Shown: positions 1 to 64,000 of the stretch, one piece after another | Layout of the letters: each line of letters opens with the position of its first letter | Position numbering within the stretch: position 1 is the stretch's first letter | NCBI RefSeq assembly: GCF_007289895.1 | Contig: NZ_CP041660.1 | Span: 4,030,001-4,094,000 of the forward strand | DNA length: 64,000 nucleotides | Source of the DNA: Catenovulum sediminis | GTDB lineage: Bacteria; Pseudomonadota; Gammaproteobacteria; Enterobacterales; Alteromonadaceae | Direction: 5' to 3' | The notes under the pieces: generated by a model | What the model was told of the DNA's origin: nothing | The model's database searches: none | Seen by the model: the letters and a program-made list of their open reading frames with translations, nothing else | Program-made: the position numbers and the translations under genes

Positions 1-586
1 GAGCTTTACACAAGAATAATTTTGGCGCCAATTTAGCCAATAATGTTAAACCATTTTTGAAATCTTCCTCTTGACCTTTAATCACAACTGCAGGATCTGC
101 AGCCAGTGGATTAGTATCAATTGCAGTAACAAAAATAGATGAAGGAGTGCTGTCAATGGCGGGGGTTTTGCTGAAAGGTCGAGTGCGTAATGCATTCCAC
201 AAACCAGACTCAACTAGATTATCAACAATTTGTTGACGCTCTAGTGAAGCAAGTTGCTCAACGCTATACTTTGCAAACTCAACTTTTTCGTCGCCCTGAA
301 CTTCGATTACAACTGACTGTAATACGCGTTTAGCACCACGGTTGATTTCTTTAACTACCCCTGCTGCTGGTGCAGTGAATTTTACGCCGGGATTCTTTTT
401 ATCCTCAAAAAGAATCTGTCCTTTTTTAACCACGTCGTCGACACGAACGTGCATGGTAGGACGCATGCCGAGGTATTCTTCACCAAGGATAGCAACTTTA
501 GTAACGGGCTTGCCGTTCGATATTGCTTGTTGTGGAGTTCCCGCTACAGGAACATCCAAGCCTTTCTTGATAGTTATCATACTCAT
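1..586 (-). CDS. nqrA: Na+-translocating NADH:quinone reductase subunit A, 5' part (cut by window edge)
   Basis: Reverse-strand translation begins [18 protein letters not shown], the characteristic N-terminus of NqrA, and continues in one open frame to the left edge of the window, so the 3' part is missing. NqrA is the large peripheral subunit of the NQR complex, which couples NADH oxidation and ubiquinone reduction to Na+ export in marine bacteria. Two in-frame ATGs lie six bases apart (586 and 580). The family start usually corresponds to 580, and neither has a strong ribosome binding site. The rest of the nqr operon would lie to the left. bolA, often next to nqr genes in related bacteria, lies on the same strand at 5215-5538, with a TRAP-fabV block between them. 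Confidence 0.93.
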
Positions 587-889
587 TGCACTTGTATTTA
601 AAGGTTTAAAACGAAAATTTGAATTTTGTTCGCTTTGCGCATTTCGCTTGAGTGAATCTCAAAACGAAAATAGGTCATCCGCTGCTGAATTTTATACTTA
701 ATATTTAAACCCGCGGATTTTAACATTGTTTTGCAACATGTATCCACGAAAAATAAGGAATTGATTGAGATTAGGTGAAATTTTTATGATTGACAATTTG
801 AAATAAAAAACATTTGACCAAAAACTGCTTGATTTTTAGCCAACACAACATAAAAGGCTCCGACGGAGCCTTTTACGAGTCATATTTAA
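587..889. other. nqrA upstream region and fabV downstream region
   Basis: This 303-base intergenic stretch holds the fabV terminator at 852-874. The remainder is an AT-rich leader upstream of nqrA, including a run resembling a -10 box (TATAAA, minus strand, near 695). I see no well-spaced -35 partner, no convincing small gene and no RNA structure I can name. Confidence 0.5.
852..874 (-). terminator. Intrinsic terminator after fabV
   Basis: A compact hairpin with AAAAGGCTCC pairing to GGAGCCTTTT around a three-base loop lies 16 bases past the fabV stop codon. On the minus strand the stem runs straight into a T-run. It fits a rho-independent terminator closing the TRAP-fabV transcription unit. 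Confidence 0.85.
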
Positions 890-2077
890 CTATGCATCAA
901 AATCAGCTATTGGGCTAACATCTGCATCATAATCAACTTCTTCAAAGCCAAAGCCGAAAAGCTTTAAAAACTCCTCGTTGTATGACTTGTAGTCAGTCAA
1001 TTCAAATATATTGTCGCTGGTTACCTGTGGCCATAACTTTTCTATTTTTTCTTGAGTTTCTTTGTTTAGTTCAGGCAGGTCCATTCTGTAACGTCCCGCT
1101 TCATCTAACAAAGGCTCTGAGCTATATAAACCTTGGGTAAACAAACGATATGCTTGTTCGATACACCCTTCATGGGTCCCTTCTTCTTTCATCACTTTGT
1201 ACAATAGTGAGATATACAAAGGCATAATTGGGATAGCAGAGCTGGCCTGAGTCACTAAAGCTTTTAATACCCCAATTGACGCTTCGCCATTTAGCTTGCT
1301 TAGTGTATTTTCTGTCATTTGGCGGCTGGTTTGATATAAATGCTCTTTAGCTTGACCAATGGTCGCATCGCCGTAAATTGGCCACGTTAGCTTGTCACCT
1401 AAATATGTATAGGCAACTGTTTTTACACCTTCTGCCAATACATCAGCTTCAACCAATGCATCAATCCACATTTGCCAATCTTCACCACCCATTACAGCAA
1501 CTGTATTGTCGATTTCCTCTTGTGACGCAGGTTCAACGGTAACATCCTCAATTACCAATTTATCTGTGTTAAGGTTTTTAGCTGTATACGCTTTTTCAAT
1601 CGGCTTTAAAGTAGAGGATATTAACTCACCTGTTTTTGGATGCTTACGACGCGGAGATGCTAAACTATACACAACCAGATCAATTTTACCCATTTCCGCT
1701 TTAATTAACTCAATAGCTTGTTGTTTAATCTCATCAGAAAAAGCATCACCATTGATATTTTTAGACCACAAACCTTCTTTTTCTGCAGCAGCCTGAAAAG
1801 CAGCAGTATTATACCAACCGGCGGTCGCAGTTTTGCGCTCTGTGGCTGGTTTTTCAAAAAAGATACCTAAAGTACTGGCGCCGCCACCAAATGCAGCCGT
1901 GATACGTGAAGCCAAACCATAACCGGTCGAAGAACCAATCACCAATACATTTTTAGGTGCATCTTCTACTTTGGGTTGTGCTTTAACATAGTCTATTTGC
2001 CTTTGAACATTCGCAGCACAACCCGTTGGATGAGCATTGGTACAAATAAAACCACGAACTTTTGGTTTGATAACCAT
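890..2077 (-). CDS. fabV: Trans-2-enoyl-CoA/enoyl-ACP reductase FabV
   Basis: A 395-residue protein of the FabV family, which reduces the trans-2 double bond of enoyl thioesters with NAD(P)H in the last step of fatty-acid elongation. A Rossmann nucleotide-binding segment GSSTGYGLA lies at residues 49-57. The catalytic Y-X8-K signature is complete at Tyr235 and Lys244 ([10 protein letters not shown]), the spacing typical of FabV rather than FabI. The N-terminus [20 protein letters not shown] is also characteristic. The gene lies 29 bases after the TRAP substrate-binding protein gene on the same strand and is closed by a terminator at 852-874, so co-transcription with the transporter is likely. 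FabV enzymes are known for triclosan tolerance; that property is not visible in this sequence. Confidence 0.95.
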
Positions 2078-2106
2078 ATCTAAATTCCTATTCTTTATTG
2101 TGTTAA

Positions 2107-3219
2107 CTATTCGGTTGCAGTTGCACTGTCTTGCCAGTTTAAGCCCCTGCGGTTTTTATAATAATCTAACTCGGTTAATTCATGATATTCCGCAGCCTGT
2201 TGCAAAAATGAAGCATAAGAAGAAAATATTTCCTGCGCCTGAGGATCAGAGGCTACCAATTGTTTAACCACTTTCTGACTAGATGCTTTAAGCGCTTCAA
2301 TAACTTCTGTCGGGAATTTTCTAATCTGCACACCTTTTTCTTTTAAACTTTGTAGCGCTTGATTATTCTTAGCTGTGTACAACGCTAACATATTTGCATT
2401 TGCCGCTTCTATTGCAATTTCAACAATCTTTTTTAAATCTTCCGGTAGCGAAGATAAGGCTTGTTGATTAATAATAAACTCCAATGCAGCCCCCGGCTCT
2501 TGCCAACCAGTCACGTAATAATAAGGCGCTGTTTTATACAAACCAAAAGCTAAATCATTATATGGGCCGACCCAGTCAGCAGCATCAATGGCACCACTTT
2601 GCATTGCACTGTATAACTCGCCACCGGGCAGTTGCACTGGGATACCGCCCAAATCTGCGATAACCTCACCGGCTAAGCCTGGTATACGCATTTTTAAGCC
2701 TTTAATATCATCTAAGCTATTAATTTCTTTTTGAAACCAGCCGGCCATTTGGACCCCCGTGTTCCCACCGGGATAAGGAACTAAACCAAATGGTTCATAA
2801 AGCTTTTGCCACAATTGCAGCCCACCACCATGATAAAACCACGCATTAGTTTCTTGCGCATTCATACCAAAAGGAATGGTCGTAAATAAAGGTGCAGCCG
2901 GGATTTTTCCTTTCCAATAATAAGCAGCACCATGGCCGATTTGTGCAGCGCCACTTTTGACTGCGTCAAATGTTTGTAGCGCAGGTACCATCTCGCCTGC
3001 ACCATAAACACTTATGCTTAACCTTCCGCCTGACATTTGCTCAACATTTTTAGCAAAATCTTCGGGGATTGTACCTAAACCTGGAAAATTTTTCGGCCAG
3101 GTTGTGACCATTTTCCACTTAAAACTTTGTTGCTCCACAGCCTGTTCAGCTGTACTTTTTTGCTCGCCGCAAGCTGCCAAGCCTAGCGCAACAAAACACA
3201 ATAATAATCTTGTAATCAT
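2107..3219 (-). CDS. TRAP transporter substrate-binding lipoprotein (DctP/TakP-like)
   Basis: A 370-residue periplasmic solute receptor of a tripartite ATP-independent transporter. The N-terminus has a lipoprotein signal ending LGLAACGEQ, so the protein is probably lipid-anchored rather than free. The segment from [17 protein letters not shown] onward, with [12 protein letters not shown] and a central [12 protein letters not shown] helix-strand element, resembles the TakP subgroup that binds alpha-keto acids or related monocarboxylates. This assignment is by family resemblance only. The gene follows the two membrane-subunit genes (Q, M, then P), the reverse of the usual order, with 20 bases between dctM and this gene. 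It does not resemble the ectoine receptor TeaA, so a link to the ectoine operon at 14938 is not supported. Confidence 0.9.
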
Positions 3220-3239
3220 TAGTAATAACCCTGTTTTTA

Positions 3240-4619
3240 TTAATATTCCACTTCAAATACTTGTTTTGGTAGCCAAGTTGACAACTCTGGCCATATGGCA
3301 AGTGCAATTAAAACCAATAGTTGAATCAGGATAAACGGCATAACCCCTTTATATATCTGAGTAGTTTTAACGGTTTTAGGTGCCACACCTCTTAAATAAA
3401 ATAATGCAAAACCAAAGGGTGGTGTTAAAAACGAAGTTTGCAAGTTAAGCGCGATCATAATACCCAACCACACAGGATCCAAGCCCATTGCCAATAAAAC
3501 AGGCGCAACAATCGGCACGACAACAAAAGTAATTTCAATAAAATCTAAGATAAAGCCTAACAAGAAGATAATCAGCATAACCAACAATGTTGCCGTAAAC
3601 AATCCACCGGGCAAACCATTAAACAATTGGTGAATGAGCTCTTCTCCACCTAAACCACGGAAAACAAGTGAGAATAACGAAGCGCCGATAAGTATCAAAA
3701 ACACCATACTGGTACATCGAACCGTCGCCTGATTAATAGCTTTAATATTCTCAAGATTTAATCCACCTTTAAAAGCGGCGAGTAACAGTGCACCAAAAGC
3801 GCCTATAGCGGCCGCTTCTGTTGGGGTCGCAAAACCAAATAAAATTGAACCCAAAACAACAAATATCAGCACCAACGGCGGTAAAATTGCACCAACCAGC
3901 GTTCTAATATCGGGTCTATCTTGCTGTTTTAAATCAATTTTAGGTAATAGTTCTGGCTTAAAAAATGCAATTGCTAATATATACAACATATACAGCATCA
4001 CCAGCATAATGCCGGGGATAATTGCGCCGACAAATAGATCGCCAACCGATACAGATTCAGGCGAAAAAATTCCCATATCTAACTGTGCCTGTTGAAAGGC
4101 ATTTGAAATCACATCGCCTAACAAAACTAAAGCGATTGAGGGCGGAATAATTTGTCCAAGTGTGCCAACCGCACATATCGTACCTGTTGCAATGGCTGGA
4201 GAGTATTTTTGCTTAAGCATTGCCGGCAAAGACAACAACCCCATAGTGACAACCGTCGCACCCACAATTCCGGTACTCGCAGCTAGCAAAGCACCGACAA
4301 AAATAACGGCAAACGCTAAACCACCTCTAAATTTGGAAAATAATTGAGAGATTGCAAGCAATAAAGACTCCGCAATTTTTGAGCGTTCTAATGTCACCCC
4401 CATAAAGACAAACAAAGGCACAGCTAATAAGGTTTGGTTATTCATAATGCCAAAGATTCGACTGGGTAATGCATGCATAAACGCGCCATCGAATACCCCA
4501 AATACATAACCTAACCCAGCGAATGAGAGCGCCGTACCTGCCAGCGCAATGGCTACCGGATAACCAGACAACAATACAATACAAACGCTGATAAAGAGTA
4601 AAATAGACAAGTAATCCAT
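3240..4619 (-). CDS. TRAP transporter large permease subunit (DctM)
   Basis: A 459-residue, highly hydrophobic protein with about a dozen membrane segments and DctM-family signatures such as ASTGIVGATVVTMGLLSLP and GQIIPPSIALVLLGD. This subunit forms the Na+-dependent translocation channel of TRAP transporters in the inner membrane. Its start codon overlaps the stop codon of the small-subunit gene (TAATG arrangement at 4617-4621), indicating translational coupling. Length is within the usual 425-460 range. Confidence 0.93.
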   Translation of the reverse strand: MDYLSILLFISVCIVLLSGYPVAIALAGTALSFAGLGYVFGVFDGAFMHALPSRIFGIMNNQTLLAVPLFVFMGVTLERSKIAESLLLAISQLFSKFRGGLAFAVIFVGALLAASTGIVGATVVTMGLLSLPAMLKQKYSPAIATGTICAVGTLGQIIPPSIALVLLGDVISNAFQQAQLDMGIFSPESVSVGDLFVGAIIPGIMLVMLYMLYILAIAFFKPELLPKIDLKQQDRPDIRTLVGAILPPLVLIFVVLGSILFGFATPTEAAAIGAFGALLLAAFKGGLNLENIKAINQATVRCTSMVFLILIGASLFSLVFRGLGGEELIHQLFNGLPGGLFTATLLVMLIIFLLGFILDFIEITFVVVPIVAPVLLAMGLDPVWLGIMIALNLQTSFLTPPFGFALFYLRGVAPKTVKTTQIYKGVMPFILIQLLVLIALAIWPELSTWLPKQVFEVEY

Positions 4620-5128
4620 TATCTATTCCCCTTCATAATTTGAGCTGTTGCTCTTAGTACTTCTGCAACCCCTTGCGCCAACAAAGTAATACAAAAGCCT
4701 AAAATTAGGGTTTTAAAAATATACACAAACTGCAATCCACCGGCGTCTGATGAGCCCTCTAGAATTTGCCAGCTATCAGTAACAAAGGGTAAAGCCAAAT
4801 AAAACACACAAATCATAAACGGCAATAACAACAAGAAAAAACCCAATATTGAAACCCAAGCTTTAGTAACAACAGAAAATCGATGATAAAAAACGTCCAC
4901 TCGAACATGTTCGTTATGTTTTAGCGTATACCCTGCGCCAAGTAAAAAAATTGCAGAATGGAAATACAAAACGATTTCTTGCATCGCGATAGAACCAAAA
5001 GAAAAGCCGTATCTGAGCACAACAATAGCTGTCATCAACAATACAATCAGGGGACAAAACCAAGATACGCATCTTCCTAGTTTTTCAGCAAAGCATTCGA
5101 GCGAATCAGCTATTTTTATTATATTCAT
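4619..5128 (-). CDS. TRAP transporter small permease subunit (DctQ)
   Basis: A 169-residue protein with four predicted membrane helices (about residues 20-42, 55-75, 93-115 and 135-160), the topology of DctQ subunits. It pairs with the large permease encoded by the overlapping downstream gene. It is the first gene of the Q-M-P-fabV unit; the next upstream gene, bolA, ends 86 bases away. The segment ILRFSFGSIAMQE-like region before helix 2 and the charged loop after HNEHVRVD fit the family. Confidence 0.88.
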   Translation of the reverse strand: MNIIKIADSLECFAEKLGRCVSWFCPLIVLLMTAIVVLRYGFSFGSIAMQEIVLYFHSAIFLLGAGYTLKHNEHVRVDVFYHRFSVVTKAWVSILGFFLLLLPFMICVFYLALPFVTDSWQILEGSSDAGGLQFVYIFKTLILGFCITLLAQGVAEVLRATAQIMKGNR

Positions 5129-5214
5129 TTATCTAAATTCGTTTTTTAAGGTGTATTAACGAGTCAATATTTTGCGCGCAATTAGACCCAAGTTGTCAGA
5201 CAAATACAAGTCCC

Positions 5215-5538
5215 TTATGACTTGTCAGACTTGCTCCCGCCCATACAATTTGGCGATAATGGTACCCGACCTTGCTGCGCTTCCCATTCATCTTCTGTAT
5301 AAGTGTGGATTGCCAAAGCATGCACAGGCCCTTCAAGCTCTTGTGCCAAACATTGATTGACACTGCGGTGTCTGGTTATCAACCGTTGCCCCTCAAAAAG
5401 CCTGCTAACGATAATGACTTTATAATGTGAATCAGTCGCTGTCCCACTATGCATGTGGCTTTCGTTTTGCACATCTAATACAGTTGGTTCGAAAGTATTT
5501 AGTAGTTTTTGCTGAATTTTCTGATCTAATGTGTTCAT
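5215..5538 (-). CDS. bolA: BolA-family protein
   Basis: A 107-residue protein with the BolA fold: the core SHYKVIIVSRLFEGQRLI followed by RHRSVNQCLAQELEGPVHALAIHTYT. BolA proteins work with monothiol glutaredoxins in iron-sulfur and redox regulation, and E. coli BolA also affects morphology and biofilm formation. The invariant histidine of the A-IHT segment is present. The C-terminal tail (about 20 residues rich in Ser and Pro) is longer than the domain and probably disordered. A short inverted repeat (ACAAGTC/GACTTGT, near 5203-5222) overlaps the end of the gene. Confidence 0.92.
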   Translation of the reverse strand: MNTLDQKIQQKLLNTFEPTVLDVQNESHMHSGTATDSHYKVIIVSRLFEGQRLITRHRSVNQCLAQELEGPVHALAIHTYTEDEWEAQQGRVPLSPNCMGGSKSDKS

Positions 5539-5599
5539 AAAACGCTCTGTTTATTGTGTGCGGTGTTAAAGGTATACCAAAGTTGCGGAAAAACACGCT

Positions 5600-6192
5600 T
5601 TACGTATGTATATATCTAAAAGTTAAATTAATTCGGCCTTTATCAAGCTTTAGTCTTTTAGGTAGCGAATGATACCAGAATTCCTGGGTACATCCTGCCA
5701 TAATTAACAAACTTCCATTGCTGAGCTCGATATCGTACTGCTGAGCACTTAAACGATGTTTTAGTTTAAAAATACGGGGTTGACCAAAACTAAAAGAAGC
5801 GATCACAGGCGCTTTTCCCAACTCAGCTTCATCATCAGCGTGCCATCCCATACAATCTTTGCCGTCACGATATAAATTTGCAAGCACGGAGTTAAAAGCA
5901 GCCCCACATGTTTGTGTTGCTAACTCAGCAAGTTGTTTAACGCCTTGTGGCCAAATTTCACTTTTAAATTTTTTACCGGAATAACTGTACGAAAAATGAC
6001 TATCTCCGCAAAATGCCTGTAATCTGGGAATTTTATGCGCTTTACCATACACCACCAAACTTTCCTGACGCCAGTTAAGTGAATGATAAAGCCATTGATA
6101 CCATTGCTGTGCGACCCCTGCTCCAATAAATTAGGGTAATAATATAACTCTGAGTTTGGGAGGTTAATATGTTGAGGCTGAATTTCAGACAT
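5600..6192 (-). pseudogene. AlkB-like 2OG-Fe(II) dioxygenase, frameshifted near the N-terminus
   Basis: The region encodes an AlkB-homologue dioxygenase, a family that removes alkyl groups from DNA or RNA bases. The first ~25 codons (MSEIQPQHINLPNSELYYYP) lie in one frame and the rest in another. Re-inserting one G in the GGGG run (CCCC on the plus strand, 6115-6118) joins them into QGVAQQWYQWLYHSLNWRQE and then VVYGKAHKIPRLQAF, as in intact homologues. The catalytic part is complete: MGWHADDE gives the HxD iron ligands, WYHSLPK the distal His, and RINLTFRY the 2-oxoglutarate Arg. A shorter protein could start at 6058 but would lack the first strand of the fold. A sequencing error, a genuine mutation or phase variation in the run cannot be told apart here. 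Confidence 0.85.
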
Positions 6193-6316
6193 TGGCGACA
6201 ACAGAATAGATAAAACTATTAAATATATGCATAGAAATTAATTTTAATCGGATAAACAAACGAAGACAAACGTGAACCCCAGAATATATGATAAAATACG
6301 GCTTTTGATTTATCAG

Positions 6317-7453
6317 ATGAGAAACTCAGTGCAAAATAACCACCTTTGTAACATTAACAATCAATCGCTGACCCTTTGGCGCTTTCCCAAACAAGAAATA
6401 AGCTCATCGTTACAAGCCTGGGACAGCGCTGATGCTTTATTGGTCGAACGTTTCATAACTGAGTTTAACCTCACTGAGTCGGTGCGTGTTGTCACTCTGA
6501 ATGATAACTTTGGTATGATTACGCTTGCATTAAATGCCTATCAACCACAGTTTTTTAATGATTCGCATATTAGTCACCTTGCGTTGGCCGCCAATGCACA
6601 AACAAACAACATCGCCCCAATAAATAACACTGTATATGCCCTGCAAGACATAAATGAAGCGGATGTCTATTTATTAAAAATACCCAAAAATTTAGATTTT
6701 CTTGAGTCTCAATTGGCCTATCTGCATACACACGGCCCAGCGGATTTAACCCTTATTGCAGCAGCCAAAGCAACAGACATCAACAAATCTGTGGTTAAAC
6801 TATTTAACCGTTATTTCAAAAATGTAGATGTCAGTCTTGCACATAAAAAATCTCGCACAATTAGCGCATTAAATAAGCAAAAAAGTCCTTACTCTTCTTA
6901 CCAATACTGGAAAAACTGGCAAACATCTGACAACACAGCAATTTATAATGCACCCAATGTATTTTCCAGAAGCCAATTAGATCAGGGTGCTGCCTTTTTA
7001 ATGGCCAATTTACCGGATTGTAACGGCAAAAACGTGATTGATTTAGCGTGTGGTAATGGCGTTATTAGCACAGCCATTGCACAGCAAAAACCAGCGAATA
7101 TTATTTTAGTAGACGAATCTTACATGGCGATAGAATCAGCCAAAAAAAACCTGCTAAATGATACAATCAGCGCTAAATCCGAATTCTATTTGAATGATTG
7201 TTTAACAGGATTTGCAGACAACAGCGCGGATATTATTGTATGCAACCCACCTTTCCACCAACAAAAAGCCATTACGACACATATTGCTATGCAAATGTTT
7301 AGTGACGCAAAGCGCGTACTAAAAAATGGCGGTGAATTGCGTATCGTGGGTAATGCTCACCTTGGATATAAAAATCAATTGCAATCTATTTTCGGTGATG
7401 TGAATTTTATCAACCAAAATGACAAATTTGTTATATTAAGCACCATCAAGTAA
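6317..7453 (+). CDS. rlmG: 23S rRNA (guanine-N2)-methyltransferase RlmG
   Basis: A class I SAM-dependent methyltransferase of the RsmC/RlmG type with a duplicated domain. The N-terminal half (SLTLWRFPKQ, then LQAWDSADALLVERF) is the degenerate copy typical of RlmG. The C-terminal half carries the active domain with VIDLACGNGVIS (SAM binding) and the catalytic NPPFHQQ. RlmG methylates G1835 of 23S rRNA in E. coli. The frame is open from an ATG at 6272, but the ATG at 6317 leaves a length and N-terminus closer to the family, so I use it. The divergent alkB-like gene lies 125 bases upstream. A cyclophilin gene starts 22 bases downstream. Confidence 0.9.
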   Translation: MRNSVQNNHLCNINNQSLTLWRFPKQEISSSLQAWDSADALLVERFITEFNLTESVRVVTLNDNFGMITLALNAYQPQFFNDSHISHLALAANAQTNNIAPINNTVYALQDINEADVYLLKIPKNLDFLESQLAYLHTHGPADLTLIAAAKATDINKSVVKLFNRYFKNVDVSLAHKKSRTISALNKQKSPYSSYQYWKNWQTSDNTAIYNAPNVFSRSQLDQGAAFLMANLPDCNGKNVIDLACGNGVISTAIAQQKPANIILVDESYMAIESAKKNLLNDTISAKSEFYLNDCLTGFADNSADIIVCNPPFHQQKAITTHIAMQMFSDAKRVLKNGGELRIVGNAHLGYKNQLQSIFGDVNFINQNDKFVILSTIK

Positions 7454-7475
7454 TTGAGACCTCAGGAGCTGAACA

Positions 7476-8066
7476 ATGCAAAAGTTACTTTCTTTATTTT
7501 TATTTTCTTTGTTGATTTGCCAGCCAGCACTGGCTAACAAGTTAGATACGCAAGAATCTAACTTATATCCCCGAGTAAAGTTTGAAACCACGATGGGCGA
7601 TATTATTGTTGAATTAAACCGAAGAAAAGCCCCTATAACCGTTGCCAACTTTTTAACTTATGTTGTAAAAGGCGAGTATAACGACACAGTATTTCACCGT
7701 GTCATCCCAAATTTTGTTGTCCAAGGCGGTGGATATGACGCTGAATATAATGAAAAAATGGTGGGAGAAGCTATTTTTAATGAAAGTGGTAATGGGCTAA
7801 CAAATGACCGGATGACAATTGCGATGGCACGCATGAGTGACCCACACTCGGCTGTACGTCAATTCTTTTTTAATATGCAAGATAATAACAACTTAAACCC
7901 AGGCCGGGACTGGGGTTACACAGTATTTGGCTATGTTGAATCGGGTGAAGAGGTGTTAGAAAAGATAGCGCAAGTCGAAACCCACTATAGTACTGATTTT
8001 GGTTCGGCAGATGTGCCAATTAACGCCATTTTAATAAAAACTGCAACTTTGTTACCGAGAAGCTAA
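7476..8066 (+). CDS. Periplasmic peptidyl-prolyl cis-trans isomerase, cyclophilin type
   Basis: A 196-residue cyclophilin that catalyses proline isomerisation during protein folding. The first 20 residues (MQKLLSLFLFSLLICQPALA) form a cleavable signal peptide, so the enzyme acts in the periplasm like PpiA. Core motifs are YNDTVFHRVIPNFVVQGGG, with the catalytic Arg in FHRV, and SAVRQFFFN. The start is supported by a strong CAGGAG ribosome binding site. It lies just after rlmG and may share its transcript. A second, FKBP-type isomerase is encoded at 24201-24626. Confidence 0.93.
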   Translation: MQKLLSLFLFSLLICQPALANKLDTQESNLYPRVKFETTMGDIIVELNRRKAPITVANFLTYVVKGEYNDTVFHRVIPNFVVQGGGYDAEYNEKMVGEAIFNESGNGLTNDRMTIAMARMSDPHSAVRQFFFNMQDNNNLNPGRDWGYTVFGYVESGEEVLEKIAQVETHYSTDFGSADVPINAILIKTATLLPRS

Positions 8067-8113
8067 TTGCCGTCTATACTGAAAAAATGATAAGTATATT
8101 TGAGCAGTAGCCT

Positions 8114-8437
8114 GTGAGAGTAAATCAATTTGTTGAGTTAAAATCGAAACAACTTGCACACTATGTGCGAGCTTTTCTCGCTCGCCAAGTCGAGTACAGC
8201 GAGCTAGATATGTTTGTCTGGGATACATTAGAAGAATGGGGACAAGTCACTATTCAAAAAAATGAGGCGTACTCAGAAAAAGAACGAGTATTCTGGCATT
8301 TGATTCACCAAGTGAGCTTTTGGCCTCAGGACACTCTGCAAACTGACTCGTTATTAATAGACGAATTGAACATTTGCGCTAATTTTATTTGTGATCAAGG
8401 CGGTTTTCCAATGGATTGCATTGGCATCCGTCCTTAA
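8114..8437 (+). CDS. Conserved small protein of unknown function
   Basis: A 107-residue soluble, acidic protein that I do not recognise. It starts with GTG at 8114, 47 bases after the cyclophilin gene, and has no signal peptide or membrane segment. Notable features are aromatic-rich helices (FVWDTLEEWGQVTIQ, VFWHLIHQVSFWPQDTL) and two cysteines near the C-terminus (CANFICDQGGFPMDC has three). Codon use resembles its neighbours, so it is probably a real lineage-specific gene. Confidence 0.7.
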   Translation: MRVNQFVELKSKQLAHYVRAFLARQVEYSELDMFVWDTLEEWGQVTIQKNEAYSEKERVFWHLIHQVSFWPQDTLQTDSLLIDELNICANFICDQGGFPMDCIGIRP

Positions 8438-8529
8438 CCCTATTTATGTTAATTCAATCGTAAGCATTTCTTCTCCTTACGCCATGAGTTTGATAGGCTT
8501 AGAAAATAACAAATTCAAAGTCTATCAAT

Positions 8530-10158
8530 ATGGTTTCTACGCATTCTTTTAAGAACACCCTCTCCTATTTCAAAGATCCTCGGTTATTAACAGTATTTTT
8601 TCTCGGAGTTGCCAGCGGGTTTCCTTGGGTTTTGATTGGCTCTGCGATGAGTGGCTGGCTTAAAGATGACGGCTTATCACGCTCCAGTATTGGTTTATTT
8701 GGCCTGATCTTCGTAGCATATAGCATCAATTTTTTATGGTCACCCTTCGTTGATCGAATCAGGATAGCAGTTTTAGGTCGATTTTTCGGCCAGCGACGAA
8801 GCTGGATATTGACCACCCAACTATGCATTGTTTTATTAACTTATCTGGTTTCTCACCTTAATGCCAATCAAGACTTGGCAACCATGGCATTGTTTGGATT
8901 GCTGATTGCGATAGCAGGTGCAACACAAGATATTGCAATAGATGCATATCGAATTGACCTATTGCAAAACCATGACAGTAATTATATGACTGCGGGTTCT
9001 GCAATGGCAACATCGGGTTGGTGGACTGGTTATGCCGGGCTTGGCAGTATCCCTTTTATTTTAGTTGACCGCCCGGAATGGAATTGGCCCGCTGTGTATT
9101 TAGTACTGAGCATCGTTATGATTGCACTTATGATAACCGTTTTATTGGCTAAAGAACCGCAAGCCGAACGCCAAGCGGTCCACGCCCAAATAGAAAGTCA
9201 ATACTTGCAAGGTTTAACGGGTTATGGCCCACGTCGATTATTCATCCTGTTATTATTGCCGGCCATTATTTTGCTCATTCTATATGCCAATATTGGTTAT
9301 CCATATTGGCCAGCTGAAATCAGCCAAGGGTACCAATTTACATCTGTTAGCCTACTTTGTTTCATTCTTCTGAGTGTATTTGTAAAATTATTAGTTGATT
9401 TAAATCGTAAAATAACTCGGAATAGCGAAATAGAAAACACGCTCTATGGTTCCCCAAGTACGGTTTTTAAAGCGCCCTCTCATTCCCCCCTCAATCGCTT
9501 ATTAGCTTGGTTATTAACCACTATGGTTGCTCCAATCCAAGAGTTTTTTGAGCGAAATGGTAGCAAACTTGCAATATCTATTTTGCTGTTTATATTTTTG
9601 TTTAAGCTGGGCGAAGCGTATTTAGGTCGCATGTCGATTGTCTTCTATCGTGAAGTTGGATTTAGCAATACCGACATCGCCTATTATTCTAAGCTCATTA
9701 ATTGGGGCGTAACCATTGTTTTTTCACTGATAGGCAGTATCTTCACTATCCGGTATGGCATACTCAAAGGTTTATTTATTGGTGGCATTGCTATGTCAGC
9801 CAGTAATTTATTGTTTGCGTTAATGGCGGTGGTCGGTCCTAATAAAGCGCTGTTTGCGTTTACCGTACTGATAGACGGTTTTACGTCTGCATGGGGCTCT
9901 GTCGCTTTTGTGGCTTTGCTGTCTGTACTATGTAATAAGTCTTTCACTGCAAGTCAATATGCGCTAATGGCCTCATTAGGCACTTTTGGCAGAGTTATGC
10001 TAGGCTCGTATTCAGGTGTATTGGTTGATTGGTTAGATGGCAACTGGGCGCTGTTTTTTATTCTAACTTCAGTTATGGTCGTCCCAAGTTTGTTGTTTTT
10101 GTATGCGATACGTAAACCAATTAACCGTTTGATTCAGAATTCTGAACTAAAACATTAA
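8530..10158 (+). CDS. ampG: AmpG-family muropeptide transporter (MFS)
   Basis: A 542-residue major facilitator protein with about 12-14 membrane helices. The N-terminus YFKDPRLLTVFFLGVASGFP and the following GSAMSGWLKDDGLSRSSIG are characteristic of AmpG, the inner-membrane permease that imports GlcNAc-anhydroMurNAc peptides for peptidoglycan recycling. ATQDIAIDAYRIDLL is the conserved helix 4-5 loop. A long loop around residues 295-340 separates the two halves, as in other AmpG proteins. No ampD or beta-lactamase gene is seen nearby, so a resistance role cannot be inferred. Confidence 0.93.
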   Translation: MVSTHSFKNTLSYFKDPRLLTVFFLGVASGFPWVLIGSAMSGWLKDDGLSRSSIGLFGLIFVAYSINFLWSPFVDRIRIAVLGRFFGQRRSWILTTQLCIVLLTYLVSHLNANQDLATMALFGLLIAIAGATQDIAIDAYRIDLLQNHDSNYMTAGSAMATSGWWTGYAGLGSIPFILVDRPEWNWPAVYLVLSIVMIALMITVLLAKEPQAERQAVHAQIESQYLQGLTGYGPRRLFILLLLPAIILLILYANIGYPYWPAEISQGYQFTSVSLLCFILLSVFVKLLVDLNRKITRNSEIENTLYGSPSTVFKAPSHSPLNRLLAWLLTTMVAPIQEFFERNGSKLAISILLFIFLFKLGEAYLGRMSIVFYREVGFSNTDIAYYSKLINWGVTIVFSLIGSIFTIRYGILKGLFIGGIAMSASNLLFALMAVVGPNKALFAFTVLIDGFTSAWGSVAFVALLSVLCNKSFTASQYALMASLGTFGRVMLGSYSGVLVDWLDGNWALFFILTSVMVVPSLLFLYAIRKPINRLIQNSELKH

Positions 10159-10209
10159 TCGAAATAAGTTAATAATATTTACCTTATTCAGATTCGACAG
10201 AGTATAAAT

Positions 10210-10386
10210 ATGATTAGACTTTTTGCACTATTGCCGTTAATTACATTCGGCTTATATTGGCTATATTTAAGAAAAAACAATTGGACGTTAGAACAGGGAA
10301 AAAAAGGGTTTATCATCATTTTCTGGTTAAACTTTGTAGTGCTCGGTTTTTTCAGCCTAATGTACTTTCTAACCCGCATCGAATAA
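10210..10386 (+). CDS. Small two-helix membrane protein
   Basis: A 58-codon reading frame starting MIRLFALLPLITFGLYWLYL and ending FFSLMYFLTRIE. It has two hydrophobic segments (about residues 3-20 and 34-54) separated by a short basic loop (RKKNNWT-like, then QGKKG). It lies 51 bases after ampG on the same strand and ends six bases before a clear terminator, which supports it as a real gene in the ampG unit. No function can be assigned. Confidence 0.6.
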   Translation: MIRLFALLPLITFGLYWLYLRKNNWTLEQGKKGFIIIFWLNFVVLGFFSLMYFLTRIE

Positions 10387-10392
10387 AAGACA

Positions 10393-10429
10393 AAAAACCC
10401 ACGCATACATTAATATGCAGTGGGTTTTT
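10393..10429 (+). terminator. Intrinsic terminator after the small membrane gene
   Basis: The stem AAACCCACGCATA pairs with TATGC-A-GTGGGTTT (one bulged A), followed by TTTTTA. The A-run on the left and T-run on the right would let it work in both directions. It therefore also closes any transcript arriving from the minus strand, such as the short gene at 10502-10642. Confidence 0.8.
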
Positions 10430-10463
10430 ATATTATTCGCCTATTTGCAATACTTAACGATTC

Positions 10464-10507
10464 AGTAGCTAATTAGAAGCTAATTAGTAGCTATTTAGTA
10501 GCTATTT
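10464..10507. repeat. Four tandem 11-bp repeats at the end of a short gene
   Basis: Four head-to-tail copies of an 11-base unit (AGTAGCTATTT with A/T variants) lie from 10464 to 10507. The rightmost copy contains the TAG stop of the short minus-strand gene at 10502-10642. The other copies repeat the same stop triplet downstream, in changing frames because 11 is not a multiple of three. Confidence 0.85.
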
Positions 10508-10642
10508 AGCAGGTTGTTCATCCACAACTTGTTGGCCATGACTATTATCCGCAGTCGCTGAATTAAACATAGCTGAAACAGCCATAATTAAAACGGCAAA
10601 AGCTACTGTAGTTAATTTTATTCCACGTGCATTAGAACTCAT
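10502..10642 (-). CDS. Short membrane or exported peptide, unknown
   Basis: A 46-codon frame with a single hydrophobic segment (GIKLTTVAFAVLIMAVSAMF, residues 7-26) after a short basic start, followed by a polar tail ending DEQPAK. It could be a signal-anchored peptide or an exported peptide cut after AMFNSATA. The ribosome binding site is weak, and I recognise no family. It is included because the hydrophobic segment and clean start and stop are unlikely in random AT-rich sequence. Confidence 0.45.
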   Translation of the reverse strand: MSSNARGIKLTTVAFAVLIMAVSAMFNSATADNSHGQQVVDEQPAK

Positions 10643-10985
10643 CACTTCACACCAAAATTTAGTTAACGCTTATTATTATTGTTAAGTTACAACTTTATCC
10701 ACAGCCGATCGAACAATCAACAAATGAACGAGACTCATATTAGCTTAATATTTGAACAACCTCAAGGTTAATCAACTCATAAATATCAGTTTTTTACTTG
10801 GTTATTTTATCCATAAATCATCCACATGGTTAAAGTCGGGATTTTATATCCGTATCTTTAAATAGCCAATGTCCTACAAGGGTAACAGAGAATGCTCACT
10901 TCTTTATCATCAAGCCGGTTTTCGCTTGTTTATCAGCCTTTTTTTCTGAATAATGCAGTTACTTTAACAGGTACTAGGACAATTT
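10643..10985. other. Intergenic region before the alkaline phosphatase gene
   Basis: An AT-rich 343-base stretch. The only coding-like item is a 33-codon frame from ATG at 10892 that ends inside the phosphatase start (GATTAA at 10988-10993). Its position could make it a translated leader, but nothing else supports that. I did not find a convincing Pho box or promoter. Confidence 0.4.
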
Positions 10986-12290
10986 GTGATTAAAACAATA
11001 CTTATAGTGGTTTGCTCTTTACTCAGTTTTATTGCATCTATCAATGCGAAGGAAAACTCCTCCAAAAACATCATATATATGATTGGTGATGGCATGGGCG
11101 CAAATTACTTAACAGCTTACCGCTATTGGATTGCGCAACAACCAAACCACACCATTAATAGCACCATTTTGGATAAGCTATGGGTTGGAAATGCAATGAC
11201 ATACCCAGATGATGATACTTTCGTAACAGACTCTGCTGCTGGCGCAACTGCATTAGCCACAACAATAAAAACCTACAATGGCGCTATAGCGGTTGATCAT
11301 CAGCACCAACCTTTGCATACCTTGCTAATAGAAGCAAAAAAGCGCAACAAAAGTACTGCTTTGCTGGCAACTTCAGATATTACCCATGCAACACCAGCGA
11401 GCTTTTATGCACATCAGAAACAGCGTAACGAATATAATCAAATTGCCGATCAACTTTACGATAATCAGTGGCAAAATAAGCCCTTAGCTGATCTGGTATT
11501 AGCCGGAGGCCTAACATATTTACAACGTCAGGACAGAAACTTACTACAAGAATTCACCAAATTAGGTTATCAGCTCGAAACTGACTTTAATAAATTGCAA
11601 AACTTGAATAAATTGCCCGCGCTCGGGGTTTTTCACGACAAAGGCTTCGAGTATGCATTAGATTCTCAACAAAACCGTTTGGCCTTAATGACACGGCACG
11701 CGCTAAATTTGCTGGCAAATCCAACAACAAAGCAAAATGGTTTTTTTATGCTTATTGAAGCCAGTCAAATAGACTGGTGTGGGCATGCCAATGATATTGC
11801 CTGTGCACTAGCAGAAATGCACGATTTTGCCCGCGCTATAGAAATTGCACATCAGTTTGTACTTTCAAATCCAGATACCTTATTGGTGGTGACCGCTGAC
11901 CATGAAACCGGAGGGCTCAGTATAGGGGCTGATGGCGAATATAATTGGAACCCACAAGTCATAAATAATGTGCGCCACAGTTTACCTACACTGGGCAAAA
12001 AATTGGCAAGTAGTGAATCACCTATTAACACTTGGTATGCGTTAACTCAAATAGAGTTAAGTGAAGAAGCGCGCGCTGAGTTAACATCAATACAATCCGG
12101 TGAGCAAAACAAATATGTAAATTTTGCTCGTAAAGTAATCAATCAGTATAGTTTAACTGGCTGGACTTCAGGTGGGCACACCGCCGCTGATGTCCCAGTA
12201 CTCGCAGCGGGTGCTGATGCAAGGTTATTTTATGGTTTTCAAGACAATACACAGATCGCCGAAAAATTGTTTTATTTGCTTAGCCGTTAG
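10986..12290 (+). CDS. Alkaline phosphatase (PhoA superfamily), exported
   Basis: A 434-residue metal-dependent phosphomonoesterase. It starts with GTG at 10986 and has a signal peptide ending SINAKE, so it acts in the periplasm or outside. The metal and nucleophile motifs are present: MIGDGMGANY (Asp ligand), VTDSAAGATALAT (catalytic Ser in DSAA), TADHETGG (Asp-His pair) and SGGHTAADVPV (His ligand). Length matches the classical family. Such enzymes release phosphate from organic esters and are usually induced by phosphate limitation; no Pho box was recognised upstream. A perfect hairpin follows the stop codon. Confidence 0.93.
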   Translation: MIKTILIVVCSLLSFIASINAKENSSKNIIYMIGDGMGANYLTAYRYWIAQQPNHTINSTILDKLWVGNAMTYPDDDTFVTDSAAGATALATTIKTYNGAIAVDHQHQPLHTLLIEAKKRNKSTALLATSDITHATPASFYAHQKQRNEYNQIADQLYDNQWQNKPLADLVLAGGLTYLQRQDRNLLQEFTKLGYQLETDFNKLQNLNKLPALGVFHDKGFEYALDSQQNRLALMTRHALNLLANPTTKQNGFFMLIEASQIDWCGHANDIACALAEMHDFARAIEIAHQFVLSNPDTLLVVTADHETGGLSIGADGEYNWNPQVINNVRHSLPTLGKKLASSESPINTWYALTQIELSEEARAELTSIQSGEQNKYVNFARKVINQYSLTGWTSGGHTAADVPVLAAGADARLFYGFQDNTQIAEKLFYLLSR

Positions 12291-12292
12291 AT

Positions 12293-12316
12293 GTATGTGC
12301 GAGAAATCGCACATAC
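12293..12316 (+). other. Perfect 10-bp hairpin with GAAA tetraloop after the phosphatase gene
   Basis: GTATGTGCGA at 12293-12302 pairs perfectly with TCGCACATAC at 12307-12316 around a GAAA loop, starting three bases after the stop codon. No T-run follows on the plus strand, so it is better seen as an RNA 3'-end stabiliser or weak terminator than as a canonical one. Confidence 0.75.
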
Positions 12317-12599
12317 GCGTGCAAAATTAAACCAATTTTATGTCTGCCGTTGTGATAAACAATATCTATTTATAACCCGTTAAAAGCCCTAAGCCACTCA
12401 TTAAACGAGTTTATTTTCTTCCCTATAAAAAGTGAACTTCCCTCAGTTAAATTTAATTATTGAGCGAAATTAATACCGTCACATTCCTAACTTATATTGG
12501 TATTAAATATTTTTTGGCAACCCAAAGCAAAAGGCAATCCGAGCAAAATTAATTTAATCCCAAATTTCGTGCAAGCTATCGACAAATAGGAGTCGCTAT
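12317..12599. other. Intergenic region before the periplasmic binding protein gene
   Basis: About 280 AT-rich bases. An AGGAG ribosome binding site (near 12587) serves the gene at 12600. I see no RNA gene, repeat or reliable promoter in the rest. Confidence 0.4.
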
Positions 12600-13469
12600 A
12601 TGAAAAATTGGAATAAATTCATAATACTAACTTTATGTCTTATGACATCGGCAAGTTATGCACAGACAATAAAGCACAATCAATTGACCGCTGAGTTGGA
12701 TAAATACGCATACGGTTTATTGCAAGCTGTAATAGCAAAGCATCATTCAGCAGTCCAACTCGAAGAAAATCGTTATCAAATCCCGACTACACGAGCCACT
12801 TATATGCTAAAAACCGGTGAAATAAATATAAGCTGGCAATCAACCCAGATGCAACTCGAGCAAGATCTAATTCCTATCCGTATTCCAATATTAAAAGGTC
12901 TTACAGGATACCAAGTATTGGTGGTTAAAAAACAGCGTCTAATTGAATTCAGTAATCTGCGCAATAAAGCGGATTTACTAAACTTAAAAATGGGTGTTGA
13001 GAGAAACAGCGCAGATAGCATGACCTTTAAAGAAAACGGTTTTCAATTGGTCGAAGCATCAAAAAAACAAGGCCTGCCTTTTATGCTCGAAGCTCAACGT
13101 TTTGACTTTTTGCTTTTACCCTTAAACCAAGCAAAAAATATGTTAGCAATGCATCCAGAATTAGACCTGACCATCGTACCTAATTTGATGCTCAGCTATA
13201 CACGGCCTATTTACTTTTTTGTCAGCCCAGATAAAAGCGAATTTGCTAAATCACTGGAAGAAGGTCTGGAAGAAATGGTGATAAATGGAGAGCTGGATAA
13301 CTATCTTGCGACCCATACCTATTCCGAAGCGCTGTTGAATAGTATCCAACAACGGCATATAGACAAGGTTATAACGGTAGATAATCCGCAGTTATCGTCT
13401 TTAACACCGCTCAATCGGCCCGAGTTTTGGACAAACCCCAGCGGTCAAACTTTGTTAAGTGCATTATAA
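12600..13469 (+). CDS. Periplasmic substrate-binding-like protein, orphan
   Basis: A 289-residue exported protein with a signal peptide (first 21 residues, ending ASYAQ). The remainder resembles bacterial solute-binding domains of the family-3 type: a lobe with PTTRATYMLKTGEINISW, a hinge around NLMLSYTRPIYFFVSPDKSE and a C-terminal helix GLEEMVINGELDNYLATH. No permease or ATPase gene is adjacent, so it may be an orphan receptor or signalling component. The ligand is unknown. It has a good ribosome binding site (AGGAG). Confidence 0.65.
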   Translation: MKNWNKFIILTLCLMTSASYAQTIKHNQLTAELDKYAYGLLQAVIAKHHSAVQLEENRYQIPTTRATYMLKTGEINISWQSTQMQLEQDLIPIRIPILKGLTGYQVLVVKKQRLIEFSNLRNKADLLNLKMGVERNSADSMTFKENGFQLVEASKKQGLPFMLEAQRFDFLLLPLNQAKNMLAMHPELDLTIVPNLMLSYTRPIYFFVSPDKSEFAKSLEEGLEEMVINGELDNYLATHTYSEALLNSIQQRHIDKVITVDNPQLSSLTPLNRPEFWTNPSGQTLLSAL

Positions 13470-13529
13470 TTTTACACTTGATTGTTAGCCTGTATTATTA
13501 GGCTAACAATTCATCCACTCAATAAAAAA

Positions 13530-14213
13530 ATGTTTGATTACTACTGTGAACGAAATAGTGCTGACTTTTGGGCTGAACCCATTAATGCACTATCTAATTT
13601 TGGCTTTATTATAGCGGGTTTAATTGCCCTGTTTATTTTGTATAAAAGCCCACAAGCGCAAACTTTTCAGTCCCCTGCCCGCAAACATCATCAACTTATT
13701 TTAAGCGTGCTGGCGATACTAATTTCTATTATCGGTATTGGTAGCTTTTTATTTCATACGTTTGCGAACCAATGGTCGTTATTTGCCGATATCGTGCCAA
13801 TATATATCTTTCAGGTGTTGTTTTTACTTGCTTACCCGAGATTAGTTTTACAATTTTCAAAAACACAAACAGTGTTTAGTTTTATACTCTTTATCGTTGC
13901 CGTGTTTGCCAGTAAATATCTTCCTTTTGATATTAACGGTTCTGAAATGTACTTGCCGACGATCTTAGCATTACTCATTTTTAATGCTTTGGCAAAACGC
14001 AAAAACAAAGATAGCCAAAACTATTTGGCCTACGCAAGTACTCTGTTTGCACTATCGCTGACGCTTAGAAGTATCGATAATGCGATCTGTAGCATCCTGC
14101 CATTAGGCACCCATTTCGCCTGGCATTTAATAAATGCCTGTGTGCTTTATTTGTGCTGGTATGCAATTTATAGTGCTTGTTATAAAATACCCATTGTGCA
14201 AAAGGTTAATTAG
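13530..14213 (+). CDS. Ceramidase-like integral membrane hydrolase (CREST superfamily)
   Basis: A membrane protein of about 227 residues with seven predicted helices. The start YCERNSADFWAEPINALSN is the signature of bacterial ceramidase-domain proteins related to alkaline ceramidases. The putative zinc-site residues are all present: Ser and His in GSFLFHTFAN, Asp in LFADIVP, and the HxxxH pair in THFAWHLINA. The frame is open from 13482, but the ATG at 13530 places the signature at the N-terminus as in relatives. The substrate in bacteria is uncertain. The last eight bases overlap the convergent cupin gene. Confidence 0.8.
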   Translation: MFDYYCERNSADFWAEPINALSNFGFIIAGLIALFILYKSPQAQTFQSPARKHHQLILSVLAILISIIGIGSFLFHTFANQWSLFADIVPIYIFQVLFLLAYPRLVLQFSKTQTVFSFILFIVAVFASKYLPFDINGSEMYLPTILALLIFNALAKRKNKDSQNYLAYASTLFALSLTLRSIDNAICSILPLGTHFAWHLINACVLYLCWYAIYSACYKIPIVQKVN

Positions 14214-14718
14214 CCGCAGGGCATGGATATTTTGCACCAATTTCAGCTTTGATTAGCCACTGGATATAATCCTGACATTCGGCTTCTCCTTCTTTGGGTG
14301 CCCAATGAGCAAACCCCTTATCGGTAATTTGCTGGTAAGGGCCCTCTTTAACTTCAAAGAATACCGTATCCTCATGCAGCGCAACCGTTGAATGCCAAGT
14401 GTTGGGGGGTATTTCAAGTGATACTACCTCTTCATCTGGTCCAAGCATTATCTTATCCACAATACAACCAGAATCATTATATAAAACAAATAATAGTCGT
14501 CCTTTGACCACCATAAAAAATTCCCATTTGTTATTTTCAACATGTTTGTGCGGGCAAACATAGCTATCAGGCTGCATACAAATGAATAGCCTTTGTACTG
14601 GTGAGTTGTAGTCAGTATGTAAATTAAAATTGCTTCTTCGTCTTTCACTGTCCCGTGCTTGTTGAGCGAGTGCCTGAATTAGGTTGTTGTCAATTTGTTT
14701 AATATTCTGACGTTGCAT
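14206..14718 (-). CDS. WbuC-family cupin metalloprotein
   Basis: A 170-residue single-domain cupin resembling WbuC proteins found near polysaccharide genes. Two cupin motifs are visible: CPHKHVENNKWEFFMVVKG (His and Glu metal ligands) and SLEIPPNTWHSTVALHE. Start at 14718 is preferred because AGGATGG lies 8-12 bases upstream. The ATG at 14730 has its purine run too close. No O-antigen genes are near in this window, so the role is open. It converges on the ceramidase-like gene with an eight-base overlap. Confidence 0.78.
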   Translation of the reverse strand: MQRQNIKQIDNNLIQALAQQARDSERRRSNFNLHTDYNSPVQRLFICMQPDSYVCPHKHVENNKWEFFMVVKGRLLFVLYNDSGCIVDKIMLGPDEEVVSLEIPPNTWHSTVALHEDTVFFEVKEGPYQQITDKGFAHWAPKEGEAECQDYIQWLIKAEIGAKYPCPAAN

Positions 14719-14937
14719 TGTTTTTACCATCCTTTCTTTACTTAATTCATATGTTTACGATCTACCGATAGACTATAACGGTATATAGAGTCATTTGAAT
14801 ACCCCGAATAACTCTTCTACACTGGAAAAGTTGGTTAAATTACATTCTAAGCAATTTGCTTGATTGCAGGTTACCTTGGTTGCAAGTTGCAGAGCACTTG
14901 CATTTTCTCCGAATCGTTTTTCAACAACTGGAGACTC

Positions 14938-16110
14938 ATGAGCCAAAACTTTACAGAGATTACTGATTTCGCACAAAAATTGCGAAGAAGTTTACATCAA
15001 AACCCAGAGCTAAGCTGGCACGAGATTGAAACTGCAGAGCGTGTTCGTCGTGAATTAGATGCACTTGGTTTAACCTGGCGAGAATGTGCTGAGACTGGCA
15101 CCATAGCAACTATCGATGCACCCAACAGAACAGAAAACACCCCACATATTGCCCTACGGGCAGACATCGATGCACTTCCGATAACAGAACAAAGTGGTCG
15201 TGAATGGAGTTCAAATAACTCAGGCTGTATGCATGCCTGTGGACATGATGGACATACAGCCACTTTAATGGGTGCTGCGCACTGGCTTAAAACGAATCAA
15301 GATAAATTACCCGCGCCCGTTACACTGCTCTTTCAGCCAGCTGAAGAAGGGGGGCATGGTGCTAAACGAATGATTGAAAATGGTGCATTAGAAGGCATAG
15401 ATTATATCTTTGGCTGGCATAACTGGCCTGCAATTTCATTTGGCCAAATGGTTTGTCCTGACGGCATCGTAATGTGTGGTAATGGTACCTTCAAAATTAC
15501 CATAAACGGCAAAGGTGGGCATGCCAGTCAACCAGAATTATGCGCAGATCCTTTATTAGCCGCGAGCGCAATTAATCTTTCATTACAACAAATCGTCAGC
15601 CGAAAAGTCGCGCCGCAAGCAGCCGCAGTAGTCAGTATTACCTCTATCACCTGTGATTCTAACTCGCCGACTGTGATCCCTCAGCAAGCCGTATTACAAG
15701 GCAGTATTCGAGTACCAGACGATGACACTCGAGAGATTTTAAATCACTCAATTACCGACATTAGTAAAAGTACCGCCAAAGCTTATGGCGTAGAGTGCAC
15801 TGTAGACATATACCCAAGATACAACGCGACCGTAAACCACGCTGAATGTGCGCGATTAATGCGCAGTGCATGGCAGCAAGAGTTTGGTGAGCAAGCGCTA
15901 GATAATTCAACACGGGTGCCTATCATGGCATCAGAAGATTTCAGTTATTATTTACGTGAAATTCCCGGAGCATTTGCGTTAATTGGCGCCAACGATGGCG
16001 CTAAGCAGCACTCAGCGCCATGTCATAGCCCTTTTTACGACTTTAACGACAAACTAATTCCTCTAGTTTGTCGTTTGTTTGCACGCCTCTGTGGCGTTGC
16101 AATTCCCTGA
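14938..16110 (+). CDS. doeB2: M20 amidohydrolase, probable N-acetyl-diaminobutyrate deacetylase DoeB2
   Basis: A 390-residue M20-family metal-dependent amidohydrolase. Metal-site motifs are HACGHDGHTA, FQPAEEGGHGA (catalytic Glu pair), GWHNWPA and the late His in KQHSAPCHSP. Start at 14938 is set by a GGAG box ten bases upstream. The family contains several deacylases of amino-acid derivatives. The assignment to DoeB2, which removes acetyl from N-acetyl-L-2,4-diaminobutyrate, rests on context: the next three genes encode DoeD-, DoeA- and DoeC-like proteins. It is the first gene of that operon. Confidence 0.8.
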   Translation: MSQNFTEITDFAQKLRRSLHQNPELSWHEIETAERVRRELDALGLTWRECAETGTIATIDAPNRTENTPHIALRADIDALPITEQSGREWSSNNSGCMHACGHDGHTATLMGAAHWLKTNQDKLPAPVTLLFQPAEEGGHGAKRMIENGALEGIDYIFGWHNWPAISFGQMVCPDGIVMCGNGTFKITINGKGGHASQPELCADPLLAASAINLSLQQIVSRKVAPQAAAVVSITSITCDSNSPTVIPQQAVLQGSIRVPDDDTREILNHSITDISKSTAKAYGVECTVDIYPRYNATVNHAECARLMRSAWQQEFGEQALDNSTRVPIMASEDFSYYLREIPGAFALIGANDGAKQHSAPCHSPFYDFNDKLIPLVCRLFARLCGVAIP

Positions 16111-16194
16111 ACTTAGCCACAAAAAACTAAGTAATCACCCATAAACACAGGCAACGTTGCTCGTGTTTGTCTCAACACCGCAAGGAGTGTACCT

Positions 16195-17466
16195 ATGAGT
16201 ATATTTGAAGAAAGAGAATCTGCGATAAGAGCCTACTGCCGTGTTTACCCTGTTGTATTTGATACAGCAGAAAATGCACGACAAACAGACGAAAATGGTA
16301 ATCAATATATTGATTTTTTTGCCGGAGCGGGCGTACTCAATTTTGGCCACAATAACCCAAGGATGAAAAAAGCCATTATAAATTATATTGAACGTAATGG
16401 TGTAACCCATAGTTTAGACATGCATACCAGCATCAAACGAGATTTTATGGAAACCTTTGTCAAAACGATTCTGGAACCACGAAATATGCCCCACCGCCTG
16501 CAATTTATGGGACCGACAGGTACAAACGCAGTTGAAACGGCACTCAAACTCGCACGGCGAGTGACTGGACGATCTGAAATAGTTGCATTTTCACATGGTT
16601 TTCATGGCATGACACTTGGCGCACTGGCCTGTACAGCAAATGAATACTTTAGAGGTGCAGCGGGTGTCCCGCTAAACCATGTCAATCACCAAGTTTTCGG
16701 TTGCGAAAAAACCTGTTTAAATTGCGAGTTATCTTGTGGGGTCGATAATTTAAATAAATTACGAGCTTTGTATGCAGATAGTTCCAGTGCCATCGATCCG
16801 CCGGCCGCATTTTTGGTCGAGACAATTCAAGCAGAAGGTGGCGTCAACATCGCTTCAAAAGAATGGTTACAAGCCCTACAAAAATTAGCCAAAGACTTCG
16901 GTTCACTATTAATCATAGATGAAATACAAGTTGGCTGCGGCCGTACTGGGAGTTATTTTAGTTTTGATGATTTAGGTTTAGATCCTGATATTGTATGTTT
17001 AGCTAAAGGGATTGGCGGTTTTGGTACACCAATGGCAATGAACTTAGTCAAACCCGAACATGATGACCACTGGTCTCCAGGCGAACATACCGGTACTTTT
17101 AGAGGCCAATGTTTAAGTTTTGTCGCCGGTAAAGAAGCCTTAAGTTATTTCGCAGACGATGTATTAATGGCTGAAGTTGATCAGAAAAATACATTAATGC
17201 TAGAAAAACTTGATCCACTCCTCAAACAATATAATTCCATTCAATTGCGCGAAAAAGGCATGATTATGGGCTTGGATGTGGGTGATGGTGCCTTGGCCAA
17301 ACAAATTGTCGAAAAATGTTTTGCCAATGGCTTATTGGTGTCAGCTTGTGGAACCGGTGGTAGAGTGATCAAATTGATCCCACCATTAACCATACCGGTT
17401 GAAGATCTAACGAAAGGATTAGATATTTTAGTCACTGCAACGAACGATGTATTGGAGGCCGCATGA
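16195..17466 (+). CDS. doeD: Diaminobutyrate transaminase, DoeD/EctB-like class III aminotransferase
   Basis: A 423-residue PLP-dependent class III aminotransferase close to EctB. Shared landmarks are QYIDFFAGAGVLNFGHNNP, PTGTNAVETALKLAR, IDEIQVGCGRTG and the PLP-lysine segment CLAKGIGGFG. In the degradation pathway the enzyme converts 2,4-diaminobutyrate to aspartate semialdehyde. An unusual cysteine cluster, GCEKTCLNCELSCG (about residues 165-178), interrupts the region after the substrate loop; EctB sequences I recall lack it. A strong AAGGAG box precedes the start. The stop codon overlaps the next start (ATGA). Confidence 0.82.
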   Translation: MSIFEERESAIRAYCRVYPVVFDTAENARQTDENGNQYIDFFAGAGVLNFGHNNPRMKKAIINYIERNGVTHSLDMHTSIKRDFMETFVKTILEPRNMPHRLQFMGPTGTNAVETALKLARRVTGRSEIVAFSHGFHGMTLGALACTANEYFRGAAGVPLNHVNHQVFGCEKTCLNCELSCGVDNLNKLRALYADSSSAIDPPAAFLVETIQAEGGVNIASKEWLQALQKLAKDFGSLLIIDEIQVGCGRTGSYFSFDDLGLDPDIVCLAKGIGGFGTPMAMNLVKPEHDDHWSPGEHTGTFRGQCLSFVAGKEALSYFADDVLMAEVDQKNTLMLEKLDPLLKQYNSIQLREKGMIMGLDVGDGALAKQIVEKCFANGLLVSACGTGGRVIKLIPPLTIPVEDLTKGLDILVTATNDVLEAA

Positions 17467-18737
17467 TTCAACGAGACGATATGACGTTTCCGTTTGCTGA
17501 GTATGAGCGACGCATAAACGAATTGAGAAGTCGAATTGCCGACAGGCATTTAGATGCAGTGGTCATCACCGATCCTGAGAACATCATGTACCTGACCGAC
17601 TATCAAACAACAGGGTATTCGTTTTTTCAAGCACTGGTTGTCCCATTAGATGACGAACCCTTTATGATCACGCGGGCTATGGAAGAATCGAACATAATAG
17701 CCAGAACTTGGGTTGAAAGAACGCGCCCCTATCCTGACACAGGCGATGCGGTGCAAATGCTGGTAGATGCCCTGCGTGAATTCAACCTATCAAATAAACG
17801 CATCGGCTATGAAAGAAACAGCTATTTTTTCCCCGCTTATCAGCAAGATGTCATACACACCAGCTTGCGTGAAGGTAAGTTACTGGACTGTTTTGGTATT
17901 GTCGAAGAAGGCAGAATCTGTAAATCAGCAGCCGAAATAGAAATCATGCGCAAGGCCGCTATTGCCACTGAAGCCGGTATGTTGGCTGGAATTGATGCCT
18001 GTCATGCGGGGGTGACAGAAAATGAAATTGGCGCAGCTATTAGTGCAGCTATGTTTAAAGCCGGTGGCGAGCCACCGGCAGTGATGCCATATGTCACGTC
18101 CGGTCCAAGAACCATGATCGGCCATGCCACTTGGGAAGGACGAAAAGTTGAACCGGGTGAACACGTGTTTTTAGAAGTAGGTGGTTGTTATCGCAGATAT
18201 CATACCGCCATGATGAGAACGGTATTGTTAAGCGAAATGACCGACTCTATGTATAAAGCACAAGAATGTATGAAACTCGCATTAACCAGCATGCACAACT
18301 ACATTCAGCCGGGAATGACGGTCAGCGACGTCGACAATTTGATCCGCAATATCATTTCACATAACGATGTAGGTGCTCGCCTGATAACACGCTCTGGTTA
18401 TTCAATTGGTATCGCTTTCCCCCCTAGTTGGGACGAAGGTTATATCGTTAGTTTAAAACAAGGTGAATCCACAGTCCTTCGCGAAGGCATGACATTTCAC
18501 GTTATACCTTGGATGTGGGGCGTTGATGGCAATAAAACCTGTGGTATTTCGGATACGATATATATCACATCTGATGGCGCAAAATCCTTCTTCAATATGG
18601 ATCAGGATTTTGTTGTTAAACCCGAAAAACACAAAGCGCCTGAATCAGTAAAAGACATTCAAGATCTAAACATTAAACGCGCAAACAAAAAAAATGATGG
18701 GCAAAAAAAGCCTGACAACCCAGCAAAACAAGCGTGA
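17463..18737 (+). CDS. doeA: Ectoine hydrolase DoeA-like protein (M24 fold)
   Basis: A 424-residue creatinase/aminopeptidase-fold protein. The N-terminal domain has VVITDPENIMYLTDYQTTGY and the C-terminal domain has the GYSIGIAFPPSWDEG segment typical of DoeA/EutD, which open the ectoine ring to N-acetyl-diaminobutyrate. The five M24 metal ligands are not conserved. LEVGGCYRRYHTAMMRT replaces the two-Asp motif, and GISDTIYI lacks the last Glu, so a metal-free mechanism is likely, as expected for this subgroup. A basic, lysine-rich tail of ~30 residues follows the domain. The start overlaps the doeD stop codon; an alternative ATG lies at 17481. Confidence 0.82.
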   Translation: MIQRDDMTFPFAEYERRINELRSRIADRHLDAVVITDPENIMYLTDYQTTGYSFFQALVVPLDDEPFMITRAMEESNIIARTWVERTRPYPDTGDAVQMLVDALREFNLSNKRIGYERNSYFFPAYQQDVIHTSLREGKLLDCFGIVEEGRICKSAAEIEIMRKAAIATEAGMLAGIDACHAGVTENEIGAAISAAMFKAGGEPPAVMPYVTSGPRTMIGHATWEGRKVEPGEHVFLEVGGCYRRYHTAMMRTVLLSEMTDSMYKAQECMKLALTSMHNYIQPGMTVSDVDNLIRNIISHNDVGARLITRSGYSIGIAFPPSWDEGYIVSLKQGESTVLREGMTFHVIPWMWGVDGNKTCGISDTIYITSDGAKSFFNMDQDFVVKPEKHKAPESVKDIQDLNIKRANKKNDGQKKPDNPAKQA

Positions 18738-18746
18738 GGTGACAAT

Positions 18747-20108
18747 ATGCTATATACACAAAATCCGTTAAACGGTCAGCCTTTAGCTGAATATCCAACG
18801 CTCAATAAAGCTGAAGTAGATGCTTCTTTAAATGCCAGTAATAGAGCTTTTTTAAAATGGCGAACGACAAGTTTTGAGCAACGGGGAGAAGTGCTAAAGG
18901 CGGTTGCGGCAGTGCTACGCTCAAGAAAAGCAGAGCTTGCCAAATTAATGGCTGAAGAAATGGGCAAACCAATAAAAGAAGGTGGGCCAGAAGTAGAAAA
19001 AGCAGCTTGGTGCGCAGAGCACTATGCGGAGCATGCACAAGCCTACTTAGCCTCTGAAACAATCGAGTCTGATGCGTCTAGTAGTTATGTAAATTACCAG
19101 CCGCTGGGCAGTATATTGGGTATTTTACCTTGGAATGCACCTTTATGGCTGGCTTTTCGATTTATGGCACCAACCTTAATGGCTGGTAATACCTGTTTAA
19201 TGAAGCACGATCCCGGCGTCTCAGGGTGTGCCAAAGCCATTATGGATGCTTTTAAAAGCGCCGGCGCGCCAGACAATATCGTCGTCAACCTGCCACTGGC
19301 TAACAAAGAAGTAGCGGATGTAATCAGAGACAGACGGGTATCAGGGGTATCATTTACCGGCTCAAGCGCAACCGGTGCAACCGTTGCTTCAACAGCCAGT
19401 TCAGTTATTAAACCTTGTGTACTAGAACTTGGTGGCTCTGACCCCTGTATTGTGCTAAAAGATGCCGATCTGGAAGCTGCGGCGGACACCGCCACTTTAT
19501 CCAGAATTATAAACGCGGGACAATCTTGCATTGCGGCAAAACGTATCATTGTTGAAAGTCAGGTTTATGATCAATTTTGTCAGATGCTCGAAAAACGGTT
19601 GGCCAAATTAAAGTTAGGGGATCCGCTGGACCCTTCCACCGACGTTGGCCCGTTGGCAAGAAAAGATTTACAATCAAATTTACACCGGCAAGTATGTGAA
19701 AGCCTAGAACAAGGTGCACACTGTCGTCTTGGCGGCTCGTTACCTGACGAAGCGGGTTATTTTTACCCAGTCACTTTACTTGTAGATGTCAAAAGTAACA
19801 TGACCGTGTTTAACGAAGAAACTTTTGGACCTGTCATGTGTGTCTCTAAAGCAGATGATCCTGAACATGCGTTACAGTTGGCAAATCAAACTGTATATGG
19901 TTTAGGCGCCGCTATTTGGACTAACAACGAAACCTTAATAAACATGTTTATTGAACAATTAGAGTCAGGTCAAGTCGCGGTGAATGGCATCGTGAAAACA
20001 GATCCTAGACTACCTAGTGGCGGCATTAAACGCTCGGGTATCGGCCGCGAACTTGGACCACACGGCATCAAAGAGTTTGTAAATTGCAAACAGGTCTGGA
20101 TTAAATAA
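18747..20108 (+). CDS. doeC: NAD(P)-dependent semialdehyde dehydrogenase, DoeC-like
   Basis: A 453-residue aldehyde dehydrogenase of the succinate-semialdehyde type. The active-site Cys is in NAGQSCIAAKR and the general base Glu in VLELGGSDPC; the cofactor loop FTGSSATGATV is intact. In this operon it would oxidise aspartate semialdehyde to aspartate, completing ectoine degradation to a central metabolite. A GAGGTGA ribosome binding site lies in the nine-base gap after doeA. A terminator follows at 20116. Without context it could equally be called GabD-like. Confidence 0.82.
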   Translation: MLYTQNPLNGQPLAEYPTLNKAEVDASLNASNRAFLKWRTTSFEQRGEVLKAVAAVLRSRKAELAKLMAEEMGKPIKEGGPEVEKAAWCAEHYAEHAQAYLASETIESDASSSYVNYQPLGSILGILPWNAPLWLAFRFMAPTLMAGNTCLMKHDPGVSGCAKAIMDAFKSAGAPDNIVVNLPLANKEVADVIRDRRVSGVSFTGSSATGATVASTASSVIKPCVLELGGSDPCIVLKDADLEAAADTATLSRIINAGQSCIAAKRIIVESQVYDQFCQMLEKRLAKLKLGDPLDPSTDVGPLARKDLQSNLHRQVCESLEQGAHCRLGGSLPDEAGYFYPVTLLVDVKSNMTVFNEETFGPVMCVSKADDPEHALQLANQTVYGLGAAIWTNNETLINMFIEQLESGQVAVNGIVKTDPRLPSGGIKRSGIGRELGPHGIKEFVNCKQVWIK

Positions 20109-20115
20109 TATAATG

Positions 20116-20144
20116 GGCAGTGTGTCCTGATACACTGCCGTTTT
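20116..20144 (+). terminator. Intrinsic terminator of the ectoine operon
   Basis: GGCAGTGT at 20116-20123 pairs with ACACTGCC at 20132-20139 around an eight-base loop and is followed by GTTTT. It lies eight bases after the doeC stop codon and closes the four-gene unit. Confidence 0.85.
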
Positions 20145-20265
20145 AAGCTTGCGCCTACCATTGGTATTATTTTTTCTCGCAAAAATACCATTATCTACCA
20201 ATTAAGCTTGCCTAGCATTTGTTTACTTACTAAAGTGAAAACAAATAGTTATGTAGAAGTTTTAT

Positions 20266-21084
20266 ATGTTTGAATCTGATATCCAACGTTTAGAAAAATA
20301 TTATGACATGGCCATAGAATTTTTGGTCACTTATAGCTTCCAATTACTGGGCGCCCTCATTGTATTTTTAATTTTTTTATGGCTTGCCAATCGGATAGGT
20401 CGCTTTATCAATGAGCTATTACTAAAGAAAAAACTTGATATTACCTTAAGCCAATTTTTAGCCAACTTTGTCAAATTTATCATTCTAGCCGCCGGCATTG
20501 TCATCTCGTTAAGTAAAATCGGTATTAGTATCACACCTTTTGTTGCCGCTATAGGTGCTGCCTCATTAGGGGTCGGCTTAGCTTTGCAAGGCATGTTGAG
20601 CAACTACGGCGCAGGCTTGGCCATAATACTGACCCGCCCTTTTGTTCTTGGCAATACAATTACCATTCAAAACATTACAGGGATTGTTAAAGAAGTACGC
20701 TTAGCTTGTACGATTTTAGTCAACGAAGAAGAAGAAGATATCATTATTCCAAACAAATTTTTAATTGGAGATATCTTACACAACTCTTATCAGAATAAAC
20801 TGGTCGAAAGTAGTGTTGGAATTAGTTACGACTCCGATCCAAAGTTAGCGATAAAACTTATTACAGATATTTTGCAGTCATTTGAGCAAGTTGACAGTAG
20901 CCAGCCTGCCCAAGTCGGGATCAACGAATTTGGTGATAGTAGTATTAATATAGGATTACGCTATTGGGCACCAACACAAGGCTTTTACGAAGTAAAGTAT
21001 CAGGTAAATATGGCAATTTTTGACGCGTTAAAAGCCAATAATATTCATATACCGTTTCCACAGCGTGAAGTGCGTATTTTATAA
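20266..21084 (+). CDS. Small-conductance mechanosensitive channel (MscS family)
   Basis: A 272-residue MscS-type channel of minimal size. Three N-terminal helices are seen; the pore helix is AAIGAASLGVGLALQGMLSN, with the usual Gly/Ala packing, followed by a beta domain (ITGIVKEVRL, IIIPNKFLIGDIL). Such channels open on membrane tension to release solutes after osmotic downshock. Its position next to the ectoine catabolic operon may reflect shared relevance to osmotic change, but it lies past a terminator and is a separate unit. Confidence 0.93.
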   Translation: MFESDIQRLEKYYDMAIEFLVTYSFQLLGALIVFLIFLWLANRIGRFINELLLKKKLDITLSQFLANFVKFIILAAGIVISLSKIGISITPFVAAIGAASLGVGLALQGMLSNYGAGLAIILTRPFVLGNTITIQNITGIVKEVRLACTILVNEEEEDIIIPNKFLIGDILHNSYQNKLVESSVGISYDSDPKLAIKLITDILQSFEQVDSSQPAQVGINEFGDSSINIGLRYWAPTQGFYEVKYQVNMAIFDALKANNIHIPFPQREVRIL

Positions 21085-21158
21085 AGCTTCGCCTGAATAA
21101 ACTTTTTCGTTTATCAGGTCATATAAGCTATAGCTAAATAAATTCGGACCAGTCCTGC

Positions 21159-22169
21159 ATGAAAATTGTAAAATCGAATCGAAAGTTATTCAAAGATCAT
21201 CAAATTACCGATGAATCTGTCTATCATAACAAACGAACCATATTAAAAAGTTTAGGTTTATTGGCTAGTGCAAGTTTAATCAGTCAGCCGGCAAACGCGA
21301 ATATTCTAGACTGGTTTACGGATAACAAAGAAACCAACGACAAACCACAAACACTTAAAACACTCAAATACACGCCCACAAACTCAGATTTAAAACTGAC
21401 ACCAGAAAGTAAAGTGACCAGTTATAACAACTTTTATGAATTTGGAACTGGAAAAAGCGATCCAGCTGAATACGCTCATGCACTGACGATTGATCCATGG
21501 AAGATCAAGGTCAATGGTTTAGTAAATACCCCTTTTGAGCTGGGATACGAAGATTTATTTAATCAATTTCCATTAGAAGAGCGAATATACCGCTTAAGAT
21601 GTGTTGAAGCTTGGTCAATGGTTGTCCCTTGGATTGGTTTTCCTCTATCTGCACTATTAAAAAATGCAGATATACAAAACTCTGCAAAATATGTGGCGTT
21701 TGAAACATTACACAGACCAGATGAAATGCGTGGGCAATCAAGCCGCTTCATTGGCGGTAACATCCCCTATCCTTATACTGAAGGACTCAGGCTAGATGAA
21801 GCCATGCACCCGCTAACAATTCTCGCTGTCGGGCTTTATGGTAAAAGCTTACCCAAACAAAATGGGGCGCCTGTTAGGTTAATTGTGCCCTGGAAATATG
21901 GATTTAAGAGTATCAAATCTATAGTCAATATCCGCCTAACCGCGCAAGAACCGGCGACCACTTGGAATTTATCTGCGCCACAAGAATATGGTTTTTATGC
22001 CAATGTAAACCCAAACGTTGATCATCCAAGGTGGAGTCAGGCAAGTGAACGCATCATCACATCAGGCGGACTGTTGGATCAGAAACGGATTAAAACACAG
22101 ATGTTTAATGGTTATGCTGATGAAGTGGCGGGACTGTATCAAGGGATGGATCTAAGAAAATATTATTAA
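21159..22169 (+). CDS. msrP: Protein-methionine-sulfoxide reductase catalytic subunit MsrP
   Basis: A 336-residue molybdopterin enzyme of the MsrP (YedY) family, which repairs oxidised methionines in periplasmic proteins with electrons from MsrQ. The molybdenum-ligand cysteine lies in [15 protein letters not shown], and [13 protein letters not shown] is typical. The N-terminus resembles a Tat signal, but the twin-arginine position reads [10 protein letters not shown], giving Lys-Arg instead of Arg-Arg. Lys-Arg variants can work in some Tat substrates, so export is still likely. msrQ follows after 14 bases. Confidence 0.94.
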
Positions 22170-22183
22170 GGTGTGTTAATCTT

Positions 22184-22789
22184 TTGACGACACGTGTAAA
22201 AGTTATATTTTTTAAAACAATTATTCACCTAATTGCTTTTGGTTTATTAAGCATTAATTATTATGCTTCGATTACCGACCAAAATGGAGCCGATCCGGTT
22301 AAAGCAATCATCCACTTTACTGGAATTGGCGCACTTAATCTTTTGCTCATGAGTCTGCTATTTTCACCCATTGCAAAACAACTGAAACAGCCTTGGCTGA
22401 TGCAGTGCAGAAGACTAGTCGGTCTCTATAGTTTTTGTTACGCCACATTGCACATTTTAAACTTTTGGTGGTTTGAATTAGCATTTGATGTCTCACTGTT
22501 TTTATCAGAGTTGGCGCAGCGACCATACATTTGGCTGGGACTACTCGCTTTCTTGATACTTTTATGCATGGCGATGACTTCACCACTGTTTGTTAGAAGA
22601 AAAATGGGCGCGCACTGGCAGCAACTACACAACTGGGTCTACCTCGCAGTCATTCTGGTTTGGATACACTTTTATTGGTCCCGTAAAGCAGATATTGGCG
22701 AAACAATTATTTATATAACCGTCATTGCCTTTGTATTGCTGCTTCGTAAAACAAAAATAAAAAAATGGCTGGCTCTATCTAAAGTTTAG
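22184..22789 (+). CDS. msrQ: Heme-binding membrane subunit MsrQ
   Basis: A 201-residue six-helix membrane protein of the ferric-reductase-like family that feeds electrons from the quinone pool or flavins to MsrP. Candidate heme ligands are His in YATLHILNFW and in QQLHNWVYLAVILVWIHFYW. The start is TTG at 22184, preceded by AAGGTG; no suitable ATG exists upstream in frame. The gene directly follows msrP, as in most proteobacteria. Confidence 0.9.
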   Translation: MTTRVKVIFFKTIIHLIAFGLLSINYYASITDQNGADPVKAIIHFTGIGALNLLLMSLLFSPIAKQLKQPWLMQCRRLVGLYSFCYATLHILNFWWFELAFDVSLFLSELAQRPYIWLGLLAFLILLCMAMTSPLFVRRKMGAHWQQLHNWVYLAVILVWIHFYWSRKADIGETIIYITVIAFVLLLRKTKIKKWLALSKV

Positions 22790-22840
22790 CCGCAACCACC
22801 CGATAACAGATTATTGCAAACAGCTTGTATCGGGTGCTAT

Positions 22841-23254
22841 ATGTTAACAAAAATGATTAGAACTTCAGCTCTAGCGGCGCTAATGGTCGCTGCACAGTCT
22901 CTGCTTACAGCATGCAATCAGGCTTCGGCCTACTCTTCTGACTCAACCGCAAAAATTCCAAGTGATGTACTGACGTTAGTCAACCAAACATTTCAAAGCA
23001 ACTTTGTATACGGTGACTGGCGTTTCCAAGGCACCCAAGTTATTAATAATTCAATTAATGCCTATATCCAAATTCCAGACAAACTAGAGTTATCTGAAAA
23101 ACAACAAAAACAGTATATTCAAATGGTTATTTGCCCATCGCAAGATAAAGCACAAATGTGGTTGACCACGCGTGACTACCCGATCTGGGTTCACTTATAC
23201 ACTCATGATAAAAAATATGGTGTATATGCACAGTGCACTAACCCGCATATTTAA
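22841..23254 (+). CDS. Small lipoprotein of unknown function
   Basis: A 137-residue protein with a lipoprotein signal (hydrophobic stretch ALAALMVAAQSLLTACNQ, lipobox LTAC). The mature part has two further cysteines (ICPSQ and AQCTNP) that could form a disulfide. I do not recognise the family. Start may be 22841 or 22853. It lies between msrQ and an SDR gene with no evident functional link. Confidence 0.65.
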   Translation: MLTKMIRTSALAALMVAAQSLLTACNQASAYSSDSTAKIPSDVLTLVNQTFQSNFVYGDWRFQGTQVINNSINAYIQIPDKLELSEKQQKQYIQMVICPSQDKAQMWLTTRDYPIWVHLYTHDKKYGVYAQCTNPHI

Positions 23255-23291
23255 GTAAACTTGAGCCATAATTCACTCGTTAATCAATTTT

Positions 23292-24119
23292 ATGGCTCGC
23301 AAAACAATACTTATTACAGGCTGCTCATCTGGCATTGGTTTATATTCAGCTCATGCTCTGCATCAAGCTGGCTATCAGGTGCTGGCAACGGCTCGACAAA
23401 CAAAAGATGTTGAACATCTAAGATCGCTCGGATTAACAAGCCACCAGCTTGATTTAGCAGACAGTCAAAGTGTAAAAGACGCATTTGAATGGGCAACAAA
23501 AACAGCCGACAAGAATATATTTGCGCTATTTAATAACGGCGCATATGCACAGCCGGGTGCATTAGAAGATATTAGCCGCTCATTACTTAAACAACAGTTT
23601 GAAACCAATGTATTTGGCTGGCACCAACTGACCAACCTGTGCCTTGAACATATGCACAAATTCGGTGAAGGACGCATTATTCAAAACAGCTCTGTTTTAG
23701 GCTTTGTCGCCATGAAATACCGCGGCAGCTATAACGCATCAAAATATGCAATTGAAGGCCTTTCAGATACCTTGAGATTAGAACTAAAAGGGACAAACAT
23801 TTTTGTTTCTCTGATTGAACCGGGTCCAATTTTAAGTCAGTTCAGAGCAAACGCATTACAACAATTTAGTTTAAATATCGATATGCAAAACAGTCGCTAT
23901 AAAACGACCTATCGAAAAATGTTAGAACGATTAGAAACCGAAGGACCCGCCATTCCGTTTACCCAAGGCCCCGAAATGGTTTATAAACGCCTCTTACACG
24001 CCATTGAAAGTGCTAACCCCAAAGCTCGATACTATGTGACTAAACCAACGTATTTATTGGGCTTTTTAAAACGCCTGTTACCAAGCACCTGGTTAGATGC
24101 CGTCGTAAAAAATGCTTAA
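23292..24119 (+). CDS. SDR-family NAD(P)-dependent oxidoreductase
   Basis: A 275-residue short-chain dehydrogenase. The cofactor motif ITGCSSGIGLYSA is at residues 8-20, the structural FNNGAYAQPG replaces NNAG, and the catalytic Ser and YNASK tetrad are in IQNSSVLGFVAMKYRGSYNA followed by SK. The closing VSLIEPGPILSQF segment is typical of classical SDRs acting on lipophilic or steroid-like substrates. The substrate is unknown. Confidence 0.9.
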   Translation: MARKTILITGCSSGIGLYSAHALHQAGYQVLATARQTKDVEHLRSLGLTSHQLDLADSQSVKDAFEWATKTADKNIFALFNNGAYAQPGALEDISRSLLKQQFETNVFGWHQLTNLCLEHMHKFGEGRIIQNSSVLGFVAMKYRGSYNASKYAIEGLSDTLRLELKGTNIFVSLIEPGPILSQFRANALQQFSLNIDMQNSRYKTTYRKMLERLETEGPAIPFTQGPEMVYKRLLHAIESANPKARYYVTKPTYLLGFLKRLLPSTWLDAVVKNA

Positions 24120-24200
24120 GTTAAGATATGTCTAGCTGTAAATACGATAACATTTAAATAAATTCATCAATAAGTAAATTCAAATACTGAGGTAAAGATT

Positions 24201-24626
24201 TTGGCAAAAAAGAAAGCAAAAGGCTCGGCAGGCCTGAATAAAAAAAGTGGAGAAGCATTGCTAGAAAAGTATCAAAACAAACCCGACTCACAAATAACAG
24301 ATAGCGGGCTCATTTATCGAGTTATAGAAACCTCAGAAAACAAAAACATCTCGCCTAGCATGCTGGATACAGTCGTCATACATCAAAGAATTATGCTAGC
24401 CGATGGCAGTGTGATTGCTGACAGCTATAAAGCGGGTTTACCAGAAGAATTTGCGATGCGAGAAGCCATTGAAGGTCTTCAGCAAGGTTTGAGTTTAATG
24501 AAGATTGGAGAGCGGTTTGAATTTATCATACCGCCTGCATTAGCTTGGGGTAAAAAAGGCAACAGCGGAAAAATTGGCCCAAATGCAGTTCTGCACTTTG
24601 ATGTCAGATTAATCCGCGTGATTTGA
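24201..24626 (+). CDS. FKBP-type peptidyl-prolyl cis-trans isomerase
   Basis: A 141-residue FKBP starting with TTG at 24201 after a GAGGTAA box. The family core is visible in TVVIHQRIMLADGSVIADSY, GLQQGLSLMKIGERFEFIIP and PNAVLHFDVRLIRV. There is no signal peptide; a lysine-rich N-terminal tail (AKKKAKGSAGLNKKSG) suggests a cytoplasmic protein. It may be degenerate at the FKBP active site, since the usual FD-S and WxxG positions are only partly matched. It converges with the c-di-GMP gene, three bases apart. Confidence 0.85.
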   Translation: MAKKKAKGSAGLNKKSGEALLEKYQNKPDSQITDSGLIYRVIETSENKNISPSMLDTVVIHQRIMLADGSVIADSYKAGLPEEFAMREAIEGLQQGLSLMKIGERFEFIIPPALAWGKKGNSGKIGPNAVLHFDVRLIRVI

Positions 24627-24628
24627 TT

Positions 24629-27600
24629 TTATTTTTGCTCTATACGACAAAATAAAGCTTCGTAATTTTTTTGCTCTGTTTCAATAAATTGGTGAAGCTT
24701 TTCTTCAGGCAATGGCGGGCTAAACAAATACCCTTGTCCAATCTGGCAATTATTCTTAATCAAAAATTCAACATGCTCAGGTGTTTCTACCCCTTCAGCA
24801 ATCACTTTCATTTTAAGTTTGTGTGCCATTGCGATAATGGCATCTGAAATTGCCATATCGTCCGTATCTTCAGGAATATCTTTGATAAATGCCCTGTCCA
24901 CTTTAAGCGTATCAACTGGAAATTTTTTCAAATAACTTAATGAAGAATAGCCTGTGCCAAAATCATCTATCGACATCTGTACCCCCAAAGCTTTGATATC
25001 GTCTAGTTGATGTAAAGCTTCGGATATATCGCCCATCAACATAGATTCAGTTAACTCTATATCCAACCATTCGGGTTTGATTCTGGCATTAATAATACTG
25101 CTGCGAATAACACTCGCCACCCCTTTATCTTTGAACTGACGAGCAGATAAATTGACTGCAACTGTATAGTTTTCATTATACTTTTCGTTCAGCCGGGCAA
25201 TAAACATACTTGCTTCAGCAAGCACCCACTCACCTAACTCCACTATCAAGCCGGATTGTTCAGCCACTGAAATAAAAATTGCAGGCGAAACCATACCTCG
25301 TTCAGGGTGGTTCCAGCGTATTAAAGCTTCAAAGCCAAAAAGTTTGCCGGTTTTTAAATCAACCTGCGGCTGATAATACAATTCAAATTGTAACTCTCGC
25401 AAAGCGACCCTAAGCTCACTTTCAATCAGCAAACTTTCTTTGACGGCTTTGTCCAAGTCATCGGTAAAGAAATAATGGGTATTGCGACCCGCCGCTTTCG
25501 CTCTATACATGGCCAAATCTGCGTTACGCAACAAGGTTTCAATGCTCATTGCGTCTTTAGGCGACATGGTAATACCAATACTGGCACTGACTAAAACTTC
25601 AGCACCAGACAATTGCACTGGCTCTCGAATGACATTCTGAATATCAATCGCCATAGCTGTAGCGCGTTCTACCGTCGCGACACCACTTAATATAACAGCA
25701 AATTCATCGCCCCCTAGACGTGCAATGGTATCCTCCGCACGTAAACGGCGAACTAAGCGCTTAGCGATTTCAATTAACAATTCGTCACCGGCTTCATGCC
25801 CTAATGTGTCATTTACACGTTTAAACTGATCTAAGTCGAAATAAAATAATGCAAACGAAAAATGGCCACGTTTCGTCATTTCAAGCGACTTTGTTAACTG
25901 AGCTTTAAAGAAAGTGCGATTGTACAAGTTGGTTAGCGGATCATGATACGCCAGCTTTTCCATTTTCTTTTGATTCTTTTTAATCTGACTAATATCTTGT
26001 GTCGCAGCGACAAAATGACGCCCGCCATTAATGTCCTCTGTCATCGGAGAAACAGTTTGTGAAACCCAGATACTTTCCCCGTTGGAATGCGTCAACAACA
26101 GATCGCCTTTCCATGTGTGTCCCATATTGAGTTGCTCGTAAGCGGCATCCAACATCCACGCCATTTGGTTATCAATAACCGTTTTCAATGTGGCCCCAAT
26201 TAATTCATCCTCTTCCCGACCACAAAGCTCGATAAACTTAGGGTTTACAAATTCAATAATAAAATTTTCATCTGTTATTGCTATCGCAGTTTCGCTATGC
26301 TTTACCGCATTAGAAAGCTTTAGTGCCGCTAGCTCTGCTATTTCTTTTTCAATAATTTTTTCGTTTAATCCTTCAATTAAACCGGATATTTCACTCGACA
26401 TTGCCATCATTGAGCGCGCGACCTGTCCAATCTCATCGTTATCCTTTACTAGCCCCTTTAACTCAAACTGTCCCTGTTGATGCTCTTTAAAGGCATCAAA
26501 CATAATTCGCAAGCGGGCTAATACAAATTGATTCAAAAACCAAAAAACCAAAAGAGACAATAATAAGGCTGCAGCTGCAATAGCAAAGAAAATAGAGAGT
26601 TTCAGCTTGGATGTGTATTCTGCAAAAGGTTCAAATTTATCATAAGCACCAACGTACCAGTTTAAATCTGAAATTGGACTAACCGATACCGTTTTATCCC
26701 CCATCACAACAAAAGTGCTTTCTGATTCAAACCGACCTTTAATCAAGGCTTCTCGAATAATTTCTTGCAAAAAACTTGGCGCACTTTGAAAGTTATTCAA
26801 TTCAGTATTTAATTTAGCATCCTGATGACTTAATACATGTTTAAAGTCTGGATAATAGATAAGGTTCCCTGAGTTATCGAAAACAAAAATCTGCCGCCCA
26901 GTTAAAACATCAACTTCGCTAATGATTAATTCGTTTAGTTGCTGCAAAATAAAATCACCACCCACAACACCAACAAACTCGCCTTGGATATAAACCGGTA
27001 TTATGAGACTAGTTAACCACTGATTTTGAATGTCATCAAAATAAACAGGTGTCCAGATTGGCTGACGTGTCGGATTATATTTGGGTGTCCCAATGCGATA
27101 AAAAATATCTTCCTCAAAATTGTGTGTTGCCGGTAATTGCTCCGCAAGCTTAGCTGGATAGGTCACAGACAACTGTTCAGAGCTGATAAAAAAGTAACTG
27201 CTAAATGACGGAATCACGGCATTTGCAATATCATGCCACACACTAACCAACTTGTTCGCCATTTGTATTTCTGCAGTGGTCAGTTTGCCAGAAGCACCAA
27301 CAAAGACACCGACTTCACCGCTACGAGCTCGGTACGCACCATTTTCAAGTTTATTAAAGTGCAACTCGCTCGCTGATTGCTCTGTATATCGGCTATTTAG
27401 TCTGGCAACTAACTGTCTGTGAGACACTTCACCCAAACGTGCTAAACTGCTTAAATGCTGACTAATGATATTAGCTTGCAATGATGAGAGTTGTTGGACA
27501 TCTTGGATAGCTGCATCTGAAGTGAGTTTGTTTTGGCTGTTCATCAGAGCAAAACCAGCCACTAAACCAATCACACTGGATACACATAATACAAGTACAC

Positions 27601-27649
27601 TTGCTTTTATCGATAGTGAATGAATAAGTCGGGAATTAAACCACTGCAT
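24629..27649 (-). CDS. Membrane sensor with Cache, HAMP, PAS, GGDEF and EAL domains
   Basis: A c-di-GMP turnover enzyme of about 1006 residues. Order: TM helix (KASVLVLCVSSVIGLVAGFA), a periplasmic Cache sensor of ~300 residues, a second TM helix, HAMP, PAS (SNAVKHSETAIAITDENF onward), GGDEF and EAL. The cyclase site is intact (RLGGDEFAVIL), with an inhibitory RxxD site (RAED) five residues upstream. The phosphodiesterase site is intact as well (FEALIRWNH, DDFGTGYSS, AEGVET). Both activities are therefore possible. The frame is open to an ATG at 27775; I chose 27649 because the hydrophobic segment then starts near the N-terminus and AGAGG lies upstream. The sensed ligand is unknown. Confidence 0.92.
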   Translation of the reverse strand: MQWFNSRLIHSLSIKASVLVLCVSSVIGLVAGFALMNSQNKLTSDAAIQDVQQLSSLQANIISQHLSSLARLGEVSHRQLVARLNSRYTEQSASELHFNKLENGAYRARSGEVGVFVGASGKLTTAEIQMANKLVSVWHDIANAVIPSFSSYFFISSEQLSVTYPAKLAEQLPATHNFEEDIFYRIGTPKYNPTRQPIWTPVYFDDIQNQWLTSLIIPVYIQGEFVGVVGGDFILQQLNELIISEVDVLTGRQIFVFDNSGNLIYYPDFKHVLSHQDAKLNTELNNFQSAPSFLQEIIREALIKGRFESESTFVVMGDKTVSVSPISDLNWYVGAYDKFEPFAEYTSKLKLSIFFAIAAAALLLSLLVFWFLNQFVLARLRIMFDAFKEHQQGQFELKGLVKDNDEIGQVARSMMAMSSEISGLIEGLNEKIIEKEIAELAALKLSNAVKHSETAIAITDENFIIEFVNPKFIELCGREEDELIGATLKTVIDNQMAWMLDAAYEQLNMGHTWKGDLLLTHSNGESIWVSQTVSPMTEDINGGRHFVAATQDISQIKKNQKKMEKLAYHDPLTNLYNRTFFKAQLTKSLEMTKRGHFSFALFYFDLDQFKRVNDTLGHEAGDELLIEIAKRLVRRLRAEDTIARLGGDEFAVILSGVATVERATAMAIDIQNVIREPVQLSGAEVLVSASIGITMSPKDAMSIETLLRNADLAMYRAKAAGRNTHYFFTDDLDKAVKESLLIESELRVALRELQFELYYQPQVDLKTGKLFGFEALIRWNHPERGMVSPAIFISVAEQSGLIVELGEWVLAEASMFIARLNEKYNENYTVAVNLSARQFKDKGVASVIRSSIINARIKPEWLDIELTESMLMGDISEALHQLDDIKALGVQMSIDDFGTGYSSLSYLKKFPVDTLKVDRAFIKDIPEDTDDMAISDAIIAMAHKLKMKVIAEGVETPEHVEFLIKNNCQIGQGYLFSPPLPEEKLHQFIETEQKNYEALFCRIEQK

Positions 27650-27906
27650 AGCAGCATTATTACCTCTGGAAAAGAGTACTCCGTCACCCAGAATGTGCCC
27701 TGTGCTTAAGCTTTCGCTAAACACTCCCATACGAGCAATGTTCAAATTCTTAATTATAACCTTAATTTTTAACATTTTTATACGCTGCTGTCATATAAAA
27801 TAAGGCGGATCGTTAAATTTAATGCAACTCTTGTTTGAGCTAAAGCACGAGCAAAGTTAGAATTGCATCATCTTGAAAAAAACCTCAAAACCAACAGGAA
27901 AGATTA

Positions 27907-29574
27907 ATGGCTCAATATGTCTATACGATGAATCAGGTGAGTAAAATTGTTCCACCTAAAAGGGAAATTCTAAAAAACATTAACTTATGTTTTTTCCCAG
28001 GCGCAAAAATCGGTGTTTTAGGCTTAAATGGTGCGGGTAAATCAACATTACTTAGAATTATGGCTGGCTTAGATACTGAAATTGAAGGTGAAGCACGTCC
28101 ACAGCCGGGTATTAAAATTGGTTATCTGCCACAGGAACCACAATTAGATCCAACTAAAAATGTCCGTGAAAACATCGAAGAAGCAATTTCTGAAGTTAAA
28201 AATGCCATTGCCCGTTTGGATGAAGTTTACGCCGCGTATGCTGAGCCAGACGCAGACTTTGATGCTTTGGCACAAGAACAAGGCGAACTTGAAAACATTA
28301 TTCAAAGTCACGATGGTCACAACATTGAAAATATGCTTGAGCGCGCAGCCGATGCTTTAAGACTTCCACCTTGGGATGCTGATGTCAACAAGTTATCCGG
28401 TGGTGAACGTCGTCGAGTTGCTTTATGCCGATTGTTATTAGAAAAACCAGACATGTTATTGCTCGATGAACCTACTAACCACTTGGACGCTGAATCTGTT
28501 GCTTGGTTAGAGCGCTTCTTGCATGACTACGAAGGAACTGTAGTGGCTATCACGCACGATAGATACTTCCTTGATAATGTAGCAGGTTGGATTTTAGAGC
28601 TAGACCGCGGCCATGGTATTCCATGGGAAGGAAATTATTCCTCTTGGTTAGAACAAAAAGATGCACGTCTAGAGCAGGAAGAGCGTTCTGAAAATGCACG
28701 CAAACGTTCAATCAAACAAGAATTAGAATGGGTGCGCAGCAATCCTAAAGGTCGCCAGGCTAAAAGCAAAGCGCGTATGGCTCGATTTGAAGAACTGAAC
28801 AACCAAGATTTTCAAAAACGTAATGAAACCAACGAACTGTTTATTCCACCCGGAGAGCGTCTAGGCGACAAAGTAATTGAAGTTGAAAATCTAACTAAAT
28901 CGTATGGCGATAGAGTATTAATTGATAACTTAAGCTTTAAAATTCCTAAAGGGGCGATTGTCGGTATTATCGGGCCAAATGGTGCCGGTAAGTCAACACT
29001 CTTTAGAATGTTAAGCGGTACAGAACAACCTGATTCTGGCAACATCGCTTTAGGTGATACAGTAAAAATTGCAAGTGTAGAGCAGTTCCGTGATTCAATG
29101 AATGACAACAACACTGTTTGGCAGGAGATTTCAGAAGGTCAGGATATTATCACGATTGGTAGTTTTGAAATAAACAGTCGAGCATACGTCAGTCGCTTTA
29201 ACTTTAAAGGTACCGATCAGCAAAAACGTATTGGTGAATTATCTGGTGGTGAGCGAAACCGAGTACACTTGGCCAAACTGCTTAAAGCTGGTGGCAACTT
29301 GTTATTACTCGATGAGCCAACCAATGATCTTGATGTAGAAACCTTACGAGCTTTAGAAAATGCATTACTGGATTTTCCAGGCTGTGCCATGGTGATATCG
29401 CATGACCGTTGGTTCTTAGACAGAATCGCGACGCACATTCTAGATTACCGAGATGAAGGTCAGGTCAATTTCTATGAAGGTAATTACACGGATTATGAAG
29501 CTTGGTTAAAACAAACCTTAGGTGAAGACGCCGTGCTTAACCCGCATAGAATTAAATACAAAAAGATAGGCTAA
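27907..29574 (+). CDS. ettA: Energy-dependent translational throttle protein EttA (ABC-F)
   Basis: A 555-residue ABC-F protein with two ATPase domains and no membrane part. Walker A motifs are GLNGAGKST and GPNGAGKST; signatures are LSGGERRRVALCRLLL and LSGGERNRVHLAKLL; Walker B/H-loop elements are LLLDEPTNHLD and LLLDEPTNDLD. The arginine-rich linker between domains (EWVRSNPKGRQAKSKARMAR) matches EttA. It binds the ribosomal E site and gates the first elongation step according to ATP/ADP. Monocistronic; an inverted repeat follows. Confidence 0.96.
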   Translation: MAQYVYTMNQVSKIVPPKREILKNINLCFFPGAKIGVLGLNGAGKSTLLRIMAGLDTEIEGEARPQPGIKIGYLPQEPQLDPTKNVRENIEEAISEVKNAIARLDEVYAAYAEPDADFDALAQEQGELENIIQSHDGHNIENMLERAADALRLPPWDADVNKLSGGERRRVALCRLLLEKPDMLLLDEPTNHLDAESVAWLERFLHDYEGTVVAITHDRYFLDNVAGWILELDRGHGIPWEGNYSSWLEQKDARLEQEERSENARKRSIKQELEWVRSNPKGRQAKSKARMARFEELNNQDFQKRNETNELFIPPGERLGDKVIEVENLTKSYGDRVLIDNLSFKIPKGAIVGIIGPNGAGKSTLFRMLSGTEQPDSGNIALGDTVKIASVEQFRDSMNDNNTVWQEISEGQDIITIGSFEINSRAYVSRFNFKGTDQQKRIGELSGGERNRVHLAKLLKAGGNLLLLDEPTNDLDVETLRALENALLDFPGCAMVISHDRWFLDRIATHILDYRDEGQVNFYEGNYTDYEAWLKQTLGEDAVLNPHRIKYKKIG

Positions 29575-29581
29575 TAAATGT

Positions 29582-29610
29582 GGTAGGTTAGTTATTTAAA
29601 CTGACCTACC
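29582..29610 (+). terminator. Hairpin after ettA
   Basis: GGTAGGTTAG (29582-29591) pairs with CTGACCTACC (29601-29610), one wobble pair, around a nine-base AT loop. It lies eight bases past the ettA stop. The T-run after it is poor, so termination efficiency is uncertain. Confidence 0.6.
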
Positions 29611-29693
29611 CGCTAATTTATCTGGCTCATTTTATAATATGCGCTATATTTTAAAAGTTGTGTAACAAATATAGAGTAATAACGAGTCCACTT

Positions 29694-30065
29694 ATGGATG
29701 ACAGAAGAAGTTTTACCCGAATTTTTTTCTCAATACCGGCCCAACTTAACAAAAAAAACCAATGCTGGGATGTGAATCTGGTCGACCTGTCTTTGAAAGG
29801 GGCACTCGTCACTTTGCCTGAAAGCGATCGTCTACCAAATTTTGAGGATAAGAAAAATTATCAGCTAATGTTTGAATTACCCAATTCAGATGTGGTTTTG
29901 GAAATGCAGGTTGATATTGCATACCTGAGAAATAACCAAATAGGTTTGGTCTGTACACAAATTGATATTGACAGTGCGGCACATTTAAAACGCTTGGTAG
30001 AACTGAATATGGGAGACGAAGCGCTTTTGAGTCGAGAGTTAGAACACCTTTCTAGCGAACATTAA
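29694..30065 (+). CDS. PilZ-domain c-di-GMP receptor
   Basis: A 123-residue single PilZ domain. Both c-di-GMP contacts are present: the arginine motif DDRRSFTR at residues 2-9 and the D-x-S-x-x-G motif in VDLSLKGALV. Such proteins change partner activity when c-di-GMP binds. The start at 29694 puts the arginine motif right at the N-terminus, as in stand-alone PilZ proteins; an upstream in-frame start at 29658 is possible. Together with the three GGDEF proteins in the window it suggests active c-di-GMP signalling. A shared hairpin separates it from convergent grpE. Confidence 0.9.
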   Translation: MDDRRSFTRIFFSIPAQLNKKNQCWDVNLVDLSLKGALVTLPESDRLPNFEDKKNYQLMFELPNSDVVLEMQVDIAYLRNNQIGLVCTQIDIDSAAHLKRLVELNMGDEALLSRELEHLSSEH

Positions 30066-30095
30066 AAAAGCCAAATGTCGCGAGGTCATTTGGCT
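30063..30095 (-). terminator. Terminator between convergent pilZ-type gene and grpE
   Basis: AGCCAAATG (30069-30077) pairs with CATTTGGCT (30087-30095). On the minus strand the stem is followed by TTTTTT, a classical grpE terminator. On the plus strand only ATT follows, so activity in that direction is weaker. Confidence 0.85.
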
Positions 30096-30111
30096 ATTAT
30101 CACGGATAAAA

Positions 30112-30768
30112 TTATGCTTGAGTATCCACGCCACCCGCAGCAGATACAATTACCATAGCCGGACGTAATAAACGGCCATTTAAAGTGTAACCTTTCTGTA
30201 AACAGTCAATAATTGCATTGGGTGCAACATCAGGGTTAGGTAACATAGACATCGCCTGATGTAATTCTGGATTCAACGGCTCACCTTGCTCAGGTGAAAC
30301 CACTTCGATACCAAACTTTGAAAGACTCGCTTCGAAACTCTTTAAAGTTAACTCAACACCTTCAATCATAGGTACCAAAGCTTCATTTTCTTTATCTGCA
30401 GCTTGTAAAGCGCGTTCTAGGTTATCAGCAACTGGCAACAATTCACCCGCAAACTTTTCCAATGCAAATTTATGTGCTTTTTCTATGTCTTGAGCAGTAC
30501 GTCGACGCATATTATCGACCTCAGCTTTAGCACGAATAACCGAATCCTGTTGTTCTTTTACTTTGGCTTCTGACGCAGCTAGTTTAGCTTCTAAATCACT
30601 TAGTTTAGCTTGCACCTCATCTTGCACTTCATCTTGCACTTCATCTTGTACTTCATCTTGTACTTTAGCCTGCTCTACCTCTGCTTGTTCAGCTTGGGTA
30701 GTCTCAACTTCCCCTTCTACGGCTTTAGAAACCTCTTCAACTTGAACATCTTGTTGTTCATTACTCAT
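30112..30768 (-). CDS. grpE: Nucleotide exchange factor GrpE
   Basis: A 218-residue GrpE, the co-chaperone that releases ADP from DnaK. The conserved domain has a long coiled coil ([40 protein letters not shown]) and the C-terminal beta domain ([28 protein letters not shown]). The first ~60 residues are acidic and low-complexity, containing tandem VQDE repeats encoded by a 12-bp DNA repeat. It follows hrcA by 55 bases on the same strand, an arrangement common in bacteria that use HrcA. dnaK and dnaJ are not in the window. Confidence 0.96.
30610..30667 (-). repeat. 12-bp tandem repeat inside grpE
   Basis: Four full copies and a partial one of a 12-base unit (plus strand TTGCACTTCATC, with C/T variants) encode consecutive VQDE tetrapeptides near the GrpE N-terminus. 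Because the unit is a multiple of three, slippage would change repeat number without breaking the frame. Confidence 0.92.
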
Positions 30769-30823
30769 CTTTTAAAACTCCAAACCAGTCTTCATAAAAA
30801 AGTGTTTGCATGCAATATAAGGT

Positions 30824-31855
30824 CTATTTTGAATGATTCAAGGCCGAAGTTAATAATCGCGAAGTCATATCGACAATAGGGATCACTTTGCGGTAGTCCA
30901 TACGAGTTGATCCAATAACTGCGAGCGACCCCACAACCTTGCCATCTAAATGATAAGGAGCACTTACCAATGCGCAATCAGAAAATAATTCGATCCCTGT
31001 CTCTTCGCCAATAAAAATTTTCACCCCATCCGAACGCTGACAAGATTTAAGCATATCCAAAATGAGTTTCTTGTTCGAAATCGCGTCAAACAAGGCTCTT
31101 ATTTTATTGAGTTCTTGGCTAATATTTTCACTTAATAAATGATTTTGACCGGCAATCATTAATTTGTCTTGTAATACATCCGAGCGCATCGTTTTTTCAT
31201 CAAATGCGGCTTCACTAATGCATAACAGCGCTTTGTCCGACTCGGCCAACGCTTTCAGCTTTCGACACCCCTCAATAAATGAGTTTCCACAAAACACCAT
31301 ATTCATTAATGACGTTATTTTTTGTAGCTGTCCTTGCTCTATTGCCTGTGGCAGCTCAATGACGCGATTTTGCACATCACCGTCATGCATCACAATGACA
31401 GCCAATAGTTTCTGTGCCGTTAATTGAATAAATTCCAACTTATCGACTGTCACCTTGCGTTTTTCTGGCACGGTAACAAAGCCGGCGAATTGAGTTAAAT
31501 CTGCCAGCAGCATAGACGCTTTCTGACAGAGTTCACTAGCAGGTGCCTTCACTCTTAACTGCTCAAACTGAGGCAACTCAATATGCTGGTGAAAGTTTTT
31601 TACCGTCATCAACTTATCAACAAATAATCTTAAGCCGCTCACTGTTGGAATTCTGCCTGCTGATGTATGCGGTGATTTTAACAGCCCCTCACGCTCGAGT
31701 GTCATCATAATATTGCGCACCGTTGCCGCAGATGCCGACACGTCTTTTTGCTGCGCTATGCACTTAGATGAAACCGGATGACCTTCATTCAAATAATATT
31801 CAACTAAATGGTTGAGTACTTTCAGCGCTTTATCATTTAATTGTTTATTTGCCAT
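30824..31855 (-). CDS. hrcA: Heat-inducible transcription repressor HrcA
   Basis: A 343-residue HrcA. The N-terminal winged helix reads LNHLVEYYLNEGHPVSSKCI, SAATVRNIMMTLEREGLL and SPHTSAGRIPT, the family signature. The C-terminal GAF-like domain ends with GSLAVIGSTRMDYRKVIPIV. HrcA normally represses heat-shock genes by binding CIRCE inverted repeats. I found no CIRCE copy (TTAGCACTC-N9-GAGTGCTAA) upstream of hrcA, between hrcA and grpE, or elsewhere near; its targets may lie outside the window. It is divergent from nadK (214-base gap). Confidence 0.93.
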   Translation of the reverse strand: MANKQLNDKALKVLNHLVEYYLNEGHPVSSKCIAQQKDVSASAATVRNIMMTLEREGLLKSPHTSAGRIPTVSGLRLFVDKLMTVKNFHQHIELPQFEQLRVKAPASELCQKASMLLADLTQFAGFVTVPEKRKVTVDKLEFIQLTAQKLLAVIVMHDGDVQNRVIELPQAIEQGQLQKITSLMNMVFCGNSFIEGCRKLKALAESDKALLCISEAAFDEKTMRSDVLQDKLMIAGQNHLLSENISQELNKIRALFDAISNKKLILDMLKSCQRSDGVKIFIGEETGIELFSDCALVSAPYHLDGKVVGSLAVIGSTRMDYRKVIPIVDMTSRLLTSALNHSK

Positions 31856-32069
31856 AATACTTAATTGATCAGTTGCCAGTTACTACATTTATTGGGTTCT
31901 AAAGTTTAAAATCAATGTTTTCACATTAAATTAACTTTAATTGAGAATTGCAATCATTAAATCTACTTCCTTTTTTAGTCAAATTTGTTAACCTTCAAAG
32001 GTATACAGAATTAATCACCTGACCCATAAAATTAAACCATTATTAAATTAAACTCACTACGGAAATATT

Positions 32070-32951
32070 ATGCCTTTAGTTTTTAAAAAAATTGGATTAG
32101 TGGGTAAACCTAACCACCCAGACACTCAAACGACAGTTAAAGGGTTAATTGCATTTTTGTCTAAACTGGGCTGCGAAGTATTTGTTGAACAAAAAGTTGC
32201 TTGTAGCTTAGCGGACATACAGGTAAAAGAAATTAGTTTAGTAGAACTGGGACAAACTTGTGATTTAGCCATTGTTGTCGGTGGAGACGGTAATATGCTT
32301 GGCGCGGCTCGCGTGTTATCCAAATATGGTACAGCCGTTATTGGTATCAACCGGGGTAACTTGGGTTTTTTAACCGATATTCACCCAGAAGCATACGAAA
32401 ATGTTTTAACACAAGTGTTAAAAGGTGACTTTTCAACCGAAGAAAGATTTTTGTTGCAAGTTGAAGTACATCGTCATAATGAAGTCAAAAGTACCAATAG
32501 CGCCGTTAATGAGGCCGTTTTACACTCGGATAAAGTCGCACATATGATTGAGTTTGAAGTGTATATTAACGATAAATTTGTCTTTAGCCAGCGGGCTGAT
32601 GGCTTAATTATGTCGACACCAACTGGCTCTACCGCCTATTCGCTTTCCGGTGGTGGCCCTATTTTAACCTCTAATTTAAATGCAATTTGTTTGTTACCTA
32701 TGTTTCCGCATTCATTGGCAAATCGTCCGATAGTGGTTGATGCAGATTCACAGCTTAGATTAGTCATGCCAATTAAATCACAAGCACAATTAGGTGTTAC
32801 ATGCGATGGTCATGTCACCTTGCAGGTTTTACCCGGTGATGAGATTCATATCCATAAACATCCAAACACATTAAAGCTGATTCACCCAAAAGACTATAAT
32901 TATTTTAATGTGCTGCGTCGCAAGCTCAATTGGGGTAGTAAACTTTACTAA
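32070..32951 (+). CDS. nadK: NAD kinase
   Basis: A 293-residue NAD kinase that phosphorylates NAD to NADP. The diagnostic GGDGNMLGAARV motif, NRGNLGFLTDI, NEAVLH and PTGSTAYSLSGGGP are all intact. Length and motif order match proteobacterial enzymes. The gene is divergent from hrcA-grpE, a neighbourhood seen in many gammaproteobacteria for grpE and nadK. An imperfect terminator follows at 32998. Confidence 0.96.
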   Translation: MPLVFKKIGLVGKPNHPDTQTTVKGLIAFLSKLGCEVFVEQKVACSLADIQVKEISLVELGQTCDLAIVVGGDGNMLGAARVLSKYGTAVIGINRGNLGFLTDIHPEAYENVLTQVLKGDFSTEERFLLQVEVHRHNEVKSTNSAVNEAVLHSDKVAHMIEFEVYINDKFVFSQRADGLIMSTPTGSTAYSLSGGGPILTSNLNAICLLPMFPHSLANRPIVVDADSQLRLVMPIKSQAQLGVTCDGHVTLQVLPGDEIHIHKHPNTLKLIHPKDYNYFNVLRRKLNWGSKLY

Positions 32952-32997
32952 GCTTGACATCATCCAAAGTCCTGAGATTAACTTTCTGACAAGCACA

Positions 32998-33036
32998 AAA
33001 AAGCCGCGACCGATCTAATAATCAGTGCGACTTTTT
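32998..33036 (+). terminator. Probable terminator after nadK
   Basis: AAAAAGCCGCG pairs with TGCGACTTTTT with one mismatch and one wobble, around an AT-rich loop. The T-run lies in the right arm. A run of short TTATTGACTCA-like repeats fills the following 100 bases up to the convergent DUF349 gene. Confidence 0.6.
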
Positions 33037-33158
33037 AGGCTTTGTTTTCTAACTGAGCTTTTTGTAGGGCGTTCATACTGCCTGCGCCCTTTTTTAACCG
33101 GCCCTTGCTATTAACTCATTATTTAATCATTATTGAATCGTTATTGACTCATTATTAA

Positions 33159-35930
33159 CTATTGACTGAGTGCTTTTTTAACTCGGTTAAACAACTCGCC
33201 ATCGTCTGTGTCGAGCGAACCACAAGCTAACCATAATAATAACATATCCATGGGATCTTTCGTTTCACCAGCATTTAGCTTATCTGACAACATTTGCACC
33301 TGTATTTCCATTCGACGTTGCGTATCTTGCGCTGGGGTATCCACACCACACAGTATTTCAATTTGAATGGTTAGGTCGCGCCTTTGCTGGCTATCTTTGT
33401 CACTGGCTTGCTGCGCGGCTTCAAGCGCCTGTTGCCAGCTAGCCGTTAGCTTATTTTCCGTGCTCAGTGAAATTTCCTGACCGTGAATTAAGCTTTCAAT
33501 TTGCGTAAAAAATGCTTCTTTTACCGCATCATTTTTTGCATTGTTTATCGCAGTTAGTTTCTTCTCTATGGTTTGTAATATGCCATTGCTTTGTTTCTCT
33601 AACTTTTTATTTTGCGCGGGTGTGCCTATATTAAAATCAAGCGCTTTAACCTGCTCTTGAATCTGTTTAATTGTTGCAGTTTCTTGCGCTTCATTCACTT
33701 GAGCAAACAATCCATCGAGTTCTGACTTTAACTGCTCAACGGCAGCTTGCTGTTGTTGTTTATTCTGTTCATATTCAGCCTGTCGCGCCGCAAATACTTT
33801 GTCGTTGACTGCTCTGAATTTACTCCACAGCTTATTTTCTTTACTTGCGCCAGCATAACCCGTCTCTTTCCACTGTTGTTGCAAAGCTTTCAGAGCATCA
33901 ACCGTTTCCGCAGTAGCTCCTTGTTGCGCTATTTGCTCTGCTTTTTCTATTAACGCTCTTTTGCTTTCAGCATTACTTGCATAAAACGCATTTAATACCT
34001 GGCGCAACGGCTTAATAATTGAAAAAAAGCGGTCACTAATGGCTACGTACTCGGCTCTTTCAACCGAACCTGCCTTATTCCACTCATTTTGTAAAGACGT
34101 TAGCGATTTAGAGAGTTGCTGGTAATTTTGCTGCTGATTAAATTGACCTTCTAATTCTGCCGCCTGTTCACACAATTTTTGTCGTGCAACTAAGTTTTCT
34201 GCTCGCTGCGCTTCCAATTCGGCAAATTTCTCACGACATGGCGCAAAAGCTTGCTCAGCAGCAACATCAAACGCTTCGTTCAATGCTGTATTTTCTTCGC
34301 TGCTGACATTGCCCAACAAACGCCAAGTATGCCGCGCCAATTTAATTTGTTTTGCTCGTGCAAATGCATCCTCAACGTTTTGCTCAGCTAACTGTTGAAT
34401 TTCAGCTAATAATTCACGTTTACGCGGCAAACCAATATATGCTTTCCAATCTTCTAGCTCTGCTATTTGTTCGTTTAAACGTTGATACTCTCTATCAACT
34501 TTTTGTTGATAATTTTCACTTAGGCTTTCATAACCTTCGCCTATTTTGCGAAACAATCCAAATGCTACGTTAAAACGGCCCGCTCTAATCAAACGTTCAA
34601 GCTCTCTTAATTGACCTCTAACTTGCTTAACCGTGCTATTTTGCTGAGCATTTATCTCTTTTAATTTTAAGTTCCAAGTTTTGATCAAACTATCGGCACT
34701 TTCTTGCAATGAAGAAGGTAAATCAAACAACATTGCACGCTTATTCTGTTTCCAATCTTTCATCCACTGATCAAATTGGTTTTGCGCATCGTCAAGCTGC
34801 TCAATAGATTTAGGTAGTTGATATTGCGATAACTGCGTTATCGCTCGGGTGATCTTAGATACCTGTTCAGCAAATTCAGGGATATGTGCAGCATTCACTT
34901 CAATTTCGTTTAATCGATTAAACAAAGCTTCTGTTTTTTCACCACCTAAATGATCCTCCTGCAACAAAGCCTTGTTATCCGCGATCGCTTGTTGAATGGC
35001 AGATAATTGAGCATCCCCTTCGCTTTCAATTGCAAGACTTACTTGTTCCTGAATTTGTGCAATGCCCTGCTCAACAGAATTTATGATTTCCTGCTGTTTT
35101 TTCTGGGCAGCTAATTTTGCTTGCTCTTCATTGTAAGCAGCTTCCAACTCTGCCAATGCTAGATTCAGCTTCTGGCTTATCTGTTGATATTTGTCCGTTA
35201 ATACTTGCCGCTCTTCATCATCTAATAAAATAAAATCTTGCTCTAATGCTGACCATTCTTGCTGGAGTTCTGTGCTTTCAGTTTGCACACGCTGGTAATC
35301 ATCTTTATCTTTTAACGCCAGCAATTTACTTAATATCAAGCGCGTACTTTTGCGAATAAATACTGGTTTTTCTTCTAATTCTTTAATTTTATCAAGTGAT
35401 TGCTGAGCTAAGGCTTTTACCGAAGGGTGAGGTGTTTTTTGTACAATTTTTTCCAGCTGTTTTTTATCTTCAATTTTTTCGACACAAAACAGCGCTATTT
35501 TTTCATCACTGTCTCGCACTGCTAAATCATAGTACAAGTGATTTTTATGTAGTTTAGTCAAACAAAGCAAACGTAAACTTTGCTCTTGGCTAACGCGCAC
35601 AAAATCTTCCAGTAAATTGGTGTTTTTACAGTTTTCTAAAAACGCTTTCTTATCAACAACAGGCAATTCATTTTCTTTCGCCAGTAAAGCGAGTTTAACT
35701 TTTTCAAAAGCTAATTTTTGCAGTCGGCTATCTTGCTCTTCCGACAAGGCTTTGGCCCACGCGTCAAAACTCGCTAGTTTTTCAAGTGCGGTTTTACGTA
35801 CATCCGGCGCGGCATCTCGACTGGCCAATTGTTGCAGAATATCTTGATCTTCTAATTTTTTGAGTGCTTCCATCCGCACATTTGGATCATCATGTTGCCA
35901 TTTAGGCTTAAATAATTGTTTAAATATCAT
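33159..35930 (-). CDS. DUF349-domain protein, large coiled-coil type
   Basis: A protein of about 923 residues of the DUF349 family. The N-terminus contains HEAT-like helices (NVRMEALKKLEDQDILQQLA, APDVRKTALEKLASF). The rest consists of repeated DUF349 helical units, recognisable by W-x-x-A/G and K-x-LW-x-F-R patterns such as LQQQWKETGYAG and NKLWSKFRAVNDKVF. It is Gln/Glu/Lys rich and predicted to be mostly coiled coil. Function is unknown; the family is widespread in gammaproteobacteria. The ATG at 35930 overlaps the end of the YeaC gene by 11 bases, supporting this start over the upstream one at 35996. Confidence 0.88.
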   Translation of the reverse strand: MIFKQLFKPKWQHDDPNVRMEALKKLEDQDILQQLASRDAAPDVRKTALEKLASFDAWAKALSEEQDSRLQKLAFEKVKLALLAKENELPVVDKKAFLENCKNTNLLEDFVRVSQEQSLRLLCLTKLHKNHLYYDLAVRDSDEKIALFCVEKIEDKKQLEKIVQKTPHPSVKALAQQSLDKIKELEEKPVFIRKSTRLILSKLLALKDKDDYQRVQTESTELQQEWSALEQDFILLDDEERQVLTDKYQQISQKLNLALAELEAAYNEEQAKLAAQKKQQEIINSVEQGIAQIQEQVSLAIESEGDAQLSAIQQAIADNKALLQEDHLGGEKTEALFNRLNEIEVNAAHIPEFAEQVSKITRAITQLSQYQLPKSIEQLDDAQNQFDQWMKDWKQNKRAMLFDLPSSLQESADSLIKTWNLKLKEINAQQNSTVKQVRGQLRELERLIRAGRFNVAFGLFRKIGEGYESLSENYQQKVDREYQRLNEQIAELEDWKAYIGLPRKRELLAEIQQLAEQNVEDAFARAKQIKLARHTWRLLGNVSSEENTALNEAFDVAAEQAFAPCREKFAELEAQRAENLVARQKLCEQAAELEGQFNQQQNYQQLSKSLTSLQNEWNKAGSVERAEYVAISDRFFSIIKPLRQVLNAFYASNAESKRALIEKAEQIAQQGATAETVDALKALQQQWKETGYAGASKENKLWSKFRAVNDKVFAARQAEYEQNKQQQQAAVEQLKSELDGLFAQVNEAQETATIKQIQEQVKALDFNIGTPAQNKKLEKQSNGILQTIEKKLTAINNAKNDAVKEAFFTQIESLIHGQEISLSTENKLTASWQQALEAAQQASDKDSQQRRDLTIQIEILCGVDTPAQDTQRRMEIQVQMLSDKLNAGETKDPMDMLLLWLACGSLDTDDGELFNRVKKALSQ

Positions 35931-36198
35931 CGTGTTTAAACCGGATAATTGAGTTGTCAGCAAAACTTTTTTTAAGTGCTTCACGTGATTTTTCAACTAA
36001 CTGACCATCTTTTCCAACAGTCAAGTGTTGATCGGAATCAAGATGTTTTGCTTGCCACGCCAAAACAGCTTGAAGAGTCGTTTCTTTTTGTTCGACAGAC
36101 AAAAGGTCACCATTTGCCCATCGCCCTAATTCAACAGCCTGAACGAGCGATTGATAAACGCTTTCTGGCATGTTTTCGATCATGTCTAAATAATTCAT
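35920..36198 (-). CDS. yeaC: YeaC-family protein (DUF1315)
   Basis: A 92-residue protein matching the DUF1315/YeaC family: YLDMIENMPESVYQSLVQAV, then VELGRWANGDLLSVEQKETT and LAWQAKHLDSDQHLTVGKDG. The role is unknown. It overlaps both neighbours: its ATG shares four bases (ATGA) with the stop of the zinc-ribbon gene and its end overlaps the DUF349 start, so the three genes form a coupled operon. Confidence 0.88.
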   Translation of the reverse strand: MNYLDMIENMPESVYQSLVQAVELGRWANGDLLSVEQKETTLQAVLAWQAKHLDSDQHLTVGKDGQLVEKSREALKKSFADNSIIRFKHDDI

Positions 36199-36524
36199 TG
36201 TTTTTTATTACGTTTGAATAACATTATTCTAATGCGAGTGGTTAAATACCATATTAATCCAATTAAAGCGACTGCTTGCGATGCAATTTTATCATATGTC
36301 ATACCATCTTCTGCATACCAGCTCGAATATGCTAAACCGCTGATAAACAAGATTAGCGCCAAAAATGAATGTGTCATTAAAGATGAACTTTTTTTAATGC
36401 GATTAATTCGCCGCTGTGTTTCCAGTTTTTCCGGATCATCAACCAAAGCACATTGACAATATGGACATTGATCCGCTTTGTCTGAAATACGTTTATTACA
36501 CTCTGGGCACTGCGTTAAAGCCAT
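36195..36524 (-). CDS. Zinc-ribbon membrane protein
   Basis: A 109-residue protein with an N-terminal double-CxxC zinc ribbon (CPECNKRISDKADQCPYC) and two predicted membrane helices (about 48-66 and 77-96), ending in a basic tail. Such zinc-ribbon membrane proteins are common but of unknown function. It is the first gene of the zinc-ribbon/yeaC/DUF349 operon and starts 13 bases downstream of the end of the symporter gene on the same strand. Confidence 0.8.
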   Translation of the reverse strand: MALTQCPECNKRISDKADQCPYCQCALVDDPEKLETQRRINRIKKSSSLMTHSFLALILFISGLAYSSWYAEDGMTYDKIASQAVALIGLIWYLTTRIRIMLFKRNKKQ

Positions 36525-36537
36525 AAAATTTCCTAAC

Positions 36538-38193
36538 TCAACTTTTGTTTTCTAAATGTCGCTCTTGCGTTGCTTTCATATCTTTGTGCAACAAAACAAT
36601 AGCCGCCAAATTCGGCAAGGTCATTAATACTACGGTGACGGCCGCTAAATTCCAAATAATTGTGGTATCTGTTATTGCCGCTATAAAAAAACCCAGTACG
36701 TAACTAATACGGAAATAGACAACTGAACGACTGCCAAACAAATAAGTCATCGCTCTATCGCCGTAGTAGCTCCATGATATAGCGGTTGAAAAAGCAAATA
36801 ACAAGATGGAGATTGCAACTAAATACTCGCCATACTGGCCAAACCACCCTTGACTAAAAGCAACAGCCGTCAAGGCGGTAGAGTGAATTAATGAATAGCC
36901 TTGAATTTGTATGTTTGAATTAACAATGCGACCGTTATCCACTGTTAAAAAACCTCTATATTTTTCGCCGTCTGCGTTGAGCACCTCAACCTGCTCGGCA
37001 ATTGATCTGGCATTTATTAAAGTTACCCCTTCAGTGGTAATTTTACCCGCTCGAATTAATAGCTCTCCTTGATAAAATTTAACCTCATGTGTTTCTTTTG
37101 CGTTTAACCAAGCGTAGAGTTGCTGCCTATTTTCTTTCGAACTTTCGTGATATTCACCTTGTATAACATACATGTCTGCCGCATCAAATTGATTAAGATG
37201 TTTTTTATACCAAACCCCAGATGACAAAATAACCAAGCCAGTTAACGTACATAACACTAGGGTATCGATAAAAGGCTCTAATATTGCGACCTTACCTTCA
37301 TTAACCGGATCTTTCGTTCTAGCACTTGCGTGGGCTATAGCCGCGGAGCCTGCACCCGCTTCATTAGAAAATAAACCGCGATTAACACCACGGCTAAAAG
37401 CATAAGCAAAACTGGCACCCAAAAATCCACCGGTTGCTGCGCTGCCAGTGAACACTCCCGTAAATATTGCAGTTAAAGACGGTAAAATATTGTCGTAATT
37501 ATATACAGCAACACTGATAGCGCTGACAAAATACACAACTGCCATCATAGGCACGAGTCGGGCTGTCACCTTAGCGATACGTTTGATACCACCAATAATC
37601 ACCAAAGCCAGTAGAATTGACAATACAGCACCGGTAACCATAGGTTGAATATCAAAACTGGTTTCCATTGCGAGCGCAATATTATTAATTTGTGGCATAG
37701 ACCCAGTTCCAAATGAACTGATCACAACGGCAACAGCAAACAATATTGCTAACCAACGGGCATTCAGCTTGCGATCCATATAGTACATTGGGCCGCCAGA
37801 AAAGCTACCATCAGACGTTTGCACCCGATATTTGTGCGATAATGTGACCTCTACATATTTTGTTGCCATACCTAAAAATGCCGTCATCCACATCCAAAAC
37901 AGTGCAGCCGGACCGCCCAAAAAGATAGCTAAACCGACGCCCCCGATATTTCCGGTCCCTACGGTACCAGACAAAGCAGTTGTCAATGCCTGAAAGTGAC
38001 TGGTATCGCCCTGTGCGCCCGGCTGTGATTTTTTCTCAAATAAATGCGCCCAACCTGCTTTAAAAAATCGAATTTGCGGAAACCCTAAGTAGAATGTGAA
38101 AAACACTCCAACAGCCAATAATAAATACGGAAAATAAACGGCGCTGCCCAAATATTGATCAAGAGAAAGTAAAAATTGATTGATCGAATCCAT
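36538..38193 (-). CDS. Alanine/glycine:cation symporter (AGCS family)
   Basis: A 551-residue inner-membrane Na+-coupled amino-acid carrier. Family signatures are [30 protein letters not shown] and [20 protein letters not shown]. Between the late transmembrane helices there is a hydrophilic insertion of about 110 residues (from [14 protein letters not shown] to [11 protein letters not shown]) that minimal AGCS proteins lack; it looks like a periplasmic domain. The start at 38193 gives the family-like [18 protein letters not shown]; a longer frame from 38262 is less likely. Confidence 0.9.
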
Positions 38194-38280
38194 GTTTTTA
38201 AACCTACTTATCGCGATTGTTACGGTTAAACAATTTTCTACAAATTGCGCAACAATACGCAATAATGCTCAATAATTCTA

Positions 38281-38548
38281 TAGGGCGTGTTTATCTTTGT
38301 TTATAATTTGAGCTGAGAGAAAAAATGGTCTTAGGCAAGGCAGAAATAATGAAGTTTAGTCATCTAAATAAGTTATTTCTAACACTGCATAAGACCATTT
38401 TGGCCTCAGCCCGAAGGGCAATGGCTATTTTAACCCTTAACGGCATTAGAATTCGTTTATTTAGAATGACTAAACCCCACTCATTCTGCTTTGTTAATGA
38501 TTAAAATAGCCTATTGCTCAAAAATAATACAAAGATAAACACGCCCTA
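38281..38548. mobile_element. MITE-like element with perfect 20-bp terminal inverted repeats
   Basis: TAGGGCGTGTTTATCTTTGT at 38281-38300 is repeated perfectly in inverted orientation at 38529-38548. The 268-bp interior has no ORF but contains nested inverted repeats, for example ATGGTCTTA with TAAGACCAT and TTTAGTCAT with ATGACTAAA, so a single strand could fold almost completely. The outermost bases are TA, as in elements that duplicate a TA target; a longer target duplication is not seen. It sits between the symporter gene and a c-di-GMP gene. I cannot name the parent transposon. Confidence 0.88.
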
Positions 38549-38683
38549 ATAACTTATAGTATATCGGAAATATCAACTACAATTCAGTCTAGCTTTACAT
38601 TTTTTGGCCGATATTTATATTTGTCGACGTTAGAAAAATGGACTAGCATAGAATCAGATAAAAGGACGTACGTGGTATTCATT

Positions 38684-40329
38684 ATGATACATCTATTCAA
38701 GACACGTAGATTGGCATTAGGGTTAGCTTTTAGCTTATGTTTTTGTGTTAAGCTATTTGCACAAGACACAGTGCGTTTACAGTTGAAATGGAATCACCAG
38801 TTTCAATTTGCCGGATACTACATGGCGCTTGAAAAAGGATTTTACCAACAAAAAAATCTAAACGTTGAAATTTTAGAAGGGAATAAGACTGCCTCCCCCC
38901 GCTAGATGCTATTTTAAATAATGAAGCTGACTTTGCTATTAGTAGTTCCTCTGTTGCAATTTATCGAATGGAAGGTTATCCATTAGTCGCCTTAGCTGCA
39001 ATCATGCAAACTTCTCCTTTGGTCTGGATTACACTTAAAGATAAAGACTTTGCGACACCACATGAATTAATTGGACGAAAGCTTCCTGTTTTAACGCCAA
39101 ATGAAAGTGCTGAATTATTAACTGTATTTCGCATGGAAGGTTTAGACCTTAAACAGATAAATTTTATTAATCACCGCGCGACTGTCGATGACTTAATCAA
39201 TAACAAGGTAGATGCAATCAATGGTTACATTGCCAACGAGCCATTTTTATTAGATCAACTAGGCCATCAATATAACTTGATCCGGCCTAAGAACTACGGT
39301 GTTAATTTTTACAATGATGTTTTAGTCACGCACGAAAAATTTGCTAAAAACAACCCTGAAATAATCGAAAACTTTACTGCTGCGTCTCTGCAAGGCTGGC
39401 AGTACGCTTTGGAGAATATCGATGAAACAATTTCTATTATTCGTAATAAATATGCCCCTAATAAAAGCTTAGAGCATTTACTATATGAAGCTAAAGTGAT
39501 TCAGTCATTAATTATGCCCGAGCTTGTACAACTCGGGCATATGAACCCAGGACGTTGGCAATTCATTGCGGATACCTACAAAGAATTGAACTTAACACAA
39601 GGTGATAACAGCATTGAAGGTTTGATATACACACGGCCTAAGGCAGACCTTACCTGGTTTATTCACGCCATTGTTTTATCACTGGTTATCATTTTAGTAT
39701 TACTGGTTATCACTTGGCGATTTGCCTATCTATCTTCCACTTTAAAGCGTGAAATTTCTCGCCGCCAATACGCAGAAAGAAAGCTAATTAAAGCGAACAA
39801 TGAGTTAAAGGCACAAGCTTCAAGCGACCCGCTTACCCAAATTTATAACCGCAGAGCATTTTTTGACAAAGGTCAGTCGATAGTGCGTTTTGCCACTCGT
39901 AAAAACTATCCGATGTCATTATTAATGATAGATATTGACTATTTTAAAAAGATTAACGACCAATATGGCCATGCGGCCGGAGATTTGGCGCTACAAAAAG
40001 TTTGCGACTGTATTAAAGCAGAAGTTATCCGAAGCCATGATATTTTTGCCCGAATAGGAGGCGAAGAATTTGCAATATTAATGGTTGATTGTGATTTAAA
40101 GGCCTCTGAAAATGTTGCCGACCGTATTCATAAACGAATACAGGAACTGCACATTCCTTGGAAAAACAGTCAATCTTTTACCTTAACGGTGAGTATCGGT
40201 ATCGCCCCGGTCACCAATGAATTGAGTGAAAGCCTTACGCAGGCTGATATTGCGCTTTATAGGGCGAAACAAAATGGACGTAACTGTCATTTCACCTACA
40301 TAGATGAAGATGAGAAAGATGTTGTTTAA
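38684..40329 (+). pseudogene. NMT1/THI5-like sensor with GGDEF domain, frameshifted in a C-run
   Basis: A diguanylate cyclase with an N-terminal signal peptide, a periplasmic NMT1/THI5-like binding domain (LQLKWNHQFQFAGYYMALEK), one TM helix (HAIVLSLVIILVLLVITWRF) and a C-terminal GGDEF domain with site ARIGGEEFAIL and an inhibitory RSHD site. The frame breaks at a run of six C (38895-38900): upstream ends in a stop at 38904, while downstream continues LDAILNNEADFAISSSS. One extra C (or two fewer) restores a single 549-residue protein. As written, the first frame would give only ~73 residues. Translation might restart at 38968 without the signal peptide. Sequencing error, mutation or slippage switching are all possible. 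Confidence 0.87.
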
Positions 40330-40355
40330 AATACACAATGTTACTTTACCGCTCT

Positions 40356-42986
40356 TCACCTTTCCTCTTCCACTATAAATGCATCTGGAGTCGCGTTTAA
40401 GCTTTCTCGCAACTCTTCATTTATAGCCGAACTTTCAGCATTTAAAGCTTCATCTAAAGATACAAATCCAGACAAAGAAGCGGGCTTTTGAATACCAAAC
40501 CCTTGCGCATAATCAACGCCAATTTCACGCAACGCGTCCAAAATATTGTCGTCTTCTACATATTCGGCAATCGTCTTCATGCCCATAACGTTGCTGATTT
40601 GATGAATTGAACGAACGATTTCACGATCTCGGTCATTCATCGTCATTTCTTTGACAAAACCGCCGTCAATTTTGACATATTCAGCAGGCAGGTTTTGCAA
40701 ATAGCTATAAGAAGAAAAGCCTTTGCCAAAGTCATCCAAAGCAAAAGTAAAACCATGCGACTTCAGTTTCATGATTAACTCGCGTCCAACCACCAAATTT
40801 GCCACAGCGGCCGTTTCTGTGACTTCAAAACATATCGTTTCGGGTGGAAAACCAATTTTTTCGTGCAAATCGATAATATATGAAAACAATTTTTCATCGT
40901 TTAGCGACTCGCCAGACAAGTTAATCGAGAGCGTCACTTTTTTCCACAACTGTGGTCTAGATGAGATCCAACGAAATACCGTTTTAATCACCCAGCGATC
41001 AATTTTAGGGGTCAGTCTAAACCGCTCTGCTGCCGGTAAAAACATGCCCGGCGCCAACAATATTCCGTCATCATCTATCATACGTAATAGAATTTCGATG
41101 TGCTCCCGTTCGCTGACACCAATTGTTGGGTTAATACGCTGAAAAAACAGCTCGAATTTATCATTAACTAACGCATCGTTAATGCGTGCAGCCCAACGCG
41201 GTGCCTGATGGTGCGAATTCAACTTCTCATTATTCGGGTCAAATACTCGTATGTTATTCATTCCCACGTTTTTAGCCATATAACAGGCGGCGTCCGCTTC
41301 CCGTCTGGCTTCAGCTGCATTATGCGTATCACTATTGACGATTGTGACACCAACACTTGCACCAATCGAATGTATTTTTCCGCCCCAAATAAAACGGTAT
41401 TCTTTAATTTGGCTTAAAATTTTGTCAAAAATCGCCAAACCATGTTCAAGGTGCGCGTCAAATAAAATAATGCCATATTCGTCCCCACCAATTCGGGCAC
41501 AAACGTCCGTTTTGCGCAAAAATGATTTAAGGATGCCACCAATTTCATATAATAATTGGTCGCCAGCCGCATGCCCTGCACTGTCGTTAATTAACTTAAA
41601 ACGATCTAAATCAATTTGACACAATACATGCTCACGTCTTTCCATTTTTGCGTTATGTACCGCCTCATTTAACATTTCTTCGTATTTATGGCGATTTAAC
41701 AATTTAGTGACGATATCGTAGCTGGCTTGGAAATTTAGTTTTTTGCGCAAGCGCTCTGATTGTGTCATGTCACGTAGCACCATAACGGTGCCTACCAGTT
41801 CTTTTTCCGGATTACACAGCAGCGTAATATGCTTTTCGATATATAAGATTTCCAGTTCACGATTTAAACGATGCATATAGCGTTCGCCAGCACTAACCGA
41901 ATCATGCCCGTTGCGTATGACGTCTTTTAATACCCGACGTAACCGCTTTGAATCTTCCGCATCGCTAAATGGCAACACATCTGCAATATGTTTTCCTAAT
42001 ATCTCTTGTTCAGTGGTTTTTATTATTTTAAATGTAGCGGCGTTACAGAAAGTCACAATACCATGCAAATCCGTTGTGATAACCGCATCACCTATTGAGT
42101 TTAGTGTCACTTTGTTAAACTCTTTTGCGGCAAATAACTCGTCCAACATATCGTTTATCGAGCCCGCTAACGCACCTATTTCACCTGTTTGATAATCCCC
42201 GACTCTACGCTCAGATTCGCTATTAGGTTTAATTCGGGATACTTCCTGTTGCAGACGATTTAAATGCTGCTGTGCGCTGATTTTTCGGCTGTAAAGCGAC
42301 ATCACGACACTGGCCAACGACAAGATAAAAATAAGTGCTGCCAACACGATTATAGGTTGGTTATAAAACGCTCGGTTGGTATCTATTTTTAAAGGAATGG
42401 CAACATTTTGCTGTGTTAGCAAATCTTCCAGCAAGATATGATGTGTTAGATTAAAGGGTGTTGATGTTTCTGCAACAACGTAGCTTGGTGTGGCGAGTAA
42501 GCTATCTGATGGTAATAAAGTACCGTAAATGTATTGGCCACCATTTGACTCTACTATCGAAACCAAAGCCCAGTCATTTTTATTTAATTGCGTAATACCG
42601 GTACTTGAATCATGCTCGCTGATTAAAAATTCTAATATATTTTTATTGAAAGAAGTCGGAAGCGAAGTGGCAAGCACATTATCTTGTGTAAGATATATCT
42701 GCCAAAGTACTTGAAGATCACTGTCAACCGCCATAGCAAAAGACGGATTTTCGTCTAACCATAAAGACTTATCAGAAGTTTGTTTAAGTTGCTCTACTTT
42801 AAGTTGGCTCAAGGCATAATGTTGCTGAAAAAGATAGTCTACGGACTGCAATTGACTATTAACCAATTGAGATTGGTGCGTCTGCTTCCATTTTTCTAAT
42901 GCTTGCTCTGATGCCAACCCCAGCAGCACAAATAAAAGCAATACGCCTGATGAGGCAAAGATAATGGCTCTTTGCATACGTTTCAT
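40356..42986 (-). CDS. Membrane PAS-GGDEF-EAL protein
   Basis: An 876-residue c-di-GMP protein: TM helix near residue 10-28, a periplasmic region of ~190 residues, a second TM (VLAALIFILSLASVVMSLYS), a PAS domain, GGDEF and EAL. The cyclase site is ARIGGDEYGIIL with an inhibitory RKTD site. The EAL motif reads EILLRM, a variant, but other phosphodiesterase residues are present (NLSGESL, FEVTETAA, ALDDFGKGFSSYSY, AEYVED). It ends with QGFGIQKP. This layout is close to RNase E/biofilm regulators such as PdeB/MorA-type proteins; the active half cannot be told from sequence. It converges on the frameshifted cyclase gene. Confidence 0.9.
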   Translation of the reverse strand: MKRMQRAIIFASSGVLLLFVLLGLASEQALEKWKQTHQSQLVNSQLQSVDYLFQQHYALSQLKVEQLKQTSDKSLWLDENPSFAMAVDSDLQVLWQIYLTQDNVLATSLPTSFNKNILEFLISEHDSSTGITQLNKNDWALVSIVESNGGQYIYGTLLPSDSLLATPSYVVAETSTPFNLTHHILLEDLLTQQNVAIPLKIDTNRAFYNQPIIVLAALIFILSLASVVMSLYSRKISAQQHLNRLQQEVSRIKPNSESERRVGDYQTGEIGALAGSINDMLDELFAAKEFNKVTLNSIGDAVITTDLHGIVTFCNAATFKIIKTTEQEILGKHIADVLPFSDAEDSKRLRRVLKDVIRNGHDSVSAGERYMHRLNRELEILYIEKHITLLCNPEKELVGTVMVLRDMTQSERLRKKLNFQASYDIVTKLLNRHKYEEMLNEAVHNAKMERREHVLCQIDLDRFKLINDSAGHAAGDQLLYEIGGILKSFLRKTDVCARIGGDEYGIILFDAHLEHGLAIFDKILSQIKEYRFIWGGKIHSIGASVGVTIVNSDTHNAAEARREADAACYMAKNVGMNNIRVFDPNNEKLNSHHQAPRWAARINDALVNDKFELFFQRINPTIGVSEREHIEILLRMIDDDGILLAPGMFLPAAERFRLTPKIDRWVIKTVFRWISSRPQLWKKVTLSINLSGESLNDEKLFSYIIDLHEKIGFPPETICFEVTETAAVANLVVGRELIMKLKSHGFTFALDDFGKGFSSYSYLQNLPAEYVKIDGGFVKEMTMNDRDREIVRSIHQISNVMGMKTIAEYVEDDNILDALREIGVDYAQGFGIQKPASLSGFVSLDEALNAESSAINEELRESLNATPDAFIVEEER

Positions 42987-43341
42987 ACTTTAGCAACCGA
43001 TTTAGTAATAATTATTATTTGAATTAATGCATACATGGTCATTACCGCTTTTTACCAACTATTAGTCAAGCAGTTTTTCACAATAACTGTGCAAAAATCA
43101 ACCAATTGTTTGAATTTTTGTATTCTTTTATAAATTTCACCGTCTGTGCGTGATCTCTTACAAAGCGCATCTAACTCAATTTATCTTTCTGCCATTCTCA
43201 AAAGCTTGTTTATCTGCTCTTTTTCTTCTCTACTTTTGATAAATCACAATTTATATTTTATAAACCCCTTCATATTCGCTATAGTTAGCGACATTCAGGC
43301 AAATATAACGCCCGCCTCATAGTATATTTTCAGTGAAGACA
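42987..43341. other. Intergenic region upstream of pheA
   Basis: A 355-base AT-rich stretch between the divergent EAL-protein gene and pheA. I looked for a phenylalanine-rich leader peptide with attenuator hairpins, as in enterobacterial pheA, and did not find one. No other feature is supported. Confidence 0.45.
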
Positions 43342-44502
43342 ATGGAAAAAATAGATTTAAACCAAATAAGAACGCAAATAACTGCGCTTGACGAACAGTT
43401 ACTCCAATTATTAGCAGACCGCCGCGCTTTAAGTATTCAGGTTGTCAAAAGCAAAATTCAGGATCAAAAACCAATCAGAGACAGCTATCGGGAAACACTG
43501 TTGTTAGAAAATCTGGCTGAAAAAGGTAAAAAACTGGATTTAAAAAGTGAATACATAAACCGTGTATACCGCTCAATAATCGAAGATTCTGTTGAATTAC
43601 AACAAGACTTTTTAATGCAATTGGATAATCCAAGCTTAAAAAGTGCTGAATACAAAATTGCCTATTTAGGCAGCAAAGGCTCGTATAGTCATGCAGCCGT
43701 TGAAAAATACTTGGCCAGCGTAAATGGTGGTTTAATTGATTTTGGTTGTACCAGCTTTGATGCCATTTTTGCAGCAGTTGAAAATAAAGAAGCAGACTTA
43801 GGCGTGCTGCCAATTGAAAATACCTCCTCTGGCAGTATTAATGAAGTTTATGATTTACTGCAAACAACCCGTTTAAAAATAATCGACGAATTATATATAC
43901 CGGTTAAGCACAACCTTTTAGTCTCATGCGAAACAGATTTATCTGAAATTACAACCATATACGGGCACCATCAGCCAATCGCTCAATGTAGTGATTTTTT
44001 AAATGAGTTAGATGATATCGAAGTCAAAGTGATGGACAGTACTTCCAGTGCTTTGTCAGAAGTGCAAGCCTTAAAAGATCCGAAAATCGCCGTTTTAGGC
44101 AGTGCAGAGGCCGGTAAACATTATGGTTTGCAATCTATCAGAGCCGATGTTGCAAACCAAAAAGATAACCAGACACGCTTTATTGTGGTGGCGCGCGAAG
44201 CCGTCAATGTACCCTTTGCGTGTGCGGCAAAAACATCACTTATTTTATCCGTTGGGCAACGCCCCGGTGCATTAGTAGATGCTTTGATGATATTTAAAAA
44301 ACACAGTGTCAATATGTGTAAAATTGAGTCACGCCCGATTAAAGGTCGGCCGTGGGAAGAAATGTTTTATATTGATGTCACTGAAAACCTAAAATCAGAA
44401 GCAATGCAGTTGGCGATCAAAGAATTAAAAGCCAGCGTGTCTGATTTTTCAGAACTAGGCTGTTACATCAATCGAACTATTTTTAGCGAAGAGGCAAGTT
44501 AA
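43342..44502 (+). CDS. pheA: Bifunctional chorismate mutase/prephenate dehydratase (P-protein)
   Basis: A 386-residue P-protein that makes phenylpyruvate from chorismate. Three domains in order: AroQ-type chorismate mutase (residues ~1-90, LNQIRTQITALDEQLLQLLA), prephenate dehydratase (~100-275, IAYLGSKGSYSHAA, LPIENTSSGSINEVYDLL) and a C-terminal ACT domain (SLILSVGQRPGALVDALMIF) with the ESRP segment that binds the feedback inhibitor phenylalanine. The ATG at 43342 is preferred to a GTG at 43333. The RND adaptor gene follows after only 14 bases, so read-through is possible. Confidence 0.96.
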   Translation: MEKIDLNQIRTQITALDEQLLQLLADRRALSIQVVKSKIQDQKPIRDSYRETLLLENLAEKGKKLDLKSEYINRVYRSIIEDSVELQQDFLMQLDNPSLKSAEYKIAYLGSKGSYSHAAVEKYLASVNGGLIDFGCTSFDAIFAAVENKEADLGVLPIENTSSGSINEVYDLLQTTRLKIIDELYIPVKHNLLVSCETDLSEITTIYGHHQPIAQCSDFLNELDDIEVKVMDSTSSALSEVQALKDPKIAVLGSAEAGKHYGLQSIRADVANQKDNQTRFIVVAREAVNVPFACAAKTSLILSVGQRPGALVDALMIFKKHSVNMCKIESRPIKGRPWEEMFYIDVTENLKSEAMQLAIKELKASVSDFSELGCYINRTIFSEEAS

Positions 44503-44516
44503 CAGGAGTTTTAACA

Positions 44517-45629
44517 ATGGCACGATTTGGACTATCCGCAATGACCCTTATCAGTTCACTACTGCTGTTAAGCTGCGATAAACAAACCGAGCCACCAAAG
44601 CAGCCAATTCGCTCAATTGCCTGGCAAACCGTAAATAGTCAACCGCTGACGCAAATGCGGCGATTGCCAGGTATCTTAAATCCGGTTGAGTCAGCCCCTT
44701 TAAGTTTTCAGGTCAGCGGTAAAATTGAAGCCATTTATGTGCATTTAGGCGATAGTGTTTCAAGTGGACAAAAACTCGCTCAATTGCAACTCAGCAACTA
44801 CAAACTTGCGCTGCAGGCTGCACAAGGCGAACTTGAAAAAGCCAAAGCCTTTCAACGCGAAAGAGAAGCTGAATTTGCACGTTACGAGCAATTATTAGAA
44901 CAACAACTCGTCTCCCGCTCGGTTTATGATAATGCAAAATCACAAGCGCAAAGCGCTGCATCCTCAGTTGATGTTGCGCATACACAACTAGAAATTGCAC
45001 AAAAAAACCTCAACGATGCAACCTTGTATGCCCCATACGATGGGCGAATAACCAATCAACTAGCCGAACCCTCGCAACAAGTCGCCAGTGGACAAACTGT
45101 TTTTGAAATAGAAGGTCAGCACGGTTTAGAAATTGCCGTCCTTGTCCCCGAAACCTTGATAAAAGAAGTTAAAAACGGACAAACATACAAAGTTAGAGCA
45201 CCTGTTGTAAAAGACAAAGAACTGAGTGCTTATGTCAGCGAAATTTCCAGCCGCGCAGAAAATGCCAATGCCTTTAGAGTGGTTTTAAACTTTAGCGAAG
45301 AGCACCCAGACTTACGCGCAGGGATGTCAGTAGAGGTTGATTTTGTCTATCGCGGATCTGAGCGCAACAACTATCAAGGTAGCGCGTTTAACATCCCCGT
45401 TTCCGCACTACTTGCCGGCAAAGATAAACAAACTTTCGTATTCGTCTATAACCCACAAACCAGCTTATTAGAAAAACGTCAGGTTGTCGCCGAAAATATT
45501 CTGGGTAATCAGGTACTCATCACACAAGGTTTAACATCCGGCGAAATCATCGCAACGGCGGGGGTATCGTTTTTACAAGACGGTCAACAAGTAAACTTGT
45601 TTAAAAACGACGTTAAAATCTTTAATTAA
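44517..45629 (+). CDS. RND efflux periplasmic adaptor lipoprotein
   Basis: A 370-residue membrane fusion protein (HlyD/AcrA type). The N-terminus has a lipobox LLLSC at residues 16-20, so it is anchored in the inner membrane by lipid. The lipoyl half-motif (SGKIEAIYVHLGDSVSSGQK), a coiled-coil hairpin (residues ~95-155) and a beta-barrel domain follow. It links the inner-membrane pump encoded next to an outer-membrane channel; no TolC-like gene is in the window. AGGAG precedes the start. Confidence 0.93.
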   Translation: MARFGLSAMTLISSLLLLSCDKQTEPPKQPIRSIAWQTVNSQPLTQMRRLPGILNPVESAPLSFQVSGKIEAIYVHLGDSVSSGQKLAQLQLSNYKLALQAAQGELEKAKAFQREREAEFARYEQLLEQQLVSRSVYDNAKSQAQSAASSVDVAHTQLEIAQKNLNDATLYAPYDGRITNQLAEPSQQVASGQTVFEIEGQHGLEIAVLVPETLIKEVKNGQTYKVRAPVVKDKELSAYVSEISSRAENANAFRVVLNFSEEHPDLRAGMSVEVDFVYRGSERNNYQGSAFNIPVSALLAGKDKQTFVFVYNPQTSLLEKRQVVAENILGNQVLITQGLTSGEIIATAGVSFLQDGQQVNLFKNDVKIFN

Positions 45630-45644
45630 GGCCAGTTATTTTTG

Positions 45645-48600
45645 ATGAATATTGCACACGCAGCGCTTAAATATCAAAAACCACTTATCCTTATAATGCT
45701 GGTTTTAATCTTGTACGGCTTGTTTAGTTATTTCACCATACCTGCCCGAGAAGATCCTGAAATTACCATTCGCGAAGCCTTAGTGGTAACCCAATATCCG
45801 GGTATGTCTGCACAAAGGGTTGAAAACCTAATCACCAAAAAACTGGAAGAAAACATTCGTCAAATTCCGCAACTTGAGCGCATTCGTTCAACCTCTTCTA
45901 CGGGCAGCTCGGTTATTCATGTAGAAATAGCAGACCGCTATTTTGCGCTAGAAAATATCTGGCAAGATTTACGCAACAAAGTAAATGCGGCACAAGCTCA
46001 GTTGCCCGAAGGCACCTTACCCAGCCAGGTAAATGATGATTTTGGTGATGTTGCCATCATCACCTTAGCACTCACATCTGATGGCTTTTCAATGGGCCAA
46101 ATGAAAGATACCGCCGAACATATCAGAGATACCCTTTACGCAGTTGAAGGCACCAAAAAAATAGAAATTTTAGGCGTTCAGCAAGAACAAATTTTTATTG
46201 AAGTTGCGAATGTAAAACTGGCACAACTGGGCGTATCGCAGGCACAATTAGCCAGTGCATTACAAAATCAAAACATCATTCGCCCTGGCGGTTCAATCGA
46301 CACTGGCTTGCGTTCGCTAACAGTGGAGCCCAGTGGCAATTTTGATTCAATAGAAGCCATTGAAAATACGTTAATTTCACTACCTCAACTTGAACAACCT
46401 ATATTGCTACGAGATATTGCTGAAGTTACAAGAGCCTATATCGACCCGCCCGATAAAACAGCCTATTACAATGGTGAACCGGCACTGATATTTGCGATTT
46501 CAATGCTGTCTGGTTACAACGTAACCGAGTATAGCCCCAAAATAAAAAAGCAAATTGAGCAGATTCAGCAATCACTTCCAATTGGATTATCGTTAGACAT
46601 TGCAACCTACCAAGCAGATCAGGTAGAAAAAACTGTTTATGGTGTATCCATAAACGTGATACAAACACTGGTCATTGTGCTGGTTGTAGTGATGCTATTT
46701 TTAGGTGTAAGAACAGGTTTGATCGTTGGTAGCATCGTCCCCTGCGTAATGTTAATCACTCTTGCCGTGATGAATTTGTACGGATTAAATTTAGAGCGCA
46801 TGAGCCTAGCAACCCTGATAATTGCACTGGGTTTGCTGGTGGATAACGGCATTGTCATCGCAGAAGATTTTAAAAGCCGTATCGAAAACGGCACCGATCG
46901 TTTAAGTGCATTAAAAGAAGGCCCATCAGAACTTGCAATTCCATTGTTGAGCTCGTCCGCCAGCACCATCTTATTTTTTCTTCCCCTGATGTTAGCGCAG
47001 CACGTTGCGGGTGAATATACGCGCTCAATTTCATTGGTGATCTTAATTACCTTAATGACCAGTTGGTTATTAGCACTTACAGTTACACCGCTGTTGTGTT
47101 TTCATTTTTTAAAAGCGGGTAGCGCAAATCGCAGCAAAACAATTTCTAAATTACAAAATGTATACCCACGCGTTTTAAAACAAACATTAAATTACCGTAA
47201 GTCGGCTTTATGCTCCGCGCTGGCTTTACTTGTCGTAGCGATAGCGGCCATGCAAATAGTTGAACAACAGTTTTTTCCGGATTCCGACCGCGCTCAGGTA
47301 TTGATTAATTTTGAACTGGAAGCATCCAGTTCGAGCCGTGCGACCAACCAGACACTGCAAGATATTTTTGTGTGGTTAGATGACAAACAAAGCTTCCCGG
47401 AAATTGACTCCTACGCTGCGTATGGCGGTTTTGGTGGTCCTCGATTTGTGCTGTCGTTAACTCCGATGGATCCGGCTCAACATCGGGGTTTTATCGTATT
47501 AAACGTGAATGATGCAGAGAAAATTGATGCGCTGATTGAAAAACTCAGAGATGGCTTTTTAGCACGTTATCCTGTTTTACAAGCGCGCGTAAGCCGAATG
47601 TTTTTAGGCCCTTCTGATTCATCCGAGATAAAAATTCAGGTTAAAGGGCCAGACGCAGAAGTTATCTATGATAAAGCACAGCAAATTAAACAACTTCTAG
47701 CCAGCGTTAAAGGCACGATAGATATACGGGATGACTGGGAAAGCCGCATTACCTCAATCCAAGTTGAGATTGATCAACAAAGAGCAAGGCGTGCGGGTAT
47801 TACCTCACAAGATATCGCACAAACCCTGCAAGCTTATTTTAGCGGCGCAGAAATTACAGAATTTAGAGACGGCGATACCATTATTCCGATTATTTACCGG
47901 GCACAAACCGATGAGCGCAACAATTTAGACAGGTTGCGCACCATGAACGTTTATTCGACCAAAACCAACCGTTATGTGCCTCTGTTTCAAATCGCCGAAT
48001 TTTCACCCAAAAGTTATTTTTCGCGCATTCAACGTGAAAACCTCTTTAAAACGATATCGATAGAAGCACGTCACAGCCAAATGACTGCCGAGGATTTAAA
48101 AAAACAAATTGATCAAGCACTACAACAACTAAAAGACGATTTACCGCTCAATCATCAAATAGAATATGATGGCGTTATTAAAGAATCTAGCGAAGCACAA
48201 CAGGCACTAGCGGCCAATATGCCTTTGGTTTTAGCCGGTGTCATTATTTTATTGGTACTGCAATTTAACTCATTTAGGCGGCCTTTAATTATTATCATCA
48301 CAATTCCGCTTTCATTTATTGGTGCAGTCACCGGTTTGTTAATAATGCAAGCGCCATTTGGTTTTATGGTGTCTTTAGGTTTGTATAGTCTGGCGGGTAT
48401 TATTATTAATAACGCGATTGTGTTAATAGATAAAATAGACACCCTACGCAAACAAGACCAATCAGTTGAGCAAGCAATACATAACGCCTGTAAAAATCGC
48501 CTGCGCCCTATAACCATGACAACCGTTACAACGATACTGGGTTTAATGCCGCTGATACTCAGTAAAGACCCATTATTTTATGGCCTTGCCGTGGTACTGG

Positions 48601-48701
48601 CATTTGGTTTAGCGGTAGGTACAGTTTTAACACTGGGCATTGTACCGGTTTTATATGCCATGCTGTTTAATGACGAAGCTGATAAAAAACGATACAACTA
48701 A
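45645..48701 (+). CDS. RND efflux pump inner-membrane permease (AcrB/MdtB-like)
   Basis: A 1018-residue proton-driven exporter with twelve TM helices and two large periplasmic loops. Conserved elements include IPAREDPEITIREA near the N-terminus, the TM4 proton-relay motif GLLVDNGIVIAEDF with Asp residues, and FSRRPLIIIITIPLSFIGA-like TM segments. It belongs to the hydrophobe/amphiphile efflux group; substrates cannot be deduced. An ATG at 45645 follows a possible TTG at 45642. It is 15 bases after the adaptor gene, forming a two-gene operon without a local regulator gene. Confidence 0.94.
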   Translation: MNIAHAALKYQKPLILIMLVLILYGLFSYFTIPAREDPEITIREALVVTQYPGMSAQRVENLITKKLEENIRQIPQLERIRSTSSTGSSVIHVEIADRYFALENIWQDLRNKVNAAQAQLPEGTLPSQVNDDFGDVAIITLALTSDGFSMGQMKDTAEHIRDTLYAVEGTKKIEILGVQQEQIFIEVANVKLAQLGVSQAQLASALQNQNIIRPGGSIDTGLRSLTVEPSGNFDSIEAIENTLISLPQLEQPILLRDIAEVTRAYIDPPDKTAYYNGEPALIFAISMLSGYNVTEYSPKIKKQIEQIQQSLPIGLSLDIATYQADQVEKTVYGVSINVIQTLVIVLVVVMLFLGVRTGLIVGSIVPCVMLITLAVMNLYGLNLERMSLATLIIALGLLVDNGIVIAEDFKSRIENGTDRLSALKEGPSELAIPLLSSSASTILFFLPLMLAQHVAGEYTRSISLVILITLMTSWLLALTVTPLLCFHFLKAGSANRSKTISKLQNVYPRVLKQTLNYRKSALCSALALLVVAIAAMQIVEQQFFPDSDRAQVLINFELEASSSSRATNQTLQDIFVWLDDKQSFPEIDSYAAYGGFGGPRFVLSLTPMDPAQHRGFIVLNVNDAEKIDALIEKLRDGFLARYPVLQARVSRMFLGPSDSSEIKIQVKGPDAEVIYDKAQQIKQLLASVKGTIDIRDDWESRITSIQVEIDQQRARRAGITSQDIAQTLQAYFSGAEITEFRDGDTIIPIIYRAQTDERNNLDRLRTMNVYSTKTNRYVPLFQIAEFSPKSYFSRIQRENLFKTISIEARHSQMTAEDLKKQIDQALQQLKDDLPLNHQIEYDGVIKESSEAQQALAANMPLVLAGVIILLVLQFNSFRRPLIIIITIPLSFIGAVTGLLIMQAPFGFMVSLGLYSLAGIIINNAIVLIDKIDTLRKQDQSVEQAIHNACKNRLRPITMTTVTTILGLMPLILSKDPLFYGLAVVLAFGLAVGTVLTLGIVPVLYAMLFNDEADKKRYN

Positions 48702-48845
48702 ATGGATAACCCAAAAGCATACGCAAGGTGGCGAACATACACCTGAAGGGCAATACATGTTAGACAACAACAGTTTCAAAATTTCATCATAATTCGCCTG
48801 TATTCTTACCAGTCTTAAATCAATTACAACGGCGCAATGATTACT

Positions 48846-49895
48846 ATGACACTTTCCCATTCAAACTATACAAAAACTTGGCTGGTTTTAATATTGTTCT
48901 TATTTAGCCACACTGCACAATCAGAGTGGTTTAACTACAAAGGCCGGGTACAACTGGATTATGATAATACCCAGTTGAATAGTGAAGAAGTGACAGACAA
49001 ATCAGCGTACCGCCGTGTCTGGTTAAGTTTTTATGGCAGCGGTGATGACAAGGGAAAGGTCAAACTTAGCAACTGGAGTTACCTCGCTCGCTTTGATTTG
49101 CGAGCAGACGAATTTGATGATGACGCGGTTGTCGATTTAGTGGTCAGTTATTCAGGTTTGGGTAATGGGCGTAAGCTCACCTTAGGCCGACAAAAAACGC
49201 AATTTGGCATGAACTGGGTGACTGGAAATACCGCACTGACCTTTGCTGAGCGAAGTGGCGTTGCGAATTTTCATAAACTTGGCCGTATGGAAGGTATGAC
49301 GTATCAATCGTCTTTAGCTGAGCTAAAGTTTGGCGGTAAGATAAATTATTGGCTTGGGGTTTACGACAAATCCGACTTTAACGGTATTGCGACTGTAGGC
49401 CGAATGAGCTATTCGTATCAAATACAGCCTGCGCAATATGTGCACTTGGGGGGTGGCATTGCTGTAACGGGCGAAAAAAATCTCGCCAATCTTGAATTTA
49501 GCTATGGTTTCAATGCATTTCATTTGCAGTCAGAATATTTTACCGCAACTTACGATGACGCAAACCTAGACAATACGCACGGTGTTTATATTGAGGGTGG
49601 CTATTTTCTAGATGGCACATCGTCGCGGCCATATAAAAATGGAAAATACGGACGCTTTAAACCAAAAGCAAAATACGGCACACTTCAACTTATTGCTCGC
49701 ATAGAGCAAGGGGATGGCAACTTTAATCAGGTTGAGCTCGGTAATGCTGTCGAAGCGCGTGCATATTCACTGGGTTTAAATTGGTACTTAACGTCGCAAG
49801 CGTCGTTTATGTCAAGTTATATGTCCGCCGAACAAACTCAACAGCCGGAACATGACGGCCAAGAGTTACGCTTGCGTGGGCAGTTTGTGTTTTAG
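48846..49895 (+). CDS. Outer-membrane porin, phosphate-selective porin O/P type
   Basis: About 349 residues with a signal peptide (hydrophobic WLVLILFLFSHTAQS). The mature part is a beta barrel with alternating aromatic/polar strands, e.g. YKGRVQLDYDNTQLN, RRVWLSFYGSG and TLGRQKTQFGMNWVTGN, and ends with a C-terminal phenylalanine (LRLRGQFVF), the outer-membrane insertion signal. The overall plan resembles OprO/OprP-like porins, but substrate specificity cannot be stated. It follows the RND operon by 135 bases. Confidence 0.82.
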   Translation: MTLSHSNYTKTWLVLILFLFSHTAQSEWFNYKGRVQLDYDNTQLNSEEVTDKSAYRRVWLSFYGSGDDKGKVKLSNWSYLARFDLRADEFDDDAVVDLVVSYSGLGNGRKLTLGRQKTQFGMNWVTGNTALTFAERSGVANFHKLGRMEGMTYQSSLAELKFGGKINYWLGVYDKSDFNGIATVGRMSYSYQIQPAQYVHLGGGIAVTGEKNLANLEFSYGFNAFHLQSEYFTATYDDANLDNTHGVYIEGGYFLDGTSSRPYKNGKYGRFKPKAKYGTLQLIARIEQGDGNFNQVELGNAVEARAYSLGLNWYLTSQASFMSSYMSAEQTQQPEHDGQELRLRGQFVF

Positions 49896-49897
49896 TA

Positions 49898-50269
49898 TCA
49901 TTTGGCAAATACCACATAAGACGCTAATACCAGCATTACAGAAGTTACCGGGGCCCAGATGAGTCGTTCTATTCTGGATGGGGTGATCCAATTTAGAATC
50001 GTGCTTAACACTTGCACCACAAGTGCGGCATAAGCGGTCCACACCGGCCAGAATGGTGTCATTCCTGCTGCCGAGGCTATCCCCGCCCCCATACAAAGCA
50101 GCAACAGCACGGACAACGCGGCAGCTAATCGTCCAGTAAGCGGCAGTGTACGTTCATGTTGTCCACCTTGAGTGATTCGTCCCCAGGGGGCACCAGCAAT
50201 TAGACAAAACTGAAAGAATATCAAGCCGGCAATGATTATCAGATATGCAAGCGTGGCAATTTGAATCAT
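49898..50269 (-). CDS. Four-helix membrane protein of unknown function
   Basis: A 123-residue integral membrane protein with four predicted helices (IQIATLAYLIIIAGLIFFQF; RLAAALSVLLLLCMGAGIAS; VWTAYAALVVQVLSTIL; VTSVMLVLASYVVF). It has no motif I recognise. The start at 50269 gives an N-terminal hydrophobic helix; the longer frame to 50332 adds a basic stretch. Its composition is a little GC-richer than its neighbours. It converges with the porin gene, two bases apart. Confidence 0.7.
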   Translation of the reverse strand: MIQIATLAYLIIIAGLIFFQFCLIAGAPWGRITQGGQHERTLPLTGRLAAALSVLLLLCMGAGIASAAGMTPFWPVWTAYAALVVQVLSTILNWITPSRIERLIWAPVTSVMLVLASYVVFAK

Positions 50270-50392
50270 AAATACATCTTCAGTTGTGCGCATACGGGCA
50301 GACATAATAAGCCTGTACAACCGATAAAGCATTAATAAATAATGTGACCCTGTTCAACATAAAGCGTTTTAATCATTAGCCATTATTAAACA

Positions 50393-50581
50393 TCAGGCTT
50401 TCCAGTAGCCTGATGCATAAGTTTGCTTTTCCGAATAACCAGGTATCCCTTTTACATATTGATTAATTGCTCTTACTTGTCTGATTTCTCCTGCAATAAA
50501 TATCGCTGGTTGACCTTCTAACCAAGATGTATTTTGCACCGCCTGCAGCAGTTCATTTTTTGTGACGTCAGAGTTAATTAT
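50393..50581 (-). pseudogene. C-terminal fragment of a siderophore-interacting protein
   Basis: The reverse frame encodes about 62 residues ending EKQTYASGYWKA, preceded by QPAIFIAGEIRQVRAINQYV. This matches the C-terminus of siderophore-interacting flavoproteins, which reduce ferric siderophores. The N-terminal FAD-binding part is missing, and upstream the sequence changes at ~50581-50610 into a marR fragment on the other strand. It is almost certainly non-functional. Confidence 0.7.
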
Positions 50582-50606
50582 CCATTTGATAACAAAAATA
50601 CCAAAC

Positions 50607-50792
50607 CCTGGTGACAACCGAAGTCAGTTATTGTTATTAACGCAAGACGGTGAAAGAATACAGGCAAGTTTGGCTAAACTCACAAAACGCGCTGAGCAAG
50701 TTATGATGGACGGAATAACTGAAGCAGACATGCAGACCTTCTATGCAGTTGCTCAAAAAATGGCTAAAAATCTAGAAGAAAGTCACACTTAA
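50607..50792 (+). pseudogene. C-terminal fragment of a MarR-family regulator
   Basis: About 61 codons: DNRSQLLLLTQDGERIQASL, then KLTKRAEQVMMDGITEADMQ, resemble the wing and C-terminal dimerisation helices of MarR proteins. The helix-turn-helix part is missing. It lies head-to-head with the siderophore-interacting fragment, so a deletion probably removed the 5' halves of a divergent gene pair. Confidence 0.6.
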
Positions 50793-50977
50793 TATCAGTA
50801 GAAGATGAATGCCTGAGAATTCGTTGTTAAATTGACGAAACTCGTGCCTTGTTAGTTAGTGTTGCAGCTTTTGCCGCACATAATCATGTTGAACTAAGCC
50901 GCTGCGCGGAGTCGTAAACCTCACCATTTGAGCCACACTTACCTATGGATTAACAACCAATCTGGAGGTAAGTCACC

Positions 50978-51808
50978 ATGAATAAATTAATCCAACAAGT
51001 CGCCTTAGAAATAGAATATCGAGGGTATGCAGATAAAACCCGAGAAACCTATTGTCAGCATTTGCAGCAAATTGAAAATTATTTAGGTAAGCCGTTAGAC
51101 CAAACAACAGAGCAAGATTTAAATTGTTATTTTGCTAGCCCTGAAGTCCACAGATTATCGCGCTCAAGTGTGCTCATTAAAGTGAACAGTTTAAACTTCT
51201 TGTTTAAATATGTTCTTCATAAATCCTTTACCATTGATGTTGTGGTGCCTAAACAACGCCCGAAGCTACCTATATACTTAACAAGAGAAGAAATAAAGTG
51301 CGTCATACAACAGTGCACCGACTTGCGCATTAAAACCATGGTGATATTGACCTATGCTTGTGGTCTGAGATTAAGTGAGTTGACCCAAGTAAAAGTACAG
51401 AATATTGATGGCCAAAGAAAAACCATACTAATAGAGCGTGGAAAAGGCGGTAAATCAAGGTACGTCGTCGTGCCTGAAAGTGCCTTACAACAACTCAGGA
51501 TATACTGGAAAATGTATCATCCCAGTACATGGTTGTTTTATTCGTTACGTGATTTTACAACACCGATAGGCAAAACAACCTTCTCGAAAGCGCTACGTAG
51601 AGTGGCAAAAGAATTGGGCATGGAAAATAGATTAAGTGCCCATAAACTGCGTCATGCCTACGCTACACACCAACTAGAATCAGGCATGCCATTGCACCAG
51701 CTACAACATCAACTTGGACACAGTGATATAAAGACCACACAAACATATTTACACTGGTTACCAGAATTAGGTCACGGTGGCGTTGATTTACTGGCGAGTA
51801 TGAGGTGA
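50978..51808 (+). CDS. Tyrosine recombinase of an IS91-like element
   Basis: A 276-residue phage-integrase-type recombinase. The N-terminal SAM-like DNA-binding domain (YCQHLQQIENYLGKPLDQTT) precedes a catalytic domain with YACGLRLSELTQVKV (first Arg), SAHKLRHAYATHQLESG (HxLRH) and LGHSDIKTTQTYLHW (LGH plus the Tyr nucleophile). It is not an integron integrase: the IntI-specific extra helix is absent. A GGAGGT site precedes the ATG. The transposase gene follows after three bases, the arrangement seen in some two-gene IS91 relatives. Confidence 0.87.
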   Translation: MNKLIQQVALEIEYRGYADKTRETYCQHLQQIENYLGKPLDQTTEQDLNCYFASPEVHRLSRSSVLIKVNSLNFLFKYVLHKSFTIDVVVPKQRPKLPIYLTREEIKCVIQQCTDLRIKTMVILTYACGLRLSELTQVKVQNIDGQRKTILIERGKGGKSRYVVVPESALQQLRIYWKMYHPSTWLFYSLRDFTTPIGKTTFSKALRRVAKELGMENRLSAHKLRHAYATHQLESGMPLHQLQHQLGHSDIKTTQTYLHWLPELGHGGVDLLASMR

Positions 51809-51811
51809 ATT

Positions 51812-52897
51812 ATGAAACCACTTCATCTAGCTGACATCCTTAATCAAGGCTTAGCGGACTATCAGCAAACGCATAAAATGAGTGTGCAGCAAAAGCGGGT
51901 ATGCGACCATATTCAATCGTGCCGAACGGGCGAGCTTGGATATCAAAAGTGGCAATGTGACCAATGTGGGCATCAAACTGAAATTGGCTGTAGCTGCCGC
52001 GATAGACATTGCCCAAGATGTCAGGGTACAACCACTGAAGACTGGGTCGACAAGCAAAGCGAAAATTTATTGCCGTGCAGCTATTTTCATTTAGTCTTTA
52101 CCTTGCCACATGAGCTCAACCTGATTGCACAATATAACGCCAAGCCTCTGTATCAAAGTCTATTTAAAGCCGTGTGGCAAACCTTAAACAAATTTGCCAA
52201 CAACCGGCAGCACGGGCAATTGGGTATGACCTGTGTGTTACACACTTGGGGCCAAAACTTAAGTCAGCATATTCACTTGCACTGTTTAATACCAGCTGGG
52301 AGTTTAAGTACAAAGCAACAATGGCAAAGCGTTAATAAAAATTACCTTTACCCAGTGAAAGCATTATCCACAGTCTTTAAAGGCAAAATGTTGGCAGAGC
52401 TAAAAGCTCAGAATGTGAATTTAAACAGCTTAAACATTCCACAAAAATGGTGTGTGTACGCCAAACCCTGCTTAAGCCACAGCCAGCAATTGCTAAGTTA
52501 TCTGGCGAGGTATACCCGAAAAGGCGTGATGTCAGAATCAAGGTTGGTTAAACATACAACCCACTCAGTGAGTTTTAAATACAAAGACTATCGGGATAAT
52601 AACCAAAATAAAGTCATGACGCTTGATACAGAGGAATTTATCCGGCGGTATTTACAACACATACTGCCTAAAGGCTTAATGCGAGTACGCCATTATGGAT
52701 TTTTAGCCAATGCTTGTCGCAGGCGTAAAGTGAAGCTAATCAAAGCACAATGTAAAACAGGCAAACCCTGTACAACAAAGCCAAAATCAGACAAAAAAAT
52801 GCATTGGCCGTGCACAGAGTGTCAGGTAGGTGAGCTAAAGCTGGTGAGTATTTTATTACCAAGTCGAAAGTTAATAGAGCCGGTACTAACTGGCTGA
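51812..52897 (+). CDS. IS91-family HUH transposase
   Basis: A 361-residue rolling-circle transposase. The N-terminal zinc-finger cysteines are in CDQCGHQTEIGCSCRDRHCP and CQGTT; the HUH nuclease histidines in HIHLHCLIPAG; and the tyrosines used for strand cleavage in YLARYTRKGVM. The C-terminal region ends with a CxxC pair (WPCTECQVGELKLVSI). All family hallmarks are intact, so the protein may be active. A fragment of a divergent relative lies at 62285-62502. Confidence 0.9.
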   Translation: MKPLHLADILNQGLADYQQTHKMSVQQKRVCDHIQSCRTGELGYQKWQCDQCGHQTEIGCSCRDRHCPRCQGTTTEDWVDKQSENLLPCSYFHLVFTLPHELNLIAQYNAKPLYQSLFKAVWQTLNKFANNRQHGQLGMTCVLHTWGQNLSQHIHLHCLIPAGSLSTKQQWQSVNKNYLYPVKALSTVFKGKMLAELKAQNVNLNSLNIPQKWCVYAKPCLSHSQQLLSYLARYTRKGVMSESRLVKHTTHSVSFKYKDYRDNNQNKVMTLDTEEFIRRYLQHILPKGLMRVRHYGFLANACRRRKVKLIKAQCKTGKPCTTKPKSDKKMHWPCTECQVGELKLVSILLPSRKLIEPVLTG

Positions 52898-53077
52898 AAC
52901 TTTTAAGGCAATAAAGCCCATAAAAAACAAAGCCCATTGGGTTGGGTTAGACCTTTCTGTGCATATTAAAAATAAAGTTGCAAAAAATGACCAAATTAGC
53001 TTAAATTACCGTTAATTCAATGCGCAAACTCAAGTTTAATGGATTGAAAAATGCTAACAACAAGGAGATTACCTGTC

Positions 53078-53194
53078 ATGCCAACTGAGCTTAAAAAAGC
53101 AAATTCCTATAGCATAAATCAAACCAGACAACCGTGTTGTTTGCCCGTTCAACAAATGATTCATTCACACAAACTACGTGTGCATGAATACTAA
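53078..53194 (+). CDS. 38-codon ORF in the IS91-like tail, conserved in both copies
   Basis: An ORF with AAGGAG ten bases upstream, starting MPTELKKANSYSINQTRQPC and ending KLRVHEY. It has a CC pair and basic residues, no membrane segment and no family I know. The same 38 codons are identical in the inverted copy at 61989-62105, although the neighbouring transposase sequence has diverged clearly. This points either to recent recombination of this piece or to selection on it. Its last 17 codons overlap an attC-like hairpin. Confidence 0.5.
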   Translation: MPTELKKANSYSINQTRQPCCLPVQQMIHSHKLRVHEY

Positions 53195-53204
53195 AGCGTT
53201 TTAT
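53147..53204 (+). repeat. attC-like site at the end of the IS91 tail (left copy)
   Basis: GTTCAAC (R''-type box) is followed by ATTCATTCACAC, a short loop, and GTGTGCATGAAT, then GCGTT. The inverted arms differ by one base. The right box GTTTTAT deviates from GTTRRRY. The layout is that of a short attC; it could instead be a hairpin used by the IS91-like transposase. Confidence 0.5.
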
Positions 53205-53222
53205 ATATAAGGAAATTTTCAG

Positions 53223-53594
53223 CTGTCATCCGTTCAGATATCGCGCTTTATTATTAGTTTTAGCTGGCTTTACCATGGAATATTTCCTAAGCTGATCCAC
53301 ATTGCACCACTTGAGCGATTTTTGACGGCAAGTTTGGGGTTTTCAAATGAAATATCGGATTTACTTACCCAATTGGCAGGTGTTGGAGAAGTTGTATTTG
53401 GTGTTGTTCTCTTTATTTTTTATCGTTCTAAAGCTATTTTAATTTTAAATATTGCAGCTTTAGTTGGTTTAATATTATTCGTCGCTATGTTACAGCCTCA
53501 GTTATTAGTTGAAACATTTAACCCCGTGACAACTAATATTCCAATAATCGGGTTGAGCATTATTTTACTGAATAATTTAAAGCACACCGGGTAA
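53223..53594 (+). CDS. DoxX-like membrane protein with disrupted start
   Basis: The frame encodes about 122 residues with four membrane helices, starting SSVQISRFIISFSWLYHG and including PKLIHIAPLERFLTASLG and VTTNIPIIGLSIILLNN, as in DoxX-like proteins. No ATG, GTG or TTG stands at the expected beginning; the frame opens after a stop at 53208, just past the IS91-tail end, and only CTG at 53223 is placed after AAGGA. A TTG at 53322 would remove the first helix. The upstream insertion probably replaced the original start. A shorter, deleted copy lies at 62533-62692. Confidence 0.65.
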   Translation: MSSVQISRFIISFSWLYHGIFPKLIHIAPLERFLTASLGFSNEISDLLTQLAGVGEVVFGVVLFIFYRSKAILILNIAALVGLILFVAMLQPQLLVETFNPVTTNIPIIGLSIILLNNLKHTG

Positions 53595-53777
53595 AGTTTA
53601 TCATGCCAATAACAGACATTGGCCTTGGCTTATTTAACGGCAAGTGATCTAACAAAGCGGACATTGGCTTCGAATTTTGTTTAGTCTTTTCTGTGCTAAA
53701 AGTGGAAGCTCAAGCGTGGGTTATTTAATGTCGGCTATCGGATATTTAGCTGACTCAAGCAAAAGATGCGCAAAAAA

Positions 53778-53831
53778 ATTTAACGCTTATGGCACGGGCG
53801 AGGAACGAGCCCCGTGCCATACTTGTTACAA
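53778..53831 (-). repeat. attC recombination site after the NUDIX cassette
   Basis: On the minus strand GTAACAAG leads into ATGGCACGGG, a small loop and CCCGTGCCAT, ending AGCGTTAAAT; GTTAAAT fits GTTRRRY exactly. The stop codon of the NUDIX gene lies inside the left box, as is usual for cassettes. Length is 54 bp. Confidence 0.8.
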
Positions 53832-54257
53832 GTTTACCCTTTGGCACAGTTCCCAAAGAGCGATTTTATTTGAATCATATCTCAGCAATGTATCCGCAGT
53901 TACGGTGGAAACCCATCGCAGCTCAGAATGCTCTTCAGAATTAACGGCAGTTCCAGTTACTTCAGTGGCGAAAGCAAATTCAGGGATGACATAAACGTTT
54001 CCACCCCAATGCTCATGTCCCTTATAGAAAATTTTAGGCAGCATAACTTTACTATCTAACTGCAACCAATTAGTACCGATCATGCCAGATTCTTCACTTA
54101 GTTCACGCTTAGCAGCTTCAATCGGACTTTCTTGATCTTCACCGCCGCCTGATATTGCCTGCCATGACCCATCGTCGGACCGCTGACCAATAAGCACTTC
54201 AATCTCGTTACCAGCTCGTCGATAGGGGAAAACAATAACTTGGAATGGTGCTCTCAT
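53826..54257 (-). CDS. NUDIX hydrolase (gene cassette)
   Basis: A 143-residue NUDIX enzyme, which hydrolyses nucleoside diphosphates linked to another moiety. The NUDIX box is complete: G-x5-E-x7-REUxEExGU in GGGEDQESPIEAAK followed by RELSEESGMI. The substrate is open; the sequence resembles dATP pyrophosphohydrolase-like members (RAPFQVIVFPYRR). As a cassette gene it ends inside an attC. Its start is 15 bases from the end of intron module A, which leaves no room for an ordinary promoter of its own. Confidence 0.9.
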   Translation of the reverse strand: MRAPFQVIVFPYRRAGNEIEVLIGQRSDDGSWQAISGGGEDQESPIEAAKRELSEESGMIGTNWLQLDSKVMLPKIFYKGHEHWGGNVYVIPEFAFATEVTGTAVNSEEHSELRWVSTVTADTLLRYDSNKIALWELCQRVNL

Positions 54258-54271
54258 ACTTCCTACTTGGT

Positions 54272-54696
54272 CATGGTAGAACGGCCCATTACTGAGCCGC
54301 CCCGATACAGATCCGGACGTGCTCTGATGTTAAAAATAGCACCGCATCCGGCTCTTCATTAATATCATTGCCCGTGTAAAACACAAAGCCCCCTAATACC
54401 AATTTACCGAGATCAGCCGTTTGCTGACCCGTAGTGGTTTAATTTGAAAATATCCTAGCATATCTTTAAACCCATGCCAGTTAAAACTCTGCGTTTGGGG
54501 GCGTCTATTTAACTTAGACTCACCTTGAAAAAAGTCAGCCATGACGACAAACCTATTTATTTCCTTATATAAGCAGAACTCAACACCGGGCTTGTGACGT
54601 GCAAGGATGCACTAATGCCGTGAACTGCAGGATGCAGAGAAACGGTCCAACAATAGGATTAAGTTGCGGCTGCGCGCAACATATCCTTATTTATTA
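54272..54696 (-). repeat. Group II intron deletion module A
   Basis: A ~425-base repeat, read on the minus strand: a stem-loop (AAATAAGGATAT...ATCCTTATT arms with inner GTTGCG/CGCAAC), ~150 bases of intron-like 5' sequence, a deleted reverse-transcriptase ORF, and a 3' part with a domain-V-like hairpin (GAGCCGGATGCGG...CGTCCGGATC) ending GTTCTACCATGA. In this copy the residual ORF is open (54542 to 54393): MADFFQGESKLNRRPQTQSF then NWHGFKDMLGYFQIKPLRVS, joining the RT start directly to its C-terminus. The same module occurs at 55944, 57531 and 58646. Confidence 0.85.
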
Positions 54697-55001
54697 TACG
54701 TCGAATACGCTAATTGTAAGTTATATGGAGACACATGTAAGGTGCTTTGGGTTTGCCTCATTTGCCAAAGGTCAAATGCATTCTGAAGCTTTAACCAATG
54801 ATCGGCAGAAGGCTTTCCAAAAGCAAGCTCCAACCTTACCGCCATCTCTGGAGTAATTGAGCCTTTTGCATTTAAAACTTTTGAAAGTGTCTTGCGACTT
54901 ACATCTAAATGTTTCGCTACATCTGTTATCGTGACTCCCATAGGCTCAATTACTAATTCTTTTAGAATTTCGCCTGGGTGTGCTGGATTATGCATAGACA
55001 T
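54687..55001 (-). CDS. higA: HigA-family antitoxin (gene cassette)
   Basis: A 104-residue antitoxin with a helix-turn-helix: [20 protein letters not shown], then [20 protein letters not shown]. It neutralises HigB and represses its own operon in known systems. The start overlaps the higB stop (TAATG), and the toxin-first order is typical of HigBA. The last codons (TYNK) and stop lie inside the stem-loop of module A, so the module arrived at, or replaced, the natural 3' end. Confidence 0.9.
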
Positions 55002-55279
55002 TAGTGATAATCCTCATAATTTACTATTTCAACATCCCGTCCGGTGAAACGGTAGGTGATTCGCCAATTACCGCTTACTCGAACAGACCATATTTCTTTT
55101 CTATCGCCTTTAAGTTTATGCATAAATAAGCCCGGTAAGTCCATATCGTCAGGAACTTCAGCCTGATCTAAATTAGCTAAAATCAAACGAATTTTCTTTT
55201 CATGCTTTTTTTGTATTCCGGCGGTTTTGCCAGTTGCGTAAAACTTTTCTAGGCCTTTATGAATGAAACTTTTAATCAT
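55001..55279 (-). CDS. higB: HigB-family toxin, RelE/ParE superfamily (gene cassette)
   Basis: A 92-residue mRNA-cleaving toxin of the HigB type: [39 protein letters not shown] and [20 protein letters not shown]. Conserved basic and aromatic residues of the ribosome-dependent RNase site are present, ending in DYH. Toxin-antitoxin pairs are common stabilising cassettes in large arrays. The gene is followed immediately by higA. Confidence 0.92.
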
Positions 55280-55479
55280 AAAGAAAGTGTAACCCTACAG
55301 GTGTCAAAAAGCCAGTAAATTGCTAAGACGTATAACGAGACTGTAGAATAACTCCTACAGCCAAATTGAATTAAAAAACGAGTTCCTGTAATTAACTCTA
55401 AGCGTTTTTAAAGCATTAGGTAATGCATTTGGAACCCATAACACAGGCTGTTTTTCTTAAAAATGAATAATTCTACAGC
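55280..55479. other. ORF-less stretch between cassettes
   Basis: About 200 bases between higB and the attC at 55480. It contains a GTATAAC/GTTATAC box at 55330-55336 and a short hairpin CTGTAG/CTACAG near 55341-55361. It may be a small cassette without a gene plus the higBA promoter region. No coding sequence is visible. Confidence 0.45.
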
Positions 55480-55559
55480 CTCAACGCCGCCAACACAGGC
55501 CGAGCGTAGCGAGGTCCTGCCCCAGCTTCGCTGGGGCGAAGTGCTTGGCATTGTTACAT
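55480..55559 (-). repeat. attC recombination site after the lipoprotein cassette
   Basis: Minus strand: ATGTAACAATGCC at the left, central palindromes CCCCAGCG/CGCTGGGG and GAGCGTAG-type repeats, then GTTGGCGGCGTTGAGG on the right. The TAA stop of the gene at 55554 lies in the left box. Length 80 bp and layout match an attC. Confidence 0.78.
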
Positions 55560-55922
55560 GCTTTCATGAACCAAATCCCAAACGAGCTCCATGATTACAG
55601 ATGAGGCGCTATCGGGATGCATATCTTGTTCTCCAGACATAGCTGCGCATGATTTCCTGATGGGTGAACCTTCACTCCATAACCCGTAACTATTCCTGAT
55701 TCCCATTCCCCAACCTAAATGAAACTGTATGAGATCTTCTTTTTCTGTTTCTTGTAGCGTATTGATGCTTTCTTGATCTAGGCTTTTATAGATATCCAAC
55801 GCTGCTTCTTTGCAAGTAAGTGGTGTCATTGTGTCAGTTTCGCTTTCCTTGCTACTTTCTGGAACGGAACTACAACTGGACAATACCAAACAAATAAATA
55901 CAGTTATAAGTAGTTTATACAT
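55554..55922 (-). CDS. Small lipoprotein (gene cassette), unknown function
   Basis: A 122-residue protein starting MYKLLITVFICLVLSSCSSV with a lipobox LSSC; it should be lipid-anchored. The mature part is acidic with two further cysteines (LTCKEAAL and RKSCAAMSG), which could form a disulfide, and an aromatic FHLGWGMGIRNSYGLW segment. No family is recognised. A longer frame reaches into intron module B (55961), but AAGGG seven bases before 55922 supports the later start. The gene ends in an attC. Confidence 0.72.
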   Translation of the reverse strand: MYKLLITVFICLVLSSCSSVPESSKESETDTMTPLTCKEAALDIYKSLDQESINTLQETEKEDLIQFHLGWGMGIRNSYGLWSEGSPIRKSCAAMSGEQDMHPDSASSVIMELVWDLVHESM

Positions 55923-55943
55923 CTCAATTCCCTTAGGCATGGT

Positions 55944-56365
55944 CATGATAGAACGACCCATTACTGAGCAGCCTCCATACAGATCCGGACGTGCCCTGAT
56001 TTTGAAAATAGCACCGCATCCGGCTCTTCATTAATATCATTGCCCGTGTAAAACACAAAGCCCCCTAATACCAATCTACCGCTATCAACCGTTTGCTGAC
56101 CCGTAGTGGTTTAATTTGAAAATACCCTAGCATATCTTTAAACCCATGCCAGTTAAAACTCTGCGTTTGGGGCGTCTATTTAACTTAGGCTCACCTTGAA
56201 AAAGTCAACCATAACGACAAACCTATTTATTTCCTTATATAAGCAGAACTCAACACCGGGCTTGTGACGTGCAAGGATGCGCTAATGCCGTGACTGCAGG
56301 ATGCAGAGAAACGGTCCAACAATAGGATTAAGTTGCGGCTTCGCGCAACATATCCTTATTTATTA
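55944..56365 (-). repeat. Group II intron deletion module B
   Basis: A second copy of the module, with the same deletion joint inside the reverse-transcriptase ORF as module A. The residual ORF is out of frame: one T is missing after ATGGTTGAC, and another base is missing in the G-run near 56170. The right end (ATCCTTATTTATTA) lies three bases before the stop codon of the HNH gene. Confidence 0.85.
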
Positions 56366-56368
56366 GCT

Positions 56369-57064
56369 TCACTTGCACCACTGCCTGTGATACTCGATAG
56401 CCGAAACATCCAAATTGTGACTTTCCTTTACAATAAGCTGCCTACCCAATTGGGGCACAGTTAGATCATTTTCTATATATACACCACCGATATCGAAAAG
56501 CTTATGGTGGTTTGGACACAAACATAAGATGTTTTCAATTGTATCTACACCATTATGAGGCTCACCTAAAGCTTTAATGTGAGCCGCTTCAGCATACCAA
56601 TAGTCACCAGCCTCCAATCGAATACCACACATTTGGCACTTGTACTCATACAATTCCTTAATTTTTAAAGGAAGCCCTTGATCTCTTATTATCTTGTTGG
56701 TTTCGTAACTTTTTCTTTTTGGTTTGGAATCTTGCAGTAAGTAGCTTTCTATCTCGGGGTCTATTGAATAGTTAAGCTCCCTCAATCTACGTACGGCAGT
56801 TCTTAACTCATCGGTAGTAAAAAGCACCCTCCACTCAGGCTTAATGACATTTGCCTCGAGTGAAAGATCTAATCGATTGTGGAGAACTAATCTAGTTAAC
56901 CCTTCGGATATTCTATTTGGGCCTACCAATAAATCCCTTGCTGTTTGCAGTGCTCCTCGCTCACTAACCATCGATCGAAATAATGGAGCCTTGTAACCAG
57001 TCTCTTCTCTAGAAATTCTATGTTGCTCTAGAATATGGGTTTCAAAATCTTGCTCGAGGCTCAT
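56369..57064 (-). CDS. HNH endonuclease (gene cassette)
   Basis: A 231-residue protein with a C-terminal HNH nuclease domain. Zinc-binding pairs are YKCQMCG and CLCPNH; the HNH core is AEAAHIKALGEPHNGVD followed by ENILCLCPNHHKLFD. The N-terminal ~110 residues (FETHILEQHRISREETGYKA and following) are helical and probably bind DNA or a partner. Such single nucleases are frequent in restriction/defence contexts, but a role is not proven. It is preceded by an attC and ends at module B. Confidence 0.87.
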   Translation of the reverse strand: MSLEQDFETHILEQHRISREETGYKAPLFRSMVSERGALQTARDLLVGPNRISEGLTRLVLHNRLDLSLEANVIKPEWRVLFTTDELRTAVRRLRELNYSIDPEIESYLLQDSKPKRKSYETNKIIRDQGLPLKIKELYEYKCQMCGIRLEAGDYWYAEAAHIKALGEPHNGVDTIENILCLCPNHHKLFDIGGVYIENDLTVPQLGRQLIVKESHNLDVSAIEYHRQWCK

Positions 57065-57073
57065 AATTTCTCC

Positions 57074-57146
57074 TTGAACGCCGCCATAAGCGGCCAGATA
57101 ATAGTTGGCTAAAATTGTGAGGAACGAACACAGCCAACTGTTATAT
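57074..57146 (-). repeat. attC recombination site upstream of the HNH cassette
   Basis: Minus strand: ATATAACAGTTGGCT at the left pairs with AGCCAACTATTA, followed by CGCTTATGGCGGCGTTCAAG. A second copy of the left-box motif, GACATATAACAG, lies 25 bases upstream, overlapping the stop codon at 57168. Length 73 bp. Confidence 0.72.
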
Positions 57147-57167
57147 GTCCGTTACTTCATGGCCCTG

Positions 57168-57521
57168 TTATATGTCGGCTTTAAATTTGGCTTTATTTTT
57201 AATCAAACCTAAAGCTGAACATAAAGCAATTATTACAGCTGCACCGTAAGACGCAATTATATAAGGTGTTCCTTGTTCTTGGATTATCCCAACGCCAATA
57301 TAAGGATCACTAAGAGTCTCATATGCAGCGTAAGCAAAAAACACCGTAAACGATATACCAAGAACTACAAATCCTTTACGCCATATTGTTAAAAAATAAA
57401 CAGGAACGCCAAATAGAAACCCTTGAAGCCACAACTCAGGAATTGTTGCCATTTTATCTGATACTTCAGCAACAGTACTAAAAGAGATAAACAGTATTGC
57501 AAATGTTAAGAGTTTATTCAT
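57168..57521 (-). CDS. Small membrane protein (gene cassette), unknown function
   Basis: A 117-residue protein with an N-terminal signal-like helix (MNKLLTFAILFISFSTVAEV) and three further hydrophobic segments (LWLQGFLFGVPVYFLTIW, VVLGISFTVFFAYAAY, IIASYGAAVIIALCSALGL). No family is recognised. The frame extends upstream into intron module C (to 57548), but the ATG at 57521 is the natural start, placed ten bases after the module end. The gene is followed by an attC. Confidence 0.7.
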   Translation of the reverse strand: MNKLLTFAILFISFSTVAEVSDKMATIPELWLQGFLFGVPVYFLTIWRKGFVVLGISFTVFFAYAAYETLSDPYIGVGIIQEQGTPYIIASYGAAVIIALCSALGLIKNKAKFKADI

Positions 57522-57530
57522 AGGCATAGT

Positions 57531-57955
57531 CATGGTAGAACGACCCATTACTGAACCGCCCCCATACAGATCCGGACGTACCCTGATGTTGAAAATAGCA
57601 CCGCATCCGGCTCTTCATTAATATCATTGCCCGTGTAATACACAAAGCCGCCAAATACCAATCTACTGTAATCAGCCGCTTGCTGACCCGTAGTGGTTTA
57701 ATTTGAAAATATCCTAGCATATCTTTAAACCCATGCCAGTTAAAACTCTGCGTTTGGGGGCTCCTATTTAACTTAGGCTCACCTTGAAAAAGTCAACCAT
57801 AACGACAAACCTATTTATTTCCTTATATAAGCAGAACTCAACACCGGGCTTGTGACGTGCAAGGATGCACTAATGCCGTGACTGCAGGATGCAGAGAAAT
57901 GGTCCAACAAATAAGGATTAAGTTGCGGCTGCGCGCAACATATCCTTATTTATTA
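57531..57955 (-). repeat. Group II intron deletion module C
   Basis: A third copy of the module with the same deletion joint. The RT remainder is frameshifted (five T instead of six after ATGGTTGAC). The C-terminal part (FKDMLGYFQIKPLRVSKRLI) and the domain-V-like hairpin are kept. It lies between the HEPN-motif gene and the small membrane gene at 57168. Confidence 0.85.
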
Positions 57956-57962
57956 TATTGCA

Positions 57963-58616
57963 TTAACTGAAATGCTTTAAGTACCTGTAATACAATTCTT
58001 TTTCACCACCTGAAAGAGATACATTTAAAGTGCCAGCTTCTAAGCATTCCAGAGCTTTCTGTGCGACCGACGAGGCGAGATCTATAATTTTATTTGGATT
58101 TATTAAAGTAGTCATCTCTGGTTTATAGTTCTCAATATTTCCATCCCAACTCACAGATGAATATTCAACTAAAGTTTGTATTTCTCTATCAAATCTAAAA
58201 TTAAAGCTGGGCTTGTTACTATGCTGTGCAATTGCCATTAAACTTGCGTTATGAAGAAATGAATTACGTAATGCATATACTGCTTTTGTATCCATGTGGC
58301 CTTCGGGGTAATCAGCAAAATAGTATAAGGCTTTTAAAATTGGACTAGACGCTGAATTAGAAAACTCATTCATATCTGTACGCGCGTAACAAAATCCGAT
58401 TTGTTCTATTGCTGCAAAAGCACCAACAACAGCTACGAAGTTTTTAGAATACTCCATATGTTTAGCGTGATTAATTTCTTGCAGAGTAATCGGTAAGATT
58501 GATTTCAGGTGGCCGTCTTTAAGTTGGTAAAAAGAAGCTCCGCCTAGATGTGCGTATGCTAACTCTAAAAGAGATAACTCTGTGAGGGTCTTATTTTTCC
58601 ATTCACTGATATCCAA
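57963..58616 (-). CDS. Cassette protein with a HEPN-like RNase motif
   Basis: A 217-residue, mostly helical soluble protein that I do not recognise as a named family. It contains ALRNSFLHNASL (about residues 116-127), an R-N-x3-H arrangement matching the R-x4-6-H active-site motif of HEPN ribonucleases found in toxins and antiviral systems. The motif alone is short, and a chance match is possible. No partner nucleotidyltransferase is adjacent. It lies between intron modules C and D. Confidence 0.55.
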   Translation of the reverse strand: MDISEWKNKTLTELSLLELAYAHLGGASFYQLKDGHLKSILPITLQEINHAKHMEYSKNFVAVVGAFAAIEQIGFCYARTDMNEFSNSASSPILKALYYFADYPEGHMDTKAVYALRNSFLHNASLMAIAQHSNKPSFNFRFDREIQTLVEYSSVSWDGNIENYKPEMTTLINPNKIIDLASSVAQKALECLEAGTLNVSLSGGEKELYYRYLKHFS

Positions 58617-58645
58617 TTAACACTCCATACTAGCTTTGCAATAGT

Positions 58646-59066
58646 CATGGTAGAACGACCCATTACTGAGCCGCCCCCATACAGATCCGGACGTGCCCTA
58701 ATGTTGAAAATAGCACCGCATCCGGCTCTTCATTAATATCATTGCCCGTGTAAAACACAAAGCCCCCTAATACCAATCTGCTGTAATCAGCCGCTTGCTG
58801 ACCCGTAGTGGTTTAATTTGAAAATATCCTAGCATATCTTTAAACCCATGCCAGTTAAAACTCTGCGTTTGGGGGCGTCTATTTAACTTAGGCTCACCTT
58901 GAAAAAGTCAACCATAACGACAAACCTATTTATTTCCTTATATAAGCAGAACTCAACACCGGGCTTGTGACGTGCAAGGATGCACTAATGCCGTGACTGC
59001 AGGATGCAGAGAAATGGTCCAACAAATAAGGATATACGGCTGCGCGCAACATATCCTTATTTATTA
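58646..59066 (-). repeat. Group II intron deletion module D
   Basis: A fourth copy with the same internal deletion and a frameshifted RT remainder. The stem-loop differs from A-C: the left inner arm is shortened (AAGGATATACGGCTGCGCGC on the plus strand), making the outer arms a perfect AATAAGGATAT/ATATCCTTATT inverted repeat. Its right end contains the stop codon of the gene at 59064. Confidence 0.85.
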
Positions 59067-59480
59067 GGTTTGCTGTAGCTTTATCTTTTTGAAGACGCTA
59101 AAATCAATTCCGACAATGCTCTCAGGCTTAGAGAGCAAATAATTTTGTTTTTTATCAGGGTCATATTTTACTATCTGGTCCGACTCAGTTCTTCTTCCCG
59201 TTAACCGAATGTTATTAATCCACTCATTAAAAGAATCATTATCCTTTAAAAATAAGTCGTAGTCTTTCTGTTTTAAGTGAACCCATGTGTAATATTGAAA
59301 GGCACTTTGCTCGCATAGGATGTGAGCGACTATGTAATTATTAGTCTCGTCAGCAGTTAACTTGAAATAATTGGCATCTACGTATTCCAAATCATAATTA
59401 AATGGAGATAAGTTGTATTTCCGTTTGCCAAATAATTTCTGGAAGATCGACTTCACGTAACTCAAACACATACTCTTCAT
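59064..59480 (-). CDS. Cassette protein of unknown function
   Basis: A 138-residue soluble protein, aromatic- and charge-rich (SPFNYDLEYVDANYFKL, FQYYTWVHLKQKDYDLFL). There is no signal peptide, membrane helix or recognised motif. It starts four bases after a well-formed cassette boundary box (GTTAGGT, 59485-59491 on the minus strand), which supports it as a real cassette gene. Its stop codon is formed by the stem-loop of module D. Confidence 0.6.
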   Translation of the reverse strand: MKSMCLSYVKSIFQKLFGKRKYNLSPFNYDLEYVDANYFKLTADETNNYIVAHILCEQSAFQYYTWVHLKQKDYDLFLKDNDSFNEWINNIRLTGRRTESDQIVKYDPDKKQNYLLSKPESIVGIDFSVFKKIKLQQT

Positions 59481-59515
59481 TGAAACCTAACGCTTAGATA
59501 ATGAGCAAAGATTGC

Positions 59516-60287
59516 CATGGCAGAACGACCCATTGCTGGGCCGCCCCCATACAGATCCGGACGTACCCTAATGTTGAAAACAGCACCGCATCCGGCTCTT
59601 CATTAATATCATTGCCCGTGTAATACACAAAGCCCCCTAATACCAATCTACTGTAATCAGCCGCTTGCTGACCCGTAGTGGTTTAATTTGAAAATATCCT
59701 AGCATATCTTTAAACCCATGCCAATTAAAACTCTGCCTTTGGGGGCGTCTATTTAACCATTTGTATAAGGTGTGCAGCACAAAGTTATATATCCTGCTGA
59801 TGCTTTTACTATTGTCTGGTAGACCAAAATGATTTTGAATGCCAACCAGTTTTCGTTTTAACATCGGCATGATTATATTCAGTCGCTTAGAGCGGTTTTG
59901 CTCTACCCATTGATAAAGTTCATTCAGCATAGTTTTATGCTTTTTCCGACTCGTGACCCGTTTTAATCTTGGCTCGCCTTGATGGTCTTTACCCCAGTAA
60001 CATTCAAATCCCAGAAAATTAATGCTTTTATCTGGATGACCGCTTGGATGAAAACGGCTGAATCTCTTGAGGTGCGTTTTGTCTTTTGCCAGTTCTAGAT
60101 TAAATTTTCTTAATCTATTGCCCAGTATCCGAGAAAACGTTTGTGCATCTTGTCGATATTGAAATGCGGTGACAAAGTCATCCGCATATCTTATAAACAT
60201 GGCTCTGCCCTTCATTCGCGGTTTTACTTTCTTTTCAAACCAGCGGTCTAGTGCGTAGTGCAGGTAGATATTTGCCAGTATTGGGGG
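59516..60287 (-). pseudogene. 3' part of a group II intron with truncated reverse transcriptase
   Basis: The reverse frame up to ~60287 and down to 59637 encodes the C-terminal half of a group II intron RT/maturase: PILANIYLHYALDRWFEKKV, the catalytic FIRYADDFVTAF, NFLGFECYWG and a maturase segment ending PLRVSKRLITVDWY. A domain-V-like hairpin lies at 59552-59598 and the intron ends near 59516. It is the same intron as modules A-D but retains the RT portion they lost. The N-terminal RT half is absent; at ~60287 the sequence switches to another intron on the opposite strand. Downstream, GCGTTAGGT (59485-59493) looks like the right half of the attC it entered. Confidence 0.85.
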
Positions 60288-60289
60288 AT

Positions 60290-60706
60290 CTCAATGACCC
60301 TACAAATTCATAAACTGACGCAATACTTACGCGGATGGGGATACTATTACCTAATAGCCAATGCTTATCAATTAACGGTGGATTTAGATCACTGGATCCG
60401 TCGTAGGATAAGAATGCGCTACTGGCGGCAATGGAGAAAACCTCGCACTAAAGTACGCAGTTTAATGAAACTGGGGGTTAGCGAGCCCCTCGCCATTGCA
60501 TGTGGTATCACCAGTAAAGGCCCTTGTAGAAGTTCGAAAACAAAAGGAATTAACATTGCGCTAGGCAATGACTATTTGGCTTCACAAGGTTTAGTGTCAC
60601 TGAGAGATATTTGGATTAATATTCATTACGGGAGATGAACCGCCCATTGCGGAGCCGCACGATGGGTGGTGTGGGGGCTGGAGATTAGAAACCTCCGGCT
60701 ACCCGA
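60290..60706 (+). pseudogene. 3' part of a second, different group II intron
   Basis: The plus frame to 60638 encodes a maturase C-terminus of another intron type: LTQYLRGWGYYYLIANAYQL, WIRRRIRMRYWRQWRKPRTK, and KLGVSEPLAIACGITSKGPC. It is followed by a domain-V-like hairpin (ACCGCCCAT/ATGGGTGGT, 60636-60670) and a 3' end CTACCCGAT near 60706. The catalytic RT domain is missing. It faces the minus-strand intron head-to-head. Its 3' end lies in the last codons of the membrane-protein gene at 60699, so it inserted antisense to that gene. Confidence 0.8.
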
Positions 60707-61112
60707 TTATGAGCTTTTTGCGAACACGATTGCTGCCCAACCAAAAGAATAACGCGCCCGCGGCCCCGTACGCTACAAACAAACCACGAAAGTATAAGTT
60801 GGCAGTATCTATTAAAGCGTAAAGAAAACCCGCAGTGCCACCAATCGTGATTATTAATACCGGGTTGACCCAATCCAGCTTTCGTAGCACATAATAGATA
60901 GGCAAACCAATGATTGCACAGAAAACTGCCATATATAGAAAACTGAAAATTCCAAATAGCAGGTAAGATCCAATAAACGTACTAAATATAGCGCCGAAGC
61001 CGTTGTGACTAAATTCCTCAATAGCCGCCCAGATAGCTACCACCCCGCTCACCAACATCGGAGAAAGAAAGCTAAATAAATAACCCGATCGCATTTCGTT
61101 ACCATAGTTCAT
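60699..61112 (-). CDS. Four-helix membrane protein (gene cassette), 3' end altered by an intron
   Basis: A protein of 137 residues starting MNYGNEMRSGYLFSFLSPML with four predicted membrane helices. A longer frame starts at 61184, but those codons lie in the attC of the preceding cassette, so the ATG at 61112 is preferred. The final residues (IIG) and stop codon come from the antisense intron that ends at 60706, so the native C-terminus is probably lost. No family is recognised. Confidence 0.62.
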   Translation of the reverse strand: MNYGNEMRSGYLFSFLSPMLVSGVVAIWAAIEEFSHNGFGAIFSTFIGSYLLFGIFSFLYMAVFCAIIGLPIYYVLRKLDWVNPVLIITIGGTAGFLYALIDTANLYFRGLFVAYGAAGALFFWLGSNRVRKKLIIG

Positions 61113-61125
61113 GGTAGCTATAGCT

Positions 61126-61224
61126 CTAACGCCCCGCCTAACAAACGTAAAATGCTTGGCTAAATTAGGAACGAAGTGACGCAAGCCAAGCTTTTTACGT
61201 CCTTGGTTGAGGCGCTTGTTATAC
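61126..61224 (-). repeat. attC recombination site, best-preserved in the array
   Basis: Minus strand: GTATAACAAGCGCCTCAA on the left and GTTAGGCGGGGCGTTAG on the right, with inner arms ACGTAAAAAGCTTGGCT and AGCCAAGCATTTTACGT pairing almost perfectly around a TTCGTTCC-containing loop. Length 99 bp. The layout is that of a classical integron attC of the Vibrio-repeat type. Confidence 0.88.
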
Positions 61225-61235
61225 GTAACTTGCGC

Positions 61236-61967
61236 TTACTGAATTTCTTGTTGCCAGTTTACCTTTTGATAAACTGATTTTTGATTAAAGTTAGTGTTAC
61301 CAGTCGTAGGACCTACATAGTAATACATGCCACCAGAGAAACCTGCACCACCAACTGAAGTAAGTTGTTTTGGCAAAGCAGCTACCGCGTCTTTAGCATT
61401 TAAAAATACGTTATTTTCAGGATAGGCGTCTTGAAGAGTAGGCTCGGACAATAATTGTATGGACTGGTTAATAATGCGGCTTGAAATTGCTTTGTGAGTT
61501 TGACCTTTCGCCCAACCTAAAGATTTACCAGTAAAGATATTTAGTTCATCGCTATGACCAGCATAAAACACCTCATCTCGAATAATTTGACCATTTACTT
61601 CTAAACACCAATCAACAATAACAAAGCTTGCGTAACTTGCATTTGTAATTACTTGTGAATAGCGATGGATTTTAGCGTGTACTTTAGCTTTTTTAGATAC
61701 GTTTGAAGTATTTTTGTTAAGGGTATTCAAGATTGATTGTTGAATATTATTTTTGTCAGCTTCATCAAAGCTACCCCAATTAAAAGCCCCATATGATTCA
61801 TTGTCAGCTGTATTTTTATCAACGATGAGTGAAACTGAGTTTACGTTGGCGCTAAATGCAGGAGCGTTTGTTAATAAAGGGAATTCTGTTTTACTTGCTG
61901 TCCCAGTAACACCACAACCCACTAAGATTAGAGATAAAGATAAAAATATTAGATGTTTCACACGCAC
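61236..61967 (-). CDS. Lipoprotein (gene cassette), unknown function
   Basis: A 243-residue protein with a lipoprotein signal (LIFLSLSLILVGCGVTG). The mature part is soluble with an SLIVDKNTADNESYGAFNWG segment and a glycine-rich C-terminal part (VGGAGFSGGMYYYVGPTTG). I do not recognise the family. It is the first cassette of the array in the reading direction: an attC-like box precedes it (61979-62036) and a clear attC follows. AAGGAG precedes its start. Confidence 0.7.
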   Translation of the reverse strand: MRVKHLIFLSLSLILVGCGVTGTASKTEFPLLTNAPAFSANVNSVSLIVDKNTADNESYGAFNWGSFDEADKNNIQQSILNTLNKNTSNVSKKAKVHAKIHRYSQVITNASYASFVIVDWCLEVNGQIIRDEVFYAGHSDELNIFTGKSLGWAKGQTHKAISSRIINQSIQLLSEPTLQDAYPENNVFLNAKDAVAALPKQLTSVGGAGFSGGMYYYVGPTTGNTNFNQKSVYQKVNWQQEIQ

Positions 61968-61978
61968 TCCTTATTTAC

Positions 61979-62036
61979 GTATAACATTTTAGTATTCATG
62001 CACACGTAGTTTGTGTGAATGAATCATTTGTTGAAC
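61979..62036 (-). repeat. attC-like site at the end of the IS91 tail (right copy)
   Basis: The same hairpin as at 53147-53204, here on the minus strand. The R'' box GTTCAAC and inner arms are identical. The right box reads ATGTTATAC, closer to the boxes of other sites in the array than the left copy (GCGTTTTAT). It marks the upstream border of the first cassette. Confidence 0.55.
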
Positions 62037-62502
62037 GGGCAAACAACACGGTTGTCTGGTTTGATTTATGCTATAGGAATTTGCTTTTTTAAGCTCAGTT
62101 GGCATGACAGGTAATCTCCTTGTTGTTAGCATTTCATCAATCCATTTAACTTGAGTTTGAGCTTTGAATTAACGGTAATTTAAGCCAATTTAGCCATTAT
62201 TTGCAACTTTATTTTTTAGGCTCAGTAAGGTCTAACCTAACTCGACGGGCTTTGTTTTTTATTGGTTTTATTGCCTTAAAAATTTCAGCCTGTTAATACC
62301 GGCTCTATAAACTTTCGGCTTGGCAATAAAATACTGACCAGTTTAAGTTCGCCTAATTTGCAATTAGTGCAGGGCCAATACTTTTCTTTGTCTGGCTTTG
62401 GTTTTACTGTGCTGGTTTTCTCTGTTTTCTCTGTTTTGCTTTGAGCTTTAATTAGCTTCACTTTAAGCCTGCGGCAAGCATTCGCTAAAAACCCATAATG
62501 GC
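61985..62502 (-). mobile_element. Inverted, truncated copy of the IS91-like element
   Basis: Reads in the opposite orientation to the element at 50890-53200. It holds the last ~70 codons of a transposase (stop at 62285-62287; NACRRLKVKLIKAQSKTEK, WPCTNCKLGELKLVSILLPS) followed by the same tail. The coding part differs clearly from the left copy, including an extra TEKTEK repeat, whereas the last ~125 bases of the tail are identical. The upstream part of the transposase is missing, the break being at ~62502. Confidence 0.85.
61989..62105 (-). CDS. Second copy of the 38-codon ORF in the IS91-like tail
   Basis: Identical over its whole length to the ORF at 53078-53194, including the AAGGAG site. 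It is shown separately because the flanking transposase remnant has diverged, which makes the exact identity of this part notable. Whether it is translated is unknown. Confidence 0.45.
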   Translation of the reverse strand: MPTELKKANSYSINQTRQPCCLPVQQMIHSHKLRVHEY

Positions 62503-62532
62503 AGCATTTTCAATCTTTATTGTTCGCCTACA

Positions 62533-62692
62533 TTTAGCTGGTTTTACCATGGAATATTTCCTAAACTGATTCACATCGCACCACTTGAGCGATTTTTGAC
62601 GGCAAGTTTGGGGGTTTTCAAATGAAATATCTGATTTACTTACCCAATTGGCGGGTATTGATGCATTTAAAGCACACAGGGTAAAGTTTATT
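62533..62692 (+). pseudogene. Deleted copy of the doxX-like gene
   Basis: About 115 bases match 53258-53375 closely (SWFYHGIFPKLIHIAPLERF), with an added G in the run before FSNEI that shifts the frame. After LAGI the sequence jumps to the very end of the gene (LKHTG stop), losing roughly 200 bases. The following AAAGTTTATTATGCCAATA matches the left copy too, then runs on into the tautomerase gene. Confidence 0.8.
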
Positions 62693-63037
62693 ATGCCAAT
62701 AGCTCACTGTTTAATTGCGCCTGCGCTTCAAAAAAAAGTGGACAACACAACGGATTTAATAAACTTGTGGGTTTTGCACTCTGGCATCCCCCAGGCCGAA
62801 TCCGAAATGACGGTTAACATTACCCATAGCAATATTCAAATTGGCAAAGGTTATGCCGTTATGGCGTCTTTGTTATTGCCTTCACTGTGGTCTAAAGAAA
62901 ATATATCAGCCCTACAGTTGGGTTTGGCAAGCGCATTGTCAGATTATTATTCACTACCCTCTAAGCAGGTTTTTGTTACTACAAGCATTATTGAGTCTGG
63001 TTTGGTTGTTGAAAATAACCAAGAGGTAAAATGGTGA
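62693..63037 (+). CDS. Tautomerase-superfamily (MIF/4-OT-like) protein
   Basis: A 114-residue protein beginning MPIAHCLIAP, with Pro at position 2, the catalytic residue of tautomerases after Met removal. The length suits a 5-carboxymethyl-2-hydroxymuconate isomerase or MIF-like fold (LINLWVLHSGIPQAESEMTV, KQVFVTTSIIESGLVVENNQ). The start at 62693 is preferred to the upstream in-frame TTG at 62648, which would extend through the doxX remnant. A stump of the same gene (MPI codons) is left at 53603-53611, showing that this pair was duplicated. Confidence 0.7.
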   Translation: MPIAHCLIAPALQKKVDNTTDLINLWVLHSGIPQAESEMTVNITHSNIQIGKGYAVMASLLLPSLWSKENISALQLGLASALSDYYSLPSKQVFVTTSIIESGLVVENNQEVKW

Positions 63038-63145
63038 ACAAGCAACACCGTCACAGTGCAAAGCGATTACCTGCTAAATAAGCGTGTTTTCCACTTCGTG
63101 AATTGTCCTTGGCCGGAATGCCTTATTTTCACTTAGTCTTTCGTG

Positions 63146-64000
63146 CTATCCGGGTAAAAATTCTATGGTCCATTGAGTATTAATGCTGGCAACTTGTTGT
63201 GCGGCAAATTGTATGCTTTTAAGTTTTAATAATAATCGCCGTTCGAGTTTTTTATCATTCAGTTCACTTGAGAGTATTGCCGCTTTTACAATTTCACCAC
63301 TGGCTGCAATTTCAAGTTCAAATACAACTTTACCCGCTAATAATGGATTTTTACGTAAAGCTTTACTGTAAAGTGTGTATAAACTGGTTTTATTATTTTC
63401 TAGCACTTGCCGTATACTGGCTTCTGAGCGCTGTCCTTGTGCGTCTTGTATATTAGCAGCGTCTTCGCTATCGGTTGCATTGCCTGTGTTATCCGAACGA
63501 TTAGCAAGGTAATTATCACTGCCAATTTGTTCTTGTTCGGCTAAGCGAATTTGTTTTATGGTGCGCTCGCCAAGTTCTGCGGTGTTCGCCTCTTCAATTT
63601 TTGCACTCTGTGCCTTGTTAACTTGTCTACTTTTGCGGTCTGTCACCGCTTGCAATTTATTGCGCTCTATGACCTGAGCTTCACTTTTACTTTCTTTTAA
63701 TTTTTCTTTCTGTATCGGTTTAATATCAACAGCCTGGCGCATTGCAAATAATTCGTTTTTCATTGCGGCTAGGCCTGTTGAGCGTGCTTTTTGTTTGGCC
63801 GCTTGTCGTTTTTCAGATGCTGTGGGCGGCTCTGGCTTTGTTTTTTCAACTTCAGTCGGGACAGGTTCAGGCTCGGGTTCCGGTTGTTCAAGTTGTTTTT
63901 TTTGTAGCACAATTTTTGCCAGTTGCGGCGGCAAACTTTGTTTCGCTTCGCGCGTTAATTCGGCTGTTTCGATAAAAGGTACAATCAGGGCAAAACATAA
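63146..64000 (-). CDS. AgmX/PglI-type TonB-like protein, 5' end cut by window edge
   Basis: The frame is open to the right edge. The visible N-terminal part (LCFALIVPFIETAELTREAK) is a membrane anchor followed by SLPPQLAKIVLQKK, then a Pro/Glu spacer (EQPEPEPEPVPTEVEKTKPE), a charged helical region and a C-terminal domain (SIRQVLENNKTSLYTLYSKA, VVFELEIAASGEIVKAAI) of the AgmX/PglI C-terminal type. Such proteins act in envelope-spanning energy transduction or secretion, usually with ExbB/ExbD-like genes that would lie beyond the window. Confidence 0.82.
   Translation of the reverse strand, partial: LCFALIVPFIETAELTREAKQSLPPQLAKIVLQKKQLEQPEPEPEPVPTEVEKTKPEPPTASEKRQAAKQKARSTGLAAMKNELFAMRQAVDIKPIQKEKLKESKSEAQVIERNKLQAVTDRKSRQVNKAQSAKIEEANTAELGERTIKQIRLAEQEQIGSDNYLANRSDNTGNATDSEDAANIQDAQGQRSEASIRQVLENNKTSLYTLYSKALRKNPLLAGKVVFELEIAASGEIVKAAILSSELNDKKLERRLLLKLKSIQFAAQQVASINTQWTIEFLPG

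Follow-up and report, generated by a model that had tools for sequence, protein, structure and literature searches.

Chimeric repeats in a Catenovulum sediminis cassette array: probable scars of an IS91-like element and a group II intron that shared one attC

Four repeats of about 425 bases in a cassette array of Catenovulum sediminis are best read, with a probability of roughly 0.7 and judging from sequence comparison, as scars that formed where an IS91-like element and a group II intron had occupied one attC, the interior was deleted and the resulting joint then spread. The window analysed is a stretch of 64,000 nucleotides (contig NZ_CP041660.1, positions 4,030,001 to 4,094,000), and a sequence-only reading of it had already noticed the repeats and their position at cassette-array junctions, both of which are borne out. 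Modules A (54270..54696), B (55942..56365), C (57529..57955) and D (58644..59066), all on the minus strand, are 94-100% identical to the query 58640-59070 (E 3.6e-186 to 1.3e-225), and with 40 of 49 candidates scored the same genome holds at least 30 matches to the module at E ≤0.001. Among 72,556 plasmid records the module occurs in two, both of C. adriaticum.

The 5' part of the modules, about 180 bases, is the outer end of an IS91-family element and the 3' part, about 245 bases, derives from a group II intron (54514-54696 and 54270-54513, respectively, in module A), the intron portion comprising the end of the RT frame, D5- and D6-like sequence and the 3' end CCATGAC. The joint, ..AAG/TTAAATAGACGC, is exact in modules A, B and D save for one C absent 3' of it in B, and in module C the bases 3' of the joint are altered (AAG/TTAAATAGGAGC), so that the common joint proposed for all four modules holds with this exception; the view that the deleted form multiplied after the deletion is supported by the shared joint. 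A chimeric frame of 49 codons is, as had been stated, open in module A; in each of the other three modules it closes after 10 codons. In the C. adriaticum copy the joint reads ..GTCTAG/GTTAAATAG and shows, by eye, nearly no microhomology; in view of this joint, an origin from the RT-internal CAAGGCGAGCC near L032:5835 was rejected and the similarity taken as coincidence. The hairpin at the module start was considered as an attC and discarded, the R''/R' pair being absent by eye.

The first 180 or so bases of the modules also occur alone and continue there into a transposase frame of the IS91 family that is read from the other strand. The transposase of the element in locus L091 scores 248.6 bits with NF033538 (cut-off 125) over profile positions 2-252 of 356, and its C-terminal part may be lost. 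It is in this Y2 transposase, on the element that gives one half of the module, that the likeness to the IS91/ISCR family lies, and IS91-like copies that carry transposase frames occur in the genus; the modules, in contrast, possess one outer end only, with neither a transposase nor the element's other end (GCCGCATAGCGGCTTCGTCCAA) seen in them. The 5' sequence had been taken for intron-like and for the first codons of an RT gene, an assignment that does not survive: this part, including ATGGCTGACTTTTTTCAAGG, belongs to the IS91-family outer end and is also found without any intron, the intron 5' end in the same genome is GTGCGACAAGC.., and the full RT frame (L032:4840-6180) has a different N-terminus.

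The 3' part matches the last 244 or so bases of an intron family whose full-length copy, the parent that had been sought, was found at L032:4327-6291 (Rfam group-II-D1D4-6, 111 bits; Intron_gpII, 41.4 bits) and encodes a 446-aa RT/maturase (350 bits). Three further copies of 760-775 nt at attC sites, L032:7424-8184, L031:10993-11767 and L091:9027-8268 (RF02005, 107.7, 99.8 and 106.7 bits), possess complete D1-D4 and D5-D6 without an RT, with Intron_gpII scores on these ORF-less copies of 39.7 and 30.9 bits, both below 40, and with D5-D6 of the L091 copy not found at gathering. The GUGYG 5' end and the putative EBS1 are present in the full-length copy and in two of the three ORF-less ones, the third (L031) having a disrupted loop. 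It is these copies, outside the modules of the window, that are candidates for true mini-introns.

Both elements insert into attC. The IS91-like element enters the R'' box at TAA/CAAG, a position based on one comparison with an empty site, where HigBA in genome G002 keeps GACGTATAA/CAAG followed by attC and the window has GACGTATAA/TAAATAAGG, and on three left ends (GTCCAA/CAAG in L091 and L093, GTTCAA/CAAA in L032). The intron enters the R' box, GCGTTA/GTGCG, in cassette orientation, and all five exact-match intron 5' ends in Catenovulum loci follow an attC ending in ..GCGTTA (attC recognised by eye). It appears to find this site by pairing with the domain-I loop UAACGC, the putative EBS1; EBS1-like pairing is seen in 8 of 12 rows, and a compensatory pair, GCGTTG/CAACGC, occurs in one genus (G212). 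Such a loop, set against GCGTTA and with a natural compensatory variant, would provide a testable rule for how a group II intron that seeks attC selects its target.

The presumed state before the collapse survives in C. adriaticum, where a gene is followed by the IS91-like element, then by the attC stem, the group II intron and the next gene (precursor L091 11423-8267). In a tally of 27 IS91-like ends made by hand (13/1/13), an intron 3' end comes next in 13, and no attC is recognised in the interval; eight of these fused junctions share the common joint and five differ, and as the fused endpoints vary in this way, the common joint looks like one event. The hairpin pattern used gave 28 matches, of which one, L039_6232, proved to be no IS91-like end and is not counted among the 27; the IS91-like pieces L096, L033 and L038 lie outside the pattern and are absent from the tally, and numbers of copies in relatives are lower bounds, five candidates per genome having been scored. 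At the eight same-joint copies no attC is recognised within 45 nt upstream (by eye) or 90 nt downstream (by motif). GCGTT is absent from the 90 nt downstream of all eight (motif and eye), and upstream of the C. adriaticum copy it is present within 45 nt; AACAAG lies within 90 nt downstream of two copies, without GCGTT there.

According to the preferred reading, several elements, each specific for part of attC, would attack the cassette array, an IS91-family element (with tyrosine recombinase and Y2 transposase) entering R'' between TAA and CAAG and a group II intron, guided by its UAACGC loop, entering R' after GCGTTA in gene orientation. An attC occupied by both would acquire the order still seen in C. 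adriaticum. A deletion between the outer ends would then take out the transposase, the attC, the core of the intron and the greater part of the RT, so that the outer 180 or so bases of the IS91-like element are joined to the last 245 or so of the intron; with no recognisable attC in the scar, the two neighbouring cassettes would be welded for the integrase. One such joint would finally have been copied to at least eight junctions, the numerous repeats serving as partners for crossing-over or gene conversion. Of this account, the anatomy, the target sites, the lack of a recognisable attC, the single shared joint and the recombination signal are shown by the data, and the sequence of events, conversion as the means of spread and the loss of recognition by the integrase are deduced.

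One joint is indeed found in at least eight junctions of two species with almost wholly unrelated flanks: three similar pairs were detected among 28 upstream flanks (which include L039_6232) and none among 22 downstream, these being 22 of at least 24 ends, with module A and the longer copy missed by the intron 3'-end pattern. Incompatibility is seen at 64 of the 171 informative site pairs in the eight copies with this joint, and a PHI-like permutation test gives p 0.007 (own script, 19 sites, 8 sequences; the L034 copy, whose joint differs, excluded). A run of C directly after the joint, absent from the full-length intron, is present in six of seven copies of the same genome and in the longer copy; B has one C fewer and L031b is without the run. 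The trees have poor support: for the IS91-like half, six copies from the same genome group together (96/91) to the exclusion of A and the C. adriaticum copy, and for the intron half the copies from the same genome are grouped weakly (69/84). L031a, a supposed mosaic, differs in its intron half at 14 of 175 positions from L031b and at 15 of 175 from L031c, and what links it with L031b is an internal deletion common to both, together with the alleles nearest the 3' end. From the shared joint, the mosaic alleles and the unrelated flanks we infer that the joint probably spread by homologous recombination, as crossing-over, or by gene conversion. The 3' ends lie exactly at the intron terminus also in copies with other internal deletions (L031a, L031b and L034); exact ends in these three would equally fit a unit in which both ends are functional.

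A module that moves by itself as a non-autonomous IS91-like unit, with the IS91 end as origin, the intron 3' end as terminator and a transposase acting in trans, would agree with the retention of both outer ends in all eight same-joint copies, including internally deleted ones, with the nearly unrelated flanks and with the transposase frames encoded in the genus. We regard it as unlikely, as the element's other end is not seen in the modules, these stop on their 3' side at the intron terminus just like ordinary members of the intron family, and insertion of modules as units into attC, which would leave an attC beside them, is disfavoured by the failure to recognise one at the eight same-joint copies. 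Repeated deletion at doubly occupied attC sites, arriving at the same joint each time and with no spread, draws on the frequency of outer-end deletions (5 of 13 fused junctions with other joints), but the near absence of microhomology and the C run that the full-length intron lacks make it distinctly improbable. Hardly more than a slight chance is left for copying of modules within larger cassette duplications: the HigA genes upstream of module A and of L031b are 73% alike, yet this is one pair, two of the three similar upstream pairs are short (92 and 49 bp), no downstream pair is similar, and the identical flanks that such duplications had been expected to show give way to flanks that are nearly all unrelated.

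The proposal of the sequence-only reading, an RT-deleted group II mini-intron moved in trans, here taken as retrohoming, receives almost no credence. The 3' half of the modules is intron with a D5-D6-like end, and the genome has a gene for a full-length RT, but the covariance search for a group II core that had been suggested as a check found none in the modules, with no D1D4 family at E ≤1 in 53800-61200 and none at gathering in the whole window, although the same search recovers D1-D4 in introns of the genus, both in full-length ones and in those without an ORF (L032, L031 and L091). Neither a GUGYG (GUGCG) 5' end nor EBS1 or another exon-binding loop was found in the modules, the 5' half is IS91-like, and the apical loop of D5 exceeds that of the full-length copy by 12 nt. 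As to the domain-V-like 3' hairpin, a D5-D6-like end is present, but the full Intron_gpII model scores 27.7-34.3 bits (E 0.00063-0.026), below the family threshold of 40 bits. Retrohoming of a truncated intron as the sole origin also fails to explain one joint in eight junctions. A circularly permuted group II intron, as treated in PMC8637638, was likewise rejected, no D1-D4 match following the modules within the window.

With the scar reading, the claimed mini-intron would become a readable case of the decay and freezing of an integron array, in which elements that each recognise half of attC meet at one site and a deletion removes the recombination site and welds cassettes. Tentatively, and as a possibility that we hold to be rather doubtful, attC might serve as landing pad for at least four kinds of elements (IS91-like in R'', same-orientation intron in R', inverted second intron in R'' and MITE in R'), whose collision products replace attC by a site for homologous recombination; control over parts of the array would thereby shift from the integrase to RecA, and recombination of one scar with another could exchange the genes that they enclose.

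Known systems share single aspects with this arrangement. A paper on introns beside attC describes group II introns directly after attC, among them UHB.I2 in cassette orientation with poorly conserved exons, and 5'-truncated 3'-end fragments (H.ha.F1, H.ha.F2) in CALIN beside attC-like hairpins, suggests incomplete reverse transcription for truncated copies and names Ps.tu.I1 of Pseudoalteromonas tunicata as the closest IEP. Distinct from these, the Catenovulum intron has a GCGTTA site, a pairing loop with a compensatory change and ORF-less copies, and its truncated copies are joined to an IS91-like end at one recurrent joint. Group IIC-attC introns, according to PMC7923331, target attC in integrons and CALINs on the bottom strand of R'', opposite to the cassettes, at TTGT/T, whereas the same-orientation intron of Catenovulum sits after R' GCGTTA in cassette orientation. 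Fusion of neighbouring gene cassettes through attC loss is described in PMC4670013; in Catenovulum the place of attC is taken by a chimeric scar, which is met again at many junctions. The titles and abstract beginnings of the literature searched contain no description of IS91-type insertion into attC R'', and no literature on Catenovulum and integrons together was found. In Thermosynechococcus, ORF-less group II introns are reportedly moved in trans. The 760-775-nt copies in L032, L031 and L091 resemble this pattern and the window modules, in which no D1-D4 was found, do not; these copies, in the same genomes at attC, are usable for studying trans-mobilisation.

The neighbourhood of the modules, on the minus strand unless stated otherwise, has the traits of a cassette array. 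Profile matches identify a NUDIX hydrolase (53826..54257), an HNH nuclease (56369..57064) and, in 54687..55279, a HigA-type antitoxin (107.8 bits), there with a toxin frame that matches Txe/YoeB weakly (19.6 bits, cut-off 51.8); the homologue of the HigA cassette in G002 retains an intact attC at the equivalent position. An attC that looks intact (57078..57146; 84% identical over 69 nt to an L091 attC) lies between the gene 57168-57548 and the HNH gene, another, recognised by eye, carries a MITE-like repeat (55338-55482) in its R' box (55483..55559), and a third (61124..61224) was found with our own scanner, which in its strict form missed the former two; as it missed several plain attCs and gave 10 matches in a 20 kb control (two strands), it was used for single sites only. 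The gene 59067-59480 is confined to its own genome among 60 genomes searched.

A longer copy, said to begin at 59516 and to show what the modules had lost, exists from 59514 (59514..60285, minus strand; C-terminal RT frame 59637-60215 plus intron 3' end; weak D5 match, RF04357, 21.4 bits, E 0.42), but it is a different fusion: its 5' side meets a fragment of a second intron in inverted orientation, and no attC is recognised at this boundary. This fragment (60285..60708, plus strand; maturase domain GIIM, 46.6 bits) is the 3' part of a group II intron and, being inverted, looks more like the IIC-attC arrangement; HigBA of C. agarivorans is succeeded, at the position of R'', by about 15 bases that resemble the inverted 3' end of this second intron.

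The gene-cassette array in the window runs on the minus strand from ~62.0 kb to 53.8 kb, and its genes are separated by four ~425-base blocks on the same strand, modules A (54270-54696), B (55942-56365), C (57529-57955) and D (58644-59066), which show 94-100% identity to the query 58640-59070; this query gives 30 matches on both contigs of the C. sediminis genome at E up to 0.001. Same-genus relatives include Catenovulum agarivorans DS-2, Gayadomonas joobiniege and C. adriaticum. The 3' part of the modules, ~244 bases each, is the end of a group II intron, the full-length form of which resides in array L032 of the same genome (L032:4327-6291, contig 1, ~3.21 Mb), starts with GTGCGAC, ends with CCATGAC, encodes a 446-aa RT/maturase (350 bits) and matches the Rfam families group-II-D1D4-6 (111 bits) and Intron_gpII (41.4 bits). 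The modules in the window match D5-D6 at 27.7-34.3 bits, below threshold, and the Rfam search found no intron domain in them besides D5-D6. Their 5' part, ~180 bases, is non-intron sequence that occurs also alone; there it extends ~400 bases further and reaches an opposite-strand IS91-family transposase. The fullest element examined, in C. adriaticum locus L091, pairs a tyrosine recombinase with an IS91 transposase (248.6 bits against a cut-off of 125, profile positions 2-252 of 356), which may be truncated. The stretch ATGGCTGAC.., which the sequence-only reading had taken for the start of an RT, is instead part of the IS91-like element. The 49-codon frame of module A is indeed still open, as it is in the C. 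adriaticum copy; it is closed in the remaining six copies with the same joint. Module bases 57-105 (e.g. window 58962-59010), within the IS91-like end, match short repeats scattered through the genomes of several other genera in the family; in places these stand in tandem, spaced 51 bases apart (genome G047, contig 19).

The junction as it stood before collapse is shown by L091, where a gene is followed by the IS91-like element (far end first), an attC stem (..AAGGCGTTA), a 760-nt ORF-less intron and the next gene. The IS91-like element and the group II intron occupy opposite halves of attC. Entry of the former into the R'' box between TAA and CAAG (CAAA in L032) follows from the HigBA cassette of relative G002 (93% identical), which ends GACGTATAACAAG.. 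within an intact attC where the window counterpart reads GACGTATAA and then the IS91-like element, and from the far ends of the element, which continue CAAG.. in L091 and L093 and CAAA.. in L032. As for the intron, all five exactly matching 5' ends in Catenovulum loci lie after attC ..GCGTTA (attC judged by eye). Among six distinct introns of other genera (overlapping loci counted once each), four lie after an attC-like stem (G064 L136, G067 L115 and L137, and G212); the other two are preceded by a shortened AACAAGCGTTA (G064 L108) and, in G105 from a different family of the order, by a MITE end.

A domain-I loop, UAACGC, which we take from general group II intron anatomy to be EBS1, is complementary to the exon hexanucleotide GCGTTA that directly precedes the intron. 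Complementarity is found in 8 of 12 aligned rows, which include two copies each from G064 and G067 and are thus not independent; it reaches seven bases in G067 and in G064 copy L136, and in G212 the exon GCGTTG is accompanied by the loop CAACGC, a compensatory change. The four exceptions are L031 with a loop insertion, L090, diverged at this position, G105, which has a MITE end in place of attC before it, and L032c, which lacks the 5' end.

Three introns with the 5' end and D1-D4 match but no RT, L032:7424-8184 (761 nt, D5-D6 39.7 bits), L031:10993-11767 (775 nt, D5-D6 30.9 bits, domain-I loop disrupted) and L091:9027-8268 (760 nt), share 89-96% mutual identity at different attC sites. They, and not the modules of the window as previously proposed, are candidates for mobilisation in trans, possibly by the full-length L032 RT. 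A MITE-like repeat, whose ends are GAGRCTGTAGAA .. TTCTACAGTCTC, is a further type of attC-targeting element: it lies within attC R' boxes (GCGTT|GAG..CTC|GTTA), as at window 55338-55482 (minus strand), and it is also found in L031 at ~12400 and 7580-7740 and in L107 ahead of an intron 5' end (all by eye).

A hand tally over the fetched loci covers 27 IS91-like ends, of which 13 lead to an intron 3' end without a recognised attC in between, one retains attC and intron intact and 13 are without intron. Fusion is by direct joint in 12 of the 13, ~280 bases of other sequence intervening at L091 5291-4604. The junctions in L034, L035, L090, L093 and L091 5291-4604 are unlike each other and unlike the common joint, therefore deletion endpoints vary. 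The common joint (..GTCTAG|GTTAAATAG.. in the C. adriaticum form), with almost no microhomology by eye, recurs in eight junctions, namely modules A-D, three copies in array L031, two of which have a further internal deletion in common, and a single C. adriaticum copy. The longer copy at 59514-60285 (D5 match weak, 21.4 bits, E 0.42) had been thought to display what the modules lost; it is not a plain parent. On the 5' side it is fused to part of a second group II intron in inverted orientation (60285-60708, GIIM 46.6 bits). A fuller copy of this second type lies in L031 (5446-5610 and 4409-5089, minus strand; D1D4-3 133 bits, 226-aa maturase frame), and in C. agarivorans L161 ~15 bases resembling the inverted 3' end of the second intron follow HigBA exactly at R''. 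The longer copy seems to have formed likewise, by fusion of an R''-side element to an R'-side intron with loss of attC.

How one joint came to eight places can be explained most readily by crossing-over or conversion among repeats, the main rival being movement of modules as units by the IS91-like transposase. Insertion as a unit is not favoured, since a motif check recognised no attC beside the eight copies; GCGTT is absent within 90 nt downstream, AACAAG occurs there in two of the eight, and on the upstream side GCGTT is present within 45 nt of the C. adriaticum copy. Copying along with cassettes, as the sequence-only reading had allowed, finds no support in the flanks: 28 upstream flanks yield three similar pairs (HigA at 73%, a 92-bp and a 49-bp stretch) and 22 downstream flanks yield none. 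Recombination among the eight copies is indicated by 64 of 171 informative site pairs being incompatible and by neighbouring sites agreeing more than shuffled ones (p 0.007). The IS91-like part of L031a is nearer to L031c (5/180 differ) than to L031b (13/168), and L031a and L031b have the internal deletion and the 3'-most alleles in common; over the whole intron half L031a is equally distant from L031c (15/175) and L031b (14/175), and the longer D5 loop and the C run after the joint are present in some other intron copies too. In the tree of IS91-like halves six copies of the C. sediminis genome group together (96/91), to the exclusion of A and of the C. adriaticum copy; resolution is weak in the tree of intron halves, where the C. 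adriaticum copy falls among ordinary introns. The anatomy of the modules and the target sites have been demonstrated; we infer the order of collapse, conversion and loss of integrase recognition. Scars arising by deletion and then conversion are the best explanation, in which our trust is slightly reduced by the weaker case for mosaicism and by the possible truncation of the fullest transposase. The modules are a relic with an interesting cause.

Group IIB introns have been described in integrons and CALINs, truncated intron 3' ends near attC-like hairpins among them (PMC7923331). Titles and abstract beginnings on attC with group II intron and integron, IS91 with attC, attC with MITE and IS1111-attC, with coverage outside most subscription journals, mention neither IS91-type attC insertion nor chimeric scars, and no literature on Catenovulum with integron was found; within this coverage both may be new. 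An integron integrase (contig 1, 3205535-3206482, minus strand, 472.6 bits; of 16 matches the only one above the cut-off) adjoins the L032 array, ~0.88 Mb from that of the window. The latter array has on one side a different IS91-like element with tyrosine recombinase and transposase (50978-52897, plus strand) and on the other an inverted partial copy of it (61980-62700, 98% over 155 nt), and array L031 has a relative of this element upstream of it (1198-2282).
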